Shown one piece after another: positions 1 to 64,000 of a stretch of DNA of 64,000 nt. The stretch is from the NCBI RefSeq assembly GCF_001657475.1, contig NZ_LXEY01000016.1:62001-126000 (forward strand), given 5' to 3'. A program made the position numbers and the translations under genes. The notes beneath the pieces are model-generated. The model saw only the letters and a program-made list of their open reading frames with translations. It searched no databases and was not told where the DNA came from. This DNA comes from Enteractinococcus helveticum (GTDB lineage: Bacteria; Actinomycetota; Actinomycetes; Actinomycetales; Micrococcaceae). Within the stretch, counting starts at the first letter, position 1. Each line of letters starts with the position of its first letter.

Positions 1-131
1 CCGGCATGGTCCTGATCAAATTCCCAATAGTCTTCACAAGAGTTTGCCAGTGCGTTGCCGCCACAAGCAGTGAGTCCTAAAATGCCTGCCGTAGCGACGG
101 ATGCTAGGGCAAGGTGACGACGAATACGCAT
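1..131 (-). CDS. Lipoprotein, N-terminal part only (cut by window start)
   Basis: Forty-three codons are visible, starting at ATG 131 after an AAGGAA ribosome site. The start is a classical lipoprotein signal: basic MRIRRH, a short hydrophobic stretch, then a lipobox ending LTAC-GG, so the mature protein should be lipid-anchored at Cys23 on the outer face of the membrane. What follows is acidic and aromatic. Function cannot be assigned because the rest lies outside the window. The gene is on the same strand as nagB but is separated from it by a strong hairpin and a palindrome, so it probably has its own promoter. Confidence 0.7.
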   Translation of the reverse strand, partial: MRIRRHLALASVATAGILGLTACGGNALANSCEDYWEFDQDHA

Positions 132-163
132 AAAAAATGGTTCCTTCAGGGTGAGTGATCTGA

Positions 164-194
164 GCGTGGGGCTGGGCAAGGCCCCGCCCCACGC
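164..194 (-). terminator. Hairpin terminator downstream of nagB
   Basis: A 14-bp GC-rich stem with a single mismatch (164-177 with 181-194) and a 3-nt loop lies between the nagB stop and the lipoprotein start. There is no clear T-run, so its strength is uncertain. Confidence 0.5.
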
Positions 195-252
195 TACCGA
201 TATTTCACTAGGAACCAAAATTTGTTGAAGATGATATCAAGCGGGTTTTTAT

Positions 253-269
253 AACTGTCGCTGACAGTT
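253..269. promoter_or_regulatory. 17-bp perfect palindrome AACTGTC-GCT-GACAGTT
   Basis: Two 7-nt perfect half-sites are separated by 3 nt, downstream of nagB and upstream of the lipoprotein gene. The size and symmetry suit a dimeric repressor site. No cognate regulator is adjacent. Confidence 0.4.
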
Positions 270-319
270 CATCGAGAATTCATATCCAACGGCGTCTTGT
301 TGTTCACAGTTGACCGGTG

Positions 320-1072
320 CTAGTCCACTTTCAGTGGTTCGCAGTCGACCTTGGCGGCGGCTGCTTCATCCAGATAGAACACGCAATCGCTGTGCAGTTG
401 CAGTCCGGAACCTGGGCGTTCTTCAGCAGGCGGCTCAGCCAACGAGTCACGAATCGCATCTGCTTTTGCTTCACCGAAGGCCATCAGAATGGCTTTGCGT
501 GATTTCAGAATGGTCCCGATGCCCTGGGTGACGGCCAAGGGTGGAACTTCGTCGACGCTGTCAAAAAATCGTGAGTTGTCTTGGCGGGTCATCTCGGTGA
601 GCCGTCCAACGTGGGTTGGCGATTCGAATGGTGTACCGGGCTCGTTGAACCCAATGTGGCCGTTGCGTCCGATGCCAAGTAGCTGGAGGTCGATGCCGCC
701 GGCTGCTTCAATTTGTTCGTCGTAGTAGCGTACTGGGCCTTCGGTTGCGTCATCTGGAGCCTCAGGTACGTGTACCTGAGATGGATCCACACCCAGTGGA
801 ACGGTCACGGTGCGGTTGATGACGGCGTGGTACGACTCGGGGTGGTCCCATGGCAGGGCGATGTATTCGTCCAATGCAAAGAACTGCAGCTGGGAAACAT
901 CGGTGTTGTTTTCTTTGATTTTTTCTGCCAGCAAATCGTAGGCCAGTTCTGGTGTGGAACCGGTGGCGACGCCGATGACCGCGTTTGGTTTTTCCACGAT
1001 CAGATCGTGCATCATCTGAGCGACCTCTTCGGAGGCGTTCTCTTTATCGGGCAGAATTTTTACTTTTACCAT
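320..1072 (-). CDS. nagB: Glucosamine-6-phosphate deaminase
   Basis: Converts glucosamine-6-phosphate to fructose-6-phosphate and ammonia, feeding amino sugars into glycolysis in the cytosol. At 250 residues it is the normal family length. The phosphate-binding ATGST loop (36-40), the ALDEY segment with the catalytic acid (66-70) and the family signature GIGRNGHIGFNEPG (133-146) are all present. ATG 1072 follows a GGGGA ribosome site. No nagA or PTS gene is adjacent, so it seems to be a single-gene unit ending at the hairpin near 164-194. The family assignment is firm. Confidence 0.95.
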   Translation of the reverse strand: MVKVKILPDKENASEEVAQMMHDLIVEKPNAVIGVATGSTPELAYDLLAEKIKENNTDVSQLQFFALDEYIALPWDHPESYHAVINRTVTVPLGVDPSQVHVPEAPDDATEGPVRYYDEQIEAAGGIDLQLLGIGRNGHIGFNEPGTPFESPTHVGRLTEMTRQDNSRFFDSVDEVPPLAVTQGIGTILKSRKAILMAFGEAKADAIRDSLAEPPAEERPGSGLQLHSDCVFYLDEAAAAKVDCEPLKVD

Positions 1073-1213
1073 GCGTTATCCCCGTTCGGATTGTTTTAGG
1101 CATTAAGTGTATCGGTGATCAACGGTGTTTCCGCACTGGTTGATCACCTGCGTGCCGATTTTTTCACTTTACACTGGCTACCGGTGCCTACGGCTACATT
1201 TGGGGCACGGAAA

Positions 1214-1807
1214 TCAGTCCAGTCCGCGAACGACTAGGGCATCTGCCATATCGTCGGCGTGTTTCAACGACAGCACCAGCACCGGGACCACCCACGCCCA
1301 GGGGGCAAGCTTTACACCGCGAGCGCGCTGTGCGTCACGAACCTGACGGATAAACCCCATGATCTGACCCAGGGCGGAGAGCATGAGTGCCACCGCCAGG
1401 GCAATCTTGTAGGGATTGGCGCCTAAGGGTTTGAACGGCGTCATGAGTTTTTCTACCGAGGCGACCAGGTGTTTGATCTTGGTGGTGCGGGTGAACAGTT
1501 GGGCGCCCAGGATGATCGTGGTGAGCCGGGCGATCACGGTTGCGGCGACTTCGGGTTCGTTGAAGATCAGCTGTGTGATGAGCAAAAAGACGAGCAGAAA
1601 TGCCATGCGCAACACGTCGGTGACCATGATGCGCAGTGGCAGGCGGGCGAGCAGGTAGCCCAGCAGTGGGACAGCGACCACCAGGATGGACCAGTAGGAG
1701 TCGGGCAGAAAGAACAGGGCGGCTGAGCCGATGGCCAGCACTGCGAGTTTGAGTCCGGTGGGGGTCCGGTGGATGAACGACCAGGTGGGATAGTACAGCG
1801 AGAGCAT
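1214..1807 (-). CDS. bioN: ECF transporter transmembrane (T) component, biotin type
   Basis: Membrane-spanning coupling subunit that joins the BioY substrate-binding protein to the ATPase in an energy-coupling-factor importer. The protein is about 197 residues with several hydrophobic segments. Its position directly after the ECF ATPase and in an operon with bioY identifies it as BioN. An in-frame start exists further upstream at 1843, inside bioM, but ATG 1807 lies immediately after the bioM stop and starts a typical MLSLYYPTWSFIHR N-terminus, so I prefer it. Last gene of the biotin operon. Confidence 0.88.
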   Translation of the reverse strand: MLSLYYPTWSFIHRTPTGLKLAVLAIGSAALFFLPDSYWSILVVAVPLLGYLLARLPLRIMVTDVLRMAFLLVFLLITQLIFNEPEVAATVIARLTTIILGAQLFTRTTKIKHLVASVEKLMTPFKPLGANPYKIALAVALMLSALGQIMGFIRQVRDAQRARGVKLAPWAWVVPVLVLSLKHADDMADALVVRGLD

Positions 1808-1808
1808 A

Positions 1809-2477
1809 TTAGCCGATGTGTTCCAGGTAGGCGCAGATGGCATCTGGGCCGCGGTGGGCGATGGCGGCGTCGTGGATCCAGATGATGTCCTGGCATTTGG
1901 CGGCCAGCTGGAGATCGTGGGTGATCAGGATGAGTTGGCGGTTACTCGAGGCAAAGAGTTGCTCGCCCACGAGTTTGGCGTAGCGGGCGTCCAGCATGGT
2001 GGTGGGTTCATCGGCGATCAGCACATCCGGGCGGGTGGCTAACACCGAGGCCAGTGCGAGGCGCTGGAGTTGGCCGGAGGACAGCGACAGGGCGGGCCGG
2101 TCAGCCAATTCGGTCAGATCGTGCTCGGCTAATACGGCGTCCAGGGTGGCCTGGCGTTGGTCTTTGGGTAGGTGCCGCAGGGAGAGTTCGATGTCTTCAG
2201 CAACCGAGGGCATGATGACCTGGGCTGCGGCATTGGCAATGATCATGCCCACGCGGCGGGCCAGTTGTTTGCGGCCGGTGGCGACTTCAATGTCCTGGAT
2301 TTTGGCCGATCCGGTGTAGTCGAGCAGCCCGGCGAGCACTTTGGCCAGGGTGGATTTACCCGAACCATTTTCGCCAATGATCGCCGTGGTTGGCGCATTC
2401 AGCGTGGCGGAGACGTTGTCTAGCAGGACGGCGTCGTCGGGTTTGACCGTGACGGTCACGTTTTCAAGGGTGATCAT
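1809..2477 (-). CDS. bioM: ECF transporter ATPase, biotin type
   Basis: ATP-hydrolysing subunit of the biotin importer. Walker A GENGSGKS (35-42), a Q-loop glutamine near 86, the ABC signature LSSGQ (132-136) and Walker B VLIADEP (152-158) are all intact in 222 residues, the usual size for BioM. Its ATG overlaps the TGA of the upstream thiolase-family gene (ATGA), which indicates translational coupling within one operon: bioY, ligase, thiolase, bioM, bioN. A single ECF ATPase next to a dedicated T component suggests a stand-alone group I ECF importer. Confidence 0.93.
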   Translation of the reverse strand: MITLENVTVTVKPDDAVLLDNVSATLNAPTTAIIGENGSGKSTLAKVLAGLLDYTGSAKIQDIEVATGRKQLARRVGMIIANAAAQVIMPSVAEDIELSLRHLPKDQRQATLDAVLAEHDLTELADRPALSLSSGQLQRLALASVLATRPDVLIADEPTTMLDARYAKLVGEQLFASSNRQLILITHDLQLAAKCQDIIWIHDAAIAHRGPDAICAYLEHIG

Positions 2478-3514
2478 AGGTTCCTGACCAGCACGGCGAC
2501 TCCCATGCCACCGGCTATGGCGGCGGCGGTCAGTCCGTAGGTTCCGGCTGGGGCGGTGCGTAGTTGTTGAATGGTGGTGAGTAAGGCGATGACGCCGGAT
2601 GCGGCCCAGGGGTGGCCGTGGGCCAGGGCGCCGCCGTGTTGATTGACGGTGCTGGGGTCCAGGCCGAGGCGTTGGCAGACGGCGATGACCTGCGCGGCGT
2701 AGGCTTCAACGATATCGACCACGCCAATATCGCTGATGTTCAGGCGGTGGGCGGCGAGTACGGCTTCGATTGCGGGGACTGCTGCGATGCCGGGCAGGGC
2801 GGGATCGGCACCGACCAGGCGGTAGTCGATGATTTCCACGCCGAGATGATCAGCCTCTGATTCGGGTGCCAGCTGGACTGCGGCGGCGGCATCCACAATG
2901 CGTGCTGCTGTCAGCGCGGTGACGGTGGCATTGGGGTGATCGGTGACGGTTTTCAGGCGGCCCACGAGTTTGCGCACATCGCGGGGACCGTCGTCGTCAC
3001 GGCCTCCGACCAGAAATTCTGACCAGTTGGCCAGTGCGCGGCGGTGACTGGTGACCGCATAGTCCTCCTGGGCCGCACGGGTGATGCCGTAATCGACGGC
3101 CAGTTGGTCGGCCGCGTAGGTCATATCCGGGTCGGGGAAGCCCTGCGGGGCGAAGGCCGCCTGGGTGCGTTGGCCATCGGGCCAGGCGGTCGAGGGGGAT
3201 TCGGTGCCACCGGCGACCACGGTTTGGCCGGTCATCTTGGCGTGGGCGGCGGCTTGTCCGACGGCCAGCAGGCTGGAACCACATTGGGCATTCAAGGTCA
3301 CCGCACCGGTGGTTTCCCAGCCGGTGCCAAGCGTGGCAATGCGGGCCACGTTGCCGCCGGGTCCCACCGTGTTGCCCAGCATCACCAGATCCGGTTGGCC
3401 CGGCATGGCGGACAGGGCGGTGGCGGCGAGTTGGTCGTCGGTCATATCGGATTGGCCTCGGTGCCAGCCGGTGATTGCGGTCCGGGCACCTGCAGTGACA
3501 ATAATGCGGGTCAT
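2474..3514 (-). CDS. Thiolase-fold protein in the biotin uptake operon
   Basis: A thiolase-superfamily protein of 346 residues, shorter than the usual 390. The acyl-accepting Cys is kept (LNAQCGSSLL, Cys78), and so is the histidine block (AHGHPWAASG near 298-306). The C-terminal second Cys of degradative thiolases is replaced: the expected CxGGG region reads AAAIAGGMG. It may therefore have altered chemistry, such as acyl transfer or a non-classical condensation. It overlaps both neighbours by a few bases. The order bioY-ligase-thiolase resembles Bacillus subtilis yhfU-yhfT-yhfS, a BirA-controlled operon, so a role in biotin-related acyl metabolism (for example pimelate handling) is plausible but unproven. 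Confidence 0.75.
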   Translation of the reverse strand: MTRIIVTAGARTAITGWHRGQSDMTDDQLAATALSAMPGQPDLVMLGNTVGPGGNVARIATLGTGWETTGAVTLNAQCGSSLLAVGQAAAHAKMTGQTVVAGGTESPSTAWPDGQRTQAAFAPQGFPDPDMTYAADQLAVDYGITRAAQEDYAVTSHRRALANWSEFLVGGRDDDGPRDVRKLVGRLKTVTDHPNATVTALTAARIVDAAAAVQLAPESEADHLGVEIIDYRLVGADPALPGIAAVPAIEAVLAAHRLNISDIGVVDIVEAYAAQVIAVCQRLGLDPSTVNQHGGALAHGHPWAASGVIALLTTIQQLRTAPAGTYGLTAAAIAGGMGVAVLVRNL

Positions 3515-4584
3515 AATACCTCCGGGGCTACTCGCCGAATCTTACCTGAAGCCGTGCGCGGCAGGGCCTCCACGCGATGCCATTGCACCGGCCGAGCCGC
3601 TTTGGGCAGCCGCGAGCGCACCCAGTGACGCAACTGCCAGATCTCGGGAGTGCCTTCAAACCAGGCGACGACGCGTTGGCCGAGCACCGCATCGGGTTGG
3701 CCCAGCACCAGACAGGCCTCAACCTGCGGGTGCGCGGTGATGGTGCGTTCGACGTCGCCGGGGACGACGGTGGCTCCTGCGGTTAGGATTGTCTCGTCAC
3801 CCCGGCCCAGAAAATCTAAGACGCCGTGGGTTTGGTTGACGCGGTCGCCAACCGTTGCCCAGGCCACGCCGTCAATGGCCTCGGTGCGCAGCGTGCCGCC
3901 GATGACATCAAGAGCAATTTGTTGGCTGGCGACCCACAGCTGGCCGTCCACGATGCGTGTTACGACACCCGGAAATGGGCGCATGCCGTTGCCGGTATCC
4001 CAGGCGACAAGGCTCAGTTCGGAGGCACCCACGTAGGGCACCACGCGCAGCCCGAGCCCTTGGGCGCGTTTGGTAAGCTCCGCAGGCAGACGATCCCCGC
4101 CCACCAACACGCTGTCAATGGTCGACGGGGTGCCGGCTTCCAACAGCTGCACCAGGTGTGCCAACCACTGCGGTGTCACGTGTGCTGCCACCGCACGGTC
4201 CAGTCCGGGATCATCAGCTGCAGGAATGACCAACGCCAGTTGCGATTCCTGGGCCCAAGCTGCCGAGAACAGTGCCATCGATGACACCTGATGTACCGGC
4301 ATCCACAGCCCGTCACCGGGGCGTAGTCCCAGTTGTGTGTCCAGCGGCTCAAAGGCCACCTGCCAACTCTCGGCGGTGCGCACTACGATCTTTGGGGCAC
4401 CGGTGGTCCCTGAGGTGAGCACCGCCCAGGCCGCTGCATCCGGTAGCGAGACGTTGAGCTTATTGTCGAGCGGAGCTCTGGGGTCCACGATCAGCGGCAC
4501 CCCGCCGTCGGCACGCACCTGCAGCGCCTGTGCCAAGGCGTCGATCGAGTGCGGCGTGTTAACTAGCGACAGGTTCCGGGGCAT
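3511..4584 (-). CDS. Compact AMP-forming acyl-CoA ligase (YhfT-like) in the biotin operon
   Basis: ANL-superfamily adenylating enzyme that would activate a carboxylic acid with ATP and load it onto CoA. At 357 residues it lacks much of the usual N-terminal subdomain: the P-loop LTSGTTGAPK already sits at 56-65, and the C-terminal catalytic lysine segment LPRTASGKIRR is at 342-352. The start overlaps the end of bioY by 26 nt, and the stop overlaps the following thiolase gene. Coupled to a biotin importer, a substrate such as pimelate is an attractive inference, but the acid is not readable from sequence. Confidence 0.8.
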   Translation of the reverse strand: MPRNLSLVNTPHSIDALAQALQVRADGGVPLIVDPRAPLDNKLNVSLPDAAAWAVLTSGTTGAPKIVVRTAESWQVAFEPLDTQLGLRPGDGLWMPVHQVSSMALFSAAWAQESQLALVIPAADDPGLDRAVAAHVTPQWLAHLVQLLEAGTPSTIDSVLVGGDRLPAELTKRAQGLGLRVVPYVGASELSLVAWDTGNGMRPFPGVVTRIVDGQLWVASQQIALDVIGGTLRTEAIDGVAWATVGDRVNQTHGVLDFLGRGDETILTAGATVVPGDVERTITAHPQVEACLVLGQPDAVLGQRVVAWFEGTPEIWQLRHWVRSRLPKAARPVQWHRVEALPRTASGKIRRVAPEVL

Positions 4585-5128
4585 GCTTGGCCGTTTCTCT
4601 GACGAAGGCTCGCGGATAGGCGCGGTAGAGCCCCATCGTCACCAGGGTGGCGATCACGACTTTGGTCAGGTCACCTGGCAGGAAGACCATCGAGGTGATG
4701 ATGGTTTCACCGATGCTCAGCTCGGTCAACCAGGCTTGCACCGGAATTCCGAAGAGATAGACCACCAGGATGCCGCCGACAATCGAACCCAGCGCTACGC
4801 GCCACCACACCGGACGGGACCCAACGATCAGGCCGATGACGATTGGGGCAACCACCCACCCGATCAGATAGCCGGCCGTGGGTGACATAAACACCCCGAT
4901 ACCCCCGCGGCCACCGGCCAACAGCGGCAGCCCAACTGCAACCCCGAGCAACAGTAACCCCATGGATGCGGCACCGCGCCACGGACCCAGCACGGCCCCG
5001 GCCAGCATCACGCCCAGGGTCTGCAGGGTTATGGGCACTGCCCCACCCACGGTGATGGCGCCAATCAGGCCCAGCCCTGCGGTCAGGGCTGCAAATACCG
5101 CGATGCGGGCTATATCTCTTGCCGACAT
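4559..5128 (-). CDS. bioY: Biotin ECF transporter substrate-binding S component
   Basis: Integral membrane protein of 189 residues with about six hydrophobic segments that captures biotin. Family features include the PITLQTLGVMLAGAVLG segment near the N-terminus and the GR-GG-GVFMSPTAGYLIGW loop. I place the start at ATG 5128 rather than an in-frame start 30 nt upstream because AAAGGAG sits 7 nt before it. First gene of the biotin operon. Two tandem BioQ-type operators lie 24-50 nt upstream of the start, so transcription should be repressed when biotin is plentiful. Confidence 0.93.
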   Translation of the reverse strand: MSARDIARIAVFAALTAGLGLIGAITVGGAVPITLQTLGVMLAGAVLGPWRGAASMGLLLLGVAVGLPLLAGGRGGIGVFMSPTAGYLIGWVVAPIVIGLIVGSRPVWWRVALGSIVGGILVVYLFGIPVQAWLTELSIGETIITSMVFLPGDLTKVVIATLVTMGLYRAYPRAFVRETAKHAPEPVAS

Positions 5129-5151
5129 CAGCACTCCTTTTTCAAAACTGT

Positions 5152-5178
5152 TGAACACTGTTCACTGAACGGTGTTCA
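5152..5178. promoter_or_regulatory. Twin BioQ operators
   Basis: Two perfect 13-bp palindromes of the form TGAAC-N3-GTTCA occupy 5152-5164 and 5166-5178, 1 bp apart. They match the BioQ-type motif known from Corynebacterium (TGAAC-N3-GTTAC) and sit between bioY and the divergent TetR gene. Confidence 0.8.
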
Positions 5179-5264
5179 GTTTAGCGTGAAACTGTCGTGA
5201 CCGCTACATCGTGAAACGCCATACCCACCACCAATAATCCACCGGCCGACTATGATGGACCCCA

Positions 5265-5774
5265 ATGTCTATGATTACTCGCGATGAACTCAGCCGCGTC
5301 GGGCTGCGCCTGTTGGCCGACCACGGGCTGGCTGATGTTTCCATGCGCCGGGTCGCCAAGGAATTCGACGTCGCCGTCTCCGCACTCTACTGGCACGTCA
5401 AGGACAAGCAATCGTTGCTCGGTGCCATGGTCGACCAATTGCTCACCGACCTGAATGTTGCACCGCCCACCGACAATTGGCGCGCCGATCTGATCGGCCG
5501 TGCCGAACTGCTCTATGCCAAGCTGCTCGATACCCGTGACGCCGCAGAACTGACCGCTTCCGTACTGGCGCTGGGCACCGGTGGGACGCGCATGCGCGAG
5601 GTTATCGACGAGGTCTCGCCCAATACTGTCACCACCGATGCGATCATGTCATTGCTCATCGGGCACGCGACCTTAAACCAGCAGCGCATGCAGGCCCAAG
5701 CACTGGGCATCGACGTCGCACCAACGACAACCACCACGTTCCGCCAGGCCCTGGACCTGCTGATCGGGGACTAA
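5265..5774 (+). CDS. bioQ: TetR-family repressor, probable BioQ
   Basis: A 169-residue TetR-type regulator. The N-terminal helix-turn-helix reads HGLADVSMRRVAKEFDVAVSALYWH (about 20-45), and the C-terminal ligand and dimer domain is short. It is transcribed divergently from bioY, and the intergenic region holds the two TGAAC-N3-GTTCA palindromes. In corynebacteria BioQ is the TetR-type repressor of biotin uptake and synthesis genes and binds this motif, so position plus operator make this a strong call. Whether it senses biotin itself or a biotinylated protein cannot be told from the sequence. Confidence 0.82.
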   Translation: MSMITRDELSRVGLRLLADHGLADVSMRRVAKEFDVAVSALYWHVKDKQSLLGAMVDQLLTDLNVAPPTDNWRADLIGRAELLYAKLLDTRDAAELTASVLALGTGGTRMREVIDEVSPNTVTTDAIMSLLIGHATLNQQRMQAQALGIDVAPTTTTTFRQALDLLIGD

Positions 5775-5815
5775 CTTCTCATCTTCGTCTCATCTAGAAC
5801 CCTCATACTAGAACC

Positions 5816-6187
5816 ATGTCACGTCTGATACTCACCCGGCTCGCATGGGTTGCAGTTGGATTGGTTGCCATCGTCACCGCAGCCTTTGCCATCCAACCCA
5901 TCATGAGTGGGCCCGAAGACCTCGATCTGGGCCCGGTCGTCTTCAACACGCACGAACCGGTGCCAACTGAGTCAGAAACCCCGGAGCTTGAGCCCTCGGA
6001 AACGTCTGCCGAGCCCACCGAAACCTCCGCGCCCGAGAGTCAGCCCGTCGTGCCCGCTCCCCCGGTGATCGTCGAAGATTACGACGATGACTGGGATGAC
6101 GACGACTGGGACGACGATGACGATGATTGGGACGACGATTGGGACGATGACGACGACGATGACGACTGGGACGACGATGACGACTAA
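5816..6187 (+). CDS. Membrane-anchored protein with Asp/Trp repeat tail
   Basis: A 123-residue protein of unknown function. One N-terminal membrane segment (about 5-30) is followed by a Pro/Glu/Ser/Thr-rich linker (about 40-85). The extreme C-terminal tail, about 35 residues, consists almost only of aspartate with tryptophans at roughly regular spacing (DDDWDDDDW type). The tail should lie outside the cell. Such a dense carboxylate surface suggests binding of divalent cations or a cationic polymer; this is inference. The gene overlaps the histidine kinase start by 11 nt and is probably co-transcribed with the two-component system, so it could be an accessory sensor. The repeat is prone to length variation. 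Confidence 0.75.
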   Translation: MSRLILTRLAWVAVGLVAIVTAAFAIQPIMSGPEDLDLGPVVFNTHEPVPTESETPELEPSETSAEPTETSAPESQPVVPAPPVIVEDYDDDWDDDDWDDDDDDWDDDWDDDDDDDDWDDDDD

Positions 6188-7706
6188 CGAGTCCCAGCGT
6201 GCTGCCGGCAGTCGCTTGTCGGTTCGGGCTCGACTGCTCATCGGCATGATCCTGCTGGCCGGACTGACCCTGCTGATCACCGGAACCGTCAACTACGTGC
6301 TGGAGCGCCAGAATCTGGAATCCACCCTAGATGACACCCTGACCCGCGACGTCGAAGAATTCCGGGTACTGGCCGACACCGGCATCGACCCGGACACCCA
6401 GCAGCACTTCACCCGGGCTGCCGATCTGATGTACACGGCGATGCAGTATAACCACATCACCGACACCCAGAGCATGCTGGCCATGCAAGACGGCGAAATC
6501 GTTTGGAGTGCACCAACCAACGTCACGATGCGCCTGGAAAACGACTCCCAGTTTGTCCAATGGGCCTCCCAGCTCACCCCGGAATCCGTGTATCTGACCT
6601 CATTAGAAACCGACGTCACCCGCTACCGTTCGGCCGTCGTGCCGGTACAACTCGCCGAAGACGAAGCCCCCGCCGTGTTCCTCACCGCCTTCGACGTCGA
6701 AGCCGAACTGCACGAACTGCGCATGTCGCTATTCATCTTCACTGCCGCCGGAGCCGGGGCTATGCTCATCGGTGGCGTGGTCGCCTGGTTGTTGCTGGGC
6801 CGGATGCTGCAACCGGTTCGTGACCTGCAAGAAAACGCCCAGCGCATCTCCGAACAAGACCTCGACTCGCGCATCCAGGCCCGCGGTCACGACGAATTCG
6901 CCGAGCTGACCGAAACCATCAACCACATGCTCGATCGGTTGCAGCTGTCGTTGGAACAACAAAAGCAGTTGCTCGATGACGTCGGCCACGAACTGCGCAC
7001 CCCGATCACCATTATTCGCGGGCACCTCGAAGTCATGGACGACACCGATCCGGTGGATGTCCGTCAAACCAAAGACATCGCCATTGATGAGCTGCACCGC
7101 ATGTCGCTGCTGGTCAATGACCTGGTCACACTGGCGCAGTCCAATTCCACGGACTTTATTGCCACCAAACCCACCGATATCGCCGCCCTGATGCACGACA
7201 TCACAGCCAAAGCCGCAGCGCTGGGTGACCGTGACTGGTCGCTGAAAGCTAATGCCAACGGCGACGTCAACATCGACGGCCCACGTTTGACCCAAGCCAT
7301 GCTACAACTGTGCGCCAATGCGGTGAAATTCTCGGGACCTGGCAGCCCAATCGAGCTGGGCAGCACGATTCGTCTGAGTATTGCCGGCGATACCGAGCTG
7401 TGCCTGTGGGTCGCTGACGCCGGCATCGGCATCAGCCCAGAAGACCAACAAACTATTTTCAAACGCTTCGGGCGTGGCGGCAATGGCCAACGGGCCCAAG
7501 GCTCTGGCCTGGGGCTCAACATTGTTGAGGCCATCGCGCTGGCCCACGGCGGCAGTGTGCACGTGGAATCCGCACCCGGTCAGGGCTCGATCTTCATCTT
7601 GACCATCCCCTTGGAAAATGACACACAATCGCCCGCACTGACCACTACGACAGGTACACTGGAACCGCCCCGTTTTAGCGATCAGGAGCACGGTATCGGT
7701 GAATAG
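6177..7706 (+). CDS. Sensor histidine kinase (HAMP-HisKA-HATPase)
   Basis: A 509-residue membrane kinase. TM1 is at about 20-42, an extracellular sensor domain of about 140 residues follows, TM2 is at about 184-207, then HAMP, the dimerisation and phosphoacceptor helix with GHELRTPITI (His271), and the ATPase domain with the N box QLCANAVKFSG, G1 DAGIGI and G2 GSGLGLNIV. The frame stays open upstream as a Thr/Met-rich reading of the Asp/Trp repeat of the preceding gene. I start at ATG 6177, which gives a normal cytoplasmic leader before TM1. It overlaps the response regulator by 8 nt, so the two are translationally coupled. Confidence 0.93.
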   Translation: MTTNESQRAAGSRLSVRARLLIGMILLAGLTLLITGTVNYVLERQNLESTLDDTLTRDVEEFRVLADTGIDPDTQQHFTRAADLMYTAMQYNHITDTQSMLAMQDGEIVWSAPTNVTMRLENDSQFVQWASQLTPESVYLTSLETDVTRYRSAVVPVQLAEDEAPAVFLTAFDVEAELHELRMSLFIFTAAGAGAMLIGGVVAWLLLGRMLQPVRDLQENAQRISEQDLDSRIQARGHDEFAELTETINHMLDRLQLSLEQQKQLLDDVGHELRTPITIIRGHLEVMDDTDPVDVRQTKDIAIDELHRMSLLVNDLVTLAQSNSTDFIATKPTDIAALMHDITAKAAALGDRDWSLKANANGDVNIDGPRLTQAMLQLCANAVKFSGPGSPIELGSTIRLSIAGDTELCLWVADAGIGISPEDQQTIFKRFGRGGNGQRAQGSGLGLNIVEAIALAHGGSVHVESAPGQGSIFILTIPLENDTQSPALTTTTGTLEPPRFSDQEHGIGE

Positions 7707-8373
7707 AATCCTCATCATTGAAGATGAACCGCGCATCAGCTCGTTTCTCTCCAAGGGGCTCAAAGCCGCAGGATTTACCACCCAAACCGCCGCCACAGCC
7801 GCCGAAGGTCGCGCCCAAGCTGTCAGCGCCACCTTCGACCTGGTCATTCTTGACCTGGGCCTGCCCGATGCCGATGGGTACAGCGTGTTGAACTACATTC
7901 GTTCCGTTGGTCTCGACATTCCCGTCATTATTCTCACCGCCCGCAATACGCTGGACGACACGATTGCCGGGCTGCAGTCCGGCGCGGATGATTACATGGC
8001 CAAACCGTTTCACTTCGATGAGCTGTTGGCACGCGTACAACTGCGCCTGCGCGCCGAGCCCCAAGAAGCTGAAGTCTCCATCCTGTCGCACAACGGGCTG
8101 GAACTCGATCTGCTGCGTCGGGTTGCCAAGGTCAACGGCGTAGAAATCGATCTGTCGACCAGAGAATTTGAGCTCGCCGAAACGTTTCTCCGCCATCCTG
8201 GGCAAGCGCTCTCCCGCGAGCAGCTGTTATCCCGCGTGTGGGGCTACGACTTTGATCCCGGCTCCAACGTCGTCGACGTCTATGTGAGATACCTGCGCAA
8301 TAAACTTGGCGCCGCGCGCTTCGAAACCGTCCGCGGCATCGGCTACCGCCTCGCCTCCCAACCAGGCAACTAA
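7699..8373 (+). CDS. OmpR-family response regulator
   Basis: A 224-residue regulator with receiver and winged-helix DNA-binding domains. The acidic pocket IIEDEP (6-11), the phosphoacceptor Asp52 in VILDLGLPD, the conserved Thr in ILTARN and the KPF lysine are present. The C-terminal half carries the wHTH signature (LSTREFELAE, VVDVYVRYLRNKL, RGIGYRL). It starts with GTG inside the end of the kinase gene, so the pair is made stoichiometrically. Its targets are unknown; the acidic membrane protein upstream and the convergent polyphosphate-type genes downstream are the nearest candidates. Confidence 0.95.
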   Translation: MNRILIIEDEPRISSFLSKGLKAAGFTTQTAATAAEGRAQAVSATFDLVILDLGLPDADGYSVLNYIRSVGLDIPVIILTARNTLDDTIAGLQSGADDYMAKPFHFDELLARVQLRLRAEPQEAEVSILSHNGLELDLLRRVAKVNGVEIDLSTREFELAETFLRHPGQALSREQLLSRVWGYDFDPGSNVVDVYVRYLRNKLGAARFETVRGIGYRLASQPGN

Positions 8374-8418
8374 ACCCAGCCAACAGGACCTCCACTCGGA
8401 GATATCTAAAAAGCACAG

Positions 8419-8464
8419 GGCCCGCTGATGAGAAAATATCCGCAGAAATTCCCATCAGCGGGCC
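8419..8464. terminator. Bidirectional hairpin terminator
   Basis: A perfect 12-bp GC-rich stem (8419-8430 with 8453-8464) lies between the convergent response regulator and VTC genes, closing both units. Confidence 0.75.
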
Positions 8465-8477
8465 ATATTGGCAAGTG

Positions 8478-9284
8478 CTATGCAGCCGTGCGCTCCCAGT
8501 TGAGCCGACTCAACAGCCGCGACCACTTATTCGCTGGCAACTGAGGGTTCAGTGTTGCCACCCCAAGACAGTACTTCGACATACTCACCGGACGAATATT
8601 CAACTCCGCCAGCGCGGCATCGGAAATACCCCGCCCATGAGCAGTCTTGGTCTCCACGATCACCATGTCCGGACCATGCACCACACCATCAGCATCGGCG
8701 TAACGCAAATCCACGTCGCAGGTCACGCGCTCCCCATCCACCGGATCCACCAGTGTCGCACGCCGATACGCATTGCGCAATGCCGGAACCAATTTTGGCA
8801 TCTTGTGCCCATATTCTTCGGCGAGCACCTGGGCTGCAAATTCCAAGTTTTCCGGCGTCAGCACGTGAGCATCGGCTATCGGCTGCTCGCGACGATGCTT
8901 GACCGTCGCCCCGCGCAAGCCTTTCGTCTTGATCTCGAACATGCACAGTTCGGATTCCACATACGTTCGCGAACGCACTTTATACCGCCGACGACGCCCT
9001 TGGCGGTGAGCGACATACTGTTCAAAGTCTGGGGTGTCGAAGTATGTGGAACGGTATTGGAAAGTGCGCAGCCCATTGATCTGCATGACCGAAAATTCCG
9101 GACCCAGCCGATTGGTAAACCGGCGAAATTGTTCGGGAGTCAATAAGAATTTTTTATCCACCCGGGTCTGCAGAGCCGCGTTTTCCACGACGTCGGCCAG
9201 GGAAATCCCTGACCGACCATCAACCGCGCACTCCATGGCAATACGGGCTTGACTGAAGCGTTGTTTCTGGTTGGTTTCCTGCAT
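8478..9284 (-). CDS. VTC-domain protein (polyphosphate polymerase family)
   Basis: A 268-residue protein of the VTC/CYTH tunnel-fold family, which in eukaryotes makes polyphosphate from ATP. Basic tunnel residues occur in RRRRYKVRSRTY (about 97-108). The acidic metal-binding strands are seen in FEIKTK (116-121) and VETKT, and SKYCLG closes the fold. RTFQYRSTYFDTPD near 73-86 is the family's N-terminal signature. It follows a DUF4956 membrane protein by 3 nt, a pairing widespread in bacteria. Bacterial VTC proteins are poorly characterised, so polyphosphate synthesis is an inference from the family. Confidence 0.88.
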   Translation of the reverse strand: MQETNQKQRFSQARIAMECAVDGRSGISLADVVENAALQTRVDKKFLLTPEQFRRFTNRLGPEFSVMQINGLRTFQYRSTYFDTPDFEQYVAHRQGRRRRYKVRSRTYVESELCMFEIKTKGLRGATVKHRREQPIADAHVLTPENLEFAAQVLAEEYGHKMPKLVPALRNAYRRATLVDPVDGERVTCDVDLRYADADGVVHGPDMVIVETKTAHGRGISDAALAELNIRPVSMSKYCLGVATLNPQLPANKWSRLLSRLNWERTAA

Positions 9285-9287
9285 GGA

Positions 9288-9998
9288 CTATCGACCCGTG
9301 ATCGCATTGACGAGTCGGTTCGCAAACCCAGATGATGTGCGCTGCTGCGCACCGATCGGTTCTTGCAGCGCGATAGTTTGCTGCTGATCCAGGGGTTCTT
9401 TGCGGTTCTTGATGCGTTCCAGGATCTTATCGCCGGGCAAGGTCCCGACAGATTCATTAGTGCGATAGCGAACGTCCACAATGGTCATGTCGCGGACCAT
9501 GTCCAATTCCATGACGACGGTGCGCAAGATTTTGGCATCCAGCAGCTCTTCCAGTGCTGCCACGCGTTCTTGCTGGGATGGGTATGCCCGATCCAAGGTG
9601 ACCATCTGTCTTTCGGTTTTCGCTCCGATCCAGTGGTGGTCAGCAATAAACATGACACCAACCAAAAACGCGGTAATCAATGGCGAAACCCATGCCGGAT
9701 CTGGATGCAGTCCGTTGATCAGTCCAATCGCAAGCGAGATGAAGTAGTAGGCCACCTCTTCCTGGGTGAGAGTGTCAGAGCGTAGGCGGATGATCGACAG
9801 AATGCCGAACAATCCAAGACCAAGCCCCAGACCGGCTTCGGATTCCGAGAGCAGCAGCGTGACGGCAAAAATGCCCATACTTAACGCGATATAGGCAAGC
9901 GCAAGGTCCCGCCGGAAGTGGCGACGGAAATAGACGAGATAAACCAGGATTGCCATCCCGGCGATATTGGCTACCAGGCCAATCCACAATGCCATCAT
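9288..9998 (-). CDS. DUF4956 membrane protein, VTC partner
   Basis: A 236-residue integral membrane protein. The N-terminal 110 residues hold about four hydrophobic segments, including the conserved LGLGLGLFGILSIIRLRS stretch and the EEVAYYFISLAIGLI helix. The C-terminal 100 residues are cytosolic and charged, with predicted alpha/beta alternation. The start is ATG 9998 after GGAGA. It is the first gene of a two-gene operon with the VTC-domain protein. A reasonable model is a membrane anchor or channel that receives the polymer made by its partner. No function is established. Confidence 0.88.
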   Translation of the reverse strand: MMALWIGLVANIAGMAILVYLVYFRRHFRRDLALAYIALSMGIFAVTLLLSESEAGLGLGLGLFGILSIIRLRSDTLTQEEVAYYFISLAIGLINGLHPDPAWVSPLITAFLVGVMFIADHHWIGAKTERQMVTLDRAYPSQQERVAALEELLDAKILRTVVMELDMVRDMTIVDVRYRTNESVGTLPGDKILERIKNRKEPLDQQQTIALQEPIGAQQRTSSGFANRLVNAITGR

Positions 9999-10400
9999 GC
10001 TGATGTCTCCTTTTCATTTGCTCTTCATTTCCTATTCACCCTAGGAAGTGTTTATGAAACGAAAAGAAGAAGACGATGAGAAGTTTCTCATTTATCAGTC
10101 GCTATTGGGCTGAGCCTAGACATCCCATATGCTGTAGTACCTTAAGCCCTGGAGAAGTGCTGCAACAACTTTCTCTCGTTGCTCCATGAAAACCTCCTGA
10201 TAAAAAGCTGCAATATATCGTTTGGTCCTTCATCTGCGCCTGTCACAACAATGCTGAAGAGGCTGCACCATATCTCCCACTCTCGTACACCACGTCATAG
10301 AGCGCTACACTTCGGCCCCAGCAGGCTGCAAGATTCCGCACCTTATATGCGACACTTGGGCACAAGCACCCACAGGGAAAAACCGAAAGGCAGCATCGCT
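9999..10400. other. Intergenic region between DUF4956 and cupin genes
   Basis: About 400 nt between divergent genes. It contains a perfect 16-bp palindrome, ATGAGAA-GT-TTCTCAT (10076-10091), about 80 nt upstream of the DUF4956 start. The frame of the cupin gene remains open upstream to 10179, but that stretch has no ribosome site and no cupin-like sequence. I see no RNA gene or additional protein here. Confidence 0.5.
10076..10091. promoter_or_regulatory. 16-bp palindrome upstream of the VTC operon
   Basis: ATGAGAA-GT-TTCTCAT, perfectly symmetrical, in the promoter region of the DUF4956/VTC operon. It is a candidate operator; the binding protein is unknown. Confidence 0.45.
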
Positions 10401-10712
10401 ATGATCTCCACTCCGCGACCACAAGTCACTGCATTAGAAGAGGGCGCAATATTCGACACCAAACAAATGGAGGCTTCTGAGGGCGTCCAGTGGCCTCGAC
10501 ATAAAGCATCTGAAGAATCCGTTTTGGTGGTCACCGAGGGCCAACTTATTGTGGAATTTTCGGACACCAAACCACAACTCATAGCCGGTCAAAGCATCGT
10601 GATTCCCGCTGAAGTGTGGCATGAGATTATCCCAGACCCTATGTTCAAGGCCATCCACATCATGCCCAAGGGCATCCGTTTCACATTCGCAGGCGGCCAA
10701 GCAACGTTATAG
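10401..10712 (+). CDS. Small single-domain cupin protein
   Basis: A 103-residue cupin. I start at ATG 10401, which follows AAAGG. The barrel is recognisable from WPRHKASEESVLVVTEGQL (motif 1 region; the usual GxxxxxHxH is degenerate with one clear His) and GQSIVIPAEVWHEI (motif 2, with the conserved Pro and His). Only a partial metal site is visible, so it may be a binding or sensory cupin rather than an enzyme. It lies upstream of the trimethylamine monooxygenase gene on the same strand, but 265 nt of structured DNA separate them. Confidence 0.7.
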   Translation: MISTPRPQVTALEEGAIFDTKQMEASEGVQWPRHKASEESVLVVTEGQLIVEFSDTKPQLIAGQSIVIPAEVWHEIIPDPMFKAIHIMPKGIRFTFAGGQATL

Positions 10713-10801
10713 GAGCTCAACTGTCATGCAAGCGACTTCACGGGACCATTATCAACACGCCGATTGAGAGGTTTTAAGTATAAAAGTCGAGAATTCGATA
10801 C

Positions 10802-10914
10802 AATGACCCTGTTGAGCATGTCTAGACAAGGCATTCCGCAGGGTCATTATCTGCCCGTTCCCAGGAGAACGGTGCCACCCTGTTACCACGGATTTCGTGG
10901 GGTGTAGAGGCTAC
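10802..10914 (+). ncRNA. Hairpin-rich leader upstream of the monooxygenase gene
   Basis: Four hairpins can be drawn in a row. A perfect 10-bp inverted repeat AATGACCCTG/CAGGGTCATT pairs 10802-10811 with 10839-10848. CCGTTC/GAACGG pairs 10855-10860 with 10867-10872. A bipartite stem pairs CACC (10876-10879) and CCACG (10886-10890) with CGTGG (10896-10900) and GGTG (10901-10904). A short GTAG/CTAC stem follows. They precede the GTG start at 10978. I do not recognise a known riboswitch class. The first hairpin could simply end the cupin transcript or serve as an operator. Confidence 0.35.
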
Positions 10915-10977
10915 GCAAAAAGCGCTTGATTTGCTTCCACCGCCTGACCGGCATGCATAGGTTAACGAAAGGACACT

Positions 10978-12387
10978 GTGCAAAAACAGCGTATTGCGAT
11001 TATCGGCGCCGGCCCGAGCGGTCTGGCGGCATTGAGAGCCTTTGAGTCGGCAGAACGAGCCGGGGCAGCTATCCCTGAAATCGTTTGCTATGAGAAGCAA
11101 GATGATTGGGGAGGGCAGTGGAATTACTCGTGGCGCACTGGTATCGATCAATACGGTGAGCCGGTGCACTCCTCGATGTACCGTAACCTCTGGTCGAACG
11201 CTCCAAAAGAGGCTCTCGAGTTCGCAGAATATACGTTTGATAAGCACTTCGGGCGTCCCATCTCCTCATACCCGCCACGCGAAGTGCTGTGGGATTATAT
11301 TGACGGACGTCTTCGCTCCAGTAATGCCAGAGACAAGGTGCAATTTGCAACCGCAGCGCGCTGGGTGCAATATAACGAGGCCACTGATACCTTCACCGTC
11401 ACGGTAGAAGATCTCAAAACTCGCACCACCTCATCATCGGAATTCGACCGAGTCATCGTAGCCACCGGTCACTTCGCCTACCCGAACGTCCCAAGTTTTG
11501 AGGGCATCGAAACCTTCCCGGGCTCGGTAGAACACGCACACGATTTCCGGGGTGCCGAAATGTTGGCGGACAAACGCGTGCTGATGATCGGCTCGTCATA
11601 CTCGGCCGAAGATATCGGCGTCCAGGCGTATAAGATGGGCGCGCGCAGTGTCACGCTGAGCTACCGGTCCAAAGCCCTTGGCCACGACTGGCCGCAAGGG
11701 ATGGAAGAACTGCCTCTGGTCCAGCGCATTGAAGGCAATAGCGTGCACTTTATCAACGGTGAAGTCCGTGAATTTGATTCGATCGTCATGTGCACTGGCT
11801 ACATCCATAAATACCCATTCTTACCAAGTCAGCTGGCTATCGACTCACCAAACAACGTGTACCCTAGCGGGCTCTACCGCGGCGTCGTCTGGCAAGAAAA
11901 TCCGAAGCTGTATTATCTGGGCGCACAAGACCAGTGGTTTACCTTCAATATGTTTGATGCCCAAGCCTGGTATGTTCGCGATCTGATCCTTGGCCGCACA
12001 GCCCTACCATCTGTGCAAGACCGTGCAGCACATATCGAATCGTGGTCGAAACGCTTCAGCGAATTGTCCTGTGTCGATGACGAAGTTCGTTTCCAAGCCG
12101 ACTACATTCGAGATCTGATCGAAAACAGCGACTACCCAATGTTCGATCTCGACTCAGTAGTAGAGATTTTCATAGCGTGGCAGCGCGATAAAGCCGAAAA
12201 CGTGCTTACCTACCGCGATAAGCAATACCGCTCAGTTATGACCGGAACGATGTCGGCACGGCACCACACCCCATGGATGCGCGAATTGGACGACTCGTTG
12301 CAGCGTTACCTGTCACAACCTGAAAAAGACGAGATAGCAAAGATGCTCGACGACGAAGACGTCACCGAATCTATCAGAGCAAACTAA
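10978..12387 (+). CDS. tmm: Flavin-dependent trimethylamine monooxygenase
   Basis: Bacterial class B flavin monooxygenase of 469 residues that oxidises trimethylamine to its N-oxide with NADPH and O2. The FAD site GAGPSG (10-15), the FMO fingerprint FPGSVEHAHDF, the NADPH site GSSYSAEDI and the ATGHF strand are present. Long blocks characteristic of Methylocella-type Tmm are recognisable (WGGQWNYSWRTG, SMYRNLWSN, YPPREVLWDYI, DQWFTFNMFDAQAWY, MTGTMSARHHTPW). GTG 10978 follows AAAGGA. Related enzymes also oxidise dimethyl sulfide and indole. No Tdm-type TMAO demethylase is seen in the window. A hairpin terminator follows directly. Confidence 0.9.
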   Translation: MQKQRIAIIGAGPSGLAALRAFESAERAGAAIPEIVCYEKQDDWGGQWNYSWRTGIDQYGEPVHSSMYRNLWSNAPKEALEFAEYTFDKHFGRPISSYPPREVLWDYIDGRLRSSNARDKVQFATAARWVQYNEATDTFTVTVEDLKTRTTSSSEFDRVIVATGHFAYPNVPSFEGIETFPGSVEHAHDFRGAEMLADKRVLMIGSSYSAEDIGVQAYKMGARSVTLSYRSKALGHDWPQGMEELPLVQRIEGNSVHFINGEVREFDSIVMCTGYIHKYPFLPSQLAIDSPNNVYPSGLYRGVVWQENPKLYYLGAQDQWFTFNMFDAQAWYVRDLILGRTALPSVQDRAAHIESWSKRFSELSCVDDEVRFQADYIRDLIENSDYPMFDLDSVVEIFIAWQRDKAENVLTYRDKQYRSVMTGTMSARHHTPWMRELDDSLQRYLSQPEKDEIAKMLDDEDVTESIRAN

Positions 12388-12399
12388 GCACTGACGAGT

Positions 12400-12442
12400 A
12401 GAGCTCAGCCTCCAACCAATGATGTGTTGGAGGCTGAGCTCT
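12400..12442. terminator. Bidirectional terminator between tmm and the ATP-sulfurylase-like gene
   Basis: A perfect 17-bp stem (12400-12416 with 12426-12442) with a 9-nt loop lies between convergent genes. Confidence 0.85.
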
Positions 12443-12459
12443 TTGCTACGAGTCGCGGC

Positions 12460-14169
12460 TTAGTAATAGAGATCGTAGGGCGCGATATTCCACACCCGGT
12501 GTGCTGTTTTGTCTTGGGTGATGGGTTCGCCAGCTTCTGTGAGAATCTTCTTGGCGATATCTAACTCGTTTTGTGCCTCATGGCGGTCCTGATACATGAA
12601 CTCATCAGAGGCTTCAGCGGACGCATTGGCGACTTTTTCTTCCAAGGTTCGGATAACCAGTTCTTGTTCTTTCAGCACGTCAGCGTGAGCTTTTTCCACC
12701 CAGGCTGGCTGTCTGACGCGATTGATATCTGCGGTTCGAGCATACTCTTCAGCGGTCTGTTTATAAATGAGTCCAGCGTTTTCGTGGATGTCGAGCATGA
12801 TGGCTTCGATATCTTCTCTTGTTAGGTCATCGGGATTCAACGGTTTTTCACGTCGACGGCCACCAATGCCCTTGTAGGTGAGATAGTACGGGAACATGGT
12901 CTGAATCAATTTGCCAGCTGGCTTGACCGATTCGCCGTCGTCATTGAGGCCTTTCGGCTGGACTCCTTGGATGCCGATGCGCCCCGATTCTGGGCGAGCA
13001 ATCTCTTCGGGAGGCATGAAACCGTGGCGCAACAGCTCACGAATTCCCGAGCCTGAAATGTAGATCCGTGTGCTGTCATCGTGTGCGCAGGTTTTCAAGG
13101 TCGTGGGCTGAGCACAGCGTACGCAGTAAAACACCTCGTTGAAGAAGCGAATATCAATGCCCAACTCTTCTGGTGTGAACTCATCAAAGATACTTTGACT
13201 TTCATAAAGCTCGTAGTAATCCCCCACGCCTGCATAATCACGACCAACGATCTTGTGAGTACACCCAAGATTTTTCAAAATGAGCGCGTGGAGTACTGCT
13301 TCGCGAGGCCCAGCAAAAACATAGGTCACCCGCAGCGGAAACATGATGGTTCGATCTGATGGATAATATTCATCCAGCACGCTTCGATACGCCAACATCC
13401 GGAACTCATGGCGGGTATATTCACGCTTCGCCATTTCTACCAACGGCAACAACAGCAGTGCATCAACTTCTTCTAAGAGGTTCTTTTGCATGTACTCATG
13501 GCCGCGGTGCATTGGGTTTGCCCCGGTCACGAATCCTGCCACACTGGTGTACTTTTGCTCTTCATAGAAAAGCTGCCAGGTTTCTTTGGGCTCCATCCGC
13601 ATGCCTTCAAACGGTCCCCAGTCAGGTCGATTCAGCAACGTGATTTTCCCGGCCAGTGCAGTATCCCCCATGCGCCGATAGATCGCATCGACACCTGGGT
13701 GCTTGCGATCCGTGGTGCCGAAAATATGTTTCGCACGGTGGGCCCTGTCGTAGGAGAAGATATCGTCCAGGTGCAGCAGAGCAATAGGTTTATGGTCTTC
13801 GTCGACCAAAACGACGTCCTCACCGACGGACAGGGATTTTACGACGTCGCTATTACGCTCCCCGATTGGCGCAAAGCTCAAGGGAACTGGCCAAGGCAAG
13901 CCATTCGTCATGCGCCCGGTTTCTAAACATGAAAGGTATTCTTGCTCATTCATGAAACCTTCGTTGGGCGAGAGGACGCCGGTAGCAATCAGTTCTAAAG
14001 TAATGGCGGCTTCAAGATCCACCATGATCTTCGGTACGCTTTGAGCTGTTTCAAGTCCTTGTTTTCGTGCCTCGCCTGTTGCCACGCGGTCCACGAGCTT
14101 GCCACCGTGGGGCTGCTGTGGATACGTCGCGAATTTTTCTTGATCCAGTACCAGTGGTTGCTCTACCAT
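12460..14169 (-). CDS. ATP-sulfurylase-like nucleotidyltransferase with altered sulfate site and C-terminal extension
   Basis: 569 residues from ATG 14169; a TTG 42 nt upstream is an alternative. Residues 1-395 align by motif with dissimilatory-type ATP sulfurylase: GVLSPNEGFMNE, the PMHRGHEY nucleotide loop, VFAGPREAVLHALI, IVGRDYAGVGDYY, a Cys/Cys/Cys/His zinc site (349, 352, 361, 363) and SGSGIRELL. The sulfate-contacting QxRN segment reads VTGAN (about 214-218), with Gln and Arg both lost and one residue inserted, and GRDH is GRDY. Beyond about 396 there is an extra helical domain of about 170 residues that standard enzymes (about 390) lack. ATP use is likely; sulfate as substrate is doubtful. 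It is convergent with tmm. Confidence 0.75.
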   Translation of the reverse strand: MVEQPLVLDQEKFATYPQQPHGGKLVDRVATGEARKQGLETAQSVPKIMVDLEAAITLELIATGVLSPNEGFMNEQEYLSCLETGRMTNGLPWPVPLSFAPIGERNSDVVKSLSVGEDVVLVDEDHKPIALLHLDDIFSYDRAHRAKHIFGTTDRKHPGVDAIYRRMGDTALAGKITLLNRPDWGPFEGMRMEPKETWQLFYEEQKYTSVAGFVTGANPMHRGHEYMQKNLLEEVDALLLLPLVEMAKREYTRHEFRMLAYRSVLDEYYPSDRTIMFPLRVTYVFAGPREAVLHALILKNLGCTHKIVGRDYAGVGDYYELYESQSIFDEFTPEELGIDIRFFNEVFYCVRCAQPTTLKTCAHDDSTRIYISGSGIRELLRHGFMPPEEIARPESGRIGIQGVQPKGLNDDGESVKPAGKLIQTMFPYYLTYKGIGGRRREKPLNPDDLTREDIEAIMLDIHENAGLIYKQTAEEYARTADINRVRQPAWVEKAHADVLKEQELVIRTLEEKVANASAEASDEFMYQDRHEAQNELDIAKKILTEAGEPITQDKTAHRVWNIAPYDLYY

Positions 14170-14481
14170 TGCTTCCCGTTCTTCACTTGGAGTTCCATCC
14201 AGGCTCGGCAAGCCGATGGGGACATCCTTTTGCTAAAAAACTCTTCAGCGCTATGAGTGGAGGAGCATGAACGATGCCGCTGCTCGACGTTGCAAGCAGA
14301 CACCCAATCGACTGTGACCCTCATCACGAGCGCACATGTATCGGATGCTACTGTGAGGTGCTACAAAAGGGAACTGCCCATACCCCACTGCGGGAAGTGC
14401 TGTTCTCACGACGACGATTTGTCACCGCCGGGGCGAGATTTATTCGAATCTGCGACGGAGTCCATGATTGGGGCCTGAATA
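14170..14481. other. Intergenic region between the ATP-sulfurylase-like and nitrilase genes
   Basis: About 310 nt between two genes on the minus strand. It should hold the promoter of the ATP-sulfurylase-like gene. Short Cys-rich plus-strand reading frames (14257-14504) are open but have no homology I recognise. No clear hairpin or operator is seen. Confidence 0.4.
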
Positions 14482-15279
14482 TTAGACTTTCGGTTGGACA
14501 GTGAAGCGTCGTCCGGTCAGTGCGGGGTTTATTGTCCGGACGTTTGCTATGCGTTCTGGGCTAAGGTCTGCTCGCGCAATACCGACGTCATCGCCAATCA
14601 TGGCAATCGTGTTGCCCATCGGATCGATGATTGAGCTATGACCAACACCGGTTGGCGCGGACTGACCGGCGGCTACCACATAGACCGTGTTCTCGATGGC
14701 ACGAGCACGCAGCAATGTCGTCCAATGGTTTTCTTTTAGCGGTCCTGGAACCCAGGCAGCGGGAAGCGCCAATACGTCTGCCCCAGCATCAACCAACACC
14801 CGAGAGACTTCCGGAAAGCGCAGGTCATAACAGGTTTGCAAGCCAACCTTGAGACCGTTGACTTCCAGGAGCTGTGGTTCTTCGATGGCACCAGGTTCGA
14901 TCCACTTGGATTCATGGGCCCCGAAAGCATCATAAAGGTGCAACTTGCGATAGGTGGATTTGAGTTCACCCTCTTGGACACCAACCAGTGTATTGAACAC
15001 ACGCCCCTGGCCATTGGGCTCATTCATGCCTGCGATGATGACAATATTCTTTTCGGTGCTCAGTGCCCGCAAGGTGGTGACCGTGCGGCCGTCAAGCTCC
15101 TCGGCATTTTCAATATACGTCTCGTCGAGATCCGGTTTGGCATAGGTGGCATACTCTGGCAGCACCGCCAGGTCTGCGCCCTGGTCGGCGGCTTTGCCTA
15201 TGAGTTGTTTGACGAGCTCAAGATTCTCGTCTTTGTCAGTTGTTGGAGCATATTGGATAACTGCAGCATGAAGATTCAT
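14482..15279 (-). CDS. Nitrilase-superfamily amidohydrolase
   Basis: A 265-residue carbon-nitrogen hydrolase. The catalytic triad is visible: Glu in AVLPEYATY (about 42), Lys in TYRKLHLYD (about 110) and Cys in LQTCYDLRFPE (about 150). Length and the YRKLHLYD and RFPE blocks place it with the Nit1/Nit2 and omega-amidase-like branch, which hydrolyses small amides such as deaminated glutathione or 2-oxo acid amides. ATG 15279 follows GGAGAAGGA. It stands between the ATP-sulfurylase-like gene and an IclR gene, all on the minus strand, but gaps of 300 and 70 nt make a shared operon uncertain. Confidence 0.88.
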   Translation of the reverse strand: MNLHAAVIQYAPTTDKDENLELVKQLIGKAADQGADLAVLPEYATYAKPDLDETYIENAEELDGRTVTTLRALSTEKNIVIIAGMNEPNGQGRVFNTLVGVQEGELKSTYRKLHLYDAFGAHESKWIEPGAIEEPQLLEVNGLKVGLQTCYDLRFPEVSRVLVDAGADVLALPAAWVPGPLKENHWTTLLRARAIENTVYVVAAGQSAPTGVGHSSIIDPMGNTIAMIGDDVGIARADLSPERIANVRTINPALTGRRFTVQPKV

Positions 15280-15348
15280 ATGTTTCCTTCTCCCCCAGTG
15301 AAGCGTGCTAGCAGAATAACGCTCTACGTCCTGTGGAAAAAGGTCTCA

Positions 15349-16134
15349 TCACCGTTGATTCCACGCTTGCTGCTGGAGAGCCTGTGACAATTCATGTGCG
15401 TGGTGCATCAGCAGCTTGCCTATTTCGTCTCGACGAGGTTGTTTGAATCGTTGCTCAATACCAGTCAGACTCAGTGCTCCAGCAGGAAATCCCGTGACGT
15501 CGAAAACGGGAGCCGCTATCCCCCAGCTGCCTTCGACAATCAGGCCTGGGTTGGTCACATATCCCTTATGACGGCCATCGGCAATGCGCTCACGGATTGA
15601 CGCTGGGCTATGGGCGGCCGAATGCTCGGCGATCAGGTCATGCTCAGCAAGGTAGTCTTCGACCTGGCGTTGCGGCATGAACGCCAGGATTGCTAGGCCG
15701 GCAGACGCGACGCCGAGCGGAAATCGCCGTCCCTCATAAAGTACGAAAGACCGGATTGGGAATGCGCCGTCCTCGCGGACCAAACACACCGTCTCGTTGC
15801 CGCGCAGAGTGGAGAAGAATGCGGACTCTTCGGTTTGCTGTGCCAGGGCGTGCACATGTTTTTGCGCGGTCTCCGTGACGTCGTAACGGGCGCCGGCGAT
15901 GTTGCCCAATAAAAAGAGCTCTGGACCCAACAGCCACCGGCCGGATTTGGCATCCTGGTCGCAAAAACCTTCAGCGGCCAAAGAGTCCAGTATGCGATGT
16001 GCCGTGGGCCGTGCCATGTCGGACTGGCGGGCAGCATCCGAGGTCGTGACGCCGTTGGGCATAGCACCAGAGACCACTCGCAATAACGCTGCTGCGCGGG
16101 ACAGCACTTGGACACCGGATCCTTTTTTCGCCAT
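15349..16134 (-). CDS. IclR-family regulator of the CoA-transferase operon
   Basis: A 261-residue IclR regulator with an N-terminal winged helix (about 8-70, ending MARPTAHRILDSLAAEG) and a C-terminal effector domain. The frame is open upstream, but ATG 16134 gives the normal MAKKGSGVQVLSRAAALL beginning. It is divergent from the 3-oxoacid CoA-transferase/thiolase operon at 16285, and two palindromes lie in or beside the spacer, one abutting its own start. PcaR-like or acetoacetate-responsive control of the operon and of itself is the natural reading. The effector is not known. Confidence 0.88.
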   Translation of the reverse strand: MAKKGSGVQVLSRAAALLRVVSGAMPNGVTTSDAARQSDMARPTAHRILDSLAAEGFCDQDAKSGRWLLGPELFLLGNIAGARYDVTETAQKHVHALAQQTEESAFFSTLRGNETVCLVREDGAFPIRSFVLYEGRRFPLGVASAGLAILAFMPQRQVEDYLAEHDLIAEHSAAHSPASIRERIADGRHKGYVTNPGLIVEGSWGIAAPVFDVTGFPAGALSLTGIEQRFKQPRRDEIGKLLMHHAHELSQALQQQAWNQR

Positions 16135-16149
16135 GTCCACATTATGGAC
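16135..16149. promoter_or_regulatory. Palindrome GTCCA-N5-TGGAC at the IclR start
   Basis: A 5+5+5 palindrome immediately upstream of ATG 16134; probable autoregulatory IclR site. Confidence 0.5.
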
Positions 16150-16256
16150 ACTTTGTGTGCCTCTTGTCACCTTCTGAGCAATTGCCCTCGAAAATATAGG
16201 GAACACTTGTTCATTTGCAAGGGCATCAGTAGGTTCATTATCAGATTCAGTAATCA

Positions 16257-16267
16257 CCACATCGTGG
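16257..16267. promoter_or_regulatory. Palindrome CCAC-ATC-GTGG upstream of the CoA-transferase genes
   Basis: A short symmetrical site 18 nt before the CoA-transferase A start, sharing the TGGAC-like half-site with 16135-16149. Possible second IclR site. Confidence 0.4.
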
Positions 16268-16284
16268 ACAGATGAGAAAAGAGT

Positions 16285-16995
16285 ATGCACTTGAAGTACC
16301 AAGATGATGCGCTGGAGGCACTGGCCTCAGTCATAGAAGATGGAATGACCATCGCCGTCGGTGGATTTGGGCTCTCCGGGAACCCCACACGATTGATCCA
16401 TGCACTGCGTGACACGGGGGCTAAAGATCTCACCATCGTTTCCAACAACATGGGTGTCGACGGCAAGGGTCTGGGGATCCTGTTAGAAAACCAGCAGGTC
16501 TCCAAAGTCATTGCATCCTACGTGGGAGAAAACAGCCTGTTTGCGCAACAGTACCTCTCCGGTGAGCTCGAAGTTGAGTTCTCGCCGCAGGGCACACTGG
16601 CCGAGCGACTGCGTGCCGGCGGCGTCGGCATCCCGGCATTTTTTACCGCGACCGGTGTTGGCACCGAAATTGCTCAGGGTAAAGAAGAACAAGTCTTCAA
16701 TGGTCAGCGCGCCATTATGGAAAAAGGTATCCGCGCTGATATCGCCCTGGTCAAAGCGCACACAGCCGATACAGAAGGCAACCTGCGTTATCGCAAGACC
16801 TCCATGAACTTCAATCCACTGGCGGCAATGTCGGGTCAGTTCACGCTGGCCGAAGCCGAGCACATGCTCGACGATTTCATGGATCCAGAACTGGTCCATA
16901 CCCCGGGCATCTTCGTCCAGGCGCTCGTGGATGCTGATCCGGTCAAGGACATTGAAAACGTTACCGTCCGCTCCCTGCAGGAGGTTGCATCATAA
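16285..16995 (+). CDS. scoA: 3-oxoacid CoA-transferase subunit A
   Basis: A 236-residue alpha subunit of a class I CoA-transferase that moves CoA from succinyl-CoA to a 3-oxoacid. GGFGLSGNP (about 26-34), the SYVGEN block, [14 protein letters not shown] and [12 protein letters not shown] are family hallmarks. Its stop overlaps the start of subunit B by one base, and a thiolase gene follows, making a complete module for acetoacetate or beta-ketoadipate activation and cleavage. The sequence looks closer to the ScoA/SCOT type than to PcaI, but the two cannot be separated securely by eye. Confidence 0.9.
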
Positions 16996-17642
16996 TGTGG
17001 ACCCGCGATGAAATGGCAGCGATTGCCGCCTCAGAACTCACCGATGGCCAGTACGTCAACCTTGGCATTGGGATGCCAACCCTGGTAGCAAATAATCTGC
17101 CTGACGGCGTCTCGGTCAAATTGCAATCCGAAAATGGGTTGCTCGGCATGGGACCTTTCCCGTATGAGGGTGAAGAAGATGCCGACCTGATTAATGCCGG
17201 CAAACAGACCGTGACGATCGAACCGGGCGGCAGCTTCTTCGATTCGGCCACCTCGTTTGGGATGATCCGCGGCGGCCACGTCAAAACTGCGATCTTGGGA
17301 GCCATGCAGGTTGCTTCAAATGGCGACCTGGCCAACTGGCAAATCCCGGGCAAGCTCGTGAAAGGCATGGGTGGCGCCATGGATCTGGTGGCGGGCACTC
17401 CGCACGTGGTGGTCATGACCGACCACGTTGCCAAAGATGGCACACCGAAAATCGTGACCGAATGCACCTTGCCGCTGACTGGAGCAGGCGTCGTCGACCG
17501 CATTATCACCGACCGGGCAGTGTTCGACGTCGTTGATCACCAACTAGTGCTGCGTCGGATCGCTCCCGGGCACACGGTGGATGAACTGCGAGAGATTACC
17601 GATGCTGACTTTGCTGTGGAGCTGGAGGAGGTAGCCGCATGA
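16995..17642 (+). CDS. scoB: 3-oxoacid CoA-transferase subunit B
   Basis: A 215-residue beta subunit with the catalytic glutamate in SENG (Glu46), which forms the glutamyl-CoA intermediate. GIGMPTLV (24-31), the [18 protein letters not shown] block and TDRAVFDV are also typical. It starts at ATG 16995, sharing a base with the TAA of subunit A, and its own TGA overlaps the ATG of the following thiolase (ATGA). The tight packing means balanced expression of the heteromeric enzyme. Confidence 0.92.
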
Positions 17643-18808
17643 CCGCCTATATTGCAGGATACGCGCGTACCCCATTTACCAAATTCACCGGCCAGTTGGC
17701 CACCGAAACAGCCGTTGATCTCGGTGCGCATGCAGTGTCCGCAGCGCTAGAACGCGCGGGCATCTCCGCTGACAAAGTTGATCAGGTGATTGCCGGCCAA
17801 GTATTACAGGCCGGAGCGGGGCAGAACCCTGCGCGACAGACCGCAGTGGGTGCCGGAGTTGGATTCAACAAACCCGCCCAGACGCTCAATGTGGTGTGTC
17901 TATCGGGTACCGAGGCGATTTCGCAGGCCAACCGACTCATCAACGCTGGCGAAGCGGAAGTCGTTGTCGCCGTCGGGCAAGAATCTATGTCACAGGCGCC
18001 GCACGTGGCTCCGCTACGCTCGGCTACCAAATACGGGGCCGCAAATTTTCAAGACACCGTTGATCATGATGGGCTCACTGATGCGTTCGAACGCATCGCG
18101 ATGGGCACGCTGACTGATCAGGGCAATACTCAGTTAGGACTCAACCGATGCGACCAAGACGCCTACGCGGCACAGTCTCATCAGCGGGCGGCAGCCCACC
18201 AAGCGTTTCTCGCCGACGAGATCGCACCCTACACCGTCAAGACCCGTCGCGGGGAAACAGTAATCGAACACGACGACGGAGTGCGTGGTGATGCTACCGC
18301 CGAATCGCTAGCCAACCTGCGCCCGGCGTTTAACCCGGATGGCACCGTGACCGCAGGCAATGCCTCGCAAATCACCGACGGCGCTGCAGCCGTTGTGGTG
18401 GTGTCCGAGGCAGCTGTCGAGCGCATGGGGTTGAAGCCGCTGGCACGGATTGAATCCACGGCATTCGTTGCCGGGCCAGATGTGCAGCTGCACTCGCAAC
18501 CGGCCAATGCGATCCGCTGTGCACTGGAGAAAGCCGGTTATGACACTGCCGAGTTGAAGGTCGTGGAAATTAACGAAGCTTTTGCGTCCGTCTCGCTGCA
18601 ATCGGCCAAGGAGCTGGGCATTGACCTCGACCTGGTAAATCCGCGTGGCGGTGCGATCGCTCTGGGGCATCCGATCGGTGCTTCGGGAACCCGAATTGTT
18701 GGAACGTTAGCACGTCAACTGGCTGAAGCAGGCGCTGGATCCGTCGGCGCGGCCGGTATTTGCGGCGGTGGCGGCCAAGGCAGTGCCATCATCCTCCGTG
18801 CCGTCTAG
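17639..18808 (+). CDS. Acetyl-CoA acetyltransferase / beta-ketoadipyl-CoA thiolase
   Basis: A 389-residue degradative thiolase with all catalytic parts: nucleophile Cys87 in [26 protein letters not shown] (about 343-350) and the second Cys in GICGGGGQG near the C-terminus. It cleaves the 3-oxoacyl-CoA made by the upstream transferase into acetyl-CoA plus acetyl- or succinyl-CoA. Operon position suggests acetoacetate breakdown to two acetyl-CoA, or the last step of the beta-ketoadipate pathway; an aromatic-acid type transporter lies 1 kb downstream. A strong terminator follows. Confidence 0.93.
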
Positions 18809-18827
18809 AGCCAGCACTCTAGGGACG

Positions 18828-18864
18828 AAAAGCGCTGGTGACCGAGCGGGTCACCAGCGCTTTT
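18828..18864 (+). terminator. Rho-independent terminator of the CoA-transferase operon
   Basis: A perfect 16-bp stem AAAAGCGCTGGTGACC (18828-18843) pairs with 18849-18864, ending in TTTT. It also serves the convergent DUF2267 gene. Confidence 0.9.
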
Positions 18865-18894
18865 GCTACTCACTACTTCTTTCGTTGTGCCACA

Positions 18895-19278
18895 TTAGAC
18901 GTTCCACGTGGCATACGGCGTGAAATCAGTGGGAAGCGCATTGAGCATATCTGTGCGTTCACCATCAGAAACGCCTTCCAGCATGGCAGACAGCGCAGCA
19001 TGCGTACGTTTCCGACTTTGGGATTCGCTGAGCTCCAGTCTGCTGCCAACCCTGGTGACAAACTCTTCCGCATCGAATTTCACCTGGTTTTTAGCGTCAC
19101 CCATATTGACCACCGAACTAAGTTCTTGCGGTAACTGCGCGGCGAAATTCGCCTGTGCGCCGTCAATATCTCGTTCGGCCAGCGTCTCAGCAACTGCAAG
19201 CAACGTGTCATTGGCTGCCTGAGTGGAGTTTATGTCTGCTCGTTGTTGGACAAGATCAATCATCTCTGTCATTTGCAT
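18895..19278 (-). CDS. DUF2267 protein
   Basis: A 127-residue all-helical protein of unknown function. ATG 19278 follows AAGGAGC and is preferred over an in-frame start further upstream. Family features are the N-terminal MIDLVQQRADI helix, the QLPQEL segment near the middle and the C-terminal PTDFTPYATWNV, which resembles the end of a second, frameshifted copy near 30.8 kb (SDDYAPYATWDA). Monocistronic, closing at the shared terminator at 18828-18864. Confidence 0.85.
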   Translation of the reverse strand: MQMTEMIDLVQQRADINSTQAANDTLLAVAETLAERDIDGAQANFAAQLPQELSSVVNMGDAKNQVKFDAEEFVTRVGSRLELSESQSRKRTHAALSAMLEGVSDGERTDMLNALPTDFTPYATWNV

Positions 19279-19473
19279 AGTGTGCTCCTTTCGGAATACT
19301 GCTGCAGTGTGCCCGCCCTGCGGTTGTGTGGACAGACACCACACCGTCTTTGAGCATTGAGTTATTGAATCGGTGTGCTTTGTCCTTCTATTGTCTGCAG
19401 AAATCAGTGGACGATCGCAAGGGGTCGAGCAAAGTTCTGCGTAGATCCTCAGAAAATTACCAGCTGCCGTTAC

Positions 19474-20784
19474 CTATGGCCGGAGAACAGGTTCCAAGCG
19501 CTTCTGTTGTGCTGCGTGTACAGCAACCATCATCAGCAAGATCCCAGCCAATAGTGCGGCAAGGGCAAAGGCCAAGAAGTTTGCGTTGGTTCCCAACCCC
19601 ATAGCCAATAGCAGACCTCCGACCTGAGGGGCGGCGACAGCACCGAAACGGCCAATACCCAATGCCCACCCCAGTGCGGTGCCACGGAGGTGATCTGGAT
19701 AGTAATTCGAGACAGCTGCGATCACGAGGCACTGTGTCCCGTGGGTGCCCACACCGGCAAGCACGAGCACAACGTAGACGACCCAAACTGGCGGTGAGGA
19801 CAACAGTACGAGCAGGGCGGTTCCTGCCAATCCAGCTGCAGCAGCACCTGCAGGAACAGGGCCCCAGCGGTCACCAGCCCATGCGGTGACCGCTGAACCA
19901 ACAACGGCACCTATGTTCAGTGACAACGCGAAGGTCAGTGCTGATCCCAGATCATAACCGGCCCGTTCCATGAGGTTTGGTAGCCAGGTGCCTAGACCGT
20001 ACCAGGCAAAGAGTGTGAACAAGGTGATCAGAGCGAAGACGACCGAGATACCCAAATACGGGGCACGAAGCAGCGAGGAAAATCCGGTCGCGGCTGATTT
20101 CGTGTTCCCGGTTCCGCCAACATTATCGGTAGTTGGGGATGTCTCATGGCTTGGGAGGGTTTCCGGAAGATATTTGAACCCCAGTGGTACAACGACGAAG
20201 AGGGCTACGGCGGCTACCAAGAACATGGCAGGCCAACCAAAGGCTGGGATCAATGGGATGCCTAGCAGCGCGGCGAGCGAGCCACCAATCGGCACACCAG
20301 ACATCATCAGTGTTGCGATCGAGGAGCGCCATTTGGGTGGTACGAGTTCTGCCACCATCGCATTTGCCGATGGCACGAGGCCACCCAAACCAATACCAGC
20401 GAGCAGCCGTAGTGCGCCAAAGACCCAGGCGTTAGGGGCGAAGGCACAGGCGATCGTAAGGACTGAGAAAGTGATGGAACAGGCCAGAATGGTCCGACGT
20501 CGCCCTAGGCTATCTGCAATTCGACCGGCAAACAGGGCACCGATCATCATGCCGATGAAAGCCATGGATCCGACCGTACCCAAGGATGCAGCACTGAGGC
20601 CCCAGCCAGGTTCTGCAAGCAGAGAGGATTGGACCGTGCCATAGACGATGAGGTCATAGCCGTCGAACACCACCAGCAGCCAACACACCAGAACCGCCAT
20701 AGTGGCCTGTCGTCGCGAAATTGGGGGCTTGGTATCACCGGTGCTGCGCTGTGCGCTGGATCGCTGTCGTGTATTCAAGGTCAT
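19474..20784 (-). CDS. MFS transporter, aromatic acid:H+ symporter (AAHS) type
   Basis: About 436 residues with twelve hydrophobic segments. The AAHS signature VFDGYDLIVYGT lies in TM1, and the GRIADSLGRRR loop is the MFS motif between TM2 and TM3. I start at ATG 20784, since the longer frame adds a charged leader that overlaps the divergent regulator gene. Family members carry 4-hydroxybenzoate, protocatechuate, benzoate or similar acids. Divergent from an IclR gene, the usual arrangement for these permeases. No aromatic ring-cleavage enzyme is in this window, so the substrate remains open. Confidence 0.88.
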   Translation of the reverse strand: MTLNTRQRSSAQRSTGDTKPPISRRQATMAVLVCWLLVVFDGYDLIVYGTVQSSLLAEPGWGLSAASLGTVGSMAFIGMMIGALFAGRIADSLGRRRTILACSITFSVLTIACAFAPNAWVFGALRLLAGIGLGGLVPSANAMVAELVPPKWRSSIATLMMSGVPIGGSLAALLGIPLIPAFGWPAMFLVAAVALFVVVPLGFKYLPETLPSHETSPTTDNVGGTGNTKSAATGFSSLLRAPYLGISVVFALITLFTLFAWYGLGTWLPNLMERAGYDLGSALTFALSLNIGAVVGSAVTAWAGDRWGPVPAGAAAAGLAGTALLVLLSSPPVWVVYVVLVLAGVGTHGTQCLVIAAVSNYYPDHLRGTALGWALGIGRFGAVAAPQVGGLLLAMGLGTNANFLAFALAALLAGILLMMVAVHAAQQKRLEPVLRP

Positions 20785-20831
20785 AGTCACATTGTGTCGG
20801 CGATAACACTGATGTGCAAAAATGTTCTGCC

Positions 20832-21671
20832 ATGCAGAAACCTCAAACTTTCCGAAAGCCTCCACAGTATCCCGTAGAGTCGGTGGACCACGCGCTGGCG
20901 CTTCTGGAAATGGTGCGCGATTTTGGCCGAGTACGAATCAGCGTCGCAGCGAAACTGCTGGGCATATCAACGTCAACTGCGCATCGACTCATGGCAATGC
21001 TGGTGTATCGCGGATACGCCGAACAAGATGCCTCGCGCCGGTATGTGCCGGGGCCGTCAATGGGCCTAACTCCCGCTGGCTTGTCCTGGACGGCGGAATT
21101 GCGGCACCGGGCCCGACCTCACTTAGAAACACTGACTGAACAAGTACAGGAGACTTCAAACTTGGTGGTGTTAGCCGGCGACGCCGTGCGATTCTTGCTG
21201 TCCGTGGAATACAGTTCTGTGCCACCCCCCGCCGCACCTGTAGTGGGCGACAGTATTTCAGAACCTGGTGTCATTGGCGACCGGCGCGGCGTTGTCTTGC
21301 CCGCTGACAAAGCATCGGGCGGCAAAGCCATCTTGGCTCAGCTGACACGGGAGCAAATCCAACGGATCTTTCAGAAGGATCTTCGCCAACGAGATGGGAC
21401 CTTGGATACCTCACGATTAGATCAGCTGCTGAACAAGGCGGCGATCATTCGAGCGCGAGGATTTGCCACCAACATCGAAGACACCGAAGCTGGCGTCAGC
21501 GCTCTAGGCGTAGCTATTCACGACGGAGAAGGCGCCGCCATAGCGGGCTTGAGCGTGTCGGTTCCACATCATCGTTTCAGCAAGGTAGTCGATGCCGGAT
21601 TAGTTGGTCGCATCCAACAGACCAAACTTGAACTCGAAGAAGCCCTCCTCGACTTCTCCGCGCACGGGTAA
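20832..21671 (+). CDS. IclR-family regulator, probable control of the divergent transporter
   Basis: 279 residues from ATG 20832; a frame-compatible start lies 18 nt upstream. The N-terminal winged helix contains RISVAAKLLGISTSTAHRL, and the C-terminal domain is the IclR effector fold with the usual DKASGGKAILA and ATNIEDTEAGVSALGVAI blocks. Only about 47 nt separate it from the MFS start, so both promoters overlap. The spacer contains TGTCGGCGATAACA, an imperfect TGT/ACA inverted repeat that could be its site. Likely inducer: the transported aromatic acid. Confidence 0.87.
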   Translation: MQKPQTFRKPPQYPVESVDHALALLEMVRDFGRVRISVAAKLLGISTSTAHRLMAMLVYRGYAEQDASRRYVPGPSMGLTPAGLSWTAELRHRARPHLETLTEQVQETSNLVVLAGDAVRFLLSVEYSSVPPPAAPVVGDSISEPGVIGDRRGVVLPADKASGGKAILAQLTREQIQRIFQKDLRQRDGTLDTSRLDQLLNKAAIIRARGFATNIEDTEAGVSALGVAIHDGEGAAIAGLSVSVPHHRFSKVVDAGLVGRIQQTKLELEEALLDFSAHG

Positions 21672-21880
21672 AGACTCTTCTGACCACCAGAAACCATTAT
21701 CTGTCACGTTATGGTGATGACCCGCTGGTCCAACGCTGCTGTCAACGTTGTCGCAGTGGCGAGGTTTGATCGACTACCCGTTCCAACTGTTCTCATCGTC
21801 AGGCATTATGGAGAGCAACCGGTAGTTTCCCTCCACCGGGGAACAGGTGTTCAACGACCCTGAGAAAGTCGAGCGTCTAT

Positions 21881-23197
21881 ATGTCATATGAACCTACTGA
21901 TCCCGTCTTCAAGCCGAACGCCAGCGACGAGGCTATCCATGACGATAAACGAGCCTCCAGAAAGCGTCGTCGTTTCGAAAATAGTTGGGCGATTTCACTC
22001 TTTGGTACGGCCGTCGGCGCTGGCATCCTGTTTCTTCCAATGAACGCCGGGGCCGGAGGGGTCTGGCCACTGATTATCGCTACCTTGCTCATTGGGCCGA
22101 TGACGTTTTTCGCGCATCGTGGGCTGTCGCGATTCGTGTCCGCCTCAGAGAATCCCGGTGCTGATATCACCGTGGTTGCCCGTGAGCTTTTCGGCCCGGT
22201 CGGCGGACAAGTTGTCACGATCCTCTACTTCCTGGCCATCTTCCCCATCGTCATGATCTATGGCATTGCCATTACCAATACCGTCGATAGCCTGCTGGTT
22301 GAGCAGTTGAATTGGGGTTCTCCTCCACGCTGGTTACTTTCCGGGGTGTTGATTGCACTGATGATGCTCGTGATGATCCGAGGTCAACGCGTCATGCTCG
22401 TGGCCATGCAATGGTTGGTATATCCGCTCATTGCAGCCTTGCTCGGCGTCACCCTGTTCCTCATTCCTTCGTGGCAACTGAGCTTCATTACTGAGACGAC
22501 GCATTCATGGGGTGAGATGGGCCAAGCGCTCTTATTGGTTATCCCCGTGCTGATCTTTGCCTTCAACTTCTCGCCGGCGGTTTCTCAATACACCTTGGCC
22601 ATGCAACGACGCTATGGTCCCGAGTCTGATGCCCGTGGCAATGTGGTGCTGCGTCGGACCACGATTTTGCTGGTCATTTTCACCATGGGGTTCGTCTGGT
22701 CCACCATATTGGCGCTGGGGGCAGATGGACTTCAGCAAGCCCGGGAATCGAACCTGCCGGTCTTGTCCTACCTGGCTCAGGTGATGGATGCCCCCTTCAT
22801 TGAATACCTCGGCCCGGCAGTCGCCATTGCGGCAATTGGTTCCTCATTCTTTGGACATTATCTCGGCGCCGCTGAAGGAGCTGCCGGCATCGTCCGCTCA
22901 GTGGTGACGGCAGCAGGGAAAGAGCCCGCCGAGAAAACCATCAGTTTCGGGGTGGCAGTTTTTATTTTCCTTTCCACCTGGGGAGTCGCCATTCTCGACG
23001 TCGGTATTTTAGACATGATCGAAACCCTGGCAGGCCCAATTATTGCTGTGGTGCTCTATTTGATGCCGATGTATGCGATTCATCGGTTCGACGCGTTGGA
23101 AAAATATCGGGGCAAGGCCTCCAACGTTTTCACAACCGTCGCCGGTATCGCCGCGGTGGCCTGCATTATCTACCGAATCTTCGTCGTGGGGCTTTAG
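21881..23197 (+). CDS. Serine/threonine-type amino acid permease (HAAAP/SdaC family)
   Basis: A 438-residue membrane protein with about eleven hydrophobic segments. The TM1 loop SLFGTAVGAGILFLPMNAG is characteristic of the SdaC/TdcC serine-threonine proton symporters, and the EYLGPAVAIAAIGSSFFGHYLGAAEG segment is also family-like. A basic RASRKRRRFEN stretch precedes TM1, consistent with an inside N-terminus. The gene stands alone, with about 200 nt on each side. Substrate within the small-hydroxy-amino-acid range is an inference; no serine deaminase is adjacent. Confidence 0.85.
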   Translation: MSYEPTDPVFKPNASDEAIHDDKRASRKRRRFENSWAISLFGTAVGAGILFLPMNAGAGGVWPLIIATLLIGPMTFFAHRGLSRFVSASENPGADITVVARELFGPVGGQVVTILYFLAIFPIVMIYGIAITNTVDSLLVEQLNWGSPPRWLLSGVLIALMMLVMIRGQRVMLVAMQWLVYPLIAALLGVTLFLIPSWQLSFITETTHSWGEMGQALLLVIPVLIFAFNFSPAVSQYTLAMQRRYGPESDARGNVVLRRTTILLVIFTMGFVWSTILALGADGLQQARESNLPVLSYLAQVMDAPFIEYLGPAVAIAAIGSSFFGHYLGAAEGAAGIVRSVVTAAGKEPAEKTISFGVAVFIFLSTWGVAILDVGILDMIETLAGPIIAVVLYLMPMYAIHRFDALEKYRGKASNVFTTVAGIAAVACIIYRIFVVGL

Positions 23198-23334
23198 TCG
23201 ATCCAGCGATAATGATTCACGCTGACCAGAGAACCTAGGGTGCGCTGCGCTCTGCGTAGTGGTCATTGGTCAAGCGCCAATGATGTAATTCGATCTAGTG
23301 AGAAAGCATGGCGTTACCCCCAGTAGATGCCTAA

Positions 23335-23412
23335 CCTGAAAAAAGTCATTGAAACATATAAAACTTAAGGTTATGGTTTTTACACCTAAGTGATCTACCT
23401 AACTTTTTCAGG
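23335..23412 (+). promoter_or_regulatory. Nested inverted repeats at the aldehyde dehydrogenase start
   Basis: An outer repeat CCTGAAAAAAGT (23335-23346) / ACTTTTTCAGG (23402-23412), with one bulged A, encloses an inner imperfect repeat ACTTAAGGT / ACCTAAGT. The outer right arm covers the first bases of the AGGAG ribosome site of the gene at 23420. It could act as an operator or as an RNA hairpin limiting translation. Confidence 0.4.
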
Positions 23413-23419
23413 AGTCTTC

Positions 23420-24895
23420 ATGGTTTTGTCAGCGGATGTCTCACGCTCCGACACTTCTTTTGCACCTCGTCTGCCTCAGTGCAGCCACTTCATTGATGGT
23501 CAGCACGTCGACCCATCAGGTTCAGAAACCACTGAAGTTGTTGACCCAGCCCGAGGTAAGGCCATAGTGTCGCTCCGGCTCGGCAACGAGAAGGATGTCG
23601 ATACTGCGGTTTGCGCAGCTCGAGCTGCGCTTCCCACGTGGGCAGCAAAAACACCACAGGCCCGTTCAGAGCTGCTCCTTGCTTTGGCAGAGGCAATCGC
23701 TACAGATCGGGAGAATTTAGAAAAGCTCGAAGCCATCAACTGTGGGAAACCACTCGCGGTAACCGCCGATGACGTCGACAGCACCATAGACGTTTTTCGC
23801 TTTATGGCCGGGGCTGGGCGTACCGGCTCAACTATTCCGGCTGGTGACTACGTTGCAGACACCATGTCGCTAGTACTAAGAGAACCCATTGGCGTGATTG
23901 GACTAGTTACACCCTGGAATTACCCATTGCTGATGGGCGCATGGAAAATCTCGGCAGCACTGATGGCAGGCAATACGGTCGTGTATAAACCCAGCGAAGT
24001 CACTCCTCTAACCTCGCTGCGGCTCGCAGAACTTGCTAAAGACATACTTCCCGCCGGGGTACTGAATCTAGTCCTGGGTACCGGGCCAGAAGTTGGTCAA
24101 TCCCTGAGCAAGCATCCGCAAGTCGATATGATGGCATTAACCGGTAGTGTGCGCGCTGGAATGGCTGTTGCGTCTACCATCGCATCGGATCTCAAGCGTG
24201 GCCATTTTGAGCTCGGCGGTAAGGCTCCAGTAATTATCTGCGATGACGCCGACCTTGAGAATGCAGCCAACACCGTTACTGAAGCGGGTTACTGGAACTC
24301 TGGACAAGAGTGTGGCGCTGCAACTCGCGTCATCATTCATGAGTCTGTAGCTGACGAATTCACCCAACTACTGGCGCAGAAAGTTGGATCCTATGTCCTC
24401 GCCGATCCAGAAATACCCGGCGAGGAAAACCTCGGACCCATGATTTACCAGGGTCACTACGCCAAAGTCATGGACATGATCGGTGAAGCCGTAGAGCGTG
24501 GCGCCGAAATCGTGCTCGGTGGCAACGGCGATGACTCTGCCGGATTCTGGGTAGAGCCAACGATTCTTAAAGTCTCGATCGGGGACCCGATCACGGAAAA
24601 CGAAGTCTTTGGTCCAGTGGTCACCATCGAAACGTTTAGCGATCTCACTGAAGCGGTCGAACGCGCCAACGCCGTGGAATATGGGCTCACCGGCTCCGTC
24701 TTTACGGCAGATGTCTCAACCGCCCTCGAGGTCTCAAAAGCTCTGGACTTCGGAAGCGTCAATGTCAATACGCATTTAGCCTTGCCGACTGAAATGCCCT
24801 GGTCAGGTTTCAAACATAGTGGTTACGGGCGCGACCTCTCAGCATATGCCTTAGACGATTTCTCTCGCACCAAACATATCGCCATTCGTCACTAA
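23420..24895 (+). CDS. Aminoaldehyde dehydrogenase (gamma-aminobutyraldehyde type)
   Basis: 491 residues from ATG 23420 after AGGAG. NAD(P)-dependent aldehyde dehydrogenase with the Rossmann VTPWNYPLLM segment, the catalytic Glu in ELGGKAP and the nucleophile Cys in NSGQECGAATR. The C-terminal MPWSGFKHSGYGRDLSAYAL block is typical of aminobutyraldehyde and betaine-aldehyde dehydrogenases. It oxidises an amino-aldehyde to an amino acid. First gene of a three-gene operon with a flavoprotein oxidase (47-nt gap) and an EutH-type permease, which suggests the aldehyde arises from oxidation of an imported amino alcohol. Confidence 0.9.
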   Translation: MVLSADVSRSDTSFAPRLPQCSHFIDGQHVDPSGSETTEVVDPARGKAIVSLRLGNEKDVDTAVCAARAALPTWAAKTPQARSELLLALAEAIATDRENLEKLEAINCGKPLAVTADDVDSTIDVFRFMAGAGRTGSTIPAGDYVADTMSLVLREPIGVIGLVTPWNYPLLMGAWKISAALMAGNTVVYKPSEVTPLTSLRLAELAKDILPAGVLNLVLGTGPEVGQSLSKHPQVDMMALTGSVRAGMAVASTIASDLKRGHFELGGKAPVIICDDADLENAANTVTEAGYWNSGQECGAATRVIIHESVADEFTQLLAQKVGSYVLADPEIPGEENLGPMIYQGHYAKVMDMIGEAVERGAEIVLGGNGDDSAGFWVEPTILKVSIGDPITENEVFGPVVTIETFSDLTEAVERANAVEYGLTGSVFTADVSTALEVSKALDFGSVNVNTHLALPTEMPWSGFKHSGYGRDLSAYALDDFSRTKHIAIRH

Positions 24896-24941
24896 CCCCA
24901 CTTATCAACTTCCACATCAACTCTGAATAACGGAGAGACTC

Positions 24942-26198
24942 ATGACCGCACAAAGCATTTCGAATGCCAAAGTCAACCAACCATGGAAAAACTGGGGAGG
25001 CAACCAAGAATTCACACCAGCGCTCACAGTTCGTCCAACAACCGAAGCCGAGATAGTAGCTGCAGTTCGGCATGCTATTCAAGAAAAGATGACCGTTCGG
25101 GTAGCCGGGGCCGGTCACTCATTCACACCGGTTGTTGCTACCAACGGCTTGCTGCTCGATCTTTCGGACATGCAACAAGTCACCGGGGTCGACTCCGAAA
25201 CCCGACGTGTCAGGGCACTCGGCGGCACACAAATCGACAAGTTCGGCGACCCCCTTTGGAAAGCTGGACTATCTCTCGGTAACCAAGGCGACATTGACAA
25301 ACAAGCCATCGCCGGTGCAATTTCGACTGCAACCCACGGCTCGGGAATCGAGTCAGGGTGTTTCTCCTCCATGATCACCTGGGTTCGCCTAATCAATGGC
25401 CACGGTGAAATCATTGAAATCGACGAAGGCGATATGAAACGCCTGCGTGCCGCCCAGGTTGCCGTCGGGACCCTCGGCGTTATCCTCGAAGTCGAACTTC
25501 AAGCGGTACCGGCGTACCATCTTCGCGAAGAAATCACTTATGAAACGACCGACGAACTGTTAGATGGATGGGACCAAAACCCACACAACGCTCGTCATTT
25601 CTCGTTCCTATGGTGCCAGGCTCCAGAATCTGCCGGACTCTACGAACTCCCAACCCCACCTGGCTTAGATATGGTCGGGCGGGCATATACCAAGAGATAT
25701 TGGGCCGAAGATCTCGACGACGTCAATAACCCGATCACCGAAGAAGGACGACGACACGACCGCGCTTACAGAATCTATCCAGGTGGTTTCGGGATACCCT
25801 TCCACGAGCTGGAATATTATGTCGGTGTCGATCGAGCTAAAGACGCCTGGATTGCGCTGAAAGATTTAATCTTCGAACAACACCCAGAGCAGAAATATCC
25901 AATTGAAACCCGCTGGACACAAGCTGACCAGGGTTATATCTCACCGTTTTATAGAGAAGACAAAGTTTCGCTTTCTGTTTCGGGGGCTCCCGGCACTAAC
26001 TACGAACCGTACTTGCGCGACGTCGACAAGTTGCTGCAGCAATTTGATGCCACAGTGCACTGGGGCAAGATTCATTATTTGACCAGGGAGCGAGCTGACA
26101 AGCTCTTTCCTGAAATTGAAACATTCCGTCAGGTCCGTCGCGAGCTTGACCCCAACGGAGTGTTCCTGAATAAGCACACCGAGGAACTCTTTTCCTAG
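24942..26198 (+). CDS. FAD-dependent oxidase, VAO family (alditol/aldonolactone oxidase type)
   Basis: A 418-residue two-domain flavoprotein. The N-terminal FAD domain shows VRVAGAGHSFTP (about 52-63), whose His is the position of covalent FAD attachment in alditol and gulonolactone oxidases, and ISTATHGSG (about 125-133). The C-terminal half ends DPNGVFLNKHTEELF, the usual terminus of the ALO/AldO family. Such enzymes oxidise a primary or secondary alcohol with O2, giving an aldehyde or ketone and H2O2. Here it sits between an aminoaldehyde dehydrogenase and an EutH permease, so an amino alcohol substrate is inferred. ATG 24942 follows GGAGAG. Confidence 0.88.
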   Translation: MTAQSISNAKVNQPWKNWGGNQEFTPALTVRPTTEAEIVAAVRHAIQEKMTVRVAGAGHSFTPVVATNGLLLDLSDMQQVTGVDSETRRVRALGGTQIDKFGDPLWKAGLSLGNQGDIDKQAIAGAISTATHGSGIESGCFSSMITWVRLINGHGEIIEIDEGDMKRLRAAQVAVGTLGVILEVELQAVPAYHLREEITYETTDELLDGWDQNPHNARHFSFLWCQAPESAGLYELPTPPGLDMVGRAYTKRYWAEDLDDVNNPITEEGRRHDRAYRIYPGGFGIPFHELEYYVGVDRAKDAWIALKDLIFEQHPEQKYPIETRWTQADQGYISPFYREDKVSLSVSGAPGTNYEPYLRDVDKLLQQFDATVHWGKIHYLTRERADKLFPEIETFRQVRRELDPNGVFLNKHTEELFS

Positions 26199-26228
26199 TT
26201 TCCTAGGATGAAGTGAGCGGAGGCTCTC

Positions 26229-27461
26229 ATGGAATTTGTAGGGACAGCCGTTATTTGGCTGATGATGTTATTCGTCGTCATTGGTGCGATCGGTGCGATC
26301 AAGGACGATACCAAGGGTATAGGCCTCGAATTCAAAGAAGGTATTTATTCAATTGGTCCAATCTTCTTACCGGTCGCTGGCATCATGGCGTCCATTCCGT
26401 ATCTGTCACAGTTCGTGGAAGCGATTACGGGCCGAATCTTTGCATTCATGGGTGCCGATCAAGCCATGGCAGCTGGAGCTCTAATCGCCGGTGACATGGG
26501 CGGATACAATCTTGCGAACGTCCTGGCGGAATCGCACGGCGCCTGGATCATGGCGAGCGCAACAGCTTTCATGTCGGGTTCCACTATTGTGTTCTCGATT
26601 CCAGTTGGTTTGGCCATGCTGGAGAAACGACATCACCGCTACCTTGCTCTCGGCGTGATGTCCGGGGTGTTGACGATTCCAATCGGAGTCTTTTTCACCA
26701 CCCTAATCTTGAAGGTCACCCAGACGCGGTTACGCAGTGAAATCAATACAACCGGTGAATCAGACCAGGTTTTTGAACTCTCGTGGGGCGAGATTATCGC
26801 CAACCTCATCCCGATCGTTATTTTTGTTGTCGCTCTTGCACTTCTACTCAGACTGGCAACTGACTTTATGATCAAAGCGTTCCTAATCTTTGGCAAAGTT
26901 CTTGATACCGCGCTGAAGGTGGTGTTAGCCCTAGTCATTGTCGAATACTTCACCGGCATCCTTTCCACCATTTTGGGCGGCTGGGGTTTCGATCCGATCA
27001 TTGCAGATGAAGAAGACCAATTCCGTGCGCTCGAAATCGCAGGTGCTATCGGCATCATGCTTGCCGGAGCGTTCCCACTGGTTTATGTCATTCGTAAATA
27101 CCTCGCCGTGCCTCTGGATGGGGTCGGCAAGCGGATAGGGATGAGCTCAGAAGGCATGGCCGGAGTCTTAGCGGCATCGGCAAATATTCTAGCTATGTTC
27201 CGGTTAATTCCCACTATGCCACCAAGAGATCGCGTCATAGCTATCGCTTTTTCCGTTTGTGCAGCCTTCACATTTGGTGATCACCTGGCATTCATGGCGA
27301 ACTTCCAACCCAACATGGTGGTTCCGCTGGTAGTTTCCAAGCTGGTAGCCGGTGTTATAGCAATGCTCTTGGCACTGTGGTTAGCCGTACCAAAAGCGTT
27401 GAAGCTGGCCGAACAGTACAAACATGAAGAAGAGGAAGCGAAAAAGAAAGTCGAAGCCTAA
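26229..27461 (+). CDS. eutH: EutH-family permease (ethanolamine-type)
   Basis: 410 residues, about eleven hydrophobic segments and a charged Glu/Lys tail. It matches EutH by several blocks: LIAGDMGGYNLA, the SGSTIVFSIPVGLAMLE segment, YLALGVMSGVLTIPIG, and FTFGDHLAFMANF near the end. EutH in enterobacteria imports ethanolamine for the B12-dependent eut pathway, but no eutBC ammonia lyase or microcompartment gene is present. The neighbours are an oxidase and an aminoaldehyde dehydrogenase, which would allow an oxidative route instead. The start follows GGAGG, 30 nt after the oxidase gene; a hairpin terminator closes the operon. Confidence 0.88.
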   Translation: MEFVGTAVIWLMMLFVVIGAIGAIKDDTKGIGLEFKEGIYSIGPIFLPVAGIMASIPYLSQFVEAITGRIFAFMGADQAMAAGALIAGDMGGYNLANVLAESHGAWIMASATAFMSGSTIVFSIPVGLAMLEKRHHRYLALGVMSGVLTIPIGVFFTTLILKVTQTRLRSEINTTGESDQVFELSWGEIIANLIPIVIFVVALALLLRLATDFMIKAFLIFGKVLDTALKVVLALVIVEYFTGILSTILGGWGFDPIIADEEDQFRALEIAGAIGIMLAGAFPLVYVIRKYLAVPLDGVGKRIGMSSEGMAGVLAASANILAMFRLIPTMPPRDRVIAIAFSVCAAFTFGDHLAFMANFQPNMVVPLVVSKLVAGVIAMLLALWLAVPKALKLAEQYKHEEEEAKKKVEA

Positions 27462-27471
27462 TAACGATGCG

Positions 27472-27515
27472 GTGGCCAGTTCCTGTTTACGCACTCAGAG
27501 GCAGGAACTGGCCAC
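27472..27515 (+). terminator. Terminator after the eutH-like gene
   Basis: A perfect 14-bp stem GTGGCCAGTTCCTG (27472-27485) pairs with 27502-27515. No T-run. Confidence 0.75.
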
Positions 27516-27589
27516 TACCTAGTTAATAACTACTTGTTGCCCACATTCCGAATGATCGTCTCAAGAATCTGTGAAGGTATGGTACCGGT

Positions 27590-29098
27590 ATGAGCCCTTC
27601 AAAAAAGCTTCATTCGGAAGTTGCTACCTCTGGCAATTTGGCAATCGTGAGCCAATTGCACGTCCCCATGAAGCCATCTTCAAGATCGAGCGCAGTGGAA
27701 CACCAACTCCGCACCGGCATTGGTATCGGCGTTCTTGAAGCGGGAACCCGGTTACCGAACGAGCAGATAATGGCTCGGCACATGGGTGTTTCGGCCCTTA
27801 CGTTCCGTCAAGCCCTGGATAGATTACGTGAAGCAAGGCTCGTCAGTACCCGTCCCGGACGCGGCGGCGGTACCTTTATCAGCGCCTCATTATCCGCCTT
27901 GGAACAACTATCCCAACAAGCTCTATCTGATATTTCCTTAGCAAAAATCGCAGACCTGGGCCATTCAGTTTCCGAACTGCACGCATCAGCTGCACGCCTA
28001 GCTGCTCAGCGTCGCGATGACATCGATATCAATGAACTCCGGCTGAGCGCTGATCGTTTGCTTGAACCAATGACCGCGATTGAACGTCGTCGGGCCAGCA
28101 CGCTTTATGTCATCACGATCGCCCGCATTGCGCGATCAGAGACGCTTTTAGCAGCTCTGGTTCCATTGATAGGAGAGTTCCAACTTTTGGCATGGACCGA
28201 TGAAGCCAACGGTCTCATTGCCGAATTGAATCATGCAGCCCAGCAAACAGTAGATGCTATCCTTCGTGCCGCACATGACGAGGCTGCGGAAGCCGCCAGG
28301 AAACACCTACAACTTATAGCCCGACAGATTGTCCGAGAACGCTCCCTGTTATTTGCCACTCGTGTCACCCAAGATGATTTATCTCCTCAAGCAGCGTTTC
28401 ATGAATTGCTGGGACATATTCAACAGATACGAGCCAGCCTCCAGAACGGCTGCCAGCGACTGATCGAACTTGAAGCGCCCAGATACGCCAGAGCAGAACC
28501 CTCCGACGAGATTGATGCGATTCTCAAAAATATCGCAAGCCAGAACAACACGCTGCTTCGGGGCGCCGGTATAGCCTACGCGCCGGGGATGTTGGAAGAT
28601 AGCCGTTTGTGGATGGACTGGTGGGATAGCGATTACGGCCTCGACCTCACATTTAAATCTCACGACTTTAATGCGCGTTCGCTGCAGTACTACGACTACG
28701 AACACATGCGTTGGTTTACCGAACCACTTCGCACTGGCAAATTTTCAGTAATAGGACCGTACCTTGATCGAGGCGGTATCGAGACTTCTACGATTACCGT
28801 CTCACTTCCAATTACCGAAGGAGCCTATGCCGGGTGCGTGCTCGGCGCAGATCTGCATATACCCGGGATCGAAGAAATCTTGCTGAGCAAGAGCAAAGCC
28901 ACTGCTCATGACCATATTTTGGTTACCGATGCCAAGCGCGTGCTTGTATCAACCAGCCCTGTAGCAATGCACGGGGCACTGCTCGAGCCATCCTGTACTG
29001 GCCAGCTGACAGTCGTAGCTCAGGAAAATGGTCACCCGCTAACGCACTGGCAATTACTCACTGCTGCAGGGAACGACAATCAAACTCCGAGACAATAA
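27590..29098 (+). CDS. GntR regulator with C-terminal Cache (PDC) sensor domain
   Basis: A 502-residue one-component regulator. Residues 35-105 form a GntR winged helix (LPNEQIMARHMGVSALTFRQ, then PGRGGGTFI). Residues 110-260 are helical and FCD-like. Residues about 320-490 resemble a PDC/Cache ligand domain: WMDWWDS, MRWFTEPLRTGKFSVIGPY, STITVSLPI and GCVLGADLHI. Cache domains are normally extracellular sensors; here no membrane segment is seen, so it would sense a small ligand in the cytosol. It directly follows the eutH operon terminator on the same strand and is the obvious regulator of that operon. A second in-frame ATG at 27668 is possible. Confidence 0.85.
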   Translation: MSPSKKLHSEVATSGNLAIVSQLHVPMKPSSRSSAVEHQLRTGIGIGVLEAGTRLPNEQIMARHMGVSALTFRQALDRLREARLVSTRPGRGGGTFISASLSALEQLSQQALSDISLAKIADLGHSVSELHASAARLAAQRRDDIDINELRLSADRLLEPMTAIERRRASTLYVITIARIARSETLLAALVPLIGEFQLLAWTDEANGLIAELNHAAQQTVDAILRAAHDEAAEAARKHLQLIARQIVRERSLLFATRVTQDDLSPQAAFHELLGHIQQIRASLQNGCQRLIELEAPRYARAEPSDEIDAILKNIASQNNTLLRGAGIAYAPGMLEDSRLWMDWWDSDYGLDLTFKSHDFNARSLQYYDYEHMRWFTEPLRTGKFSVIGPYLDRGGIETSTITVSLPITEGAYAGCVLGADLHIPGIEEILLSKSKATAHDHILVTDAKRVLVSTSPVAMHGALLEPSCTGQLTVVAQENGHPLTHWQLLTAAGNDNQTPRQ

Positions 29099-29123
29099 CT
29101 CAATTGCCCGTGCAACGTCGTCG

Positions 29124-30614
29124 TTATTTTTCCTTTGACTCGGCTGTTGGACGGCCCAGCGGGAATTTGCCGCGCAGGCCCAGGAATTCCACGGTTTTGC
29201 CGCGTTGGGTGTAGCGTTCGTTAATTGCATCCAGAGTGGCGGCGGTCGAGTGGTCCCAGATGTTGGCTTGGCGCAGATCGATGACGACGTGGATGGGGTC
29301 CAGGGCGTATTCGAACTGGTTGGCCAGGTCGTGAGATGAGGCGAAGAACAACTGGCCGGTGACCAGGTAGGTGGCTTTGGTTTCGGCCTCATCGATGCTG
29401 CGAGAGACCTTGGCGAAGTGGGACACGCGACGGACGAAGGCGATCATGGCGGCCAGCACTCCCAGACCCACGCCGACGGCCAGGTTGCCGGTGACGACGG
29501 TTGGGACCACGGTGATGAGCATGACCAGGGTTTCGGATTTTGGCATGTTCTTCAGGGTGCGCGGGGCGATTGAGTGCCATTCGAAGGTTGCATACGAGAC
29601 GTAGACCATGACGGCGACGAGCACAGCCATGGGCATCAGACCGACGATGTCACCTAAGCCGATGGCCAGGATGAGCAGGAAGACGCCGGCGACGAAGGTC
29701 GAGATGCGGGTGCGGGCTCCGGAGGCGCGCACGTTGATCATGGTTTGGCCGATCATCGCGCAGCCGCCCATGCCGCCGAAGAATCCGGCCAGCATGTTGG
29801 AGGCACCCTGGCCAATGGATTCGCGGGTTTTATTCGAACCGGTGTCGGTGATGTTGTCGACCAGTTGCGCCGTCATCAACGATTCCAGCAGGCCGACCAC
29901 GGCCATGGCCAGTGCTGCCGGGAAGATGATTTCCAGGGTTTCCAGGTTGAAGGGGACATCCGGGATGAAGAAGAATGGCAGTTCGCTGGGCAGTTCGCCT
30001 TTATCTGCCACGGTGGGGACATTGATGTTGAAGATGATGACGATCAGGGTGACGACGACGATGGCAACCAGTGCCGACGGGACGACTTCGGTGACTTTGG
30101 GCCACAGGAAGATGATGGCCAAGCCGAGGGCGAATAGCGGGTAGACGGCCCAGGGCACGTCGATCAGATCGGGTAGTTGGGCGATAAAGATGAGGATTGC
30201 CAGGGCGTTGACGAAGCCGGTCATGACCGATTGCGGGATGAACTTCATGAGTTTGGCAACGCCGACGACGCCGAGCACAATCTGTAAGATGCCGGCCAGA
30301 ATTACGGTGGCAAACAGGTATTGGATCCCGTGCGATGCCACAATTGGTGCGATGACGAGGGCGGTCGCGGCGGTGGCCGCGGAGATCATTGCGGGGCGTC
30401 CGCCGAGAAACGAGATCGAGATGGCCATGATGCCGGCCGCGTAGAGTCCGACTTTGGGATCGACGTCGGCGATGAGGGCAAACGCGATGGCCTCGGGAAT
30501 CAATGCGAGCGCGACCACCAGACCGGCCAGGATTTCCGTGCGCATCCAGGCTGGTCGTTTGAAGGTTTCGCGAACGGATTGGCGTAAGGCAGGCGTAACC
30601 GTCGCCGCGGACAT
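29124..30614 (-). CDS. SulP/SLC26-family anion transporter with STAS domain
   Basis: A 496-residue protein. The N-terminal 380 residues contain 10-12 membrane segments, with the family signature LALIPEAIAFALIADVDPKVGLYAA cut between TM1 and TM2 and the GGMGGCAMIGQTMINV block. The C-terminal 100 residues form a STAS domain (LFFASSHDLANQF, VVIDLRQANIWDHSTAATLDA). Homologues move bicarbonate (BicA), sulfate or dicarboxylates, and the substrate cannot be told here. ATG 30614 follows AGAGGTG. Monocistronic, followed by the converging GntR-Cache gene. Confidence 0.93.
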   Translation of the reverse strand: MSAATVTPALRQSVRETFKRPAWMRTEILAGLVVALALIPEAIAFALIADVDPKVGLYAAGIMAISISFLGGRPAMISAATAATALVIAPIVASHGIQYLFATVILAGILQIVLGVVGVAKLMKFIPQSVMTGFVNALAILIFIAQLPDLIDVPWAVYPLFALGLAIIFLWPKVTEVVPSALVAIVVVTLIVIIFNINVPTVADKGELPSELPFFFIPDVPFNLETLEIIFPAALAMAVVGLLESLMTAQLVDNITDTGSNKTRESIGQGASNMLAGFFGGMGGCAMIGQTMINVRASGARTRISTFVAGVFLLILAIGLGDIVGLMPMAVLVAVMVYVSYATFEWHSIAPRTLKNMPKSETLVMLITVVPTVVTGNLAVGVGLGVLAAMIAFVRRVSHFAKVSRSIDEAETKATYLVTGQLFFASSHDLANQFEYALDPIHVVIDLRQANIWDHSTAATLDAINERYTQRGKTVEFLGLRGKFPLGRPTAESKEK

Positions 30615-30745
30615 AAAGCACCTCTGGAGTAGATTCTTGGATCAGACCACACATCGACACGCGTGGTAGGGGAACATCCGCATTCTACCGAGGTTTAGGG
30701 TGGGGTGGCACTGCGTCCTACCCGCTTGGCTCTGGAGGTGGCTGG

Positions 30746-31127
30746 TTAAGCATCCCAGGTGGCATAAGGTGCGTAGTCGTCAGATAACGCATTGAGTAAG
30801 TTTTCAACCTGGCCTTCGGAGACCGCTTCCATCAACACCGAAAACGCTGCGTGCATGCGGGTTTGGCTTTCCTGCAGGGAGCAGCCCAAATGTTTGGCAA
30901 CCCGGGACCATGTCTGCTGTGTCGAAGCGTTCTTTGGTCGCTGGTACATCGGTGGTTAGCACCTGGCCCAGCTCTTTGGCTAATTGGGTGGCAAAGTCCT
31001 CGCGTTCATCTTTGAGATCCCGTAGTGCAAGCGTTTCCAGTAGTGCGATAACGGTGTCGTGGGCTTCCTGGAATGAATCCAGTTCGGCACGTTCTTGCAC
31101 CCGTTCGACAATTTCGGTGGTCTGCAT
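30746..31127 (-). pseudogene. DUF2267 gene broken by a frameshift
   Basis: ATG 31127 follows AAGGAGC. The first frame encodes MQTTEIVERVQERAEL onward to FDTADMV and then runs into unrelated sequence. The remainder, SRVAKHLGCSLQESQTRMHA to APYATWDA, continues in another frame to a stop at 30746. Compared with the intact paralogue at 18895-19278 (EEFVTRVGSRLELSES), the junction near 30901-30911 fits a 2-nt deletion (or +1 insertion) around a CCCGGG run. It may be a true lesion or a sequencing error. Both halves are otherwise well conserved, so any inactivation is recent. Confidence 0.8.
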
Positions 31128-31256
31128 GGTGTTGCTCCTTGAAAATGCGATTGGGTGGATGGACGTTACGATTCCATGGTGAGCAGATGCTGTCACCTAT
31201 TGGTAACAGGTGCTGATTTCTGGTGAGACCGATGTGGAAACGCGTAGTCTGAGCAG

Positions 31257-31754
31257 ATGACCGAACAAACGCAATACCCCCAGCGGGTCCACGAAATCGA
31301 TACCGGGCCTTTCACTATCAGTTACCGGGTGCACGTCGATGCATCCGTTGATCAATTGTGGTCGCTGGCTGTAAATCCACACCGACATCACGAGTTGGAC
31401 GGCGGCGGATCGCTGACGAACCAGGTCAGCGGCCCCGAAACCCTCACCGAAGGGGACACGTTTAACATCTGGATGCGACAATTCGGGGTGCCCTACACCC
31501 TGAAGATGCGAGTCCTCATCGCTGACCCGCACCGTGAGATTGCGTGGCAGCATCCCGCCAAACTCGTGTGGGCTTGGACATTTGAACCCACCGACGACGG
31601 CACCTGGGTCACCGAAACCTTCGACTATCGGCAGGTCAGCCCGCTGATGCTGCGGTTGTGGAAAGCAGTGGACCTGTTCAATCACAATGCGCACAATATC
31701 CGTGCAACACTGCAGGGTCTACAAGGCCACTACGCCAAGGGTTCACATGACTGA
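31257..31754 (+). CDS. SRPBCC (START/Bet v1-fold) protein
   Basis: A 165-residue ligand-binding fold of the polyketide cyclase/dehydrase type. It starts with ISYRVHVDASVDQLWSLAVNPHRH and ends with a long C-terminal helix (LRLWKAVDLFNHNAHNIRATLQGL). ITWQHP-like EIAWQHPAKLVWAWTFEP and TWVTETFDY strands are the usual middle signature. The ligand is unknown. It overlaps the following LOG-family gene by 8 nt, indicating co-translation, though no functional link between these families is established. Confidence 0.85.
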   Translation: MTEQTQYPQRVHEIDTGPFTISYRVHVDASVDQLWSLAVNPHRHHELDGGGSLTNQVSGPETLTEGDTFNIWMRQFGVPYTLKMRVLIADPHREIAWQHPAKLVWAWTFEPTDDGTWVTETFDYRQVSPLMLRLWKAVDLFNHNAHNIRATLQGLQGHYAKGSHD

Positions 31755-32343
31755 GCCACGGCAAATCCGTCGCATCACGGTGTTCACCGGATCACGCCAC
31801 GGCAACAGTGACGCTTATGTTCAAGCCGTGGAAGCCTTCGCAACCACACTTGCTGATCACGGGTACGGCGTCGTATTTGGCGGCGGCAACGTGGGGTTAA
31901 TGGGTGTGTTGGCCGATACGGTCCTAGCATCTGGTGGCGAAGTCACCGGTATTATGCCCAAATCGTTGACGACCGTGGAGATTCCACACCCGAAGCTGAC
32001 CACGCTGGAGATTGTGCCGAATATGCACATCCGCAAAGAGCGCATGGCCAACCTCGGTGATGCGTTCGTTGCCCTACCGGGCGGAGCCGGCACGCTCGAG
32101 GAACTCTTCGAAGCCTGGACCTGGCAACAGTTAGGCATCCACACAAAACCGGTCGCGCTGCTCAATGTAGCAGGGTTCTGGGATCCACTCCTTGCCATGA
32201 TCGATCACATGGCCGCTCAAGGCTTCATGCGCACAGAATTTACCGACGCGCTCATCGTAGAAAGTGAACCAGCGGCACTGCTTGCTGCGCTGGCATCCTG
32301 GAAACCTCCCAAGCATCCGTGGAAAGACCCACAAATGAGTTAA
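31747..32343 (+). CDS. LOG-family phosphoribohydrolase (TIGR00730)
   Basis: A 198-residue Rossmann-like protein. VFTGSRHGNSD near the N-terminus, VVFGGGNVGLMG and the signature LPGGAGTLEELFEAWTW are diagnostic of the LOG (lonely guy) family, which cleaves ribose-5-phosphate from cytokinin-type or purine nucleotides. ATG 31747 lies inside the end of the SRPBCC gene. In bacteria the physiological role is usually nucleotide 5'-monophosphate hydrolysis rather than hormone production. Confidence 0.9.
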   Translation: MTEPRQIRRITVFTGSRHGNSDAYVQAVEAFATTLADHGYGVVFGGGNVGLMGVLADTVLASGGEVTGIMPKSLTTVEIPHPKLTTLEIVPNMHIRKERMANLGDAFVALPGGAGTLEELFEAWTWQQLGIHTKPVALLNVAGFWDPLLAMIDHMAAQGFMRTEFTDALIVESEPAALLAALASWKPPKHPWKDPQMS

Positions 32344-32400
32344 TTTCGCTACACCCGGTACCGCTATGTGATTCCGAAGGCGTTAAAGAAAGGTACCTCA

Positions 32401-34233
32401 ATGGACCGTTGCGCTTCCTCGCCTCATGACAGAACACTGCCGCAATCGGCTGATACAAAGCCTCGTCTTCTACACAATGTCGTGCGCTGTGGTGTGGCAG
32501 CGCTTAGCATGCTGTGTATTGGACTCAGTTTCCCCGCGCACACCGACGTGGCCACAGGCATCGTTCCGATCGTCACAGATTGTGCGGAGCTCTCCGAGTT
32601 TGAACACCCCTCCACAGCGATCACCTCCGCTACGACAGTGCCCAGCGGAACATTGTCACACCGCGGCAAAGCTATCGCAGAACATTGCCTGGTCACCGGG
32701 ACGATGAATAAGCGCCTCAGCCATGTTGATGGCCAAGAATATGCCATCAGTTTTGAGATGCGGCTGCCGAAAAACTGGAGCGGGCAATACCTCTACCAGG
32801 GCAACGGGGGACTCAATGGCAAAGTCACCACCGCCATCGGTGCTGCAGGCGGCAGTGAAACTGCTTTAGAAATGGGCATGGCTGTCATCAGTTCTGACGC
32901 CGGACACACCGTGAGTCAAAACCCTACCTTCGGTCTTGATCCCCAGGCTCGCCTCGACTACGGATACCAGGCAACAGCAACTCTGACGCCGATGGCCAAG
33001 GCACTGATCAAAACGACGTATGGTTCCAAGCCCGAGTTTTCCTACATGGCTGGCAGTTCAAATGGTGGACGCCACACCATGGTGGGCGCATCACGCTATA
33101 CCAAGGAATACGACGGATTCTTAGCAGTCGCGCCGGGCTTTAATGCTCCCCAAGCGGCTCTGGCACAACTATGGGGTGCTCAGCAATGGGATACGGTGGC
33201 TACAAGCGACCTCAAATCGGCGCTCACTCGCAAGGAACGCCGCCTCATAGCCGACGCGATCCTTCAACAGTGTGATGCGCTTGACGGCCTTGCTGACGGT
33301 ATGGTCTTTGCCAGCGCGCGTTGCCAGGACACTTTCGATGTCACAGAACATGTTCCCACATGTACATCTGATCGCGACGGCAGTTGTTTGACGCAAAAAC
33401 AACAGCGCGTAATCACAGACGTTTTCAACGGTGCCACCACCAGCGACGGCTCTGCAATCTACTCATCGTTTCCCTACGACCCTGGCATGGTCTCTGATGA
33501 TTGGGCATCATGGAAATTCAGTGCTTCCATCAAACGGCACTCCGTAGCAGTCGGCTATGTTTATTCCTCGCCGCCGTATGCTCCTAATCTCAATTCCCTG
33601 CGAGACTTCGTACTGGACCTAGACGTTGATGAAGCAAACAAATCAATCTACGCAGCCTTTGGACAGTATGGCCTCAGCGCGATGGATTTTATGACTCCAC
33701 CGGATTTGAATTACCACAATTTGAAGAGCAGCGGCGGCAAAATGATTGTGCTGCACGGCGCATCCGACGGCCTCTTTTCTATGGAGGCCACGTCTTCGTG
33801 GTACCGCGCACTGCATACCGCTCATGGCGAGGATGTTTCGGACTTCGTTCAATACTACGAGGTGCCCGGCATGACCAACACCCGAGGTGGACCAGCCACA
33901 GATCAACATAACTCATTAACTGCACTGATCAATTGGGTAGAACATGGCATCCAACCCGAGTCGCTGCATGCGTGGGTGAATCCAGCCAATAAATGGTTAC
34001 CCCCTGATTGGGCCCGGAATCGGAGCCGTCCGCTGTGTCCTTATCCGGAGCTTGCCTTCTACACCGCCGGCGACCCAGAAGATGCAACAAGCTTCGAATG
34101 CCAAGCCGCTAAAGAGCCGGCGCTCAACACTCAGCTGCCGTCAAAGAAATCCCTGTCGGGGCTGAAGGAACATGCACTACCGTCTGGCAGCTTCACCATA
34201 AACCACGGGCCGGCAACGTTACATTCACGGTGA
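32401..34233 (+). CDS. Secreted tannase/feruloyl-esterase family hydrolase
   Basis: 610 residues from ATG 32401 after AAAGG. An N-terminal signal segment (about 27-50, GVAALSMLCIGLSFPAHT) precedes a large alpha/beta-hydrolase. The catalytic Ser is in MAGSSNGGRH, the Asp in LHGASDGLF and the His in ATDQHNSL. The calcium-loop motif CDALDGLADGMV is present. Characterised tannases, FaeB and MHETase use a CS-D-HC arrangement in which Cys residues next to Ser and His form a disulfide; here both positions are non-Cys (SS and HN), so that disulfide is absent. Substrate is unknown, probably an aromatic ester. Confidence 0.88.
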   Translation: MDRCASSPHDRTLPQSADTKPRLLHNVVRCGVAALSMLCIGLSFPAHTDVATGIVPIVTDCAELSEFEHPSTAITSATTVPSGTLSHRGKAIAEHCLVTGTMNKRLSHVDGQEYAISFEMRLPKNWSGQYLYQGNGGLNGKVTTAIGAAGGSETALEMGMAVISSDAGHTVSQNPTFGLDPQARLDYGYQATATLTPMAKALIKTTYGSKPEFSYMAGSSNGGRHTMVGASRYTKEYDGFLAVAPGFNAPQAALAQLWGAQQWDTVATSDLKSALTRKERRLIADAILQQCDALDGLADGMVFASARCQDTFDVTEHVPTCTSDRDGSCLTQKQQRVITDVFNGATTSDGSAIYSSFPYDPGMVSDDWASWKFSASIKRHSVAVGYVYSSPPYAPNLNSLRDFVLDLDVDEANKSIYAAFGQYGLSAMDFMTPPDLNYHNLKSSGGKMIVLHGASDGLFSMEATSSWYRALHTAHGEDVSDFVQYYEVPGMTNTRGGPATDQHNSLTALINWVEHGIQPESLHAWVNPANKWLPPDWARNRSRPLCPYPELAFYTAGDPEDATSFECQAAKEPALNTQLPSKKSLSGLKEHALPSGSFTINHGPATLHSR

Positions 34234-34360
34234 CCAACGATACGGATGCGAGCGCAGCAAAAGCAGCGGCACATTTCCTCAGGCGAGAGTGCAGACGGCG
34301 GTTATCCACATTCTGTAACTGTTGCTCCACTGGAGTTCAATGCAATGGTGGAGTTTCGGT

Positions 34361-36016
34361 ATGACACAACATATAGGTACCGAGACAAATCCCGCAGGGC
34401 TCATCAGCCAAGCCCAAGGACTCCTGGCCCAAGCGCTGGCACGCTATCGTGCACCTGACGCCTATGCCAAGCTTGAACGCTTCACGGTGGAACAAGCGTC
34501 AATCGATTGGGGCACCGTGTGGGGAACGCACGATCCACCGCCTAGCGGTTCGGCGCGCCCTCCAGATGTACCGTTTCCCGTCTTGATAGGAGGCATCGAA
34601 CAGCTGGGTCGCCAGGTTGCAGCGCTGCAAACCCTCATGGCCGGATTCGCCTCAAATGCCTACTATTCGGATGCGGAACGAGTCGAGGTCTTTGGCATGC
34701 CCGCCGGCAAAGCGGCCTTCCGTAATATCGCAGAGTACCTCCGCGATACCCTCAGAATTCCACTTCGGCAGGCCAAGGCCCGAGTTAAACTTGCTGCCGA
34801 ACTGGCACCGGCTCCAAGTCTGGACGGCGGTCATATGCCGCAGTCCCGCTATCCGCAAGTGGCACAGCACTTTTTCGATGCGGCCATCGATACAGCCGCA
34901 GCCGAGATTGTCGTGGACACTGTCAATCAGGTACAGCGCGAAGCGGCCCAAGCAAAAGTACTCACACCGGAAGTACAAGACCGTCTCGACACTGGCCAGC
35001 AGCATCTCACGGCACAGGCTACGCAGTTAGATCCTGATGGATTGCGCCAGGTAGCCAAGCGATGGTTACAGCACACAACCTATTGGTTCAACCAAGACGG
35101 GACGCTCGACGACCACAGCTTAGACAGAAAGCGGGGCGCTTCTTATCGCGGCCACGTCCGAGGTCTACACAACTGGGTCCTACGCGTCGATGACCTCTTC
35201 CACGAACGCCTACGCGTTCTGGCCTCCGTCGTCAATAATCCCAACACCAGTTTTGATCCGCTCAAAACTCTGCTCGAACAACTCTTTGGTACGACCTTGC
35301 CGAACTTCACTACACCAGTCATTCGTAAAAAGCCCGACGATCACGGACAACAGCCACTGTTTAGCGAAGACGAAGTCGGCCACCCCGTCACGGCAGCTGA
35401 CGAACGAACCCGAGAGCAAAAGCTACTCGATGGCATCACCGCGGTCATTGACACCGGCATGTCGCTAGCGTCGACGACCTTCCCGGTCGTGGGTGGCTTG
35501 CCACCGCAGTTGAGCGTGATCATGGACTATCAAACGCTCTATGACCAATTTACTCACGAGTGCCCAGTGACCGGTCCGTCTCAACCCAAGGCCACCACCT
35601 TCATCTCGCAGGCACTCTTTACAGGTCCTATCTCACCGTCGTCGATCAGACCGTTGTCGTGTGAAGCGGAACTGATACCGGCTGTCCTTGGCTCCCATGG
35701 GGCTCTACTGGATCTGGGTCGCACAGCCCGTCAATTCTCTGCGGATCAACGGCGAGCGTTGATCGCTCGAGATCGCGGGTGTGCTGCACCCAATTGTAAA
35801 ATTCCGGCACCGTGGTGCGATGCTCACCATGTCGAACCATGGAAAGACGGCGGCGGTACCTCTGTTACCAACGCCGTACTGTTATGTTCGCACCATCATC
35901 ACGCAGTGCACGCCGGGATGTGGTCAGTCAATATGCGAAACGGTATCGCTTGGTTCATCCCTGCACCCTATCTCGATCCCGATCGTCGACCACGGCGCAA
36001 CCGCTTCTGGCGATGA
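34361..36016 (+). CDS. DUF222/HNH endonuclease-domain protein (13E12 repeat family)
   Basis: 551 residues from ATG 34361, which follows GGAG. The N-terminal DUF222 region (about 30-330) is helical and Arg/Ala/Gln-rich. The C-terminal HNH nuclease carries two zinc Cys in RDRGCAAPNCKIP, DAHHVEPWKDGG, the catalytic Asn in SVTNAVLLC and HHHHAVH. This family is present in many copies in actinobacteria and sometimes behaves as a mobile element, but I see no flanking repeats or target duplication. Function unknown. Confidence 0.88.
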   Translation: MTQHIGTETNPAGLISQAQGLLAQALARYRAPDAYAKLERFTVEQASIDWGTVWGTHDPPPSGSARPPDVPFPVLIGGIEQLGRQVAALQTLMAGFASNAYYSDAERVEVFGMPAGKAAFRNIAEYLRDTLRIPLRQAKARVKLAAELAPAPSLDGGHMPQSRYPQVAQHFFDAAIDTAAAEIVVDTVNQVQREAAQAKVLTPEVQDRLDTGQQHLTAQATQLDPDGLRQVAKRWLQHTTYWFNQDGTLDDHSLDRKRGASYRGHVRGLHNWVLRVDDLFHERLRVLASVVNNPNTSFDPLKTLLEQLFGTTLPNFTTPVIRKKPDDHGQQPLFSEDEVGHPVTAADERTREQKLLDGITAVIDTGMSLASTTFPVVGGLPPQLSVIMDYQTLYDQFTHECPVTGPSQPKATTFISQALFTGPISPSSIRPLSCEAELIPAVLGSHGALLDLGRTARQFSADQRRALIARDRGCAAPNCKIPAPWCDAHHVEPWKDGGGTSVTNAVLLCSHHHHAVHAGMWSVNMRNGIAWFIPAPYLDPDRRPRRNRFWR

Positions 36017-36182
36017 GTTCAAATCGAGTGGAGATGAACCGTCTATCGGCAGGTAAATATCCGCAACTGAACCTTCGCAAGGAATACCGGATTCAGGCAG
36101 TTATTTCCACTAACTATTACATAGGAATGGGAGGGCTGCTAAGTTCTCCAGACATCGTAACCTTCCCAATCTATGACATGTG

Positions 36183-37463
36183 TTATCCCAGTTGTCCTCG
36201 CGAGCGATCCTCTTTATAGGGTGCTGGACAAACTACAGCGCGTATGGCTTTCTGTCGTTGACCGGGAGCTCCCCAAAGGACTTCAACTTCCGTGCCGACA
36301 TCAGCATGATCGACATTGATTGTTGCAAGCGAAAGCATCTTCCTGAAGTAGTAGCTATAGCCACGCGAAGTTGCTACACCTACCAACTCTCCATCGACCT
36401 CTACACGGTCAGCCCACATGTACCCACGTTGGTCTCGCGGCATCTCCATATATGCAAAATGTTCTCCAGGTTCGAATAAGGACCGTTGTACTTCCAAAAC
36501 GTCGTCCCCGTTCCATTCAAGGGTCCTAAGGACGCGCTTTGGTGATTGTTTTTCTGCAGCGAGTGCTTCGGCCCCTAAGTAATCATTTCTTTTTGTTGTC
36601 ACTACTTTTGCCCAGCCAAGTTCAATGGGGCTTCGGTAATACTCGCTGATGTCTTTGCCGTCATAGCTGCCGTTGATATAGGCGGGTTTCGCAAATGGTG
36701 GCATAGAACTCAGAAAGTATTCGCGGTAGCCGCTCATGTCCTCATCAAAAATTGCGGGAATATAGTCAGTTGCGATGGTTGGGAATGATGCCTCAAGATG
36801 ATTGATCATAGCGATACGACCACCCATTTTCCGGATTCCGAAGTCTCGTCCTGCTTCAAGTACAGCCTGGTAAATCTCGGCACCTATGGAGCTTGGACCT
36901 TGGAGTTCGAAGCCAATTTCTCCTGCCATCCCCTGACGTAGGGCGAAGATCTCATGTCCAGCGACCGTTATGGTTACTGCACGCATGTACCTCGCGTCGG
37001 CTAGATCTTGTGAGCCACTGAGCTTTTGCAACAGCGCTAGTGCGTTCGGTCCTGAAACTTGATACATGAACCAGTCCTCATTGGTTACTGAGGCGTCATA
37101 GTTTCCCTTTTCAAGGTTGTAAGCTAGCCAAAATCCACCCCGACCGTGCACCATAAAGTCTTCGTCGCCAAACCGGGTCAAGACACCTTCGTGAATGACT
37201 TTGCCATCCTTATTGGTATGCACAGCGTGCTTCGACTGATAGAGGTCGAATACCTCAAAGTTGTTGACGGTGAAATCCGAGATGAGTTTCAAGGCGTCAG
37301 GTCCTGTAAACCGATGCTGCCAGAGGAATGACCAATCTCCGATATAGCAGGTTTCTTTCCATGACATGCTCTCATCTAGCCAGTTTGTATACTCAGGTTG
37401 CCCGAACCGGCTCCACGCGTATCCTTCGGGCTCTTGGCGCATCTCTTCTACTGTAAAATCCAC
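36183..37463 (-). CDS. GcvT-fold O-demethylase, LigM-like
   Basis: 426 residues starting at GTG 37463, preceded by GGAAGGA; an upstream in-frame TTG would overlap the next gene by over 100 nt. The protein has the aminomethyltransferase (GcvT) fold and resembles LigM, the tetrahydrofolate-dependent vanillate and 3-O-methylgallate demethylase: TGPDALKLISD, LRQGMAGEIGFEL, LEWNGDD and GYSYYFRKMLSLATI all have LigM counterparts. It would move a methyl group from an aromatic methyl ether, or another O-, N- or S-methyl donor, to tetrahydrofolate. Its partner gene is a binding protein 28 nt upstream, suggesting the methylated substrate is imported. Confidence 0.82.
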   Translation of the reverse strand: MDFTVEEMRQEPEGYAWSRFGQPEYTNWLDESMSWKETCYIGDWSFLWQHRFTGPDALKLISDFTVNNFEVFDLYQSKHAVHTNKDGKVIHEGVLTRFGDEDFMVHGRGGFWLAYNLEKGNYDASVTNEDWFMYQVSGPNALALLQKLSGSQDLADARYMRAVTITVAGHEIFALRQGMAGEIGFELQGPSSIGAEIYQAVLEAGRDFGIRKMGGRIAMINHLEASFPTIATDYIPAIFDEDMSGYREYFLSSMPPFAKPAYINGSYDGKDISEYYRSPIELGWAKVVTTKRNDYLGAEALAAEKQSPKRVLRTLEWNGDDVLEVQRSLFEPGEHFAYMEMPRDQRGYMWADRVEVDGELVGVATSRGYSYYFRKMLSLATINVDHADVGTEVEVLWGAPGQRQKAIRAVVCPAPYKEDRSRGQLG

Positions 37464-37491
37464 TACTTTTCCTTCCAACGTGTGATTGCGA

Positions 37492-38496
37492 TCAGTTCTG
37501 AAGCACGAGGTCTTCGAGCTGGACGTCTTCCTCAAGCAGACCGTCTTCAATTGAAATTTCAATGAGACGATCCAATGACTCTTGGTCGACGGAGTCAACC
37601 CACCGAGGAAGGCGCATGGTCTCAGTAATCTCTTCGGGAATCTCGGTGTAACTGGTGATGATGTTTCGGGTTTCCTCGGGGTGTTCCTCAGCGTATTGGG
37701 CCGATTCGGCCATCGCGTTTTGGAATTTCTCTACAAGCTCTGGCTGTTCGTCCGCTAGCTCTTGGGTCGTAAAATACGACGATGCCATCAAGTCAGGTGA
37801 AACCTCTATCCAGTTCCATGCAATAGGCTCAAAGCCAGCGTTGAGGCCCATTGTCAAAAAAGGTTCAACCAGGAAGGCCGCATCAACGGTGCCTTGTTCG
37901 ACGCCCGGAACCATGTCAGGGAACGCAAGCTCGACCATTTCAACTTCGTTTGGGTCTCCACCAGCGTTACGTACGGCCTCTTTGACTGTGGAGTCAGAGA
38001 TATTATTCAGTGTATTAACAGCAACGCGCTTACCTTCAAGATCAGCTGCCGTTTCAATTCCGCTATCTGGTAAGACTACTGTCGCACCGTAGTCGGTCTC
38101 TTCGTCTCCGGTGCTGGTTCCACCTGGCGCCACTACTACGACGTCCAATCCCTGGGACTTCGCGATAATAACGCTTGTCGGATTACTGAATCCAAATTCA
38201 TATTGACCACTTGTGACCGCTGGGATAATCGCAGCACCGCCTTGGGCTGTTACTAGTTCAACTTCAAGGCCGTGTTCTTCAAAGATTCCTTGGTCGACGC
38301 CTAAGTGAAGTGGCGCTAAATCTACAAGTGGCATGACACCAAGCGTGATCTTTTCCATCTCACCGTTCGTCGAAGCCGCCTGGTCTCCTTCAGTTGAAGG
38401 CCCAGCTCCGTTCCCACAAGCAGCTAGTGACAACGCACTCAAGGCAATGAAGGAAACTATGGCGTTTCTTTTAGGGCTCGATTTTAAAGGTCTCAT
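37492..38496 (-). CDS. ABC transporter substrate-binding lipoprotein (NMT1/SsuA type)
   Basis: A 334-residue lipoprotein with lipobox ALSLAAC (Cys27) and mature sequence of the NMT1/TauA/SsuA class: KITLGVMPLVDLAPLHLGVDQGIFEEHG, then GQYEFGFSNPTSV. ATG 38496 follows GAGGAAA. It binds a small organic ligand for uptake. No matching permease or ATPase gene is in the window, so it either uses components encoded elsewhere or is incomplete. It is the first gene of a two-gene unit with the LigM-like demethylase and is divergent from a LysR gene. Confidence 0.88.
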   Translation of the reverse strand: MRPLKSSPKRNAIVSFIALSALSLAACGNGAGPSTEGDQAASTNGEMEKITLGVMPLVDLAPLHLGVDQGIFEEHGLEVELVTAQGGAAIIPAVTSGQYEFGFSNPTSVIIAKSQGLDVVVVAPGGTSTGDEETDYGATVVLPDSGIETAADLEGKRVAVNTLNNISDSTVKEAVRNAGGDPNEVEMVELAFPDMVPGVEQGTVDAAFLVEPFLTMGLNAGFEPIAWNWIEVSPDLMASSYFTTQELADEQPELVEKFQNAMAESAQYAEEHPEETRNIITSYTEIPEEITETMRLPRWVDSVDQESLDRLIEISIEDGLLEEDVQLEDLVLQN

Positions 38497-38588
38497 ATTT
38501 TCCTCAGTTCATGATCGCAGGAGGCAATTGCCTCAACTACTCAGGTATCTCCTGTAAGATGCATCACTTCCAGGCTAGAATCAAGAAA

Positions 38589-38639
38589 GATATTTATCCA
38601 ATAGAAAATGCCTATGAGATTATTAGCGCCCTCTATAAT
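38589..38639 (+). promoter_or_regulatory. Divergent promoter region with LysR-type boxes
   Basis: A perfect -10 hexamer TATAAT lies at 38634-38639, 31 nt before the LysR GTG start. Upstream are ATAG-N7-CTAT (38601-38615), a 15-bp LysR-like T-N11-A box, and GATA-TT-TATC (38589-38598). Confidence 0.45.
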
Positions 38640-38669
38640 GCGGGATAGTGATTCAGGCAAGGAGAACCT

Positions 38670-39608
38670 GTGAGTGAGCCCTGGACCCACTATGACATCA
38701 ATTTGCTTCGAACATTTTTGACTGTCTATGAGACACGAAGCGTGACCGTGGCCGCTGAGAGACTGTTCGTGAGTCAGCCGTCTGTCAGCTACAACTTATC
38801 CAAACTGCGAAAACTCTTTTCAGATCCCCTGTTCCTACGCAGACAAGGAACTCTAGAGTCCACGGCACGTGCAGATGCGTTATACCCAGAAATATCGCAT
38901 GGGATACGAGTCCTTAATTCAGTCGTCAGAAACGCGAGACAGTTTGAGCCCAAAGAAACGACGAGGACTTTCAAATTAATGATGACCGACCTAGGCCTCA
39001 TGGCGTTATTCTCATACATTGTGCGAGCTATGCAGGAACGCGCACCAGAGGCCAGGATTCAGGTGAGCCTCATTGACGTTGCCAAAGCCGAGGAACTCTT
39101 GCGGCGTGGAGAAGCGGACGCTGCAATAGCAATTCCAGAATTCTCACCAGATCTTGTAGTCCGAGACCATCTTATGGATATGCCGTATGTTGGGGTCTGT
39201 TCTTCACACCACCCCCGACTAACAGATTCTCCTTCAGTAGAAGATTTAATCGGCGAGCAACGCATACATGTATCGAATACTTTGGGTCATCAAAAAGTCG
39301 AAGAAACTTTGGTGAGCATTGGACTAGATGCGCTGCCCACCATCGCGCTTCCAACCTATTCTGTAGTTGATGAGACCCTCATGGCTACAGAATGCTTTTG
39401 CATTGTGCCCCTGTTCCTTGGCGACATGTTTGCAAAGAGAAGCAGCATCAAGAAGTTCCGGGTTCCGTTTCATCTTGAACCTGGGCATGTAGGGCTTCAC
39501 ACCCTGCGCCAATTAGCCCCCTCACCAGCAATAAATTGGCTCCGCGAAGTGATCATCGAGTCGCTTGAAGCGTATCCGTACCCAAAATATGTACCTGCTC
39601 AAGCCTAG
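38670..39608 (+). CDS. LysR-family regulator
   Basis: 312 residues starting at GTG 38670 after AAGGAGA. The N-terminal winged helix (INLLRTFLTVYETRSVTVAAERLFVSQ, cut by family into two helices, then SVSYNLSKLR) is followed by a two-lobed effector domain. It is divergent from the binding protein/O-demethylase pair and is its probable activator, responding to the substrate or to a product. Length and domain spacing are normal. Confidence 0.9.
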   Translation: MSEPWTHYDINLLRTFLTVYETRSVTVAAERLFVSQPSVSYNLSKLRKLFSDPLFLRRQGTLESTARADALYPEISHGIRVLNSVVRNARQFEPKETTRTFKLMMTDLGLMALFSYIVRAMQERAPEARIQVSLIDVAKAEELLRRGEADAAIAIPEFSPDLVVRDHLMDMPYVGVCSSHHPRLTDSPSVEDLIGEQRIHVSNTLGHQKVEETLVSIGLDALPTIALPTYSVVDETLMATECFCIVPLFLGDMFAKRSSIKKFRVPFHLEPGHVGLHTLRQLAPSPAINWLREVIIESLEAYPYPKYVPAQA

Positions 39609-39769
39609 GTGCAGAACGCCTCAGTGATTCTTAAGAACAGGCGACTCTGTTTATACCGCACGCTATCAGATACTATTTGCTGCAAAGTCGGCCTATCAGG
39701 TCGACTTTGATCTCCCTTTGAACTTCGAAATTACACAAACAACATACATAAATAATGAGGCTAGAAGCC

Positions 39770-40192
39770 ATGGCTAGGAAACCGTTCAACATGCCGCCGA
39801 AAGCATTCGGGCCTGCAGAAGCTGATCCGAATGCTGACGTCCACGTGTTTCGGGCAGCGGATGCGCCAGAACCTCGCACCGGCACTCCCCCGGCAATGAC
39901 GCGCAAGCTGGAAGGCGACGGTGCGAATCTTATTTTCTTGACGTTCACCCCGGGCCAGGTCCTCCGTGCCCACACCACCGCGCATCCTATTACCTTGCAA
40001 ACCCTACAGGGGACACTCAAAGTCGTCACCGATCAGGGCGAAGTTGATCTCGTTGTTGGCACCGTTATGCACTTGCGCGCCATGGTCGTCCATGAGGTGT
40101 CTGCACCAGAAGATGCCCCGGAACGCAACGTGTTGTTATTGACGATGCTCACCGGCGAACGACACTCAACGGACCCAACAGCAGCAGCATAG
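39770..40192 (+). CDS. Cupin-like protein beside the ureohydrolase gene
   Basis: 140 residues from ATG 39770; an in-frame ATG 15 nt upstream is possible but lacks a ribosome site. A cupin fold is suggested by [21 protein letters not shown] (HxxxH-like motif 1), [13 protein letters not shown] and [15 protein letters not shown] (motif 2 region with a terminal His). It precedes the ureohydrolase gene by 28 nt, so the pair is likely co-transcribed. Function unknown; it could shield or sense a guanidino compound. Confidence 0.7.
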
Positions 40193-40220
40193 ATCGACAC
40201 CATCTGAACAGGCGGACGGC

Positions 40221-41210
40221 ATGCGTGAGATCCCAAGAATCATCGATAATGGCAACATCGGCCCGGTCAACTCCACCCTGGTTCCGCGATATAGCGGCGA
40301 ATCGACCTTCGCGCTCCTACCGCGCCTCCGGGATCTGGAAACTGCAGGACGCAGTGCTGACATCAAAATCGTTGGCGCACCATTTGATACGGGAGTTTCC
40401 TATCGTCCCGGTGCACGCTTTGGTCCCGCCCATATTCGTCAGGCCTCACGACTGCTTCGCCCCTACAACCCGGCAACAGATACTTCACCATTTGCCCAAG
40501 TCCAAGTCGCCGACGCCGGCGATATGGCACTGAATCCGTTCCACATTGAAGAAGCCATCGCCACGGTAGAACACGATGCGTTGGAGCTCACCGCCGACGG
40601 CGCCTCGTTGCTGACCATTGGCGGGGACCACACCATCGCGCTGCCCTTATTACGTGCAGCCTCACAACGCGCAGGACAACCGGTGGCACTATTGCACTTC
40701 GATGCGCACCTCGACACCTGGGATACCTATTTCGGTGCCGACTATACCCACGGCACACCATTTCGACGGGCCGCCGAAGAAGGACTGCTCGATCCTTCGG
40801 CCCTGTGCCACGTCGGCACTCGCGGACCGGTATACAGCAAAAATGATCTGGACGACGACGCGCGATTCGGCTTCGGCATCATCACCAGCGCAGACCTGTA
40901 CTACAAGGGCGTCGAAGCCGTGGTGACCATCTTGCGCGAACGCATCGGAGACAAACCGGTCTATATCTCCCTGGATATTGACGTCCTTGACCCAGCCCAT
41001 GCGCCGGGAACCGGTACACCCGAGGCCGGTGGGCTGACCAGCCGCGAACTGTTAGAAATGCTGCGCGGTCTCCGAGGGCTAAATATTCTTGGTGCCGATG
41101 TCGTCGAAGTACTGCCCAGCTATGACCATGCAGAGGTCACCGGGATTGCGGCGGCTCACGCATGCTATGACCTGCTGTCGTTGATGGCCGATCTGCGCGC
41201 CGCTAAGTAA
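40221..41210 (+). CDS. Ureohydrolase (agmatinase/guanidinobutyrase-like)
   Basis: A 329-residue arginase-superfamily enzyme with the binuclear manganese ligands in GGDHT (about 134-138), [10 protein letters not shown] (about 156-165) and [19 protein letters not shown] (about 252-270). The latter block is typical of agmatinases and related guanidino-acid hydrolases rather than arginase. It releases urea from a guanidino compound. The next gene (27 nt downstream) is a thiamine-diphosphate decarboxylase-like enzyme, an arrangement that would suit 4-guanidinobutyrate from the arginine transaminase route. Agmatine remains equally possible. Confidence 0.85.
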
Positions 41211-41237
41211 ATAATGACCCACGCACAGGAGGTAGGC

Positions 41238-42887
41238 ATGCGAACCGGTGGCGATCTGGTGATCGAAACACTGTCCGCACTGGGAGCGACCACGGTATTT
41301 GGTATCCCCGGCCAACATGCCCTGGGGCTTTTCGATGCCCTGGGTCGCAGCCCGTTGCAGTACATCTCATCCCGGGTGGAAAATAATGCGGCCTTTGCAG
41401 CTGATGGTTTTGCGCGTGTGACAAATCAGCCCGGTGTACTGATCGTCTCAACCGGTCCCGGAGCATTGACCGCGTTAGCAGGAATCCAGGAAGCATACGC
41501 CAGTAGTGTCCCGATGATCGTTATCGCCTCCCAAATACCGCAAGCGGGTCTGGGCGGGCGCCGAAAGGGCATGCTGCACGAGCTTGATGACCAAAAAGCC
41601 GCGGCACGCAACGTGACAAAAACCCAACATACGATTCATCATGCTTCTGCAATTCCCGCTGTCGTAGAGGACGCCTGGCGGACTGCGCTCAGTGCTCCCC
41701 AGGGGCCGGTCTGGGTCGAGATTCCACAAGACGTCCTATTGCACCCAGCTCCAATACCGCCGCCCTGCGACCTGAGTATCACGCTTGCCCAGCTGACACC
41801 CCATCACAGCAGCGTGGCTCGGGCCGCCCAGTTACTCAGTGCTGCCCGACGTCCTGCCATCATTGCCGGTGGAGGTGTTCGTCGATCCGGCATGGCAGCC
41901 CAACAAGCACTGGCCATGCTTGCTGAGCTGCTCGATGCACCGGTCGTGTGCACTCCGGGCGGCAATACCGCGTTTCCTTATGACCATCCGCTGTCACTGG
42001 GCGGGTGGGTTGAAGACCGGTATGTCACCGAAGTATTCGAAGACGCGGATGTCCTGCTGGCGGTTGGCACTGCGTTGGGAGAAGTTAGTTCGAACTACTA
42101 CTCGATGCAGCCGCGCGGTCAGCTCATCCACATCGACGCCGAACCGCGCGTATTGGAAGCCAATTATCCCGGCCTGGGAATCCGCGCCGATGCAGAACTG
42201 GCACTCGAGGCGATCCTCTCGGCAATACAGCACGGTCCGAAGCCCACCGTGAGCAACTGGCATGGTCTCACCGCTGCCAAGCTCGTCGCCAAAGTGCGCA
42301 GGCAGATCACCGATCGTATTGCCCACCAGGATCTCGAGCATGAACAGTCCATCATGCGATCCATCCGCAACGCGGTGCCCGATGACGCACACACGTACTG
42401 GGACATGACCATTGCCGGCTACTGGGCGTGGAACACCTGGGACACCAAACACGGAGCTTTCCATTCCGCACAGGGCGCCGGCGGGATCGGTTACGCGTTT
42501 CCCAGTGCGCTTGGTGGAGCCGTTGGTTTACAACAACGCGTCCTGGCCGTCTCCGGCGATGGCTCAGCGATGTATTCGATTGCCGAACTCGCCGCTGCAA
42601 AACAGCATAATGTTCCCGTGACCTGGCTCATCATTGACGACGGCGGCTACGGCATCCTGCGCGAATATATGCATGACGCCTTCGGACAAACCGTTGGTAC
42701 CGAACTAACCCGCCCGGACTTTGTCGCTCTGGCGCAATCATTCGGCGTCTCGGCCACCTTGACCGATCCTGCCTCCCTGGTGGATGATCTGCAAGCAGCC
42801 TGGCTCGCCACCGGCCCCAATGTGTTGGTTCTGCCAACCACGCTGAAAATGTGGACGCCCACGCACCAGACCTTCGACCGTGCCTAG
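41238..42887 (+). CDS. Thiamine-diphosphate enzyme, 2-oxoacid decarboxylase-like
   Basis: 549 residues from ATG 41238, which follows a perfect AGGAGG; an earlier in-frame ATG at 41214 has none. Three-domain acetolactate-synthase fold: VFGIPGQHALGLFDAL, the active-site Glu in SSRVENNAAFAADGFAR (about 48), STGPGALTALAGIQEAY, and the cofactor motif beginning VSGDGSAMYSIAEL. Together with the upstream ureohydrolase it suggests a role like AruI (2-ketoarginine decarboxylase, about 559 residues in Pseudomonas), but the sequence does not prove the substrate. A hairpin terminator follows. Confidence 0.85.
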   Translation: MRTGGDLVIETLSALGATTVFGIPGQHALGLFDALGRSPLQYISSRVENNAAFAADGFARVTNQPGVLIVSTGPGALTALAGIQEAYASSVPMIVIASQIPQAGLGGRRKGMLHELDDQKAAARNVTKTQHTIHHASAIPAVVEDAWRTALSAPQGPVWVEIPQDVLLHPAPIPPPCDLSITLAQLTPHHSSVARAAQLLSAARRPAIIAGGGVRRSGMAAQQALAMLAELLDAPVVCTPGGNTAFPYDHPLSLGGWVEDRYVTEVFEDADVLLAVGTALGEVSSNYYSMQPRGQLIHIDAEPRVLEANYPGLGIRADAELALEAILSAIQHGPKPTVSNWHGLTAAKLVAKVRRQITDRIAHQDLEHEQSIMRSIRNAVPDDAHTYWDMTIAGYWAWNTWDTKHGAFHSAQGAGGIGYAFPSALGGAVGLQQRVLAVSGDGSAMYSIAELAAAKQHNVPVTWLIIDDGGYGILREYMHDAFGQTVGTELTRPDFVALAQSFGVSATLTDPASLVDDLQAAWLATGPNVLVLPTTLKMWTPTHQTFDRA

Positions 42888-42905
42888 AGCAGGCCAGAGC
42901 CTGTC

Positions 42906-42927
42906 GGTGGTTTCCCCTGAAACCACC
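42906..42927 (+). terminator. Hairpin terminator after the ThDP gene
   Basis: A 9-bp stem GGTGGTTTC (42906-42914) pairs with 42919-42927 across a 4-nt loop. Confidence 0.65.
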
Positions 42928-42950
42928 CACATCCCATAAGAAGTGCCACT

Positions 42951-43604
42951 GTGTCCACTGGCACTGCACAAGCCGCTGCCACACAAAACCGGCATGATGT
43001 AGATATGACTACTTCCACACCTCACGGTGGCGAGACCTACTTCTCTATCGATATCGAAGCCGATGGCCCCATCCCCGGACCATACTCCATGTCCTCCATC
43101 GGAGTTGCCGTCGCCGGACGTCGAAACGCAGAGGGCGCCTTTGAGGACCTGCGCAACCAAGACCTCGGACTGCACCTGCAGCTCAAACCCATCTCATCAG
43201 ACTACATTCCCGAAGCCGCCGCTGTGGCTGGCCTGGACCGTGATGAACTCATCCGAGATGGACTCGCCCCCAAGGATGCCATGCGAACGCTGGTCGACTG
43301 GATTAGCGAACAGGCAGGAAATGACCGTCCAGTCATGGCTGCCTACCCGCTGTCCTACGACTGGATGTGGGTGTACTGGTATCTGATGCGTTACGCCGGC
43401 ACCAGCCCCTTTGGCCATTCCTCCGCTATCGACATCAAAACGCTGTTCGCCACCAAGTCCAATCGGATGATCCGCAAGGTTGGCAAACGTTCCATGCCTA
43501 AGAAACTTCTATCCAAGCGCCCGCACACCCACCATGCCCTGGATGATGCGTGGGAGCAGGCCGACCTCTTGGTCAACCTGCTGCATTGGGATCCTTCCAT
43601 TTGA
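42951..43604 (+). CDS. DEDD-type 3'-5' exonuclease domain protein
   Basis: 217 residues from GTG 42951, or 199 from ATG 43005; neither start has a strong ribosome site. The exonuclease motif I is FSIDIEADGPIPGPYSM, with Asp and Glu for the metals. Motif III is HHALDDAWEQADLL, with the conserved His and Asp. The YPLSYDWMWVYWYLMRY segment is aromatic-rich and includes the motif II Asp. This compact form occurs as a stand-alone protein in actinobacteria and may trim RNA or DNA ends. Not clearly linked to its neighbours. Confidence 0.82.
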   Translation: MSTGTAQAAATQNRHDVDMTTSTPHGGETYFSIDIEADGPIPGPYSMSSIGVAVAGRRNAEGAFEDLRNQDLGLHLQLKPISSDYIPEAAAVAGLDRDELIRDGLAPKDAMRTLVDWISEQAGNDRPVMAAYPLSYDWMWVYWYLMRYAGTSPFGHSSAIDIKTLFATKSNRMIRKVGKRSMPKKLLSKRPHTHHALDDAWEQADLLVNLLHWDPSI

Positions 43605-43605
43605 G

Positions 43606-43648
43606 GCAATGCAACACTTATCCTCTCAACGCTGCATTGCTATAATGC
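43606..43648 (+). promoter_or_regulatory. Promoter and operator of the RES toxin-antitoxin pair
   Basis: TATAAT (43641-43646) lies inside a palindrome GCATT-GCTAT-AATGC (43634-43648). An 8-bp inverted repeat, GCAATGCA (43606-43613) / TGCATTGC (43633-43640), flanks the -35 region. This layout suits autorepression by the antitoxin. Confidence 0.55.
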
Positions 43649-43667
43649 TATGTAGAAGGAGGTCGTT

Positions 43668-44336
43668 ATGACTGCTCCAGTTCCAGATAGAACTAGTAAA
43701 TCACCACGCAGACCTTCACGCATTACAAGGCGATACAAGGTCAGCGAACTTAAGGGTCGCGTTGTCGTTGAGGGCGTAAGCGTTGGTGACGTAGAGGAAG
43801 CTCTACGTCTTGCCCAACGCGTTTCTGAAATACGTCACGATGCGCGGGGCTCGTTCGAAGATTTCGTAAATTCCTCGCTCCTGGAGACCAATGAGGAGCT
43901 CGTCCCCAGTGCATCACAGCGTCAGATTCAGCGCACTGCTGCACTGCGCCAAAAGTTGCTGACTAAATACGGTGCGGAAACCCATGAAACCTTGGCACAA
44001 ATTCGCGATAGCCAACCCGGATCAGTGAGGGCCTGGGTGACCAGGGCCCGCGAGCAAGGCGAATTATTCACCGTCAAATTTAAAGGCCGGGTCCTGATTC
44101 CCAAAGTGCAGCTAGACGACGAAGGGAAACTTGACCCAGCTATTAGCGCTCTGGTCCGTCCATTGTTGGAGGCTGATCTGGATGGGTGGTCGCTATGGAC
44201 ATGGTTGACCCACCCGACAGGGCATCTCAGCGGCAAAATACCAGCAGAGCTTGCCCACGTTGATCTAGAACGTGCACAACGAGCTGCCGATCTTTACGCG
44301 CTTGATCTCCGGAATGAACGCGGCGAGGTGGCGTGA
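43668..44336 (+). CDS. Antitoxin of RES-type toxin-antitoxin system (Xre/MbcA-like)
   Basis: A 222-residue basic protein. ATG 43668 follows AAGGAGG. The central region (about 95-150) looks helix-turn-helix-like, and the C-terminal part (LLEADLDGWSLWTWLTHPTGHLSGKIPAEL) resembles the toxin-binding DUF2384 domain of MbcA/Xre antitoxins. The first 70 residues are an additional basic and helical stretch not usual in the shorter family members. Its TGA overlaps the GTG of the RES gene (GTGA), as expected for a coupled toxin-antitoxin operon. Confidence 0.8.
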   Translation: MTAPVPDRTSKSPRRPSRITRRYKVSELKGRVVVEGVSVGDVEEALRLAQRVSEIRHDARGSFEDFVNSSLLETNEELVPSASQRQIQRTAALRQKLLTKYGAETHETLAQIRDSQPGSVRAWVTRAREQGELFTVKFKGRVLIPKVQLDDEGKLDPAISALVRPLLEADLDGWSLWTWLTHPTGHLSGKIPAELAHVDLERAQRAADLYALDLRNERGEVA

Positions 44337-45070
44337 CGCATAGTTTTCCGGCACAACAACTCACCTGCCCCGTCCCTGACGAATGTACCGTTGCGATTTC
44401 GGAACTATCCCAACACGCTCGTGGTGGAAACCTGCCCACGTTCAAGTTTTCTAAGGATCGCGTATGGTTTCGCGTTTACGATGCGCGTGACGGGTACGGG
44501 GTGCCGAACCCCGGCTGGGGCAACACCCGTTTTGCCCCCTTTGATGATCTACTGTCGGGCAGTCGCGTCCCCACCATGTATCTGGCGGAAAGTCTCGAGG
44601 CGGCACTATTGGAGACACGTTTCCACACCATCTACGAGCTTGAGCCAGAATCACGAATCGTAGCGGAACGTTCACTACATGGTTATCTACATGCTCAAGT
44701 TGTCCCGCCTACCAACATGACCGTCGTGGACCTAAGAGATCCACAACTGCAGGCTCTGGGCTTGACCCGGGAGAACCTGGCGAATAGTTCCTTCGAGCAT
44801 TACCCCTGCACTCGGAAGGTCGCACAAGCTATCCATGGAGGTCCGCAGGGGCCTGACGGGATTATCTGGCATTCACGTCAGGCAGAATTCTCAAGGCAAG
44901 CCCAGTACGAGGTCATGGTGGTCTTCGCTGACCGTGTTCGCCATGACCGGGATGCCTGGACGCTCAGCCCCGCCCGGAATGCCAACGGCGCGTTACTGGA
45001 AGGCGCGGGCAGGGAGTTATTCGACGAAGTTGCCGACGCTCTCGGTGTAACGGTCATCGCTGATTACTAG
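44333..45070 (+). CDS. RES-domain toxin (NAD-consuming family)
   Basis: A 245-residue RES-domain protein. Recognisable parts are the substrate-binding Arg in RVWFRVYDARDGYG, the FAPFDDLL loop, the catalytic Glu in ESLEAALLETRFH and the conserved HSR segment in GIIWHSRQAEF. RES toxins such as MbcT destroy NAD+ by phosphorolysis or hydrolysis, causing growth arrest until neutralised by the cognate antitoxin encoded just upstream. GTG 44333 sits in a 4-nt overlap with the antitoxin gene. Confidence 0.9.
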   Translation: MTHSFPAQQLTCPVPDECTVAISELSQHARGGNLPTFKFSKDRVWFRVYDARDGYGVPNPGWGNTRFAPFDDLLSGSRVPTMYLAESLEAALLETRFHTIYELEPESRIVAERSLHGYLHAQVVPPTNMTVVDLRDPQLQALGLTRENLANSSFEHYPCTRKVAQAIHGGPQGPDGIIWHSRQAEFSRQAQYEVMVVFADRVRHDRDAWTLSPARNANGALLEGAGRELFDEVADALGVTVIADY

Positions 45071-45266
45071 CCACCACCTGCTGTAGCGTGCTTCTCGTAA
45101 CTACTCGAGGGGCCGTAGTCGCGCTGGTCGGACTACTTGATGCTTCCCTGGGCTTCCGGCACCTCGAAAGCCTTCTCGATCTGGTCCATCGGAACGTTAA
45201 TGACCAGCTCTCGAAGCCTGCTCCGGATCGTCCTATATTGAACTGGTCGACGAGGGCACTGCACTC

Positions 45267-45485
45267 TTGATCACCACCGAGGGCACCGAATCATATGGGG
45301 CGTCTGGCGATGAAGTTGCCTGCGTGCTCGACGAGCTGGCTATGCCATCGAATATCGTCAATCGCCTCGAAGCAACTCGCGCCCTCGATGGAACCCAAAC
45401 CGGCACATGGGACGGTTATGAAGCCACCTGGAATTATCACCCCAATAGCGGGATGAACCTGACGATCACGCTCGTCGACGCCTAA
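45267..45485 (+). CDS. Small hypothetical protein or lipoprotein remnant
   Basis: A 72-residue frame starting at TTG 45267 with believable protein composition (ending WNYHPNSGMNLTITLVDA). The frame stays open upstream without a start and reads ACSGSSYIELVDEG, which looks like the lipobox Cys region of a lipoprotein whose signal peptide is missing; two in-frame stops lie just before. I therefore suspect a decayed lipoprotein gene. The adjacent 45071-45266 stretch holds no convincing gene. Confidence 0.35.
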   Translation: MITTEGTESYGASGDEVACVLDELAMPSNIVNRLEATRALDGTQTGTWDGYEATWNYHPNSGMNLTITLVDA

Positions 45486-45488
45486 CCG

Positions 45489-47132
45489 CTAGCGTTTGAT
45501 CGTCAATTCGATGATCTCCAGAATGTAGGGCGCCACGATGGTGCGCGAAATGCGCAGATCAACGACCAGCGTGCCGCGTGCGCCGTCGTCCACCCAGGTT
45601 TGTACCTGGTCTAAGTCATCCATGGCGTGAATGACGACGCCCTGGGCTCCGAAGCCTTTGGCGACCGTGGCGAAATCGATCTGTTCAATTTCCATGATCT
45701 GCTCATCGAGACCTTGGGAACCGTACTGGTGGATTTCCGCGCCATAGCAGGCGTCGTTGAAGACCAGTACGACCGCACTGGTGGCGGTATGCACGAGCGC
45801 ATGCAGATCGGGCAGGCCCATGGAGCCACCGCCGTCGCCGGTTGCCACGATGGTAGTGGCATCGGGTCTGCCCAGGGCTACACCGGGTGCCGATGGCAAT
45901 CCGAGGCCGATGGATTGGTATTGGGTGCCGACCATGGTCAGGCTGTCGGGGGCTGGCAGATCCAGGTAGTAGCTGGACCAACCGATGAAGTGGCCGCCGT
46001 CTGAGACGACCTGACGGTTGGCTGGCAGGATCGTATTGAGGCGGTGCATCGCGCTGCGCGGATCCAATAGTCCATCTTCGGCCTGGCCGGTGCCGGTGTC
46101 GCGGTCAAAGTTCAGCATCGACTCCCGGGCGTGTTCGGCCTGGCCCTGCCACGGGAGGGGCGGCGTCGTGGAGGTTTCTAGCCGGGTGGCCAGTGCCTCG
46201 ACGGTTGCTGTGGCCTCGCCGTGCAAGAACACATCGACGCGCTCATTGGTCTTGTCGTGTGCCAGGTCGATCTGAATCAGCTGAGCCTCAGTGTTGAACT
46301 GCGTGTTGAATGCCGTGGTGAACTGGTTGAGTCCTGCACCCACGACCAGTACGACGTCTGCAGCGCGGATCAATTCAGAAGAAGGTTCGGAAGCAAAGCC
46401 ACCGCATACGCCAAGATCATAGGGTCGGCCCGCAAAGGTTCCCCGAGCCGGTGCTGATGAGGCGGTCAGGGCGCCGAGCTGATAGGCCAGTTCGCCTAAG
46501 GCGCTTGCGGCTTCGCGCGCTCCACGACCCGCAACGATCAATGGCCGCTTGGCGTTTGCCAACAATTGGGCTGCATCATCCAGGACACTGCCGGGAACTT
46601 CGGGCGCAGCAGGTACGGCAGCCGCGACGACGTCTGGTTCTGGTTCGGCGTGTGTGGCGCCAATATCGTGCGGGATAAACAGCACCACCGGAACGCGCTG
46701 GGCCCAAGCCGTGGCAAAGGCGTCGGTCGTCGCCTGAGCGGGGTTCGCCGTCGTAAGAGTGATGGTTGGTGCCCCAACGCTGGTGGCGATGGCCACCTGG
46801 TCAACATCCCAGGGCCGTGGTCCAGTGGTGGGTTGGCCTCCGACAATAAACACCATCGGGGTCCGGGACTGCACGGCCTCGGCTAGCGGGGTGATGGTGT
46901 TGGTGTAGCCGGGGCCGAAGGTCGTCGTCGCCACTGCGATGTTGCGGCTGACCCGGTAGTAGGCATCCGCTGAGGCCACGGTGCCGGCTTCGTGCCGCAG
47001 TCCGGTCATGCGGACTTTATTCTCGCGTGCCAGGGCATCGGTGAAATAGGCATTGCCGTTGCCCATCAGGGCGAAAACTTGTGTCGTGTGTTCGGCAACG
47101 ACACGGGCGACAACTTCAGAAACGGTACTCAC
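45489..47132 (-). CDS. Thiamine-diphosphate enzyme, acetolactate-synthase superfamily
   Basis: 547 residues from GTG 47132, which follows AGGAG. Three-domain ThDP enzyme: QVFALMGNGNAYFTDAL, the active-site Glu in GLRHEAGTVASADAY (about 47), the FGPGYTNTITPLAEA segment and the cofactor motif ATGDGGGSMGLPDLHALV ending in an FNDACYG loop. The substrate is not evident. It lies downstream of a 2-hydroxycarboxylate transporter, a lyase and a CoA-transferase on the same strand, but a hairpin in the gap means it may be partly uncoupled. It could process a 2-oxoacid product such as pyruvate. Confidence 0.85.
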   Translation of the reverse strand: MSTVSEVVARVVAEHTTQVFALMGNGNAYFTDALARENKVRMTGLRHEAGTVASADAYYRVSRNIAVATTTFGPGYTNTITPLAEAVQSRTPMVFIVGGQPTTGPRPWDVDQVAIATSVGAPTITLTTANPAQATTDAFATAWAQRVPVVLFIPHDIGATHAEPEPDVVAAAVPAAPEVPGSVLDDAAQLLANAKRPLIVAGRGAREAASALGELAYQLGALTASSAPARGTFAGRPYDLGVCGGFASEPSSELIRAADVVLVVGAGLNQFTTAFNTQFNTEAQLIQIDLAHDKTNERVDVFLHGEATATVEALATRLETSTTPPLPWQGQAEHARESMLNFDRDTGTGQAEDGLLDPRSAMHRLNTILPANRQVVSDGGHFIGWSSYYLDLPAPDSLTMVGTQYQSIGLGLPSAPGVALGRPDATTIVATGDGGGSMGLPDLHALVHTATSAVVLVFNDACYGAEIHQYGSQGLDEQIMEIEQIDFATVAKGFGAQGVVIHAMDDLDQVQTWVDDGARGTLVVDLRISRTIVAPYILEIIELTIKR

Positions 47133-47205
47133 GGTGAAAACTCCTAGGTGAGCGAACTGCTGGAACGGTTGGATCAAGAATACTTCGGGGTACTGATACC
47201 GCGCA

Positions 47206-47241
47206 GCGGGGTCTTTCCCACTGGCATAGGAAAGACCCCGC
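47206..47241. terminator. Hairpin between the 2-hydroxycarboxylate transporter and ThDP genes
   Basis: A perfect 13-bp stem GCGGGGTCTTTCC (47206-47218) pairs with 47229-47241. It may attenuate transcription into the ThDP gene. Confidence 0.7.
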
Positions 47242-47268
47242 TGTTATTGCGGTAGTGGGTATTTGGGA

Positions 47269-48753
47269 TTAGAGGAATGGCACCAGAATGGTCGCTAAGA
47301 ACAGGGTCAGGGTACCGCCCAGCCGGGTGGCCATGGCCGCAAATGGCATCAGGTGCATCCGGTCGGCCGCAGAGAGGACGGCGACGTCGCCGGAACCGCC
47401 CGAGTCGGCCATAATCAGTCCGGGGATGACGGTGGCTTCCACGAAGTTAAACTTCACTAGCCAACCGACCACGCCACCAATCAGCGCAGACAACAGGACT
47501 GCACCCATGGTCATGAGCAAGAAGTGCAGGCTGGTGACGGCCTCGAGGACCTCATTGAGGTCGATGTAGGTCAGGCTGACGCCGACTAACAGGGCTGACA
47601 CCAGGGTGGTGTTGACGAAGTCGCCCCACTGGGTGGCTGCGTTTTCGAGTTCTTTTGGCAGCAGCTTGAAGATCTTTAGGATGGCGGTGACAACAATGGC
47701 CCAGGCGTACATGTGCAGTCCGCCGATGGCCGCGTTGAGCATGCCACCGATCATGAGAATAATGCTGGCCATCATCAGGCCCTGGAACAGTGCCACGTAG
47801 TTGGTGTGGGCTTTCTTGCGAGGCTGTTCCAGGTCTTTCTTATTGCCCTTGATCCGCATCAGTTCACCATTGCCGTTGAATCCAACGAACCATTGTTTAC
47901 CATTGCTGGTGACACCACGCAGGATGCCAGCAAATACCACGCAGAACACGTTGGCTAGCGTGGTGACGGCGACCAGGCTGCCCATGAATGCAGAAGGATC
48001 GGTGCCCAACTGCTCGGCATACATTTCCGCCATGGGGACCGCACCCAGGCCGATACCACCGGCCATGACTGGGCCGGCGAAGAACAGCATGCCTTCGAAA
48101 AAACCCTCACCCACCAGTGCGGAAATAGCGCCCATCAGGGCAAAGACGCCAACGATGGCGGCAATCAGCGGGATGAAGAAGCGCAGACCGGCTTTGACCA
48201 ACAGGGCTCGCGGCATACCCAGCAGGGCACCGACGATGATCGCCGAGACGAAGAAGTCCAGGAAGCCCTGATCCGTGAGAAAAATCGAGACGGCGGCTTG
48301 AATGTTCTCCGGGATAATCCCACCGAAGTACAAGATCGACGGGACGAACGTACACAATAAGGTGGGCAGACCGTAATCTCGTACCTTGGGGATGCGGTTG
48401 CCGATCCACATCAGCATGCCACCCAGCAGACCGGTGATCGCAAAGCCGATCACCATGGACGGTGGGAGGGCATCGAAATAGGAAGCCAGGATCAAGAAAC
48501 CGAAGGCGATAACGAAGTACGGGATCGGGATAAATCCGACTCGCCATTTGGGATCGGTCATCATCGTTGACCAGGCTAGCCACCATTTGGAGTGTTTCTT
48601 TTCCAGCACTACTGTCTCTGGATAGATATTGGTTCCCCAGTGCAGGTCCTGGCCGACGGCGTCGATTTCGGGTGCGTTGATGGGGTCAGCGGTGTCGTGT
48701 TGGGTGCCGTTTTTGGCGGCAGATCTTCTGGTGCTGTATGACTGCTCTACCAT
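47269..48753 (-). CDS. 2-hydroxycarboxylate transporter family (CitS/MaeN-type)
   Basis: A 494-residue transporter with about eleven membrane segments and two amphipathic re-entrant loops. The first is near MAGGIGLGAVPMAEMYAE and the second near MADSGGSGDVAVLS, the GGxG-type signatures of the 2HCT family. Members exchange or symport citrate, malate, lactate or citramalate with Na+ or H+. A polar N-terminus of about 55 residues precedes TM1. It follows a lyase gene and belongs to the CoA-transferase operon, so its cargo is probably the 2- or 3-hydroxy acid that those enzymes activate and split. Confidence 0.9.
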   Translation of the reverse strand: MVEQSYSTRRSAAKNGTQHDTADPINAPEIDAVGQDLHWGTNIYPETVVLEKKHSKWWLAWSTMMTDPKWRVGFIPIPYFVIAFGFLILASYFDALPPSMVIGFAITGLLGGMLMWIGNRIPKVRDYGLPTLLCTFVPSILYFGGIIPENIQAAVSIFLTDQGFLDFFVSAIIVGALLGMPRALLVKAGLRFFIPLIAAIVGVFALMGAISALVGEGFFEGMLFFAGPVMAGGIGLGAVPMAEMYAEQLGTDPSAFMGSLVAVTTLANVFCVVFAGILRGVTSNGKQWFVGFNGNGELMRIKGNKKDLEQPRKKAHTNYVALFQGLMMASIILMIGGMLNAAIGGLHMYAWAIVVTAILKIFKLLPKELENAATQWGDFVNTTLVSALLVGVSLTYIDLNEVLEAVTSLHFLLMTMGAVLLSALIGGVVGWLVKFNFVEATVIPGLIMADSGGSGDVAVLSAADRMHLMPFAAMATRLGGTLTLFLATILVPFL

Positions 48754-48764
48754 GGTGTTCTCCG

Positions 48765-49637
48765 TTATCCTGCGACTTTCGCGCTGGCGTCAACAGTTTC
48801 AATTGCTGCGGCACTGACCGCGTCGAGTTTGGCATCATCGATGCCCGTGTCGAAGCCTTGTCGATGCAGATGGGCAACTAAGTCTGCGGTGGACAAGTTG
48901 CCGGCTGCACCCGGGGCGAATGGGCAGCCGCCGAAACCGCCCAGGGCTGCATCGAACATGGTCACGCCGCGTTCAATGGCCAGATCCACGCTTTCCAGTG
49001 CGCGTCCGTGGGCGTTGTGCAGGTGCAGGCTGTAGTTTGCTTCCGGGAATTGAGTCATGACCGTATCCAGCGAGTCGGCCAAATAGTCGGGCTCGGTGGT
49101 GCCCAGCGTATCCGCCAAACCAATGGTGGTGACGCCGGCTGCAAGTAGTTTGCCGACAATCCGCACCAGGCGTTCTGCGGGGATATAGCCTTCAAATGGG
49201 CACCGGAATGCGGTGGAGACGCCGGCGAAGAATGCTACATCGGGGTAGTTTTTTGTGGCACCGATCAACCCGTCCAGTGCTTCATCCACCGTCTGGCCCG
49301 CATTGGCTTTGGAGTGTTCTTCGGATGCTGACAGCACCAGTTGGATGGCATGTTCGCCTGCTGCCCGCGCACGGTCAACACCTTTGCCATTGAGTACTAG
49401 CGAGGTGATCTTGGCTTCGAATGCAGGATCGTTAAGCAGCTGTGCCACGATCTCTTCTGCTCCGGCCATTTGCGGTACTCGTTTGGGGTTGACGAAGGAG
49501 GCGACTTCCATTCGGCGGACGCCGGCATCGGCCAGTTGGTAGGCAATCTTGAGACGGTCTTCAACACTGACCATGACCGGCTCATCTTGCAGGCCGTCGC
49601 GTAGAAAGACGTCGGTAACGACAATGTGCTTGGTCAT
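48765..49637 (-). CDS. HMG-CoA lyase-family enzyme
   Basis: A 290-residue DRE-TIM lyase. TDVFLRDGLQDEP (8-20), DTLG (175-178), the metal ligands HLHNAHG (204-210) and the signature loop GGFGGCPFAPGAAGN with catalytic Cys237 are all present. Family members split 3-hydroxy-3-methylglutaryl-CoA to acetyl-CoA and acetoacetate; related ones act on citramalyl-CoA. The operon partners (class III CoA-transferase just upstream with a 4-nt overlap, and a 2-hydroxycarboxylate transporter) suggest that the acid is imported, given CoA and then cleaved. Confidence 0.9.
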   Translation of the reverse strand: MTKHIVVTDVFLRDGLQDEPVMVSVEDRLKIAYQLADAGVRRMEVASFVNPKRVPQMAGAEEIVAQLLNDPAFEAKITSLVLNGKGVDRARAAGEHAIQLVLSASEEHSKANAGQTVDEALDGLIGATKNYPDVAFFAGVSTAFRCPFEGYIPAERLVRIVGKLLAAGVTTIGLADTLGTTEPDYLADSLDTVMTQFPEANYSLHLHNAHGRALESVDLAIERGVTMFDAALGGFGGCPFAPGAAGNLSTADLVAHLHRQGFDTGIDDAKLDAVSAAAIETVDASAKVAG

Positions 49638-50890
49638 GACTGGTTCACAACTTCCTGGGACAGGGCGTCGATTTGTTCGTCGGAGTAGCCGGCGACGTCG
49701 CGCAGGACCTGATCGGTGTCGGCACCAAGATCAGGGCCGACCCAGCGGATCTTGCCGTCGTGAGAGGCAATCTTGGGCACAATGCCTGGGAAGCGAACCA
49801 GTTCTGGTTGATCTTCGACGACGACTTCCATGGGCTGGACCATGTCGCGGGCAATGTAGTGCTCATCTTCGGCCAGAGATTTGGCGTCGAAGACCGGAGC
49901 GGCCGGTACGCCGGCTTCGCTCAAGATTTCTAGGGCGGCATCGAGGTCGTGAGCCGAGGTCCACTCGCGAATGGCGGCGTTCAGCTCTTGTTCTCGAGCG
50001 CTACGCGCTGAGGTCGAGGTCAACGACTCATCGTTGGCTAGATCCGCACGGCCGATGGCCACCATCAGGCGTTGGAACACCGAATTGGAGTTACCACCAA
50101 TGACCACTTCCAGATCATCGGCGGTCGGGTAGGCGCCGGCTGGGACAACGCCAGGCAGGACCGCACCTTGCCGCTGACGGATCACACCATAGGCGTCGTA
50201 GTCTGGTACCAGCGATTCTAGAATCGAGAACACGCTTTCATACAGCGCGACATCGGCAACGTTATCGGCTTTGTCACCCGAAGCTTCCAGCCCGGCGGAC
50301 TTGAGGCGCTGGCGTTTCATCATCAGCATCAGCGCGCCAATCACACCGTAGAGCCCGGCAACCGAGTCACCGATTGGTGCGGCCGCTCGGCCAGCTGGAC
50401 GATCTGGTTCACCGGTGATGTAGCGCAGCCCGGCAAAGGATTCGGCCGCAGAACCAAAGCCCGCACGATCGCGGTATGGTCCGGTCTGGCCGTAGCCCGA
50501 TATCCGGACCAGCACAATATCTGGGTTGACCGCGGTGAGTTGATCCGGGCCGATGCCCCAGCGTTCCAGGGTCCCGGGACGGAAGTTTTCAATGACGACG
50601 TCGGTGGATTTGGCCAGTTCCAAAATCGCTTCACGTCCACGTTCGTCCCGCAGGTCGAGTTCAACGGATTTTTTATTGCGACCCAGCGTACGGAAGATCA
50701 TCGAAGTTTTTCCGCGGGGAGTCCGCCAGTCCCGGACTTCGTCGCCGCTGCCGGGTTTTTCGATTTTGATGACCTCGGCTCCGAAATCCGCAAAAATTCG
50801 TGCGGCGAATGGCGCAGCGATGAAGTTGCCCAGTTCCAGAACACGCACCCCGTCAAGTGGGAGTGCGTTGACGTTTGCTAGTGGTTGCAT
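49634..50890 (-). CDS. Class III (CaiB/BaiF) CoA-transferase
   Basis: A 418-residue family III CoA-transferase with the N-terminal GVRVLELGNFIAAPFAAR, the DFGAEVIKIEKPGSGD block, GRNKKSVELDL and the catalytic Asp175 in GDSVAG. Such enzymes move CoA from a donor, often succinyl-CoA, to a carboxylic acid. It overlaps the lyase gene (ATGA) and is the first structural gene after the IclR regulator. Proposed role: activation of a branched hydroxy-dicarboxylate (citramalate, 3-hydroxy-3-methylglutarate or similar) for the lyase. Confidence 0.9.
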   Translation of the reverse strand: MQPLANVNALPLDGVRVLELGNFIAAPFAARIFADFGAEVIKIEKPGSGDEVRDWRTPRGKTSMIFRTLGRNKKSVELDLRDERGREAILELAKSTDVVIENFRPGTLERWGIGPDQLTAVNPDIVLVRISGYGQTGPYRDRAGFGSAAESFAGLRYITGEPDRPAGRAAAPIGDSVAGLYGVIGALMLMMKRQRLKSAGLEASGDKADNVADVALYESVFSILESLVPDYDAYGVIRQRQGAVLPGVVPAGAYPTADDLEVVIGGNSNSVFQRLMVAIGRADLANDESLTSTSARSAREQELNAAIREWTSAHDLDAALEILSEAGVPAAPVFDAKSLAEDEHYIARDMVQPMEVVVEDQPELVRFPGIVPKIASHDGKIRWVGPDLGADTDQVLRDVAGYSDEQIDALSQEVVNQS

Positions 50891-51017
50891 TTCCTACCTC
50901 AAATCTCAGTGAGTGGGACCACAGTCCCGATAGATAGGACTTAGTGTAACCACAAGTGAGTCACCTCACAAGTCTTTGTGGGGAAATCTTGAACTTTCGG
51001 GTAATAATGCTGAAACG

Positions 51018-51665
51018 TTAGAAGGTTGCAGCAATGCTTTGCGCGGTGCGGACGACGGCTGAACCATGGTCTTGACCAGGAGACTTATCGATACGTGCCA
51101 TCGGTATGGCCAGACAAACTGCTGCAATCACTGCCCCATGACGCATGACGGGCGCACTGACTGATGACAGCCCGGGTGTGCGTTCTTCGATGGATTCAAC
51201 CCACCCACGATCACCGAGTGTCTCGGCAATATTCTCACTGGCGAGGACTTTGCCCGCCGAGCCATGAAGCGGATAGATCAATCCTGGTTCGGCTGTGATG
51301 CGAAGACGGTGATGGCTATCAAAGGAGTCGATGCACAGGCGCTTGTCACCCTGGCGGACCCATAATTGGGCGGTTTCCCCGGTTTCTTCGCGCAATGCCG
51401 ATAAGTAGGGACCTGCCAGTGATTGCAAGGGCAACGATAGGAGACGACGACCCATGGAGTACCCGCCGCCGGGGTGTTTGGACAGAAATCCGTAGGCTTC
51501 CATGGATTGAGCAACCCGGTGCGCCGTAGATTTTGATAATCCGGTGCGCTGAGCAATTTCGGTGGCGGTTAGGGTTTCAGAGCCCACGGCATCCAGGATT
51601 GCGGTCACGCGCTCCAACATCTGATTTTTGACGCCCTCGCCAGGCTGGGTTGCTTTCGAAGCCAT
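51018..51665 (-). CDS. IclR-family regulator of the CoA-transferase/lyase operon
   Basis: 215 residues from ATG 51665 after AAGGGAG. The N-terminal helix-turn-helix is ATEIAQRTGLSKSTAHRVAQ, and the effector domain follows (LRITAEPGLIYPLHGSAGKVLA). It is slightly shorter than usual. It is transcribed in the same direction as the CoA-transferase genes, starting about 130 nt upstream of them, and is their likely local regulator. Confidence 0.87.
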   Translation of the reverse strand: MASKATQPGEGVKNQMLERVTAILDAVGSETLTATEIAQRTGLSKSTAHRVAQSMEAYGFLSKHPGGGYSMGRRLLSLPLQSLAGPYLSALREETGETAQLWVRQGDKRLCIDSFDSHHRLRITAEPGLIYPLHGSAGKVLASENIAETLGDRGWVESIEERTPGLSSVSAPVMRHGAVIAAVCLAIPMARIDKSPGQDHGSAVVRTAQSIAATF

Positions 51666-51729
51666 GGTCTCCCTTGGTGGTTGCAGTGGTCTCGGCATTG
51701 ATTGTAGCCCCGACCCACCGCCACGCTGG

Positions 51730-52221
51730 CTAGTGCAGTGCGCTGCGCGAGACTAGATCGTCAAAGATCATAAACGTTTGTGTGTCCACAACCCCCGACA
51801 GCGGCTGAATTTCATCAAACACCACCCGACGCAGATCTGCGGTATCTTTGGCCCGGACTAACAAGATGACATCCATCGGCCCGCCGGTCAGGGTCACGTG
51901 CCAGACTTCTGGAATGTCGAGCAACTGTTGACGCAGCGCACGCCAGTTGTGTTGGCGCAGCTTGAGAATGACATGGGCTGATGCCCCGAATCCCAGTTTG
52001 AGTGGATCGACGTTGACGGTGAAACCCGTGATGACGCCGGTGTCTTGCAAATGCTGGAGTCGGGCATGGCAGTGAGCGCGCGAAATGTGGACCTGCTCAG
52101 CCAGCGCGGTCATCGATATCCGACCGTCTTGGGCCAGCACCGAGATAATGTTCCGGTCGATGGTATCCAGGGCAGGGGCTTGTGCTGACCACTCTTCGGG
52201 CATCGTCACCGGCATCACCAC
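51730..52221 (-). CDS. Lrp/AsnC-family regulator (BkdR-like)
   Basis: A 163-residue Lrp-type regulator with the winged helix at about 17-65 (DTIDRNIISVLAQDGRISM, then SRAHCHARLQHLQ) and a C-terminal RAM effector domain containing the GPMDVILLVRA strand. It is divergent from the branched-chain 2-oxoacid dehydrogenase operon, the standard place for BkdR, which responds to branched-chain amino acids. Several in-frame starts cluster at its 5' end. Confidence 0.88.
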   Translation of the reverse strand: MVMPVTMPEEWSAQAPALDTIDRNIISVLAQDGRISMTALAEQVHISRAHCHARLQHLQDTGVITGFTVNVDPLKLGFGASAHVILKLRQHNWRALRQQLLDIPEVWHVTLTGGPMDVILLVRAKDTADLRRVVFDEIQPLSGVVDTQTFMIFDDLVSRSALH

Positions 52222-52377
52222 TTTGTTATCGCATACCCAATTTTTTGAACAATGTGTTCTTCAGTCTAGGTAAATTTTGGTGATCTGTCGCTGATTCTCC
52301 AACAAGCGCCCACTGATCGATTTCACTCGCCATACTGGATTTACTGTTATGCCGCTCACGTGAGAGGACCATCAGCC

Positions 52378-53562
52378 ATGATGCCGGAAAATGCGCAACC
52401 TGATCTCTCAGAAGAAAAAGCCAAGAAACTCGGGATTAGTCTCGAAGATTATTTACTGCCCACTCACGGCCGGATCCAAATGATCTCGGAAACCGGTGCC
52501 CTGCTACCACCCGAGGAACAAGGCCACACCCCGGGGCATGAATACCCGATGCCCGAGATCGAAGAACTGTTAGAAGGCTACCGCCAGCTAGTCATCGGTC
52601 GTCGTGTCAACGATCAAAACTACGCGCTCGTTCGTCAGGGCCGCATGGCAGTCTACCCCTCCTCCCACGGTCAAGAGGCTTCCGAAGTCGCCGCCGCACT
52701 GTGTTTATCCCCCACCGACTGGCTGTTTCCCACCTACCGTGACACGGTTGCCGTAATCGTACGCGGGGTGGATCCGGTCCAGGTGATGACCAACTTCCGC
52801 GGCGACTGGCACCAGGGCTACAACCCGCATGAACACAACACCTCAATCCAGTCGACGCCGTTGACCACCCAGCTGCTCCACGCCGTGGGCATGGCGCACG
52901 CGGCCCGGCTCAAGGGCGAAGACGTGGTCGTGCTGGGCATGGTCGGGGAAGGGGGCACCTCCGAAGGTGACTTCCACGAAGCCCTGAATTTTGCGGCCGT
53001 CTTCCGGTTGCCGGTGATCTTTTTTGTTCAAAACAATAAGTATGCGATCTCAGTGCCGCTCTCCCGCCAGACCGCGGCCCCATCGCTTGCGCATAAAGCG
53101 GTTGGTTATGGCATGGCCGGGGAACTCGTGGACGGCAACGACCTGGCCGCACTGCTGGCCGTATTAGGTCGGGCCGTGAAATTGTGTCGGGAAGGCGGCG
53201 GACCGTTCTTGGTCGAAGCAGACACCTATCGAATCCAATCGCACACCAATGCCGATGACGCCACCCGCTACCGGCACAGCAAAGAAGTCGATGAGTGGAC
53301 CACAAGGGATCCCATCACCCGGATGCGCACCTACCTGCGCTCCGAAGGTGCCTTAACCGAGGAGCTGGAGGCCCAGTATCACACCGATGCTGAAGACGTG
53401 GCATCGGTACTACGTGAGGCCATGGGGCAACAGCCCGATATTCAACCGTTGGACCTATTCGATCATGTCTACTCGGTGCAAACCCCACAGCTGGCTGAAC
53501 AACGCTCCCAGTTGGCAGAAGAACTCGCCCGCGATTCCCACACCGACAATACGAGTGCCTAA
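52378..53562 (+). CDS. bkdA: Branched-chain 2-oxoacid dehydrogenase E1 alpha subunit
   Basis: 394 residues from ATG 52378 after GAGGA. ThDP-dependent decarboxylase subunit with the cofactor motif GEGGTSEGDFHEALNFAAVF ending in QNN, and the phosphorylation-loop region YRIQSHTNADDATRYR. With E1 beta and E2 it decarboxylates the oxoacids of Val, Leu and Ile and passes the acyl group to CoA. Overlapping or closely packed with bkdB (11-nt gap). No E3 gene is included, so lipoamide dehydrogenase must come from elsewhere. Confidence 0.92.
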   Translation: MMPENAQPDLSEEKAKKLGISLEDYLLPTHGRIQMISETGALLPPEEQGHTPGHEYPMPEIEELLEGYRQLVIGRRVNDQNYALVRQGRMAVYPSSHGQEASEVAAALCLSPTDWLFPTYRDTVAVIVRGVDPVQVMTNFRGDWHQGYNPHEHNTSIQSTPLTTQLLHAVGMAHAARLKGEDVVVLGMVGEGGTSEGDFHEALNFAAVFRLPVIFFVQNNKYAISVPLSRQTAAPSLAHKAVGYGMAGELVDGNDLAALLAVLGRAVKLCREGGGPFLVEADTYRIQSHTNADDATRYRHSKEVDEWTTRDPITRMRTYLRSEGALTEELEAQYHTDAEDVASVLREAMGQQPDIQPLDLFDHVYSVQTPQLAEQRSQLAEELARDSHTDNTSA

Positions 53563-53573
53563 GGAGCCTTAGC

Positions 53574-54659
53574 ATGAGCAAGGAAAAATCTACCCTGACC
53601 CTGGCTGCAGCACTCAATGCGGCCCTGGCCGATGAGATGTCGGCCAATGACATGGTTGTGGTCTTCGGTGAGGATGTCGCCACGCTGGGTGGCGTGTTTA
53701 GAATTACCGAGGGCCTGAGCCAACAATTCGGCGACGACCGCTGTTTTGACACCCCGCTGGCCGAATCCGGCATTGCCGGCACGGCCATTGGGATGGCGAT
53801 CGGCGGGGTGCGCCCGGTGATCGAAATGCAATTCGATGCCTTCGCCTATCCCGCATTTCAGCAGATGATCAGCCACATGGCCAAGATGCGCAACCGCACC
53901 AAAGGTGCTGTCTCGCTGCCCATCACCGTGCGCATCCCCTACGGCGGCGGCATCGGCGGCGTCGAACACCACTCGGATTCTTCCGAGACCTTCTACGCGC
54001 ATGCCGCGGGCCTGAAAATTTATACCCCGGCCAGTGTTGAAGACGCGTACCTCATGCTGCGCTACGCGATCCGGCTCGATGACCCGGTCATCTTCATGGA
54101 ACCCAAGAAACTCTATTGGACCAAGGCCGATGTGTCGCTGGAACAACTGCGTGAAGAATTCACCACCCGCTGGGCCCAGGTCGAGGATCGGCGCGAACAC
54201 GGTGAAGCCTACGCACGAGCCGCCGTTGTTCGCCAGGGCGAGGACGCCACGCTGGTGTCCTACGGCCCATCGGTGGTGACGTGTTTATCTGCTGCCGAAG
54301 CTGCCGCTGCCGAAGACATCAGCGTCGAAGTCATCGATTTACGCACCATCAATCCGCTGGATGAGCAGACCATCATCGCCTCGGTTACCAAGACCGGTCG
54401 CGCCGTCGTCGTCGCCGAGCCACAAGGTTTCGCCTCGGTGGCCTCTGAGCTGGTCGCACGCATTCAGCAGCGGTGTTTCCACTCGCTGGCCGCCCCGGTG
54501 CTGCGGGTGACGGGCTTTGACATCCCGTATCCACCACCAATGTTGGAGAAGTACTACCTGCCCAATGTTGACCGCATTCTGGATGCCATTGATGACCTGC
54601 AATGGGATGACACACCCGTGGATTACCGTCCGATCGTGACCGCAGGAGGCAACCGATGA
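53574..54659 (+). CDS. bkdB: Branched-chain 2-oxoacid dehydrogenase E1 beta subunit
   Basis: A 361-residue transketolase-like subunit. FGEDVATLGGVFRITEGL, the AESGIAGTAIGMAIGGVRPV block and the RIPYGGGIGGVEHHSDSSE loop are typical of E1 beta of BCKDH and pyruvate dehydrogenase. ATG 53574 follows AAGGAG. Its TGA overlaps the ATG of the E2 gene, so the complex is built from one coupled transcript. Confidence 0.93.
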   Translation: MSKEKSTLTLAAALNAALADEMSANDMVVVFGEDVATLGGVFRITEGLSQQFGDDRCFDTPLAESGIAGTAIGMAIGGVRPVIEMQFDAFAYPAFQQMISHMAKMRNRTKGAVSLPITVRIPYGGGIGGVEHHSDSSETFYAHAAGLKIYTPASVEDAYLMLRYAIRLDDPVIFMEPKKLYWTKADVSLEQLREEFTTRWAQVEDRREHGEAYARAAVVRQGEDATLVSYGPSVVTCLSAAEAAAAEDISVEVIDLRTINPLDEQTIIASVTKTGRAVVVAEPQGFASVASELVARIQQRCFHSLAAPVLRVTGFDIPYPPPMLEKYYLPNVDRILDAIDDLQWDDTPVDYRPIVTAGGNR

Positions 54660-56041
54660 CCACCCAAGTATTTCAACTGCCAGATCTGGGCGAAGGCCTC
54701 ACTGAAGCCGAACTCGTCAAATGGCTCGTGGCCGTGGGCGACACCATTACGGTGGATCAACCCATCGCCGAGGTCGAAACCGCCAAAGCCCTGGTGGAAG
54801 TCCCCTCCCCGTACGCCGGGACGGTCGAAACCCTGCACGGCACCCCGGGCGATACCCTTCATGTGGGCAATCCACTGATCACGATTGCCCTGACCACCGA
54901 CGACGGCGCGCCGCGCCCCGGTGCCCTGGATTATCGGGAAGAAGAACGCGCCGGGATCACGGTGTCCGAAGACAGCGACGACGAGGCGTCCGGTAATGAG
55001 CTCATCGGCTACGGCACCTCCGGGGGTGCCACCACCCGGCGCACACGTCGATCCAAACGCGCCACCAAGGTTTCTGGCAATGGCACCGCGGATCCCAGCC
55101 GCACCTCGGCTGCTGTCAGCGCACCCCGGGTGATTTCCCCGCTGGTACGGCTCTTGGCCAAGCGTCACGGGGTTGATATTAGCCGGCTGACCGGTAGCGG
55201 ACCCGACGGCGTGATTCTGCGGGCGGATGTGATGGCCGCGATCGACCAGCCCGTCCAACAGTTTGAGGCCGCAACGCCGCAATCCACCCAGCCTGTGACC
55301 AAATCGGCCGCCGAGCATGTCGATGCACCGGCTGGCCTGGCGGTTTCCGAGCGCGTCCCGGTCACCGGCGTGCGCAAGATGATCGCCGATCAAATGGTGC
55401 GCTCACGGTCGATCATTCCGGATGCGACGTCCTGGATTGATGTTGATGTCACCGAATTGCTCGAACTGCAGGCCCGGCTCAAAGCAGATAACCCTGAGAC
55501 CGCCCCGAGTCTGTTGGGGCTGATCGCCCGATTCGTCACCGCCGCACTTCGCCGCTATCCGGTGCTAAATACACGGTTTGTTGAGTCCGACGACGGCGCC
55601 GAGCTGGTGTATTTTGACGGGATCAACTTAGGCATTGCCACCGATAGCGAGCGCGGGCTCGTGGTGCCGGCGGTTGAACACGCCGAACGATATTCAGCTC
55701 GTGAGCTCACCGGCCAGATCAAGGAATTGGTGGATAAAGCACGCCGTGGTCAGTGCACGGTGGCTGAGCTGACCCGCGGTACCTTCACCCTGAACAACTA
55801 TGGGGTGCTGGGTGTTGATGGTGCTGCGGCGATTATCAATGCGCCCGAGGTTGCCATCATGGGTGTCGGGCGCATCATCGACCGGCCGTGGGTTGTCGAG
55901 GGAGAATTGGCGGTACGAAAAGTCACCGAACTGACACTGTCATTTGATCACCGTGTCACCGACGGCGCCACCGGATCAGCATTCTTAACTGCCGTGGCCG
56001 ATGCGATGCAGCATCCAACATCAGTGCTCGCCGACCTATAA
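54656..56041 (+). CDS. bkdC: Branched-chain 2-oxoacid dehydrogenase E2 acyltransferase
   Basis: A 461-residue E2 with one lipoyl domain (lipoyl Lys44 in VETAKALVEV), a flexible linker, a peripheral subunit-binding domain (SPLVRLLAKRHGVDISRL, about 161-178) and the catalytic domain ending in SFDHRVTDGATG with the active-site His and Asp. The single lipoyl domain fits BCKDH rather than the multi-lipoyl pyruvate type. Last gene of the operon. Confidence 0.93.
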   Translation: MTTQVFQLPDLGEGLTEAELVKWLVAVGDTITVDQPIAEVETAKALVEVPSPYAGTVETLHGTPGDTLHVGNPLITIALTTDDGAPRPGALDYREEERAGITVSEDSDDEASGNELIGYGTSGGATTRRTRRSKRATKVSGNGTADPSRTSAAVSAPRVISPLVRLLAKRHGVDISRLTGSGPDGVILRADVMAAIDQPVQQFEAATPQSTQPVTKSAAEHVDAPAGLAVSERVPVTGVRKMIADQMVRSRSIIPDATSWIDVDVTELLELQARLKADNPETAPSLLGLIARFVTAALRRYPVLNTRFVESDDGAELVYFDGINLGIATDSERGLVVPAVEHAERYSARELTGQIKELVDKARRGQCTVAELTRGTFTLNNYGVLGVDGAAAIINAPEVAIMGVGRIIDRPWVVEGELAVRKVTELTLSFDHRVTDGATGSAFLTAVADAMQHPTSVLADL

Positions 56042-56059
56042 GCACGTCCACACACCAAG

Positions 56060-56758
56060 TTATGCTTCCATCAATGACATTGTCTGGCTGATCAGTGCGG
56101 TGAGTCCAAACTGAAACGGCGGGTCGGCATACTGGTTTCGCGCGTCAACATCCATCCCATCAATGGCGGGATCGCTCTGGATTCTGGAGGCTTTCACCAC
56201 GCGATCCAACCACGCGCTATCTGCGGTGACGTCGTCGGTATCAAAGATGGTCGACGGCGCGTCGACGTCCAAGGCCGAACCAAATAAGAATGATTCAAAC
56301 GCTACGATCACCTTGATCACCAGGGCGTCAGGGATGCCAGCGCTAGCCAGGGCTTGGGCGACCGTGTTGTACATGTGCAAGGTTTTGGGTGACTCGGAGA
56401 CCGCAGTGACGGCGATCGTAGGGATCAGTGAAGGGTATTCGGCAAATACGGCACGATAGGACAACGCCCAATCGCGCAGGGCCTCTTCGAGCGTGGCCTG
56501 CTGGGCAATGAGTCGCTGCATGCCTTGCAGCGAGACTTGGGATACCAGCGCGTCTTGAATCAGTAACACGATGTCGGCTTTATTTGTCACGTGGTTGTAG
56601 AGCGCCGAGGCCGCGACCTTGAGCCGCTTGGCAAGGTTCGTCATGGTTAGTTGTTCAAGCCCTCGTGCGGTGACGAGTTCCAGTGCTTGTTCACCAATGA
56701 GCTCGCGACTGAGCACCGGTTTGACGGGGCGACCTGCGGTGCGTTTGATGCTCTTCAC
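56060..56758 (-). CDS. TetR-family regulator of the putrescine operon
   Basis: 232 residues starting at GTG 56758 after GAGGA. HTH region TMTNLAKRLKVAASALYNHVTNK (about 38-60) and a TetR_C-like ligand domain. Divergent from the putrescine oxidase operon, with about 140 nt between starts, where GTGATAC and GTATCAT sequences occur on either side. It probably represses the operon until putrescine or a derived aldehyde is present. Confidence 0.85.
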   Translation of the reverse strand: MKSIKRTAGRPVKPVLSRELIGEQALELVTARGLEQLTMTNLAKRLKVAASALYNHVTNKADIVLLIQDALVSQVSLQGMQRLIAQQATLEEALRDWALSYRAVFAEYPSLIPTIAVTAVSESPKTLHMYNTVAQALASAGIPDALVIKVIVAFESFLFGSALDVDAPSTIFDTDDVTADSAWLDRVVKASRIQSDPAIDGMDVDARNQYADPPFQFGLTALISQTMSLMEA

Positions 56759-56900
56759 TGTGTCCTCAAATCCAGATGTGATACATCGACCATCCTACAA
56801 TTCCGGCGCGCTTTCCGAATGGATTTCCTTCGACTAGGCAACATCACCTGCAATGTGTATCATATCACTAAATGAACCGTATTCATTATTGAGGGAAGCC

Positions 56901-58409
56901 GTGACAAGTCTTTACGCAACAGCAGAAAACCGCCCAACCATCGAGCGCGACGTCGTCGTCATCGGCGCCGGACCAGCCGGCATGATGGCCGCATACACAC
57001 TGAAGAAAGCAGGCAAATCGGTGGCAGTGCTTGAGGCGCGTCCACGCGTAGGCGGGCGCACCTGGAACGGCAAAGTACAAGATGCCTCCGGCAAAGAACA
57101 CTTCATTGAGATCGGCGGGCAATGGATTTCTCCTGACCAGACGCGCCTGATTGACCTCGTCGAGGAACTGGGATTGACCACATTCTCCCGCTACCGCGAA
57201 GGCCAGAACGTCTATGTGGCGCCGGACGGCACTCGGCATACCTATAGCGGCGACCAGCTGCCAGTTTCGGACACCACGGCCACTGAGATCGACAAACTGA
57301 TCGACCTGCTCAACACCAAGGTCACCGAAATGGACGTGACCCAACCCTGGGCGATGCCCGACGCCGCCCAGTTGGATGCGATCTCGTTTCGTGACTGGTT
57401 GAAACAGCATTCCGATGATCAAGAAGCCATTGATAACGTCTCGATCTACATCGCCTCGGGCATGCTGACCAAACCCGCCCATACGTTCTCCGCACTCCAG
57501 GCCATTCTGATGGCTGCTTCGGCCGGGTCGTTTTCCAACCTGGTGGATGAAGACTTCATCCTCGATAAGCGCGTTGTTGGTGGGATGCAGTCGGTGTCGC
57601 TGAAAATGGCCGAATATCTTGGCGACGACGTCTACCTCTCGTCTCCGGTGCGTCAGCTCGACTGGGCCACCACCGACCCTGAGACTGCCGATGCGCTGAA
57701 TAACGTTGCTGCCGATGTGCGCAATGGGGTTGTCGATGATGGTGCACCAGCAGAGGTCACGGCGTATTCGGATACCGTGATCGTCCAGGCAAAAACCGCC
57801 GTACTGGCCGTCCCACCGAATCTGTATCACCGGATCCAATACGTCCCACCGCTGCCCCGCGAACAGATGGTCGCCCACCAGCACATCTCGATGGGCCTGG
57901 TGATCAAAGTCCACGCCGTCTACGAGACCCCGTTCTGGCGGGACAAGGGCCTATCGGGTACCGGATTTGGTGGCGGGCGCATGGTCCAGGAGGTCTATGA
58001 CAACACCAACTATGGCCCGAACCTCGTTGACGACCACGATGCCGAAAATCCCCACGGCACGCTGGTGAGCTTCATATCCGATGTGCACGCCGAAACCATG
58101 TGGGCGCTACCGGCAAAGGAACGCAAACAGCGCATCTTGGCAGAACTCGCCGCCTATCTAGGCGATGAAGCCCTGGAGCCCATCGCGTTTTTCCTATCGG
58201 ACATGGCCGCCGAGGAATGGACCCGCGGCGCCTATGCCACCAGCTATGACCTGGGCGGACTCAGCCGCTGGGGGCACCTGCAGAACCGTCCAACCGGTTC
58301 GATCTACTACGCCTGTTCTGATATTGCCGCCGAAGGCTACCAACACGTCGACGGCGCAATTCGGCAGGGCGAACTCGTGGCCGGCCGCATCCTTGAGAGG
58401 CTGCAATGA
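56901..58409 (+). CDS. puo: FAD-dependent putrescine oxidase
   Basis: 502 residues from GTG 56901 after GAGGGAA. A monoamine-oxidase fold flavoenzyme with VIGAGPAGMMAAYTL, ARPRVGGRTWNGK, the IEIGGQWISPDQ segment and a C-terminal FAD segment around YYACSDIAAEGYQHVDGAIRQG cut by motif. Its overall pattern is that of Rhodococcus and Micrococcus putrescine oxidase, which turns putrescine into 4-aminobutanal with H2O2. The downstream permease and semialdehyde dehydrogenase fit the route putrescine to GABA to succinate. Its stop overlaps the Usp start (ATGA). Confidence 0.9.
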   Translation: MTSLYATAENRPTIERDVVVIGAGPAGMMAAYTLKKAGKSVAVLEARPRVGGRTWNGKVQDASGKEHFIEIGGQWISPDQTRLIDLVEELGLTTFSRYREGQNVYVAPDGTRHTYSGDQLPVSDTTATEIDKLIDLLNTKVTEMDVTQPWAMPDAAQLDAISFRDWLKQHSDDQEAIDNVSIYIASGMLTKPAHTFSALQAILMAASAGSFSNLVDEDFILDKRVVGGMQSVSLKMAEYLGDDVYLSSPVRQLDWATTDPETADALNNVAADVRNGVVDDGAPAEVTAYSDTVIVQAKTAVLAVPPNLYHRIQYVPPLPREQMVAHQHISMGLVIKVHAVYETPFWRDKGLSGTGFGGGRMVQEVYDNTNYGPNLVDDHDAENPHGTLVSFISDVHAETMWALPAKERKQRILAELAAYLGDEALEPIAFFLSDMAAEEWTRGAYATSYDLGGLSRWGHLQNRPTGSIYYACSDIAAEGYQHVDGAIRQGELVAGRILERLQ

Positions 58410-59299
58410 ACACTCCCACCTTCCGAAACCTGGTCGTCGCCTACACCGCAACCGACACCGGCCGCGATGCACTGAATCTCGGCATCGCCATGGCCCGGAC
58501 CTCGGGCGCTCACCTGAACTTGGTGACCGTTGTCCCCCAGGACAATATTTATGCTGCGGTGTATCCATCGGACCGCGGGCACATGCCCATTATCCAGGAA
58601 CAAGTGCGCGAGTGGCTCGAACAAGCCCAAGCCTCCCTACCTGCTGACATCAGCAGCAGTATCCACACCATCACCGATTCTTCCGACGCCGCCGGACTGC
58701 TCACTGCAACCCAACAGCTCAACGGCTCGGCCATAGTACTGGGCGGTCGACGCGGCGGGCTATTGCGGCGCTTCCGACTCGGAACGACAGCCACCACGCT
58801 GCTCCATTCCAGCCCGGTTCCCGTTGCGTTGGCCCCGGGCGGGTATCAGAACCAGGCCAAACTTTCAGGCTTCACCGCGATGTTCGGTGCACGCCCCGGT
58901 GCGGAGGCGGTCATTCACTACGCGCTGCAGGCGGCCCAATCATTCAACCTACCGCTGCGATTGGTATCGCTGCTGTTCCTCGATGAGCATCAAGCCGACT
59001 TCTTGCCCGAAGGCATCAACACCGCAGATCTGATCGCTCAAGTTGAACAATTCGGCAACGAACAACTCGCCGCTCAAGCCGCCGACATGGTGGCCAATCA
59101 CCAGGCCTCCACGGTCGTGGCCACCGGCAAAGACGTTCACGACGCCGTCGACCAGCTGACCTGGATGGAACAGGAACTGGTCATCTTCGGCTCATCACGC
59201 CTGGCCTCCGAACAACACACGTTCTTGGGTGCCACGGCTGCCAAAATTTTGCGACACATCCCATCCCCCATGATGGTCATCCCTGCGGAGACCACCTAG
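58406..59299 (+). CDS. Tandem universal stress protein
   Basis: A 297-residue protein with two UspA-type domains. The first (about 1-145) keeps a glycine-rich nucleotide loop GGRRGGLLRRFRLGTTA. The second (about 155-297) ends in GSSRLASEQHTFLGATAAKIL, a partial version. It is translationally coupled to putrescine oxidase and precedes the amine permease. Usp genes beside APC permeases are common in actinobacteria, where they may modulate the transporter or respond to the peroxide made by the oxidase. Confidence 0.87.
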   Translation: MNTPTFRNLVVAYTATDTGRDALNLGIAMARTSGAHLNLVTVVPQDNIYAAVYPSDRGHMPIIQEQVREWLEQAQASLPADISSSIHTITDSSDAAGLLTATQQLNGSAIVLGGRRGGLLRRFRLGTTATTLLHSSPVPVALAPGGYQNQAKLSGFTAMFGARPGAEAVIHYALQAAQSFNLPLRLVSLLFLDEHQADFLPEGINTADLIAQVEQFGNEQLAAQAADMVANHQASTVVATGKDVHDAVDQLTWMEQELVIFGSSRLASEQHTFLGATAAKILRHIPSPMMVIPAETT

Positions 59300-59352
59300 C
59301 AGTCTCGGACTCAGCTTTCGAATCCGGCTACCTGAACCGAAAGAGGTATCTT

Positions 59353-60927
59353 GTGAGCACCTCCCCTCCCCTGAGCACCCCAAGCTCAGCCCCATCCGGC
59401 AAAACGCCAGAACGAGGCCGCTCGGCCAAGGGCCTGGCAACCGGACAGATTGGGATCATCGGCGCGACCGTCATCGGGGTCTCGTGTATCGCCCCGGCAT
59501 ATACGCTGACCTCGGGGCTGGGACCGACCATCTCCACCGTCGGTACCCAGGTCCCAGCTATCCTGCTGGTCGGGTTCATCCCGATGCTGCTGGTGGCCTT
59601 TGGCTACCGGGAACTCAACGACCGCGTCCCCGACTCCGGCACCTCCTTCACCTGGAGTGCTAAAGCATTCAACCCGTGGATCGGGTGGATGAACGGCTGG
59701 GGTTTGATCGCCGCAACCGTCATCGTGCTGTCCAACCTGGCGGCGGTCGCCGTCGACTTTTTCTACATACTGTTATCCCAGGTCTTAGCCAACCCCGATA
59801 TTGCCCTGTGGACCCAGAATTTGTGGATCAATATCCCCACAACGCTGATCTTCACCGCAATTGCCGCCTGGGTGGCCTATCGCGGCCTGGATACCACCCA
59901 GAAACTGCAGTACCTCCTGGTCACCTTCCAAGTCTTAGTACTGACGGCATTTGTTGTGGCCGCACTGGTGCAGGTCAATAACGGCCAGGCCTTCGACGCC
60001 ACACCGGTCAGTCTCGATTGGTTCAACCCACTGGAAATCACAGATTTCTCGGTCTTTGCAGCCGGTCTGTCGCTGTCGATCTTCATGTTCTGGGGCTGGG
60101 ACGCGGTACTGACCATGAACGAGGAAACCCGCAACCCCGAAAAAACTCCGGGGCGGGCAGCCACCCTGACCATTCTGATCATCATCACCCTGTACATTCT
60201 GGTGACCGTCGGCGTCATCGCCTGGGCCGGCATTGGAGATCAAGGCTTGGGCGCAGGCAACCCGGAGAATCAGGAATCGATCTTTGCGGCACTGTCCGGT
60301 CCGATCCTCGGACCATTTGCTATTTTGATGTCGGTCGCGATCCTGGCATCGTCCTTTGCATCCCTGCAAACCACCATGATCTCCCCGTCGCGAACCATCC
60401 TGGCCATGGGCTACTACAAAGCGTTTCCGCCGGCGTTTTCCAAAATCTCACCAAGGTTCCGCACCCCATCGGTTGCCACCATCGCCTCGGCGGTCGCCAC
60501 CGGCGGTTTCTACACGATCACCCGATTAATCAGTGAAAACGCCCTGTGGGACACCATCACCGCACTTGGCCTGATGATCTGTTTCTACTACGGCATCACC
60601 GCCATGGCCTGCGTGTGGTATTTCCGCAAAGAACTCACCGGCTCCGTACGCGATTTCCTGTTCCGCGGCCTATTCCCCGGTATCGGTGGCGTGGTCTTAT
60701 TGGTCATGTTCTTCCAGACCGCAACCGACTCAATCGACCCATCCTATGGCTCGGGCACTTCCCTGGGAGGTATCGGCATGGTATTCATCCTAGGTATGGG
60801 TGTTTTACTGCTCGGTGTGGTCCTGATGATCTGGACGCGCATCAAACACCCTGCGTTTTTCGCTGGTGAAACCCTACCGAAAACTACTTCCGTTACTGAC
60901 GACACAACCACAATCACCACGATTTAG
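59353..60927 (+). CDS. APC-family amino acid/polyamine permease
   Basis: A 524-residue transporter, GTG start 59353 after AGAGG, about twelve to fourteen hydrophobic segments. The TM1 break region IGIIGATVIGVSCIAPAY and the SGTSFTWSAKAFNPWIGWMNGWG block are typical of APC-superfamily permeases. The operon with putrescine oxidase and a semialdehyde dehydrogenase points to putrescine or GABA uptake. Confidence 0.9.
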   Translation: MSTSPPLSTPSSAPSGKTPERGRSAKGLATGQIGIIGATVIGVSCIAPAYTLTSGLGPTISTVGTQVPAILLVGFIPMLLVAFGYRELNDRVPDSGTSFTWSAKAFNPWIGWMNGWGLIAATVIVLSNLAAVAVDFFYILLSQVLANPDIALWTQNLWINIPTTLIFTAIAAWVAYRGLDTTQKLQYLLVTFQVLVLTAFVVAALVQVNNGQAFDATPVSLDWFNPLEITDFSVFAAGLSLSIFMFWGWDAVLTMNEETRNPEKTPGRAATLTILIIITLYILVTVGVIAWAGIGDQGLGAGNPENQESIFAALSGPILGPFAILMSVAILASSFASLQTTMISPSRTILAMGYYKAFPPAFSKISPRFRTPSVATIASAVATGGFYTITRLISENALWDTITALGLMICFYYGITAMACVWYFRKELTGSVRDFLFRGLFPGIGGVVLLVMFFQTATDSIDPSYGSGTSLGGIGMVFILGMGVLLLGVVLMIWTRIKHPAFFAGETLPKTTSVTDDTTTITTI

Positions 60928-60935
60928 GAGAACCA

Positions 60936-62321
60936 TTGGTCACCTCTGGCGTATTCCAAACCATCAATCCCGCAACAGGAGAGGTGCTCGCCGAGCATCC
61001 CACCATTGACGACGGCGACGTCGACGGTATCGTTACGAAATCACGCGATGCCTTTGCATCCTGGCGCAGCCTGACCATCGAAGAACGCGCAGCCAAAGTC
61101 GAAAAACTGGTATCCCTGCTGGAAGACAACGCCGATGAGCTGGCGTCGATCATGACCAAGGACATGGGTAAACCGCTGACCGAAGCCAAAGAAGAAACCG
61201 AATTCAGCGCCGAAATCTTCCGCTACTACGCCACAAATGGTCCCACATTCGCTGCCGATCAGCAGGTCAATGAGGACGACGAGACAATCTCATATATTCA
61301 GCGCCGTCCGGTCGGTCCGCTGCTGGGCATCATGCCGTGGAACTTCCCGTACTATCAGATCGCCCGGTTTGCTGCCCCCAACCTGGTGTTGGGCAACACC
61401 ATCATCTTGAAACACGCTGAGTCCTGTCCCGAATCGGCGCTGGCCATGCAACGAATGATGGACCAAGCCGGCATCCCCGAGGGTGTCTATCAGAATGTAT
61501 TTGCCACCCACGACCAAATCTCGGCATTCATCGCCCACCCCCACATCCAGGGCGTCTCGCTGACTGGATCCGAGCGGGCGGGGGCTGCTATCGCCGAACA
61601 GGCCGGCAAGCATCTGAAGAAAGCCGTGCTGGAGTTGGGCGGTTCGGACCCGTATGTCATTTTGAGCACCGACGACGTCAAAGCCGCCGCACAACAGGCC
61701 TTCGCCGTCCGGATGGAAAACACCGGTCAGTCCTGTAACTCGAATAAGCGCATGATCGTCATGGACGATATTTATGATGACTTCGTCGCCGAGATGGTCA
61801 GCCTGGCCTCAAACTTAAAACCAGGCGACCCGAGCCAACCCGACGCTACCGCCTATTCACCGCTATCCTCTGCCAAAGCTGCCGAGGGACTGATGGCGCA
61901 ACTCCAGCGCGCCAAAGATGCTGGAGCAACCGTTCATGTCGGTGGGGATCGACCAGATCTACCCGGTTTCTATGTCCAACCAACGGTGCTGACCGACGTG
62001 CCCCAGGGCTCGGAAATCTACTACGAAGAATTCTTCGGTCCAGTGATCAATATTTTCCGGGTCGAATCCGATGAACAAGCCCTCCAGCTAGCCAATGACA
62101 CCCAGTACGGGCTTGGTTCTGCCGTCTTTGCTACCGACCCCGACAGAGCACGAAAATTTGCTGACGGATTGGAAGCTGGCATGGTTGGTGCCAATACTTC
62201 CCCCGAAGAGTCGGCAGAAGTACCGTTCGGCGGAGTCAAACGCTCCGGTTACGGTCGCGAGCTCGGGCCGGTCGGCATGGACGAATTCGTCAACAAGCGC
62301 TTGCTCACCGTCAAGAAATAA
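60936..62321 (+). CDS. gabD: Succinate-semialdehyde dehydrogenase
   Basis: 461 residues starting at TTG 60936 after TTAGGAG, 8 nt after the permease gene. NAD(P)-dependent aldehyde dehydrogenase of the shorter SSADH type: GIMPWNFPYYQIARF, ELGGSDPYVI with the catalytic Glu, and the nucleophile Cys in NTGQSCNSNKR. It oxidises succinate semialdehyde to succinate, the last step of putrescine breakdown. No GABA transaminase is in the window, and it may alternatively accept 4-aminobutanal. Confidence 0.87.
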   Translation: MVTSGVFQTINPATGEVLAEHPTIDDGDVDGIVTKSRDAFASWRSLTIEERAAKVEKLVSLLEDNADELASIMTKDMGKPLTEAKEETEFSAEIFRYYATNGPTFAADQQVNEDDETISYIQRRPVGPLLGIMPWNFPYYQIARFAAPNLVLGNTIILKHAESCPESALAMQRMMDQAGIPEGVYQNVFATHDQISAFIAHPHIQGVSLTGSERAGAAIAEQAGKHLKKAVLELGGSDPYVILSTDDVKAAAQQAFAVRMENTGQSCNSNKRMIVMDDIYDDFVAEMVSLASNLKPGDPSQPDATAYSPLSSAKAAEGLMAQLQRAKDAGATVHVGGDRPDLPGFYVQPTVLTDVPQGSEIYYEEFFGPVINIFRVESDEQALQLANDTQYGLGSAVFATDPDRARKFADGLEAGMVGANTSPEESAEVPFGGVKRSGYGRELGPVGMDEFVNKRLLTVKK

Positions 62322-62339
62322 ACACCCCAAGTCAACAGA

Positions 62340-62373
62340 ATGCAGGAGTCAGTTCAATGGCTGGCTCCTGCAT
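62340..62373. terminator. Bidirectional terminator between gabD and the GNAT gene
   Basis: A 13-bp stem (62340-62352 with 62361-62373) with one G-T pair lies at the end of convergent genes and overlaps the last GNAT codons. Confidence 0.7.
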
Positions 62374-63028
62374 CTCTGTTGGGTGCTGCTTGCACCATGG
62401 TCTGCTGGTGCAGTCGCTTGCCGTTATATCGAACACCGGGCACCAGCGGCGTCGACCCATATGCAGTGAAACCCATGCGTTGGAAAAATCGGACGGCACC
62501 CGGATTCTCGACAAGTGTCTGGAGATAACAGCCCGGCGAACCGGCTTGGGTCCAACGATCGAACCAAGCTTCCATCAGGGCGGATCCGGCGCCGGTTCCT
62601 CGTGCTTCTGGAGCAACATTGATGTGCAGATGCGATGGCCAGCGTGCGTCGTCAAAATCTTCTGTGGCGGGTTCTTTGCGAAGTTTGGTCCGCACCGTAT
62701 CAGCGATGGCACGACCGAAAAACACCATACTTTGAGGTCGGAGGGCTAATCGATATTTTCGAATGGCAAGCTCCATGCGGGCGCCTTCGGATGGGAACGT
62801 AGCACTGTCCAGGCACCCGGTGAGATATCCAACCAACGCGCCATCGGCCTCGGCAACAAATAAGGATTCTGGTTCAAGGTCCATATACGGATCCAAGTAG
62901 ACACTCGCCTCGGCTTCTGGGTGTCCCAAGAAGGATCCTGGAGGGGCCCCGTCACCGGCTCTGGCGAAGAGCGTACGCAACTCGGATCGATCTGTTTCAT
63001 CAAAGGGTCGAATCTTTGCTGTACTCAC
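62354..63028 (-). CDS. GNAT-family N-acetyltransferase
   Basis: 224 residues starting at GTG 63028 after GGAGACA. The acetyl-CoA binding signature is HINVAPEARGTGAGSALM (about 136-153), followed by LQTLVENPGAVRFFQRMGF, the usual strand-helix end. A 50-residue insertion after the second strand (PSEGARMELAIRKYRLALRP region) distinguishes it. Substrate unknown; not obviously linked to the putrescine genes. Confidence 0.88.
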   Translation of the reverse strand: MSTAKIRPFDETDRSELRTLFARAGDGAPPGSFLGHPEAEASVYLDPYMDLEPESLFVAEADGALVGYLTGCLDSATFPSEGARMELAIRKYRLALRPQSMVFFGRAIADTVRTKLRKEPATEDFDDARWPSHLHINVAPEARGTGAGSALMEAWFDRWTQAGSPGCYLQTLVENPGAVRFFQRMGFTAYGSTPLVPGVRYNGKRLHQQTMVQAAPNRDAGASH

Positions 63029-63111
63029 GGTTGTCTCCTGTGCTGCGGCAACGACTTGCCGGACATTGATTGATGGTTCTCATAAAGGCCAGCACTCCGC
63101 AGATCCGGTGG

Positions 63112-63744
63112 TTACCAGCGGACTCGAATGCCCAACGGCAGACACATATCAGTAAGCCAGTTTCTGTCGGTCAGTCTGCTGAAAATTTTGGCCACGGAGG
63201 CGTCAGCGGCCAGAGCATCTGATGCAATGCGGTCCCCAAATAATGCAACCGCTACGGTGTCGTTGCAGCGATTACTCATCCACGCTACACCTTCGAACCC
63301 GGCACGGTGTGCAGCTTCTGCCCACTGCACCGTCTGAGGATACGTACGCATGTCATAAGATGTGAGTGCTTGATGTGTGGTACCAAGTGCTCGGAGTCCA
63401 TTGCCCATAAATTTTGCTAATTTCAGCTGCCTAGTTGTACGAAACGCCGCCATGACAGTCCGCATATAGTCTGATGGGATAAGTACCCCGCCCGTGGCTG
63501 GAATATCCCTCAACAGCGTCTCGCATATTGCGGCCTCAGCCGAGTAGGCTGCGTACAAGACCGGAACAATAGCTCCTGCATCATCCGTGAAGAACGCGAA
63601 ACGGGTCGGTTCCCCGTAGCCTGGGTTGAAGTCGGTGACTTGTCGGCCACCGTCATCATGCAGGACCCGGTACAACAGCTGGTGCGCTTCGATTGTGAAG
63701 GTCTCGGCGGCTCGCGGGCCGGTAGGCCACTGTGCTTCTACCAC
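63112..63744 (-). CDS. RES-domain toxin, second system
   Basis: A 210-residue RES-family protein distinct from the one at 44 kb. The conserved Arg is in LLYRVLHDDGGRQ, the FNPGYGEPTRFAFF loop follows, then VPVLYAAYSAEAAICETLLRD with the catalytic Glu, and GFEGVAWMSNRCNDTVAVALF near the C-terminus, where the usual HSR is replaced by MSN. GTG 63744 overlaps the upstream antitoxin stop by 7 nt. It probably depletes NAD+ when unneutralised. Confidence 0.88.
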   Translation of the reverse strand: MVEAQWPTGPRAAETFTIEAHQLLYRVLHDDGGRQVTDFNPGYGEPTRFAFFTDDAGAIVPVLYAAYSAEAAICETLLRDIPATGGVLIPSDYMRTVMAAFRTTRQLKLAKFMGNGLRALGTTHQALTSYDMRTYPQTVQWAEAAHRAGFEGVAWMSNRCNDTVAVALFGDRIASDALAADASVAKIFSRLTDRNWLTDMCLPLGIRVRW

Positions 63745-64000
63745 TGCGTACCAAAACGGCTTTGGAATACCGCCAGCACCTGTGCGGCGTCGTCAATCAC
63801 GTCAACGGGTCGGTTGCCATCCAGGCTCGGCGATCCCAGGAGAAACCATTGAGCTACGTCCTCATCTGACACGCCAAGTTCCGGGGCTACCCGGAGTACG
63901 GCCAGCACCGATTCATAGATTTTCCCGGATTCGGTGAATTGGAAACCCGGATAACGATAGGCGTTACGCCGAGAAATGCCCAAAATTTTTCTGGCTTTCC
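63738..64000 (-). CDS. Antitoxin of the second RES system (C-terminal part)
   Basis: Continues beyond the window; 86 residues are visible. The beginning KARKILGISRRNAYRYP looks like the end of a helix-turn-helix, and the rest (KIYESVLAVLRVAPELGVSDEDVAQWFLL, then a short DUF2384-like C-terminus with PVDVIDDAAQVL) fits the toxin-binding domain of Xre/MbcA antitoxins. It overlaps the RES gene, as in other coupled pairs. Confidence 0.75.
   Translation of the reverse strand, partial: KARKILGISRRNAYRYPGFQFTESGKIYESVLAVLRVAPELGVSDEDVAQWFLLGSPSLDGNRPVDVIDDAAQVLAVFQSRFGTQW

Follow-up and report, generated by a model that had tools for sequence, protein, structure and literature searches.

Introduction

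In the ATP sulfurylase of Allochromatium, the sulfate oxygens are held by Gln199 and Arg201 of the QXRN motif and by the NH of Ala299, and the alpha-phosphate is held by Thr200, the NH of Arg201 and Asn202 (available text of PMC3779200). According to the same text, the ribose is held by Gly295, Arg296 and His298 of the GRD loop, pyrophosphate is served by Asn202, His205, His208 and Arg365, and Asp237 of the GxxKxxD loop bonds Arg201.

We analysed a stretch of 64,000 nucleotides from Enteractinococcus helveticum (hereafter the window). An earlier note on this DNA had described a homologue of ATP sulfurylase that should still bind ATP, has lost the sulfate-binding motif and may serve a different acceptor. 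The strand, which was not given there, is the minus strand, and the gene at 12460-14169 starts with ATG and encodes a product of 569 aa. Here we report on the family to which this protein belongs, its genomic company and its probable function.

Results

The gene and the parts of its product are as follows.

12460..14169, minus strand: gene for a putative ITGAN-type ATP-sulfurylase-like adenylyltransferase, 569 aa (ORF and domain searches)
13627..14115, minus strand: PUA-like N-terminal domain, residues 19-181 (Pfam PUA_2)
12979..13602, minus strand: ATP-sulfurylase catalytic domain, residues 190-397 (Pfam PF01747, 2.1e-65; model against 8a8d)
13498..13533, minus strand: F-VTGAN-PMHRGH, residues 213-224, with the sulfate-binding QTRN replaced and HxxH kept (alignment)
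13417..13437, minus strand: ExxKxxY replacing GxxKxxD, residues 245-251 (alignment; role of the loop from the available text of PMC3779200)
13234..13245, minus strand: GRDY, residues 309-312; GRDH in the rest of the family (alignment)
13036..13056, minus strand: SGSGIRE, residues 372-378 (alignment)
12463..12972, minus strand: C-terminal helical domain, residues 400-569, of no known family (profile, Pfam, PDB and fold searches)

In a structure model of the 569-aa protein (mean pLDDT 75.5), residues 17-408 resemble solved ATP sulfurylases, with 8a8d as the best match (Z 39.6, rmsd 2.4, 372 aligned residues). The Pfam domains agree with this, and the protein belongs to the ATP-sulfurylase fold. 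Its scores fell just below both curated NCBIfam cut-offs, with 384.2 against 387 bits for sulfate adenylyltransferase and 284.4 against 322.95 for sopT. The HRGH loop (residues 221-224), the zinc set (C349/C352/C361/H363) and the SGSGIRE motif (residues 372-378) are intact, as had been claimed for this gene, and the approximately 170 extra C-terminal residues (400-569) were found as well.

Scanning genome contigs, we found 105 relatives and retained 80 as loci. They originate from Bacillaceae and relatives, Alcaligenaceae, roseobacters, Aliidiomarina, Arenibacter, Pseudomonas, Leucobacter and Enteractinococcus, and nearly all align up to residue 568. The alignment with ATP sulfurylases proposed in the earlier note was made. 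(I/V)TGAN, with TGAN at residues 215-218, is present in 83/83 family rows (82 distinct genes, including that of the window), and QTRN in 10/10 ordinary sulfurylases. No QxRN sulfate loop was seen in 24 ITGAN-family rows, as compared to 10/10 ordinary sulfurylases. The Gln and Arg that hold sulfate are replaced, as had been stated, by VTGAN with one inserted residue relative to FQTRN. As the relatives are 56-92% identical over nearly the whole length in the 80 loci, and dN/dS is about 0.017 between the genes of two Enteractinococcus species (dS being saturated), the change of motif is not due to chance.

The second loop reads ExxKxxY in all 83 family rows and GxxKxxD in 10/10 ordinary sulfurylases. 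Throughout the family, the Gln and Arg that bind sulfate have disappeared together with the Asp partner of this Arg, and the second loop shows E for G and Y for D. Residues T215, N218, H221, H224, K248 and R377 are invariant in 83/83 rows, and the nucleotide and pyrophosphate motifs HxxH, GRD and SGTxxR are present, with SGS and GRDY variants in Enteractinococcus. Judged from the alignment, the residues for alpha-phosphate and pyrophosphate are kept while the sulfate-holding side chains are lost. Such a coupled loss of Gln, Arg and Asp would be expected from a sulfate site remodelled to take a different acceptor, with adenylyl transfer retained. All four zinc ligands are absent from one of the 83 rows (Leucobacter, L081, 8001-9707), indicating that members of the family can dispense with the zinc set.

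A tree was built from 34 rows, and all 24 ITGAN rows fell on one side of a branch with support 100/99. Long branches were flagged for one ordinary and one ITGAN row, and the exact attachment of the clade is therefore unsure. By its sequence the protein is a member of this separate, well-supported clade, a paralogous family of the ATP-sulfurylase fold. The window gene grouped with Virgibacillus (95/98) and the Leucobacter copy was placed among Alcaligenaceae, which makes horizontal transfer likely. The gene is accessory in Enteractinococcus, being present in 3/9 genomes of the genus. In the literature covered, which leaves out most subscription journals, we found no description of the ITGAN family. 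The best plasmid match (L082, NZ_CP081281.1), entered as a Phaeobacter inhibens plasmid with a length of 16.7 kb, was set aside because of broken frames and Alcaligenaceae-like genes, and it may be a misassembled or contaminant sequence.

The GRDY motif mentioned in the earlier note is present at residues 309-312, but it is a later change specific to Enteractinococcus and not a feature of the family, as it was found in 3/83 rows that represent 2 distinct genes, both from this genus. Compared with 79/79 other rows, a set that leaves out the rows of the window, L001, L002 and L003, the two window-type Enteractinococcus genes differ by I214V, H228Q, Q241L, A306K and H312Y, among others, and also by K321L, H325Q, T374S and K388E. 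Some of the Enteractinococcus states, such as Q325 and E388, resemble ordinary sulfurylases again, and the acceptor may therefore have changed once more. A third Enteractinococcus genome (G005) carries the GRDH form ordinary for the family, with 56% identity.

The C-terminal residues 400-569 are helical and strongly conserved, with the block SDEFMYQD and other invariants. When folded alone the domain reached a pLDDT of 81.4. It had no match of weight in Pfam and none below E 0.4 among PDB sequences, the best Foldseek match had an E of 1.5, and the best VIA match (Z 6.8, rmsd 5.5, 87 aligned) might reflect no more than a common arrangement of helices. We identified no CoA-binding feature in the domain. 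Its profile detected 31 carriers among 708 genomes (Actinomycetota 3/396, Alcaligenaceae 21/151, Planococcaceae 7/161), of which a few may be counted twice if drawn in more than one search. A stand-alone or shuffled use of the domain was rejected, as 30 of the 31 lie in a long frame (at least 574 aa) and in G479 contig ends interrupt the gene. The deepest lineage detected (L086) has lost the SDEFMYQD block, and the L086 copy has HVGH for HRGH and is missing the second-loop Lys. Two Actinomycetota genomes (L088 and L089) have a divergent version of the gene, with C-terminal profile E values of 2e-28 and 9e-26.

Genes of sulfate assimilation were searched for in 38 carriers. Apart from the family gene, the sulfurylase profile hit a single further sulfurylase, in G440. 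The family gene occurs twice in G405 and is split over contigs in G479. CysD was found in 15/38 carriers. The APS/PAPS reductase CysH was likewise found in 15/38 and was absent from 23/38, with a search that was positive in 10/14 control genomes, B. subtilis and E. coli included. Taken together, 15 carriers had another sulfurylase and CysH, one (G412) had a sulfurylase (CysD) only, and 22 had neither; CysH was never present without another sulfurylase. On the basis of the 22/38 carriers with neither, a role in sulfate assimilation was rejected.

The E. helveticum genome is among these 22. The earlier note had considered that its reading would not hold if the genome lacked any other sulfurylase and depended on this one for sulfate assimilation. 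We indeed found no other sulfurylase, but APS/PAPS reductase is missing too, and thus the gene is not used for sulfate assimilation in this host. The protein shares the fold and the adenylyl-transfer motifs of sulfate adenylyltransferases and is set apart from them by its sulfate loop, partner loop, curated score and genomic role. Because the losses are confined to the side chains that hold sulfate and to the partner Asp, and because most examined carriers are without the next enzyme of sulfate assimilation, the suggestion that ATP binding is kept and the acceptor changed is well supported. In the nucleotidyltransferase proposed earlier, the identity of the true acceptor is putative.

Clustering of ORFs around 82 loci revealed that ActP-type symporters with DUF485 recur. 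With tblastn, symporter or symporter-kinase genes were detected in 27/83 carrier loci, which are related and do not represent 27 independent events, and in 0/40 control windows taken from nine carrier genomes. The other 56/83 loci had none of the symporters, and the window gene is among those without an adjoining one, so that this proximity holds for a part of the family only. Most copies of the family gene are monocistronic. The symporter lineages are Bacillaceae, two more distant Bacilli loci, Alcaligenaceae and, as a distant lineage, the two Actinomycetota genomes. In Bacillaceae, DUF485-ActP occurs twice around a LytS/LytTR pair. The order in Alcaligenaceae is DUF485, ActP, CrbR-like, CrbS-like and then the family gene, with a CBS/DUF294 protein in six loci, and the Alcaligenes symporter scored above the cut-off of the NCBIfam ActP subfamily (849.5 against 750). 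L088 and L089 have a divergent VC_2705-type symporter with a small subunit, and a CBS-domain protein downstream.

Other monocarboxylate-type neighbours were found as well. The gene lies downstream of a Liv-type ABC operon in three roseobacter loci, with a ScfR/RamB-like acetate regulator nearby; the regulator was called on one member that scored above the Pfam and below the NCBIfam cut-off. In Virgibacillus, Cerasibacillus and a Bacillales MAG it adjoins an L-lactate-type MFS transporter (one member scored, above cut-off), and in G005 it lies beside a channel of the formate/nitrite family (FNT). Those transporters that recur belong to the acetate/monocarboxylate class and are accompanied by acetate-type regulators in Alcaligenaceae and roseobacters, and the gene keeps company with genes for monocarboxylate transport and sensing in unlinked lineages. 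At L004 (2744-7837, Bacillales MAG) two copies of the family gene flank an MFS transporter of the L-lactate-type cluster.

The CrbS/R regulon of P. fluorescens consists of acs, actP with DUF485 (pflu1813), pflu5625 and pflu0110, and has an ACTU promoter motif (available text of PMC5715377). The Alcaligenaceae cluster with actP/DUF485 and CrbS/R matches this acetate regulon as far as that text describes it. We built the ACTU motif from the 13 sites in Table 4 of the same text. Near-perfect sites, with scores of 16-19, were found at the DUF485-actP promoters of 5/5 Alcaligenaceae loci scored, indicating that these loci are of acetate type. Upstream of the family gene itself in Alcaligenaceae the motif so built was weak (median 6.8 against a background of 4.8).

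Among 151 Alcaligenaceae genomes acs was missing from 12/21 carriers and 9/130 non-carriers (Fisher p 2.6e-7, a test that ignores relatedness), with several of the acs-less genomes being fragmented. At a looser limit it was also missing from the named isolates Oligella ureolytica, O. urethralis, Paenalcaligenes hominis and P. suwonensis. The replicate in Planococcaceae was not significant (absent from 2/7 carriers and 22/154 non-carriers, p 0.28); with a stricter threshold chosen post hoc the numbers were 4/7 and 24/154 (p 0.018). At E 1e-150 there was no acs match in 10/44 carriers, among them G417, which gave weaker acs-like matches. The majority of acs-less carriers possess ackA, and 6 of the 18 acs-less genomes among 38 carriers were without both. 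The E. helveticum genome has acs and ackA. Displacement of acs in place was rejected after inspection of 14 Alcaligenaceae acs neighbourhoods (4 carriers, 10 non-carriers), as CrbR/CrbS adjoin acs only in one non-carrier (G453).

In the window, the gene converges with a trimethylamine monooxygenase gene, as had been observed before. This gene lies at 10978-12387 on the plus strand (717.8 against an NCBIfam equivalog cut-off of 675), and some 70 bases separate its end from that of the sulfurylase-like gene. A link to trimethylamine metabolism was rejected as lacking support beyond this genus, since the monooxygenase is a neighbour only in two Enteractinococcus loci (the window and L002). A literature search on the two genes pointed to nothing but a metagenome database paper. 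At 16285-18808 (plus strand), 2-5 kb from the sulfurylase-like gene, lie the genes for 3-oxoacid CoA-transferase A/B and an acetyl-CoA acyltransferase (thiolase), which belong to acetoacetate or ketoadipate-type metabolism. An IclR-type regulator gene (15349-16302, minus strand) adjoins the CoA-transferase genes. Elsewhere in the window a gene for a VTC domain protein (8478-9998, minus strand) adjoins that for a DUF4956 membrane protein.

Discussion

Acetate is known to be activated by acetyl-CoA synthetase, by acetate kinase with phosphotransacetylase and by ADP-forming acetyl-CoA synthetase. Our main reading, to which we assign a probability of roughly 0.4, is that the family consists of adenylyltransferases that would activate a short monocarboxylate, acetate or a close relative, and not sulfate. 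In such a reaction AMP would be moved from ATP to the monocarboxylate with release of pyrophosphate, and the product would be an acyl-adenylate. This would be handed on, with CoA as the probable recipient and the C-terminal domain perhaps assisting, and the enzyme would in some hosts stand in for acetyl-CoA synthetase. The altered pocket, the rejected role in sulfate assimilation, the symporter company in unlinked lineages and the shortage of acs in Alcaligenaceae carriers speak for this reading. Against it speak the non-significant Planococcaceae replicate, the weak acetate motif ahead of the gene, the mostly monocistronic copies, the 56/83 loci without a symporter, the ackA of most acs-less carriers, the acs and ackA of E. 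helveticum and the negative result for a CoA-binding feature. In Enteractinococcus the pocket has been altered further at positions that are invariant elsewhere, and the acceptor there may be a different small acid.

A broader scheme is rather doubtful as a whole. It would make the family a further system of acetate or short-chain carboxylate activation on the ATP-sulfurylase fold, with a carboxylate pocket and a new acyl-transfer domain at the C terminus. The system would have spread horizontally among Bacillota, Pseudomonadota, Bacteroidota and Actinomycetota, replacing acs in some hosts and shifting to another acid in Enteractinococcus.

Alternatively, another small acceptor, such as an amino acid, a phosphonate or an amine-derived acid, could be adenylated, and the symporter linkage would then reflect that substrate. 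The variety of neighbouring transporters (SSS, Liv ABC, BCCT, MFS, FNT) is consistent with this, as is the position of the Enteractinococcus copy near a trimethylamine monooxygenase and a carbon-nitrogen hydrolase. We regard it as somewhat unlikely, as the transporters that recur are of the acetate/monocarboxylate class and acetate-type regulators adjoin the gene in Alcaligenaceae and roseobacters.

It is less probable still that the acceptor is sulfate or some other tetrahedral oxyanion (selenate, molybdate, arsenate, sulfite), adenylated for a non-assimilatory use, for example sulfation or reverse ATP formation. The fold, the complete set of alpha-phosphate and pyrophosphate residues and a score just under the cut-off for sulfate adenylyltransferase would fit such an activity. 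However, every member has lost the two side chains that hold sulfate as well as the partner Asp, no sulfur-pathway gene was among those neighbours that were annotated, and CysH is lacking in 23/38 carriers.

CBS domains generally bind adenine nucleotides, and the CBS-domain neighbours in the Actinomycetota lineage, with the DUF294 protein in six Alcaligenaceae loci, would suit an acyl-adenylate or related nucleotide that acts as a signal or regulator of acetate uptake. We consider this very unlikely, since the absence of acs from many Alcaligenaceae carriers suggests a metabolic stand-in. A catalytically dead homologue with a structural or regulatory function is the least probable alternative and hardly credible, given catalytic residues that are invariant in 83/83 rows and strong purifying selection, even though the zinc ligands are dispensable in one member.

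The protein is so near to sulfate adenylyltransferase (3 bits under the NCBIfam cut-off) that naming by similarity easily misassigns it, and bacteria in which no APS/PAPS reductase is seen would then be taken to activate sulfate. Should a carboxylate be the acceptor, as in our main reading, the ATP-sulfurylase fold would gain a second chemistry, and the 6/38 carriers with no match to either acs or ackA, Aliidiomarina being an example, would gain a candidate enzyme for activating acetate.

Compared with the known systems, the protein is closest to the Sat-type ATP sulfurylases (Methanothermococcus thermolithotrophicus 8a8d, Thermus 1v47, Bacillus Sat). It has 37% identity to 8a8d and shares with this type the PUA-like and catalytic fold, HxxH, GRD, SGTxxR and the Thr and Asn of the RNP loop. 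It differs in having (I/V)TGAN with an insertion for QTRN, ExxKxxY for GxxKxxD and an added C-terminal domain, and in having no link to sulfate assimilation. The bifunctional ATP sulfurylase/APS kinase (2gks, PRK05537) also has a sulfurylase core with a C-terminal addition, whereas the addition here is helical and has no match of weight to APS kinase or another Pfam family. With acetyl-CoA synthetase (Acs, TIGR02188) the family would share its proposed chemistry, from carboxylate and ATP to acyl-adenylate, and it shares the genomic company of ActP, DUF485 and CrbS/R, with Acs missing in many Alcaligenaceae carriers. Acs itself has the fold of the ANL superfamily, unrelated to that of ATP sulfurylase. 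Pantothenate synthetase and the class I aminoacyl-tRNA synthetases are fold relatives with an HxGH-type site that adenylate carboxylates; they act on other substrates and carry other appended domains, and they provide a precedent within the superfamily for the chemistry proposed here.

Follow-up and report, generated by a model that had tools for sequence, protein, structure and literature searches.

A candidate amine-inducible, cobalamin-independent operon for amino-alcohol oxidation with a GntR–Cache regulator in Enteractinococcus helveticum

The locus described here lies within a 64,000-nucleotide stretch of the Enteractinococcus helveticum genome (contig NZ_LXEY01000016.1), which we refer to as the window. 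Four open reading frames, all on the forward strand, were confirmed, encoding an aldehyde dehydrogenase (ALDH), a VAO/ALO oxidase, an EutH permease and a GntR-Cache regulator. Pfam searches upheld all four gene identities, and with them the gene set and order given in a preliminary description of this DNA. The features are the following:

23349..23377, + strand: promoter-like element TTGAAA-17-TATGGT with CTTAAG at 23364-23369 in its spacer, a candidate operator (promoter scan, recurring element)
23420..24895, + strand: NAD(P)-dependent aldehyde dehydrogenase, aminoaldehyde type (Pfam Aldedh, NCBIfam, closest PDB entries)
24942..26198, + strand: VAO-family (ALO/AldO-type) flavoprotein oxidase, proposed amino-alcohol oxidase (Pfam, predicted model, clade tree, invariant residues)
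26229..27461, + strand: EutH-family permease (Pfam EutH, NCBIfam NF011668, synteny)
about 27471..27513, + strand: stable hairpin 3' of eutH, probable terminator without a U-run (fold energy)
27590..29098, + strand: GntR-FCD regulator fused to a probable cytosolic double-Cache (PDC) amine-type sensor domain (Pfam, predicted model, Foldseek)

The ALDH gene starts at the ATG at 23420, with AGGAG just 5' of it (the mechanically called reading frame starts at GTG 23390), and plausible ribosome-binding sites are found at the reading frames of the operon. The short intergenic gaps, 46 bp between the ALDH and oxidase genes and 30 bp between the oxidase and EutH genes, suggest that these three genes are co-transcribed on a single message. 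The hairpin following eutH is very stable (-35.2 kcal/mol, z = -5.0, none of 200 shuffles as good) and is likely an intrinsic terminator. A scan for intrinsic terminators did not report the hairpin at 27471-27513, probably owing to its long loop and the lack of a U-run; of the terminator placed here previously, the stable structure stands, and termination is likely only.

The promoter-like element upstream of the ALDH gene scores 9/12 in a promoter scan, which is not above chance alone. The hexamer TTTAAA is found in 7 of 14 regions upstream of related operons (0.48 expected; as many in 0 of 1000 shuffles; 1 of 91 controls), a count that is suggestive and no clean test, since the hexamer was chosen after inspection of the same upstream regions. 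It also precedes the second EutH gene of the host genome. The window operon has the variant CTTAAG instead, located within the promoter-like site, and the presence of only a variant element is among the observations that we count against our main reading. A palindrome search upstream of the operons recovered no common long operator, and we regard the TTTAAA/CTTAAG element as a candidate operator.

The ALDH matches Pfam Aldedh with 495 bits. Its best NCBIfam model is aminobutyraldehyde dehydrogenase (NF010000; 550 bits, below the cut-off of 615), and the closest PDB entries, 1wnb and 6c43, are aminobutyraldehyde dehydrogenases, so that its nearest solved relatives agree with the aminoaldehyde type originally assigned to it. 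The permease matches PF04346 with 379.9 bits (cut-off 25) over profile positions 2-351 of 351, and scores 574.3 bits against NF011668, 0.7 below the cut-off of 575, and 221-280 bits against other EutH models. Proteins above the EutH cut-off are encoded in 3 of 395 genomes of a class-wide sample. Characterised EutH is an ethanolamine facilitator. In another actinobacterium, EutH adjoins FGGY kinase and glycerol-3-phosphate-dehydrogenase-like genes; EutH is therefore not to be read as ethanolamine-only, and members of the family may transport other small molecules too. We count this neighbourhood, again, against the main reading.

The oxidase contains FAD_binding_4 (92 bits) and ALO (109 bits) domains and scores 278.6 bits against bact_FAD_ox (TIGR01679), under the cut-off of 292. 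Both domains, together with the covalent-FAD histidine motif GAGHSF, place it in the VAO family (ALO/AldO type), and the histidine noticed in the preliminary description (His59) is invariant in 31 of 31 aligned homologues. The folds nearest to its predicted model (pLDDT 91) are alditol oxidase 8ot8 (Z 46.5, rmsd 2.0) and an ancestral galactonolactone dehydrogenase, 8qmy (Z 46.5). Glu322, Arg324 and Lys376 are also invariant among the 31 homologues and align with AldO Glu320, Arg322 and Lys375, respectively, which we take to be the catalytic set of AldO in that numbering. Since the characterised relatives known to bear this Glu/Arg/Lys set act on C-OH groups, attack on an alcohol rather than on an amine is the favoured prediction for the window oxidase. 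Asp117, at the position of AldO Ser106, was considered as a specificity marker for ammonium binding and rejected, as it is invariant in all 31 homologues, including those of the gulonolactone type.

Orthologues of the oxidase are rare. They were detected in 12 of 295 genomes of the family (E <= 1e-60) and in none of the 8 other genomes sampled from the genus. In the class-wide sample, 2 of 395 genomes have a clade-level match (>600 bits), and 106 other matching genomes score about 400-520 bits, which we read as probable members of the wider gulonolactone-type family. A scan of 84,980 species yielded 80 oxidase loci, whose neighbourhoods were sorted by tblastn synteny, longest-ORF calls being misleading in high-GC loci, and the clade loci fall into four contexts. 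Type 1 consists of GntR+PDC, ALDH, oxidase and EutH and is found in Citricoccus, Arthrobacter SPG23, Leaf337 and OVS8, Leucobacter and Brevibacterium; a Brachybacterium contig carries oxidase-EutH-regulator, with the regulator after EutH as in the window and any ALDH beyond the contig end. Type 1b, from Pseudonocardiaceae, has a divergent GntR+PDC, the oxidase and EutH. It has no ALDH in the cluster, an absence that we also count against the main reading. In type 3 (Sinomonas, Rhodococcus, Streptomyces antioxidans and Lumbricidophila), EutH gives way to a TIGR03428-type APC permease, which accompanies GntR+PDC and ALDH-oxidase. Type 2, found in about 35 Arthrobacter-group loci and one Streptomyces, comprises PucR, ureohydrolase, NCS1 permease, ALDH and oxidase and lacks both EutH and GntR+PDC.

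The search for a conserved neighbourhood, which had been recommended as a check, thus recovered GntR+PDC-ALDH-oxidase-EutH across genera: GntR and Cache stay next to the oxidase in about 25 loci, which represent nine or more genera and most of which also have EutH, and in about 19 loci besides the window an EutH of 54-77% identity is encoded 3' of the oxidase. This arrangement recurs in many other genomes, far beyond chance, and the gene set of the window operon is therefore not a chance assembly. In the tree, the 60 clade oxidases form a single group (100/100 support) apart from the gulonolactone-type oxidases, within which the Arthrobacter type-2 oxidases are nested among types 1 and 3. Positions 345-349, which include the equivalents of AldO His343/Thr345, read SVSGA in types 1, 1b and 3 and TLTTE in Arthrobacter type 2, and positions 61, 62, 234 and 335 likewise switch with operon type. 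The putative substrate-side residues of the oxidase, as judged from these alignments, vary in step with operon context.

The type-2 operons offer an argument that is independent of EutH. By sequence, their ureohydrolase is closest to 3-guanidinopropionase (3nip), guanidinobutyrase (3nio) and proclavaminate amidinohydrolase, with agmatinases behind, which suggests that the type-2 oxidase and ALDH turn a guanidino alcohol (or amine) into a guanidino acid. The corresponding reaction of the type-1 pair would, by analogy, lead from an amino alcohol to an amino acid. Type 2 thereby lends support to a general logic in which an alcohol with a cationic nitrogen would be oxidised to the aldehyde and then to the N-containing acid.

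The regulator matches GntR (44 bits), FCD (weakly; 25.1 bits, cut-off 24.3) and MCP-like_PDC_1 (36 bits). Its GntR helix-turn-helix and FCD domain assign it to the FadR (FCD) subfamily, and FCD reaches 58-62 bits in split homologues of the regulator. Foldseek searches with the AlphaFold model of the fused protein (pLDDT 89.6) matched the N-terminal half to the GntR-FCD repressors VanR, DhdR and NanR. For the C-terminal half, roughly residues 252-502, the top hit was McpU, a receptor for putrescine, and PctD, TlpQ and McpX were among the other hits. The Cache-like ligand domain suspected from the sequence is thus borne out by the structural comparison. A profile of the PDC domain finds PctA, PctC, PctB and PctD, and by both methods its dCache fold is nearest to amine and amino-acid receptors. 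PctA W128, Y129, Y144 and D173 are retained as W, F, Y or F, and D; the position of the carboxylate-binding Arg126 is not conserved and is Met in the window regulator.

The reference for the AM motif is PctD (W155, F188, Y189, M215, S217, D235, lid R103/D133), and our comparison with it rests on the PctA alignment and on spacing rather than on direct alignment to PctD. In the PDC domain the positions matching D235 and the aromatic pair are conserved, and an upstream Trp pair is invariant. The equivalents of the lid residues R103/D133 were not located in the alignment to PctA. Judged from spacing, the equivalent of PctD Met215 would be Thr in the window regulator, a substitution that we count against the main reading. 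A Cache profile limited to the region before the GPY motif, used for PctD alignment, gave chance and partial receptor matches only.

The fusion of GntR to a Cache-like domain, as first described, is present in the window, but elsewhere it is rare: only Citricoccus and Brachybacterium share it, and in about 22 loci the regulator is split into a GntR-FCD gene and a PDC gene, which are mostly adjacent. The order of the two genes is reversed in Rhodococcus, and in Streptomyces antioxidans they are found on either side of the operon. In the stand-alone PDC proteins no membrane helix is obvious, the highest hydropathy over 19 residues being <2, so these proteins appear to be cytosolic. It has been reported that dCache_1AM domains bind a wide range of amines, that two tested domains bind ethanolamine at about 2 uM, and that Actinobacteria encode stand-alone intracellular copies together with a transcription factor (PMC10104139). 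The split class of intracellular Cache domain and transcription factor is thus already known from that work, and the fusion and its target operon are, as far as we found, new. Our searches of the literature on ethanolamine oxidase, aminoacetaldehyde oxidation and GntR-Cache regulators returned nothing about this system.

The GntR+PDC type of regulator is encoded in 16 of 295 family genomes. In 3 other Micrococcaceae genomes it adjoins a conserved cluster that contains two C26-hydrolase genes along with GS-like and SBP-like genes, in 2 genomes a probable polyamine-type (Pot-like) ABC transporter and in another an APC permease, the transporters being judged from sequence. All of these contexts fit amine use.

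The host genome (3.67 Mb, 117 contigs) encodes one glycine decarboxylase P-protein. A profile search for EutB (PF06751) gave no match in the whole host genome and detected the E. coli control, in agreement with the earlier statement that the EutBC lyase is absent here. This absence holds for the host but not for every carrier of the cluster, as EutB is encoded in 6 of 30 tested carrier genomes, which is likewise counted against the main reading. A second EutH gene is located on contig C117 beside a GntR+PDC pair, with GS-like, ALDH and three C26-hydrolase genes near; this putative gamma-glutamylation-like cluster resembles the Streptomyces GlnA4 ethanolamine cluster (PMC6529630).

We propose, with a probability of about one half, that the locus is an amine-inducible, cobalamin-free operon by which a small primary amino alcohol is oxidised, ethanolamine being the most likely one. 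The amino alcohol would enter via EutH, as the family suggests. The covalently flavinylated oxidase would then convert CH2-OH and O2 into the aminoaldehyde and H2O2, a chemistry to which its catalytic residues point, and the ALDH, judged at the family level, would oxidise the aminoaldehyde to the amino acid with formation of NAD(P)H. In the case of ethanolamine the product would be glycine, usable by the host glycine decarboxylase. The GntR-FCD/dCache protein would act as a repressor, and binding of a cytosolic amine, the probable ligand in view of the modelled Cache half, would lift repression. The route from EutH through the oxidase to the ALDH had been put forward in the preliminary description; the gene identities, the catalytic residues, the neighbourhood and the lack of EutB speak for it, and ethanolamine as its substrate is what we infer. 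We give slightly less than even odds to a broader proposal: an O2-dependent, B12-independent amino-alcohol oxidase pathway, with a VAO clade newly tied to amino alcohols and a one-protein Cache-GntR sensor, Arthrobacter having adapted the oxidase-ALDH module to act on a guanidino alcohol or amine, ahead of a guanidino-acid hydrolase.

The same logic could apply to a different substrate, such as 3-amino-1-propanol, 4-amino-1-butanol, N-methyl- or N,N-dimethylethanolamine or another cationic primary alcohol, yielding beta-alanine, GABA or an N-methylated glycine. The aminobutyraldehyde dehydrogenases nearest to the ALDH would suit this, as would the replacement of EutH by a TIGR03428-type APC permease, the guanidino compound probably handled by the sister operons and the many amines taken by dCache_1AM receptors (PMC10104139). 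However, EutH as characterised facilitates ethanolamine uptake and the second EutH of the host is encoded in a cluster similar to the GlnA4 ethanolamine cluster, and we estimate that another amino alcohol accounts for the locus in perhaps one case out of four.

Two readings depart further from the proposed amino-alcohol oxidation. The oxidase might attack the C-N bond, releasing glycolaldehyde, ammonia and H2O2 from ethanolamine, with the ALDH forming glycolate. Ethanolamine oxidase (EC 1.4.3.8) is an old, sequence-less activity with such a C-N reaction; the VAO superfamily includes amine oxidases, of which 6-hydroxynicotine oxidase is a remote relative, and the sister operon could naturally use agmatine as its substrate. 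Against this stand the invariant Glu322, Arg324 and Lys376, which are the C-OH set of AldO and GALDH, the closest folds, which are alditol oxidase and galactonolactone dehydrogenase, and the aminoaldehyde type of the ALDH, and we consider C-N attack improbable. Still less probable is that the flavoprotein simply oxidises sugars, alditols or lactones, with EutH bringing in a polyol and an ALDH of general function. Membership of the ALO/AldO family and the glycerol-kinase-like gene beside EutH in one genome are consistent with it, but the clade is set apart from gulonolactone-type oxidases, has its own substrate-side residues and is partnered by an amine-type sensor, an aminoaldehyde-type ALDH, and amine permeases or a guanidino ureohydrolase.

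Ethanolamine is an abundant product of membrane breakdown, and to our knowledge its use by bacteria has mostly been described via a cobalamin enzyme or gamma-glutamylation. If amino-alcohol oxidation is correct, an oxidase route would explain ethanolamine use by actinobacteria that lack EutBC and provide a gene candidate for an amino-alcohol oxidase activity. The regulator would be a rare case in which an ordinarily extracellular sensor domain has been relocated to the cytosol and fused with a repressor. The genomic neighbourhoods of this regulator type suggest amine ligands across the whole family of GntR+PDC pairs.

Like the canonical eut system (EutBC, EutH and EutR of E. coli and Salmonella), the operon has a permease of the EutH family, and its probable substrate is likewise ethanolamine. 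In contrast, the host genome lacks EutB and the cluster lacks microcompartment genes; oxidation would replace B12-dependent lysis, and GntR-Cache would replace EutR. The GlnA4 gamma-glutamylethanolamide pathway of Streptomyces (PMC6529630) is likewise a B12-free use of ethanolamine in Actinobacteria, but the window operon has neither a GS-like gene nor a C26 amidohydrolase/amidotransferase gene, and the free compound would be oxidised. The oxidase shares its fold (Z 44-46), covalent-FAD histidine and Glu/Arg/Lys set with AldO (2vfr, 8ot8) and galactonolactone/gulonolactone oxidases, and differs from them in its low identity (about 25%), its separate clade and the altered residues on the AldO His343/Thr345 strand, which correlate with operon type. 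A sister oxidase-ALDH pair is coupled in Arthrobacter to a ureohydrolase of the kind found in guanidino-acid operons (guanidinobutyrase, guanidinopropionase), whereas the window operon has no ureohydrolase, NCS1 permease or PucR. Finally, the stand-alone dCache_1AM proteins that accompany a transcription factor in actinobacterial genomes (PMC10104139) share with the window regulator a cytosolic amine-type Cache domain and occur in the same genera (Arthrobacter, Rhodococcus and Streptomyces), but the window sensor is fused to its regulator, matches the strict AM motif incompletely and is tied to an oxidase/EutH operon.

A second EutH cluster, on contig C117 of the same genome (G000:C117:12000-31000, here L003), probably encodes a gamma-glutamylation route for some amine.

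L003:2965-16460, EutH, split GntR+PDC regulator, glutamine-synthetase-like (GS-like) protein and ALDH
L003:6282-6989, protein with a SBP_bac_3 solute-binding domain and no evident signal peptide

Three C26 hydrolases, a P450 gene and ferredoxin-reductase-like gene(s) also lie in this cluster. The SBP_bac_3-domain protein, which is perhaps a ligand carrier or sensor in the cytosol, has homologues in loci L132, L133 and L139, and the position of its gene between the GS-like and C26-hydrolase genes is conserved.

Further loci with relatives of the window operon's genes, and the operon's upstream neighbors, are as follows.

Window 20814-23197, genes for an IclR-type regulator and a Ser/Thr transporter (STP), immediately upstream of the operon
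L118 (G583:C1:4401500-4420500), 4123-10320, EutH-family permease gene group
L040-L055, L059-L067, other Arthrobacter-group loci and L082, operon of PucR, guanidino-acid-type ureohydrolase, NCS1 permease, ALDH and VAO oxidase
L093:6372-9178, Arthrobacter sp. OVS8 ALDH and oxidase
L091:473-1691, oxidase of a Brachybacterium contig
L135:5580-11332 and L137:1377-7203, GntR+PDC pair adjoining an ABC transporter

The IclR/STP pair possibly links the window operon to amino acids; it is not conserved at the operon in the compared loci, except for an IclR gene near L029/L065. In L118, genes for a DeoR-type regulator, an FGGY kinase and a glycerol-3-phosphate-dehydrogenase-like protein precede the permease, a context suggesting that some EutH relatives have different substrates.

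The PucR/ureohydrolase gene set is conserved as an operon across the Arthrobacter-group loci and in L082, and is a candidate pathway whose substrate would be a guanidino alcohol or an amine resembling agmatine. Matches in L093 and L091 are split over two frames, representing either decayed genes or sequencing errors.

The GntR+PDC pairs of L135 and L137 are likely polyamine-responsive members of the window regulator's family; the adjoining ABC transporters are similar in sequence to polyamine (Pot) systems.
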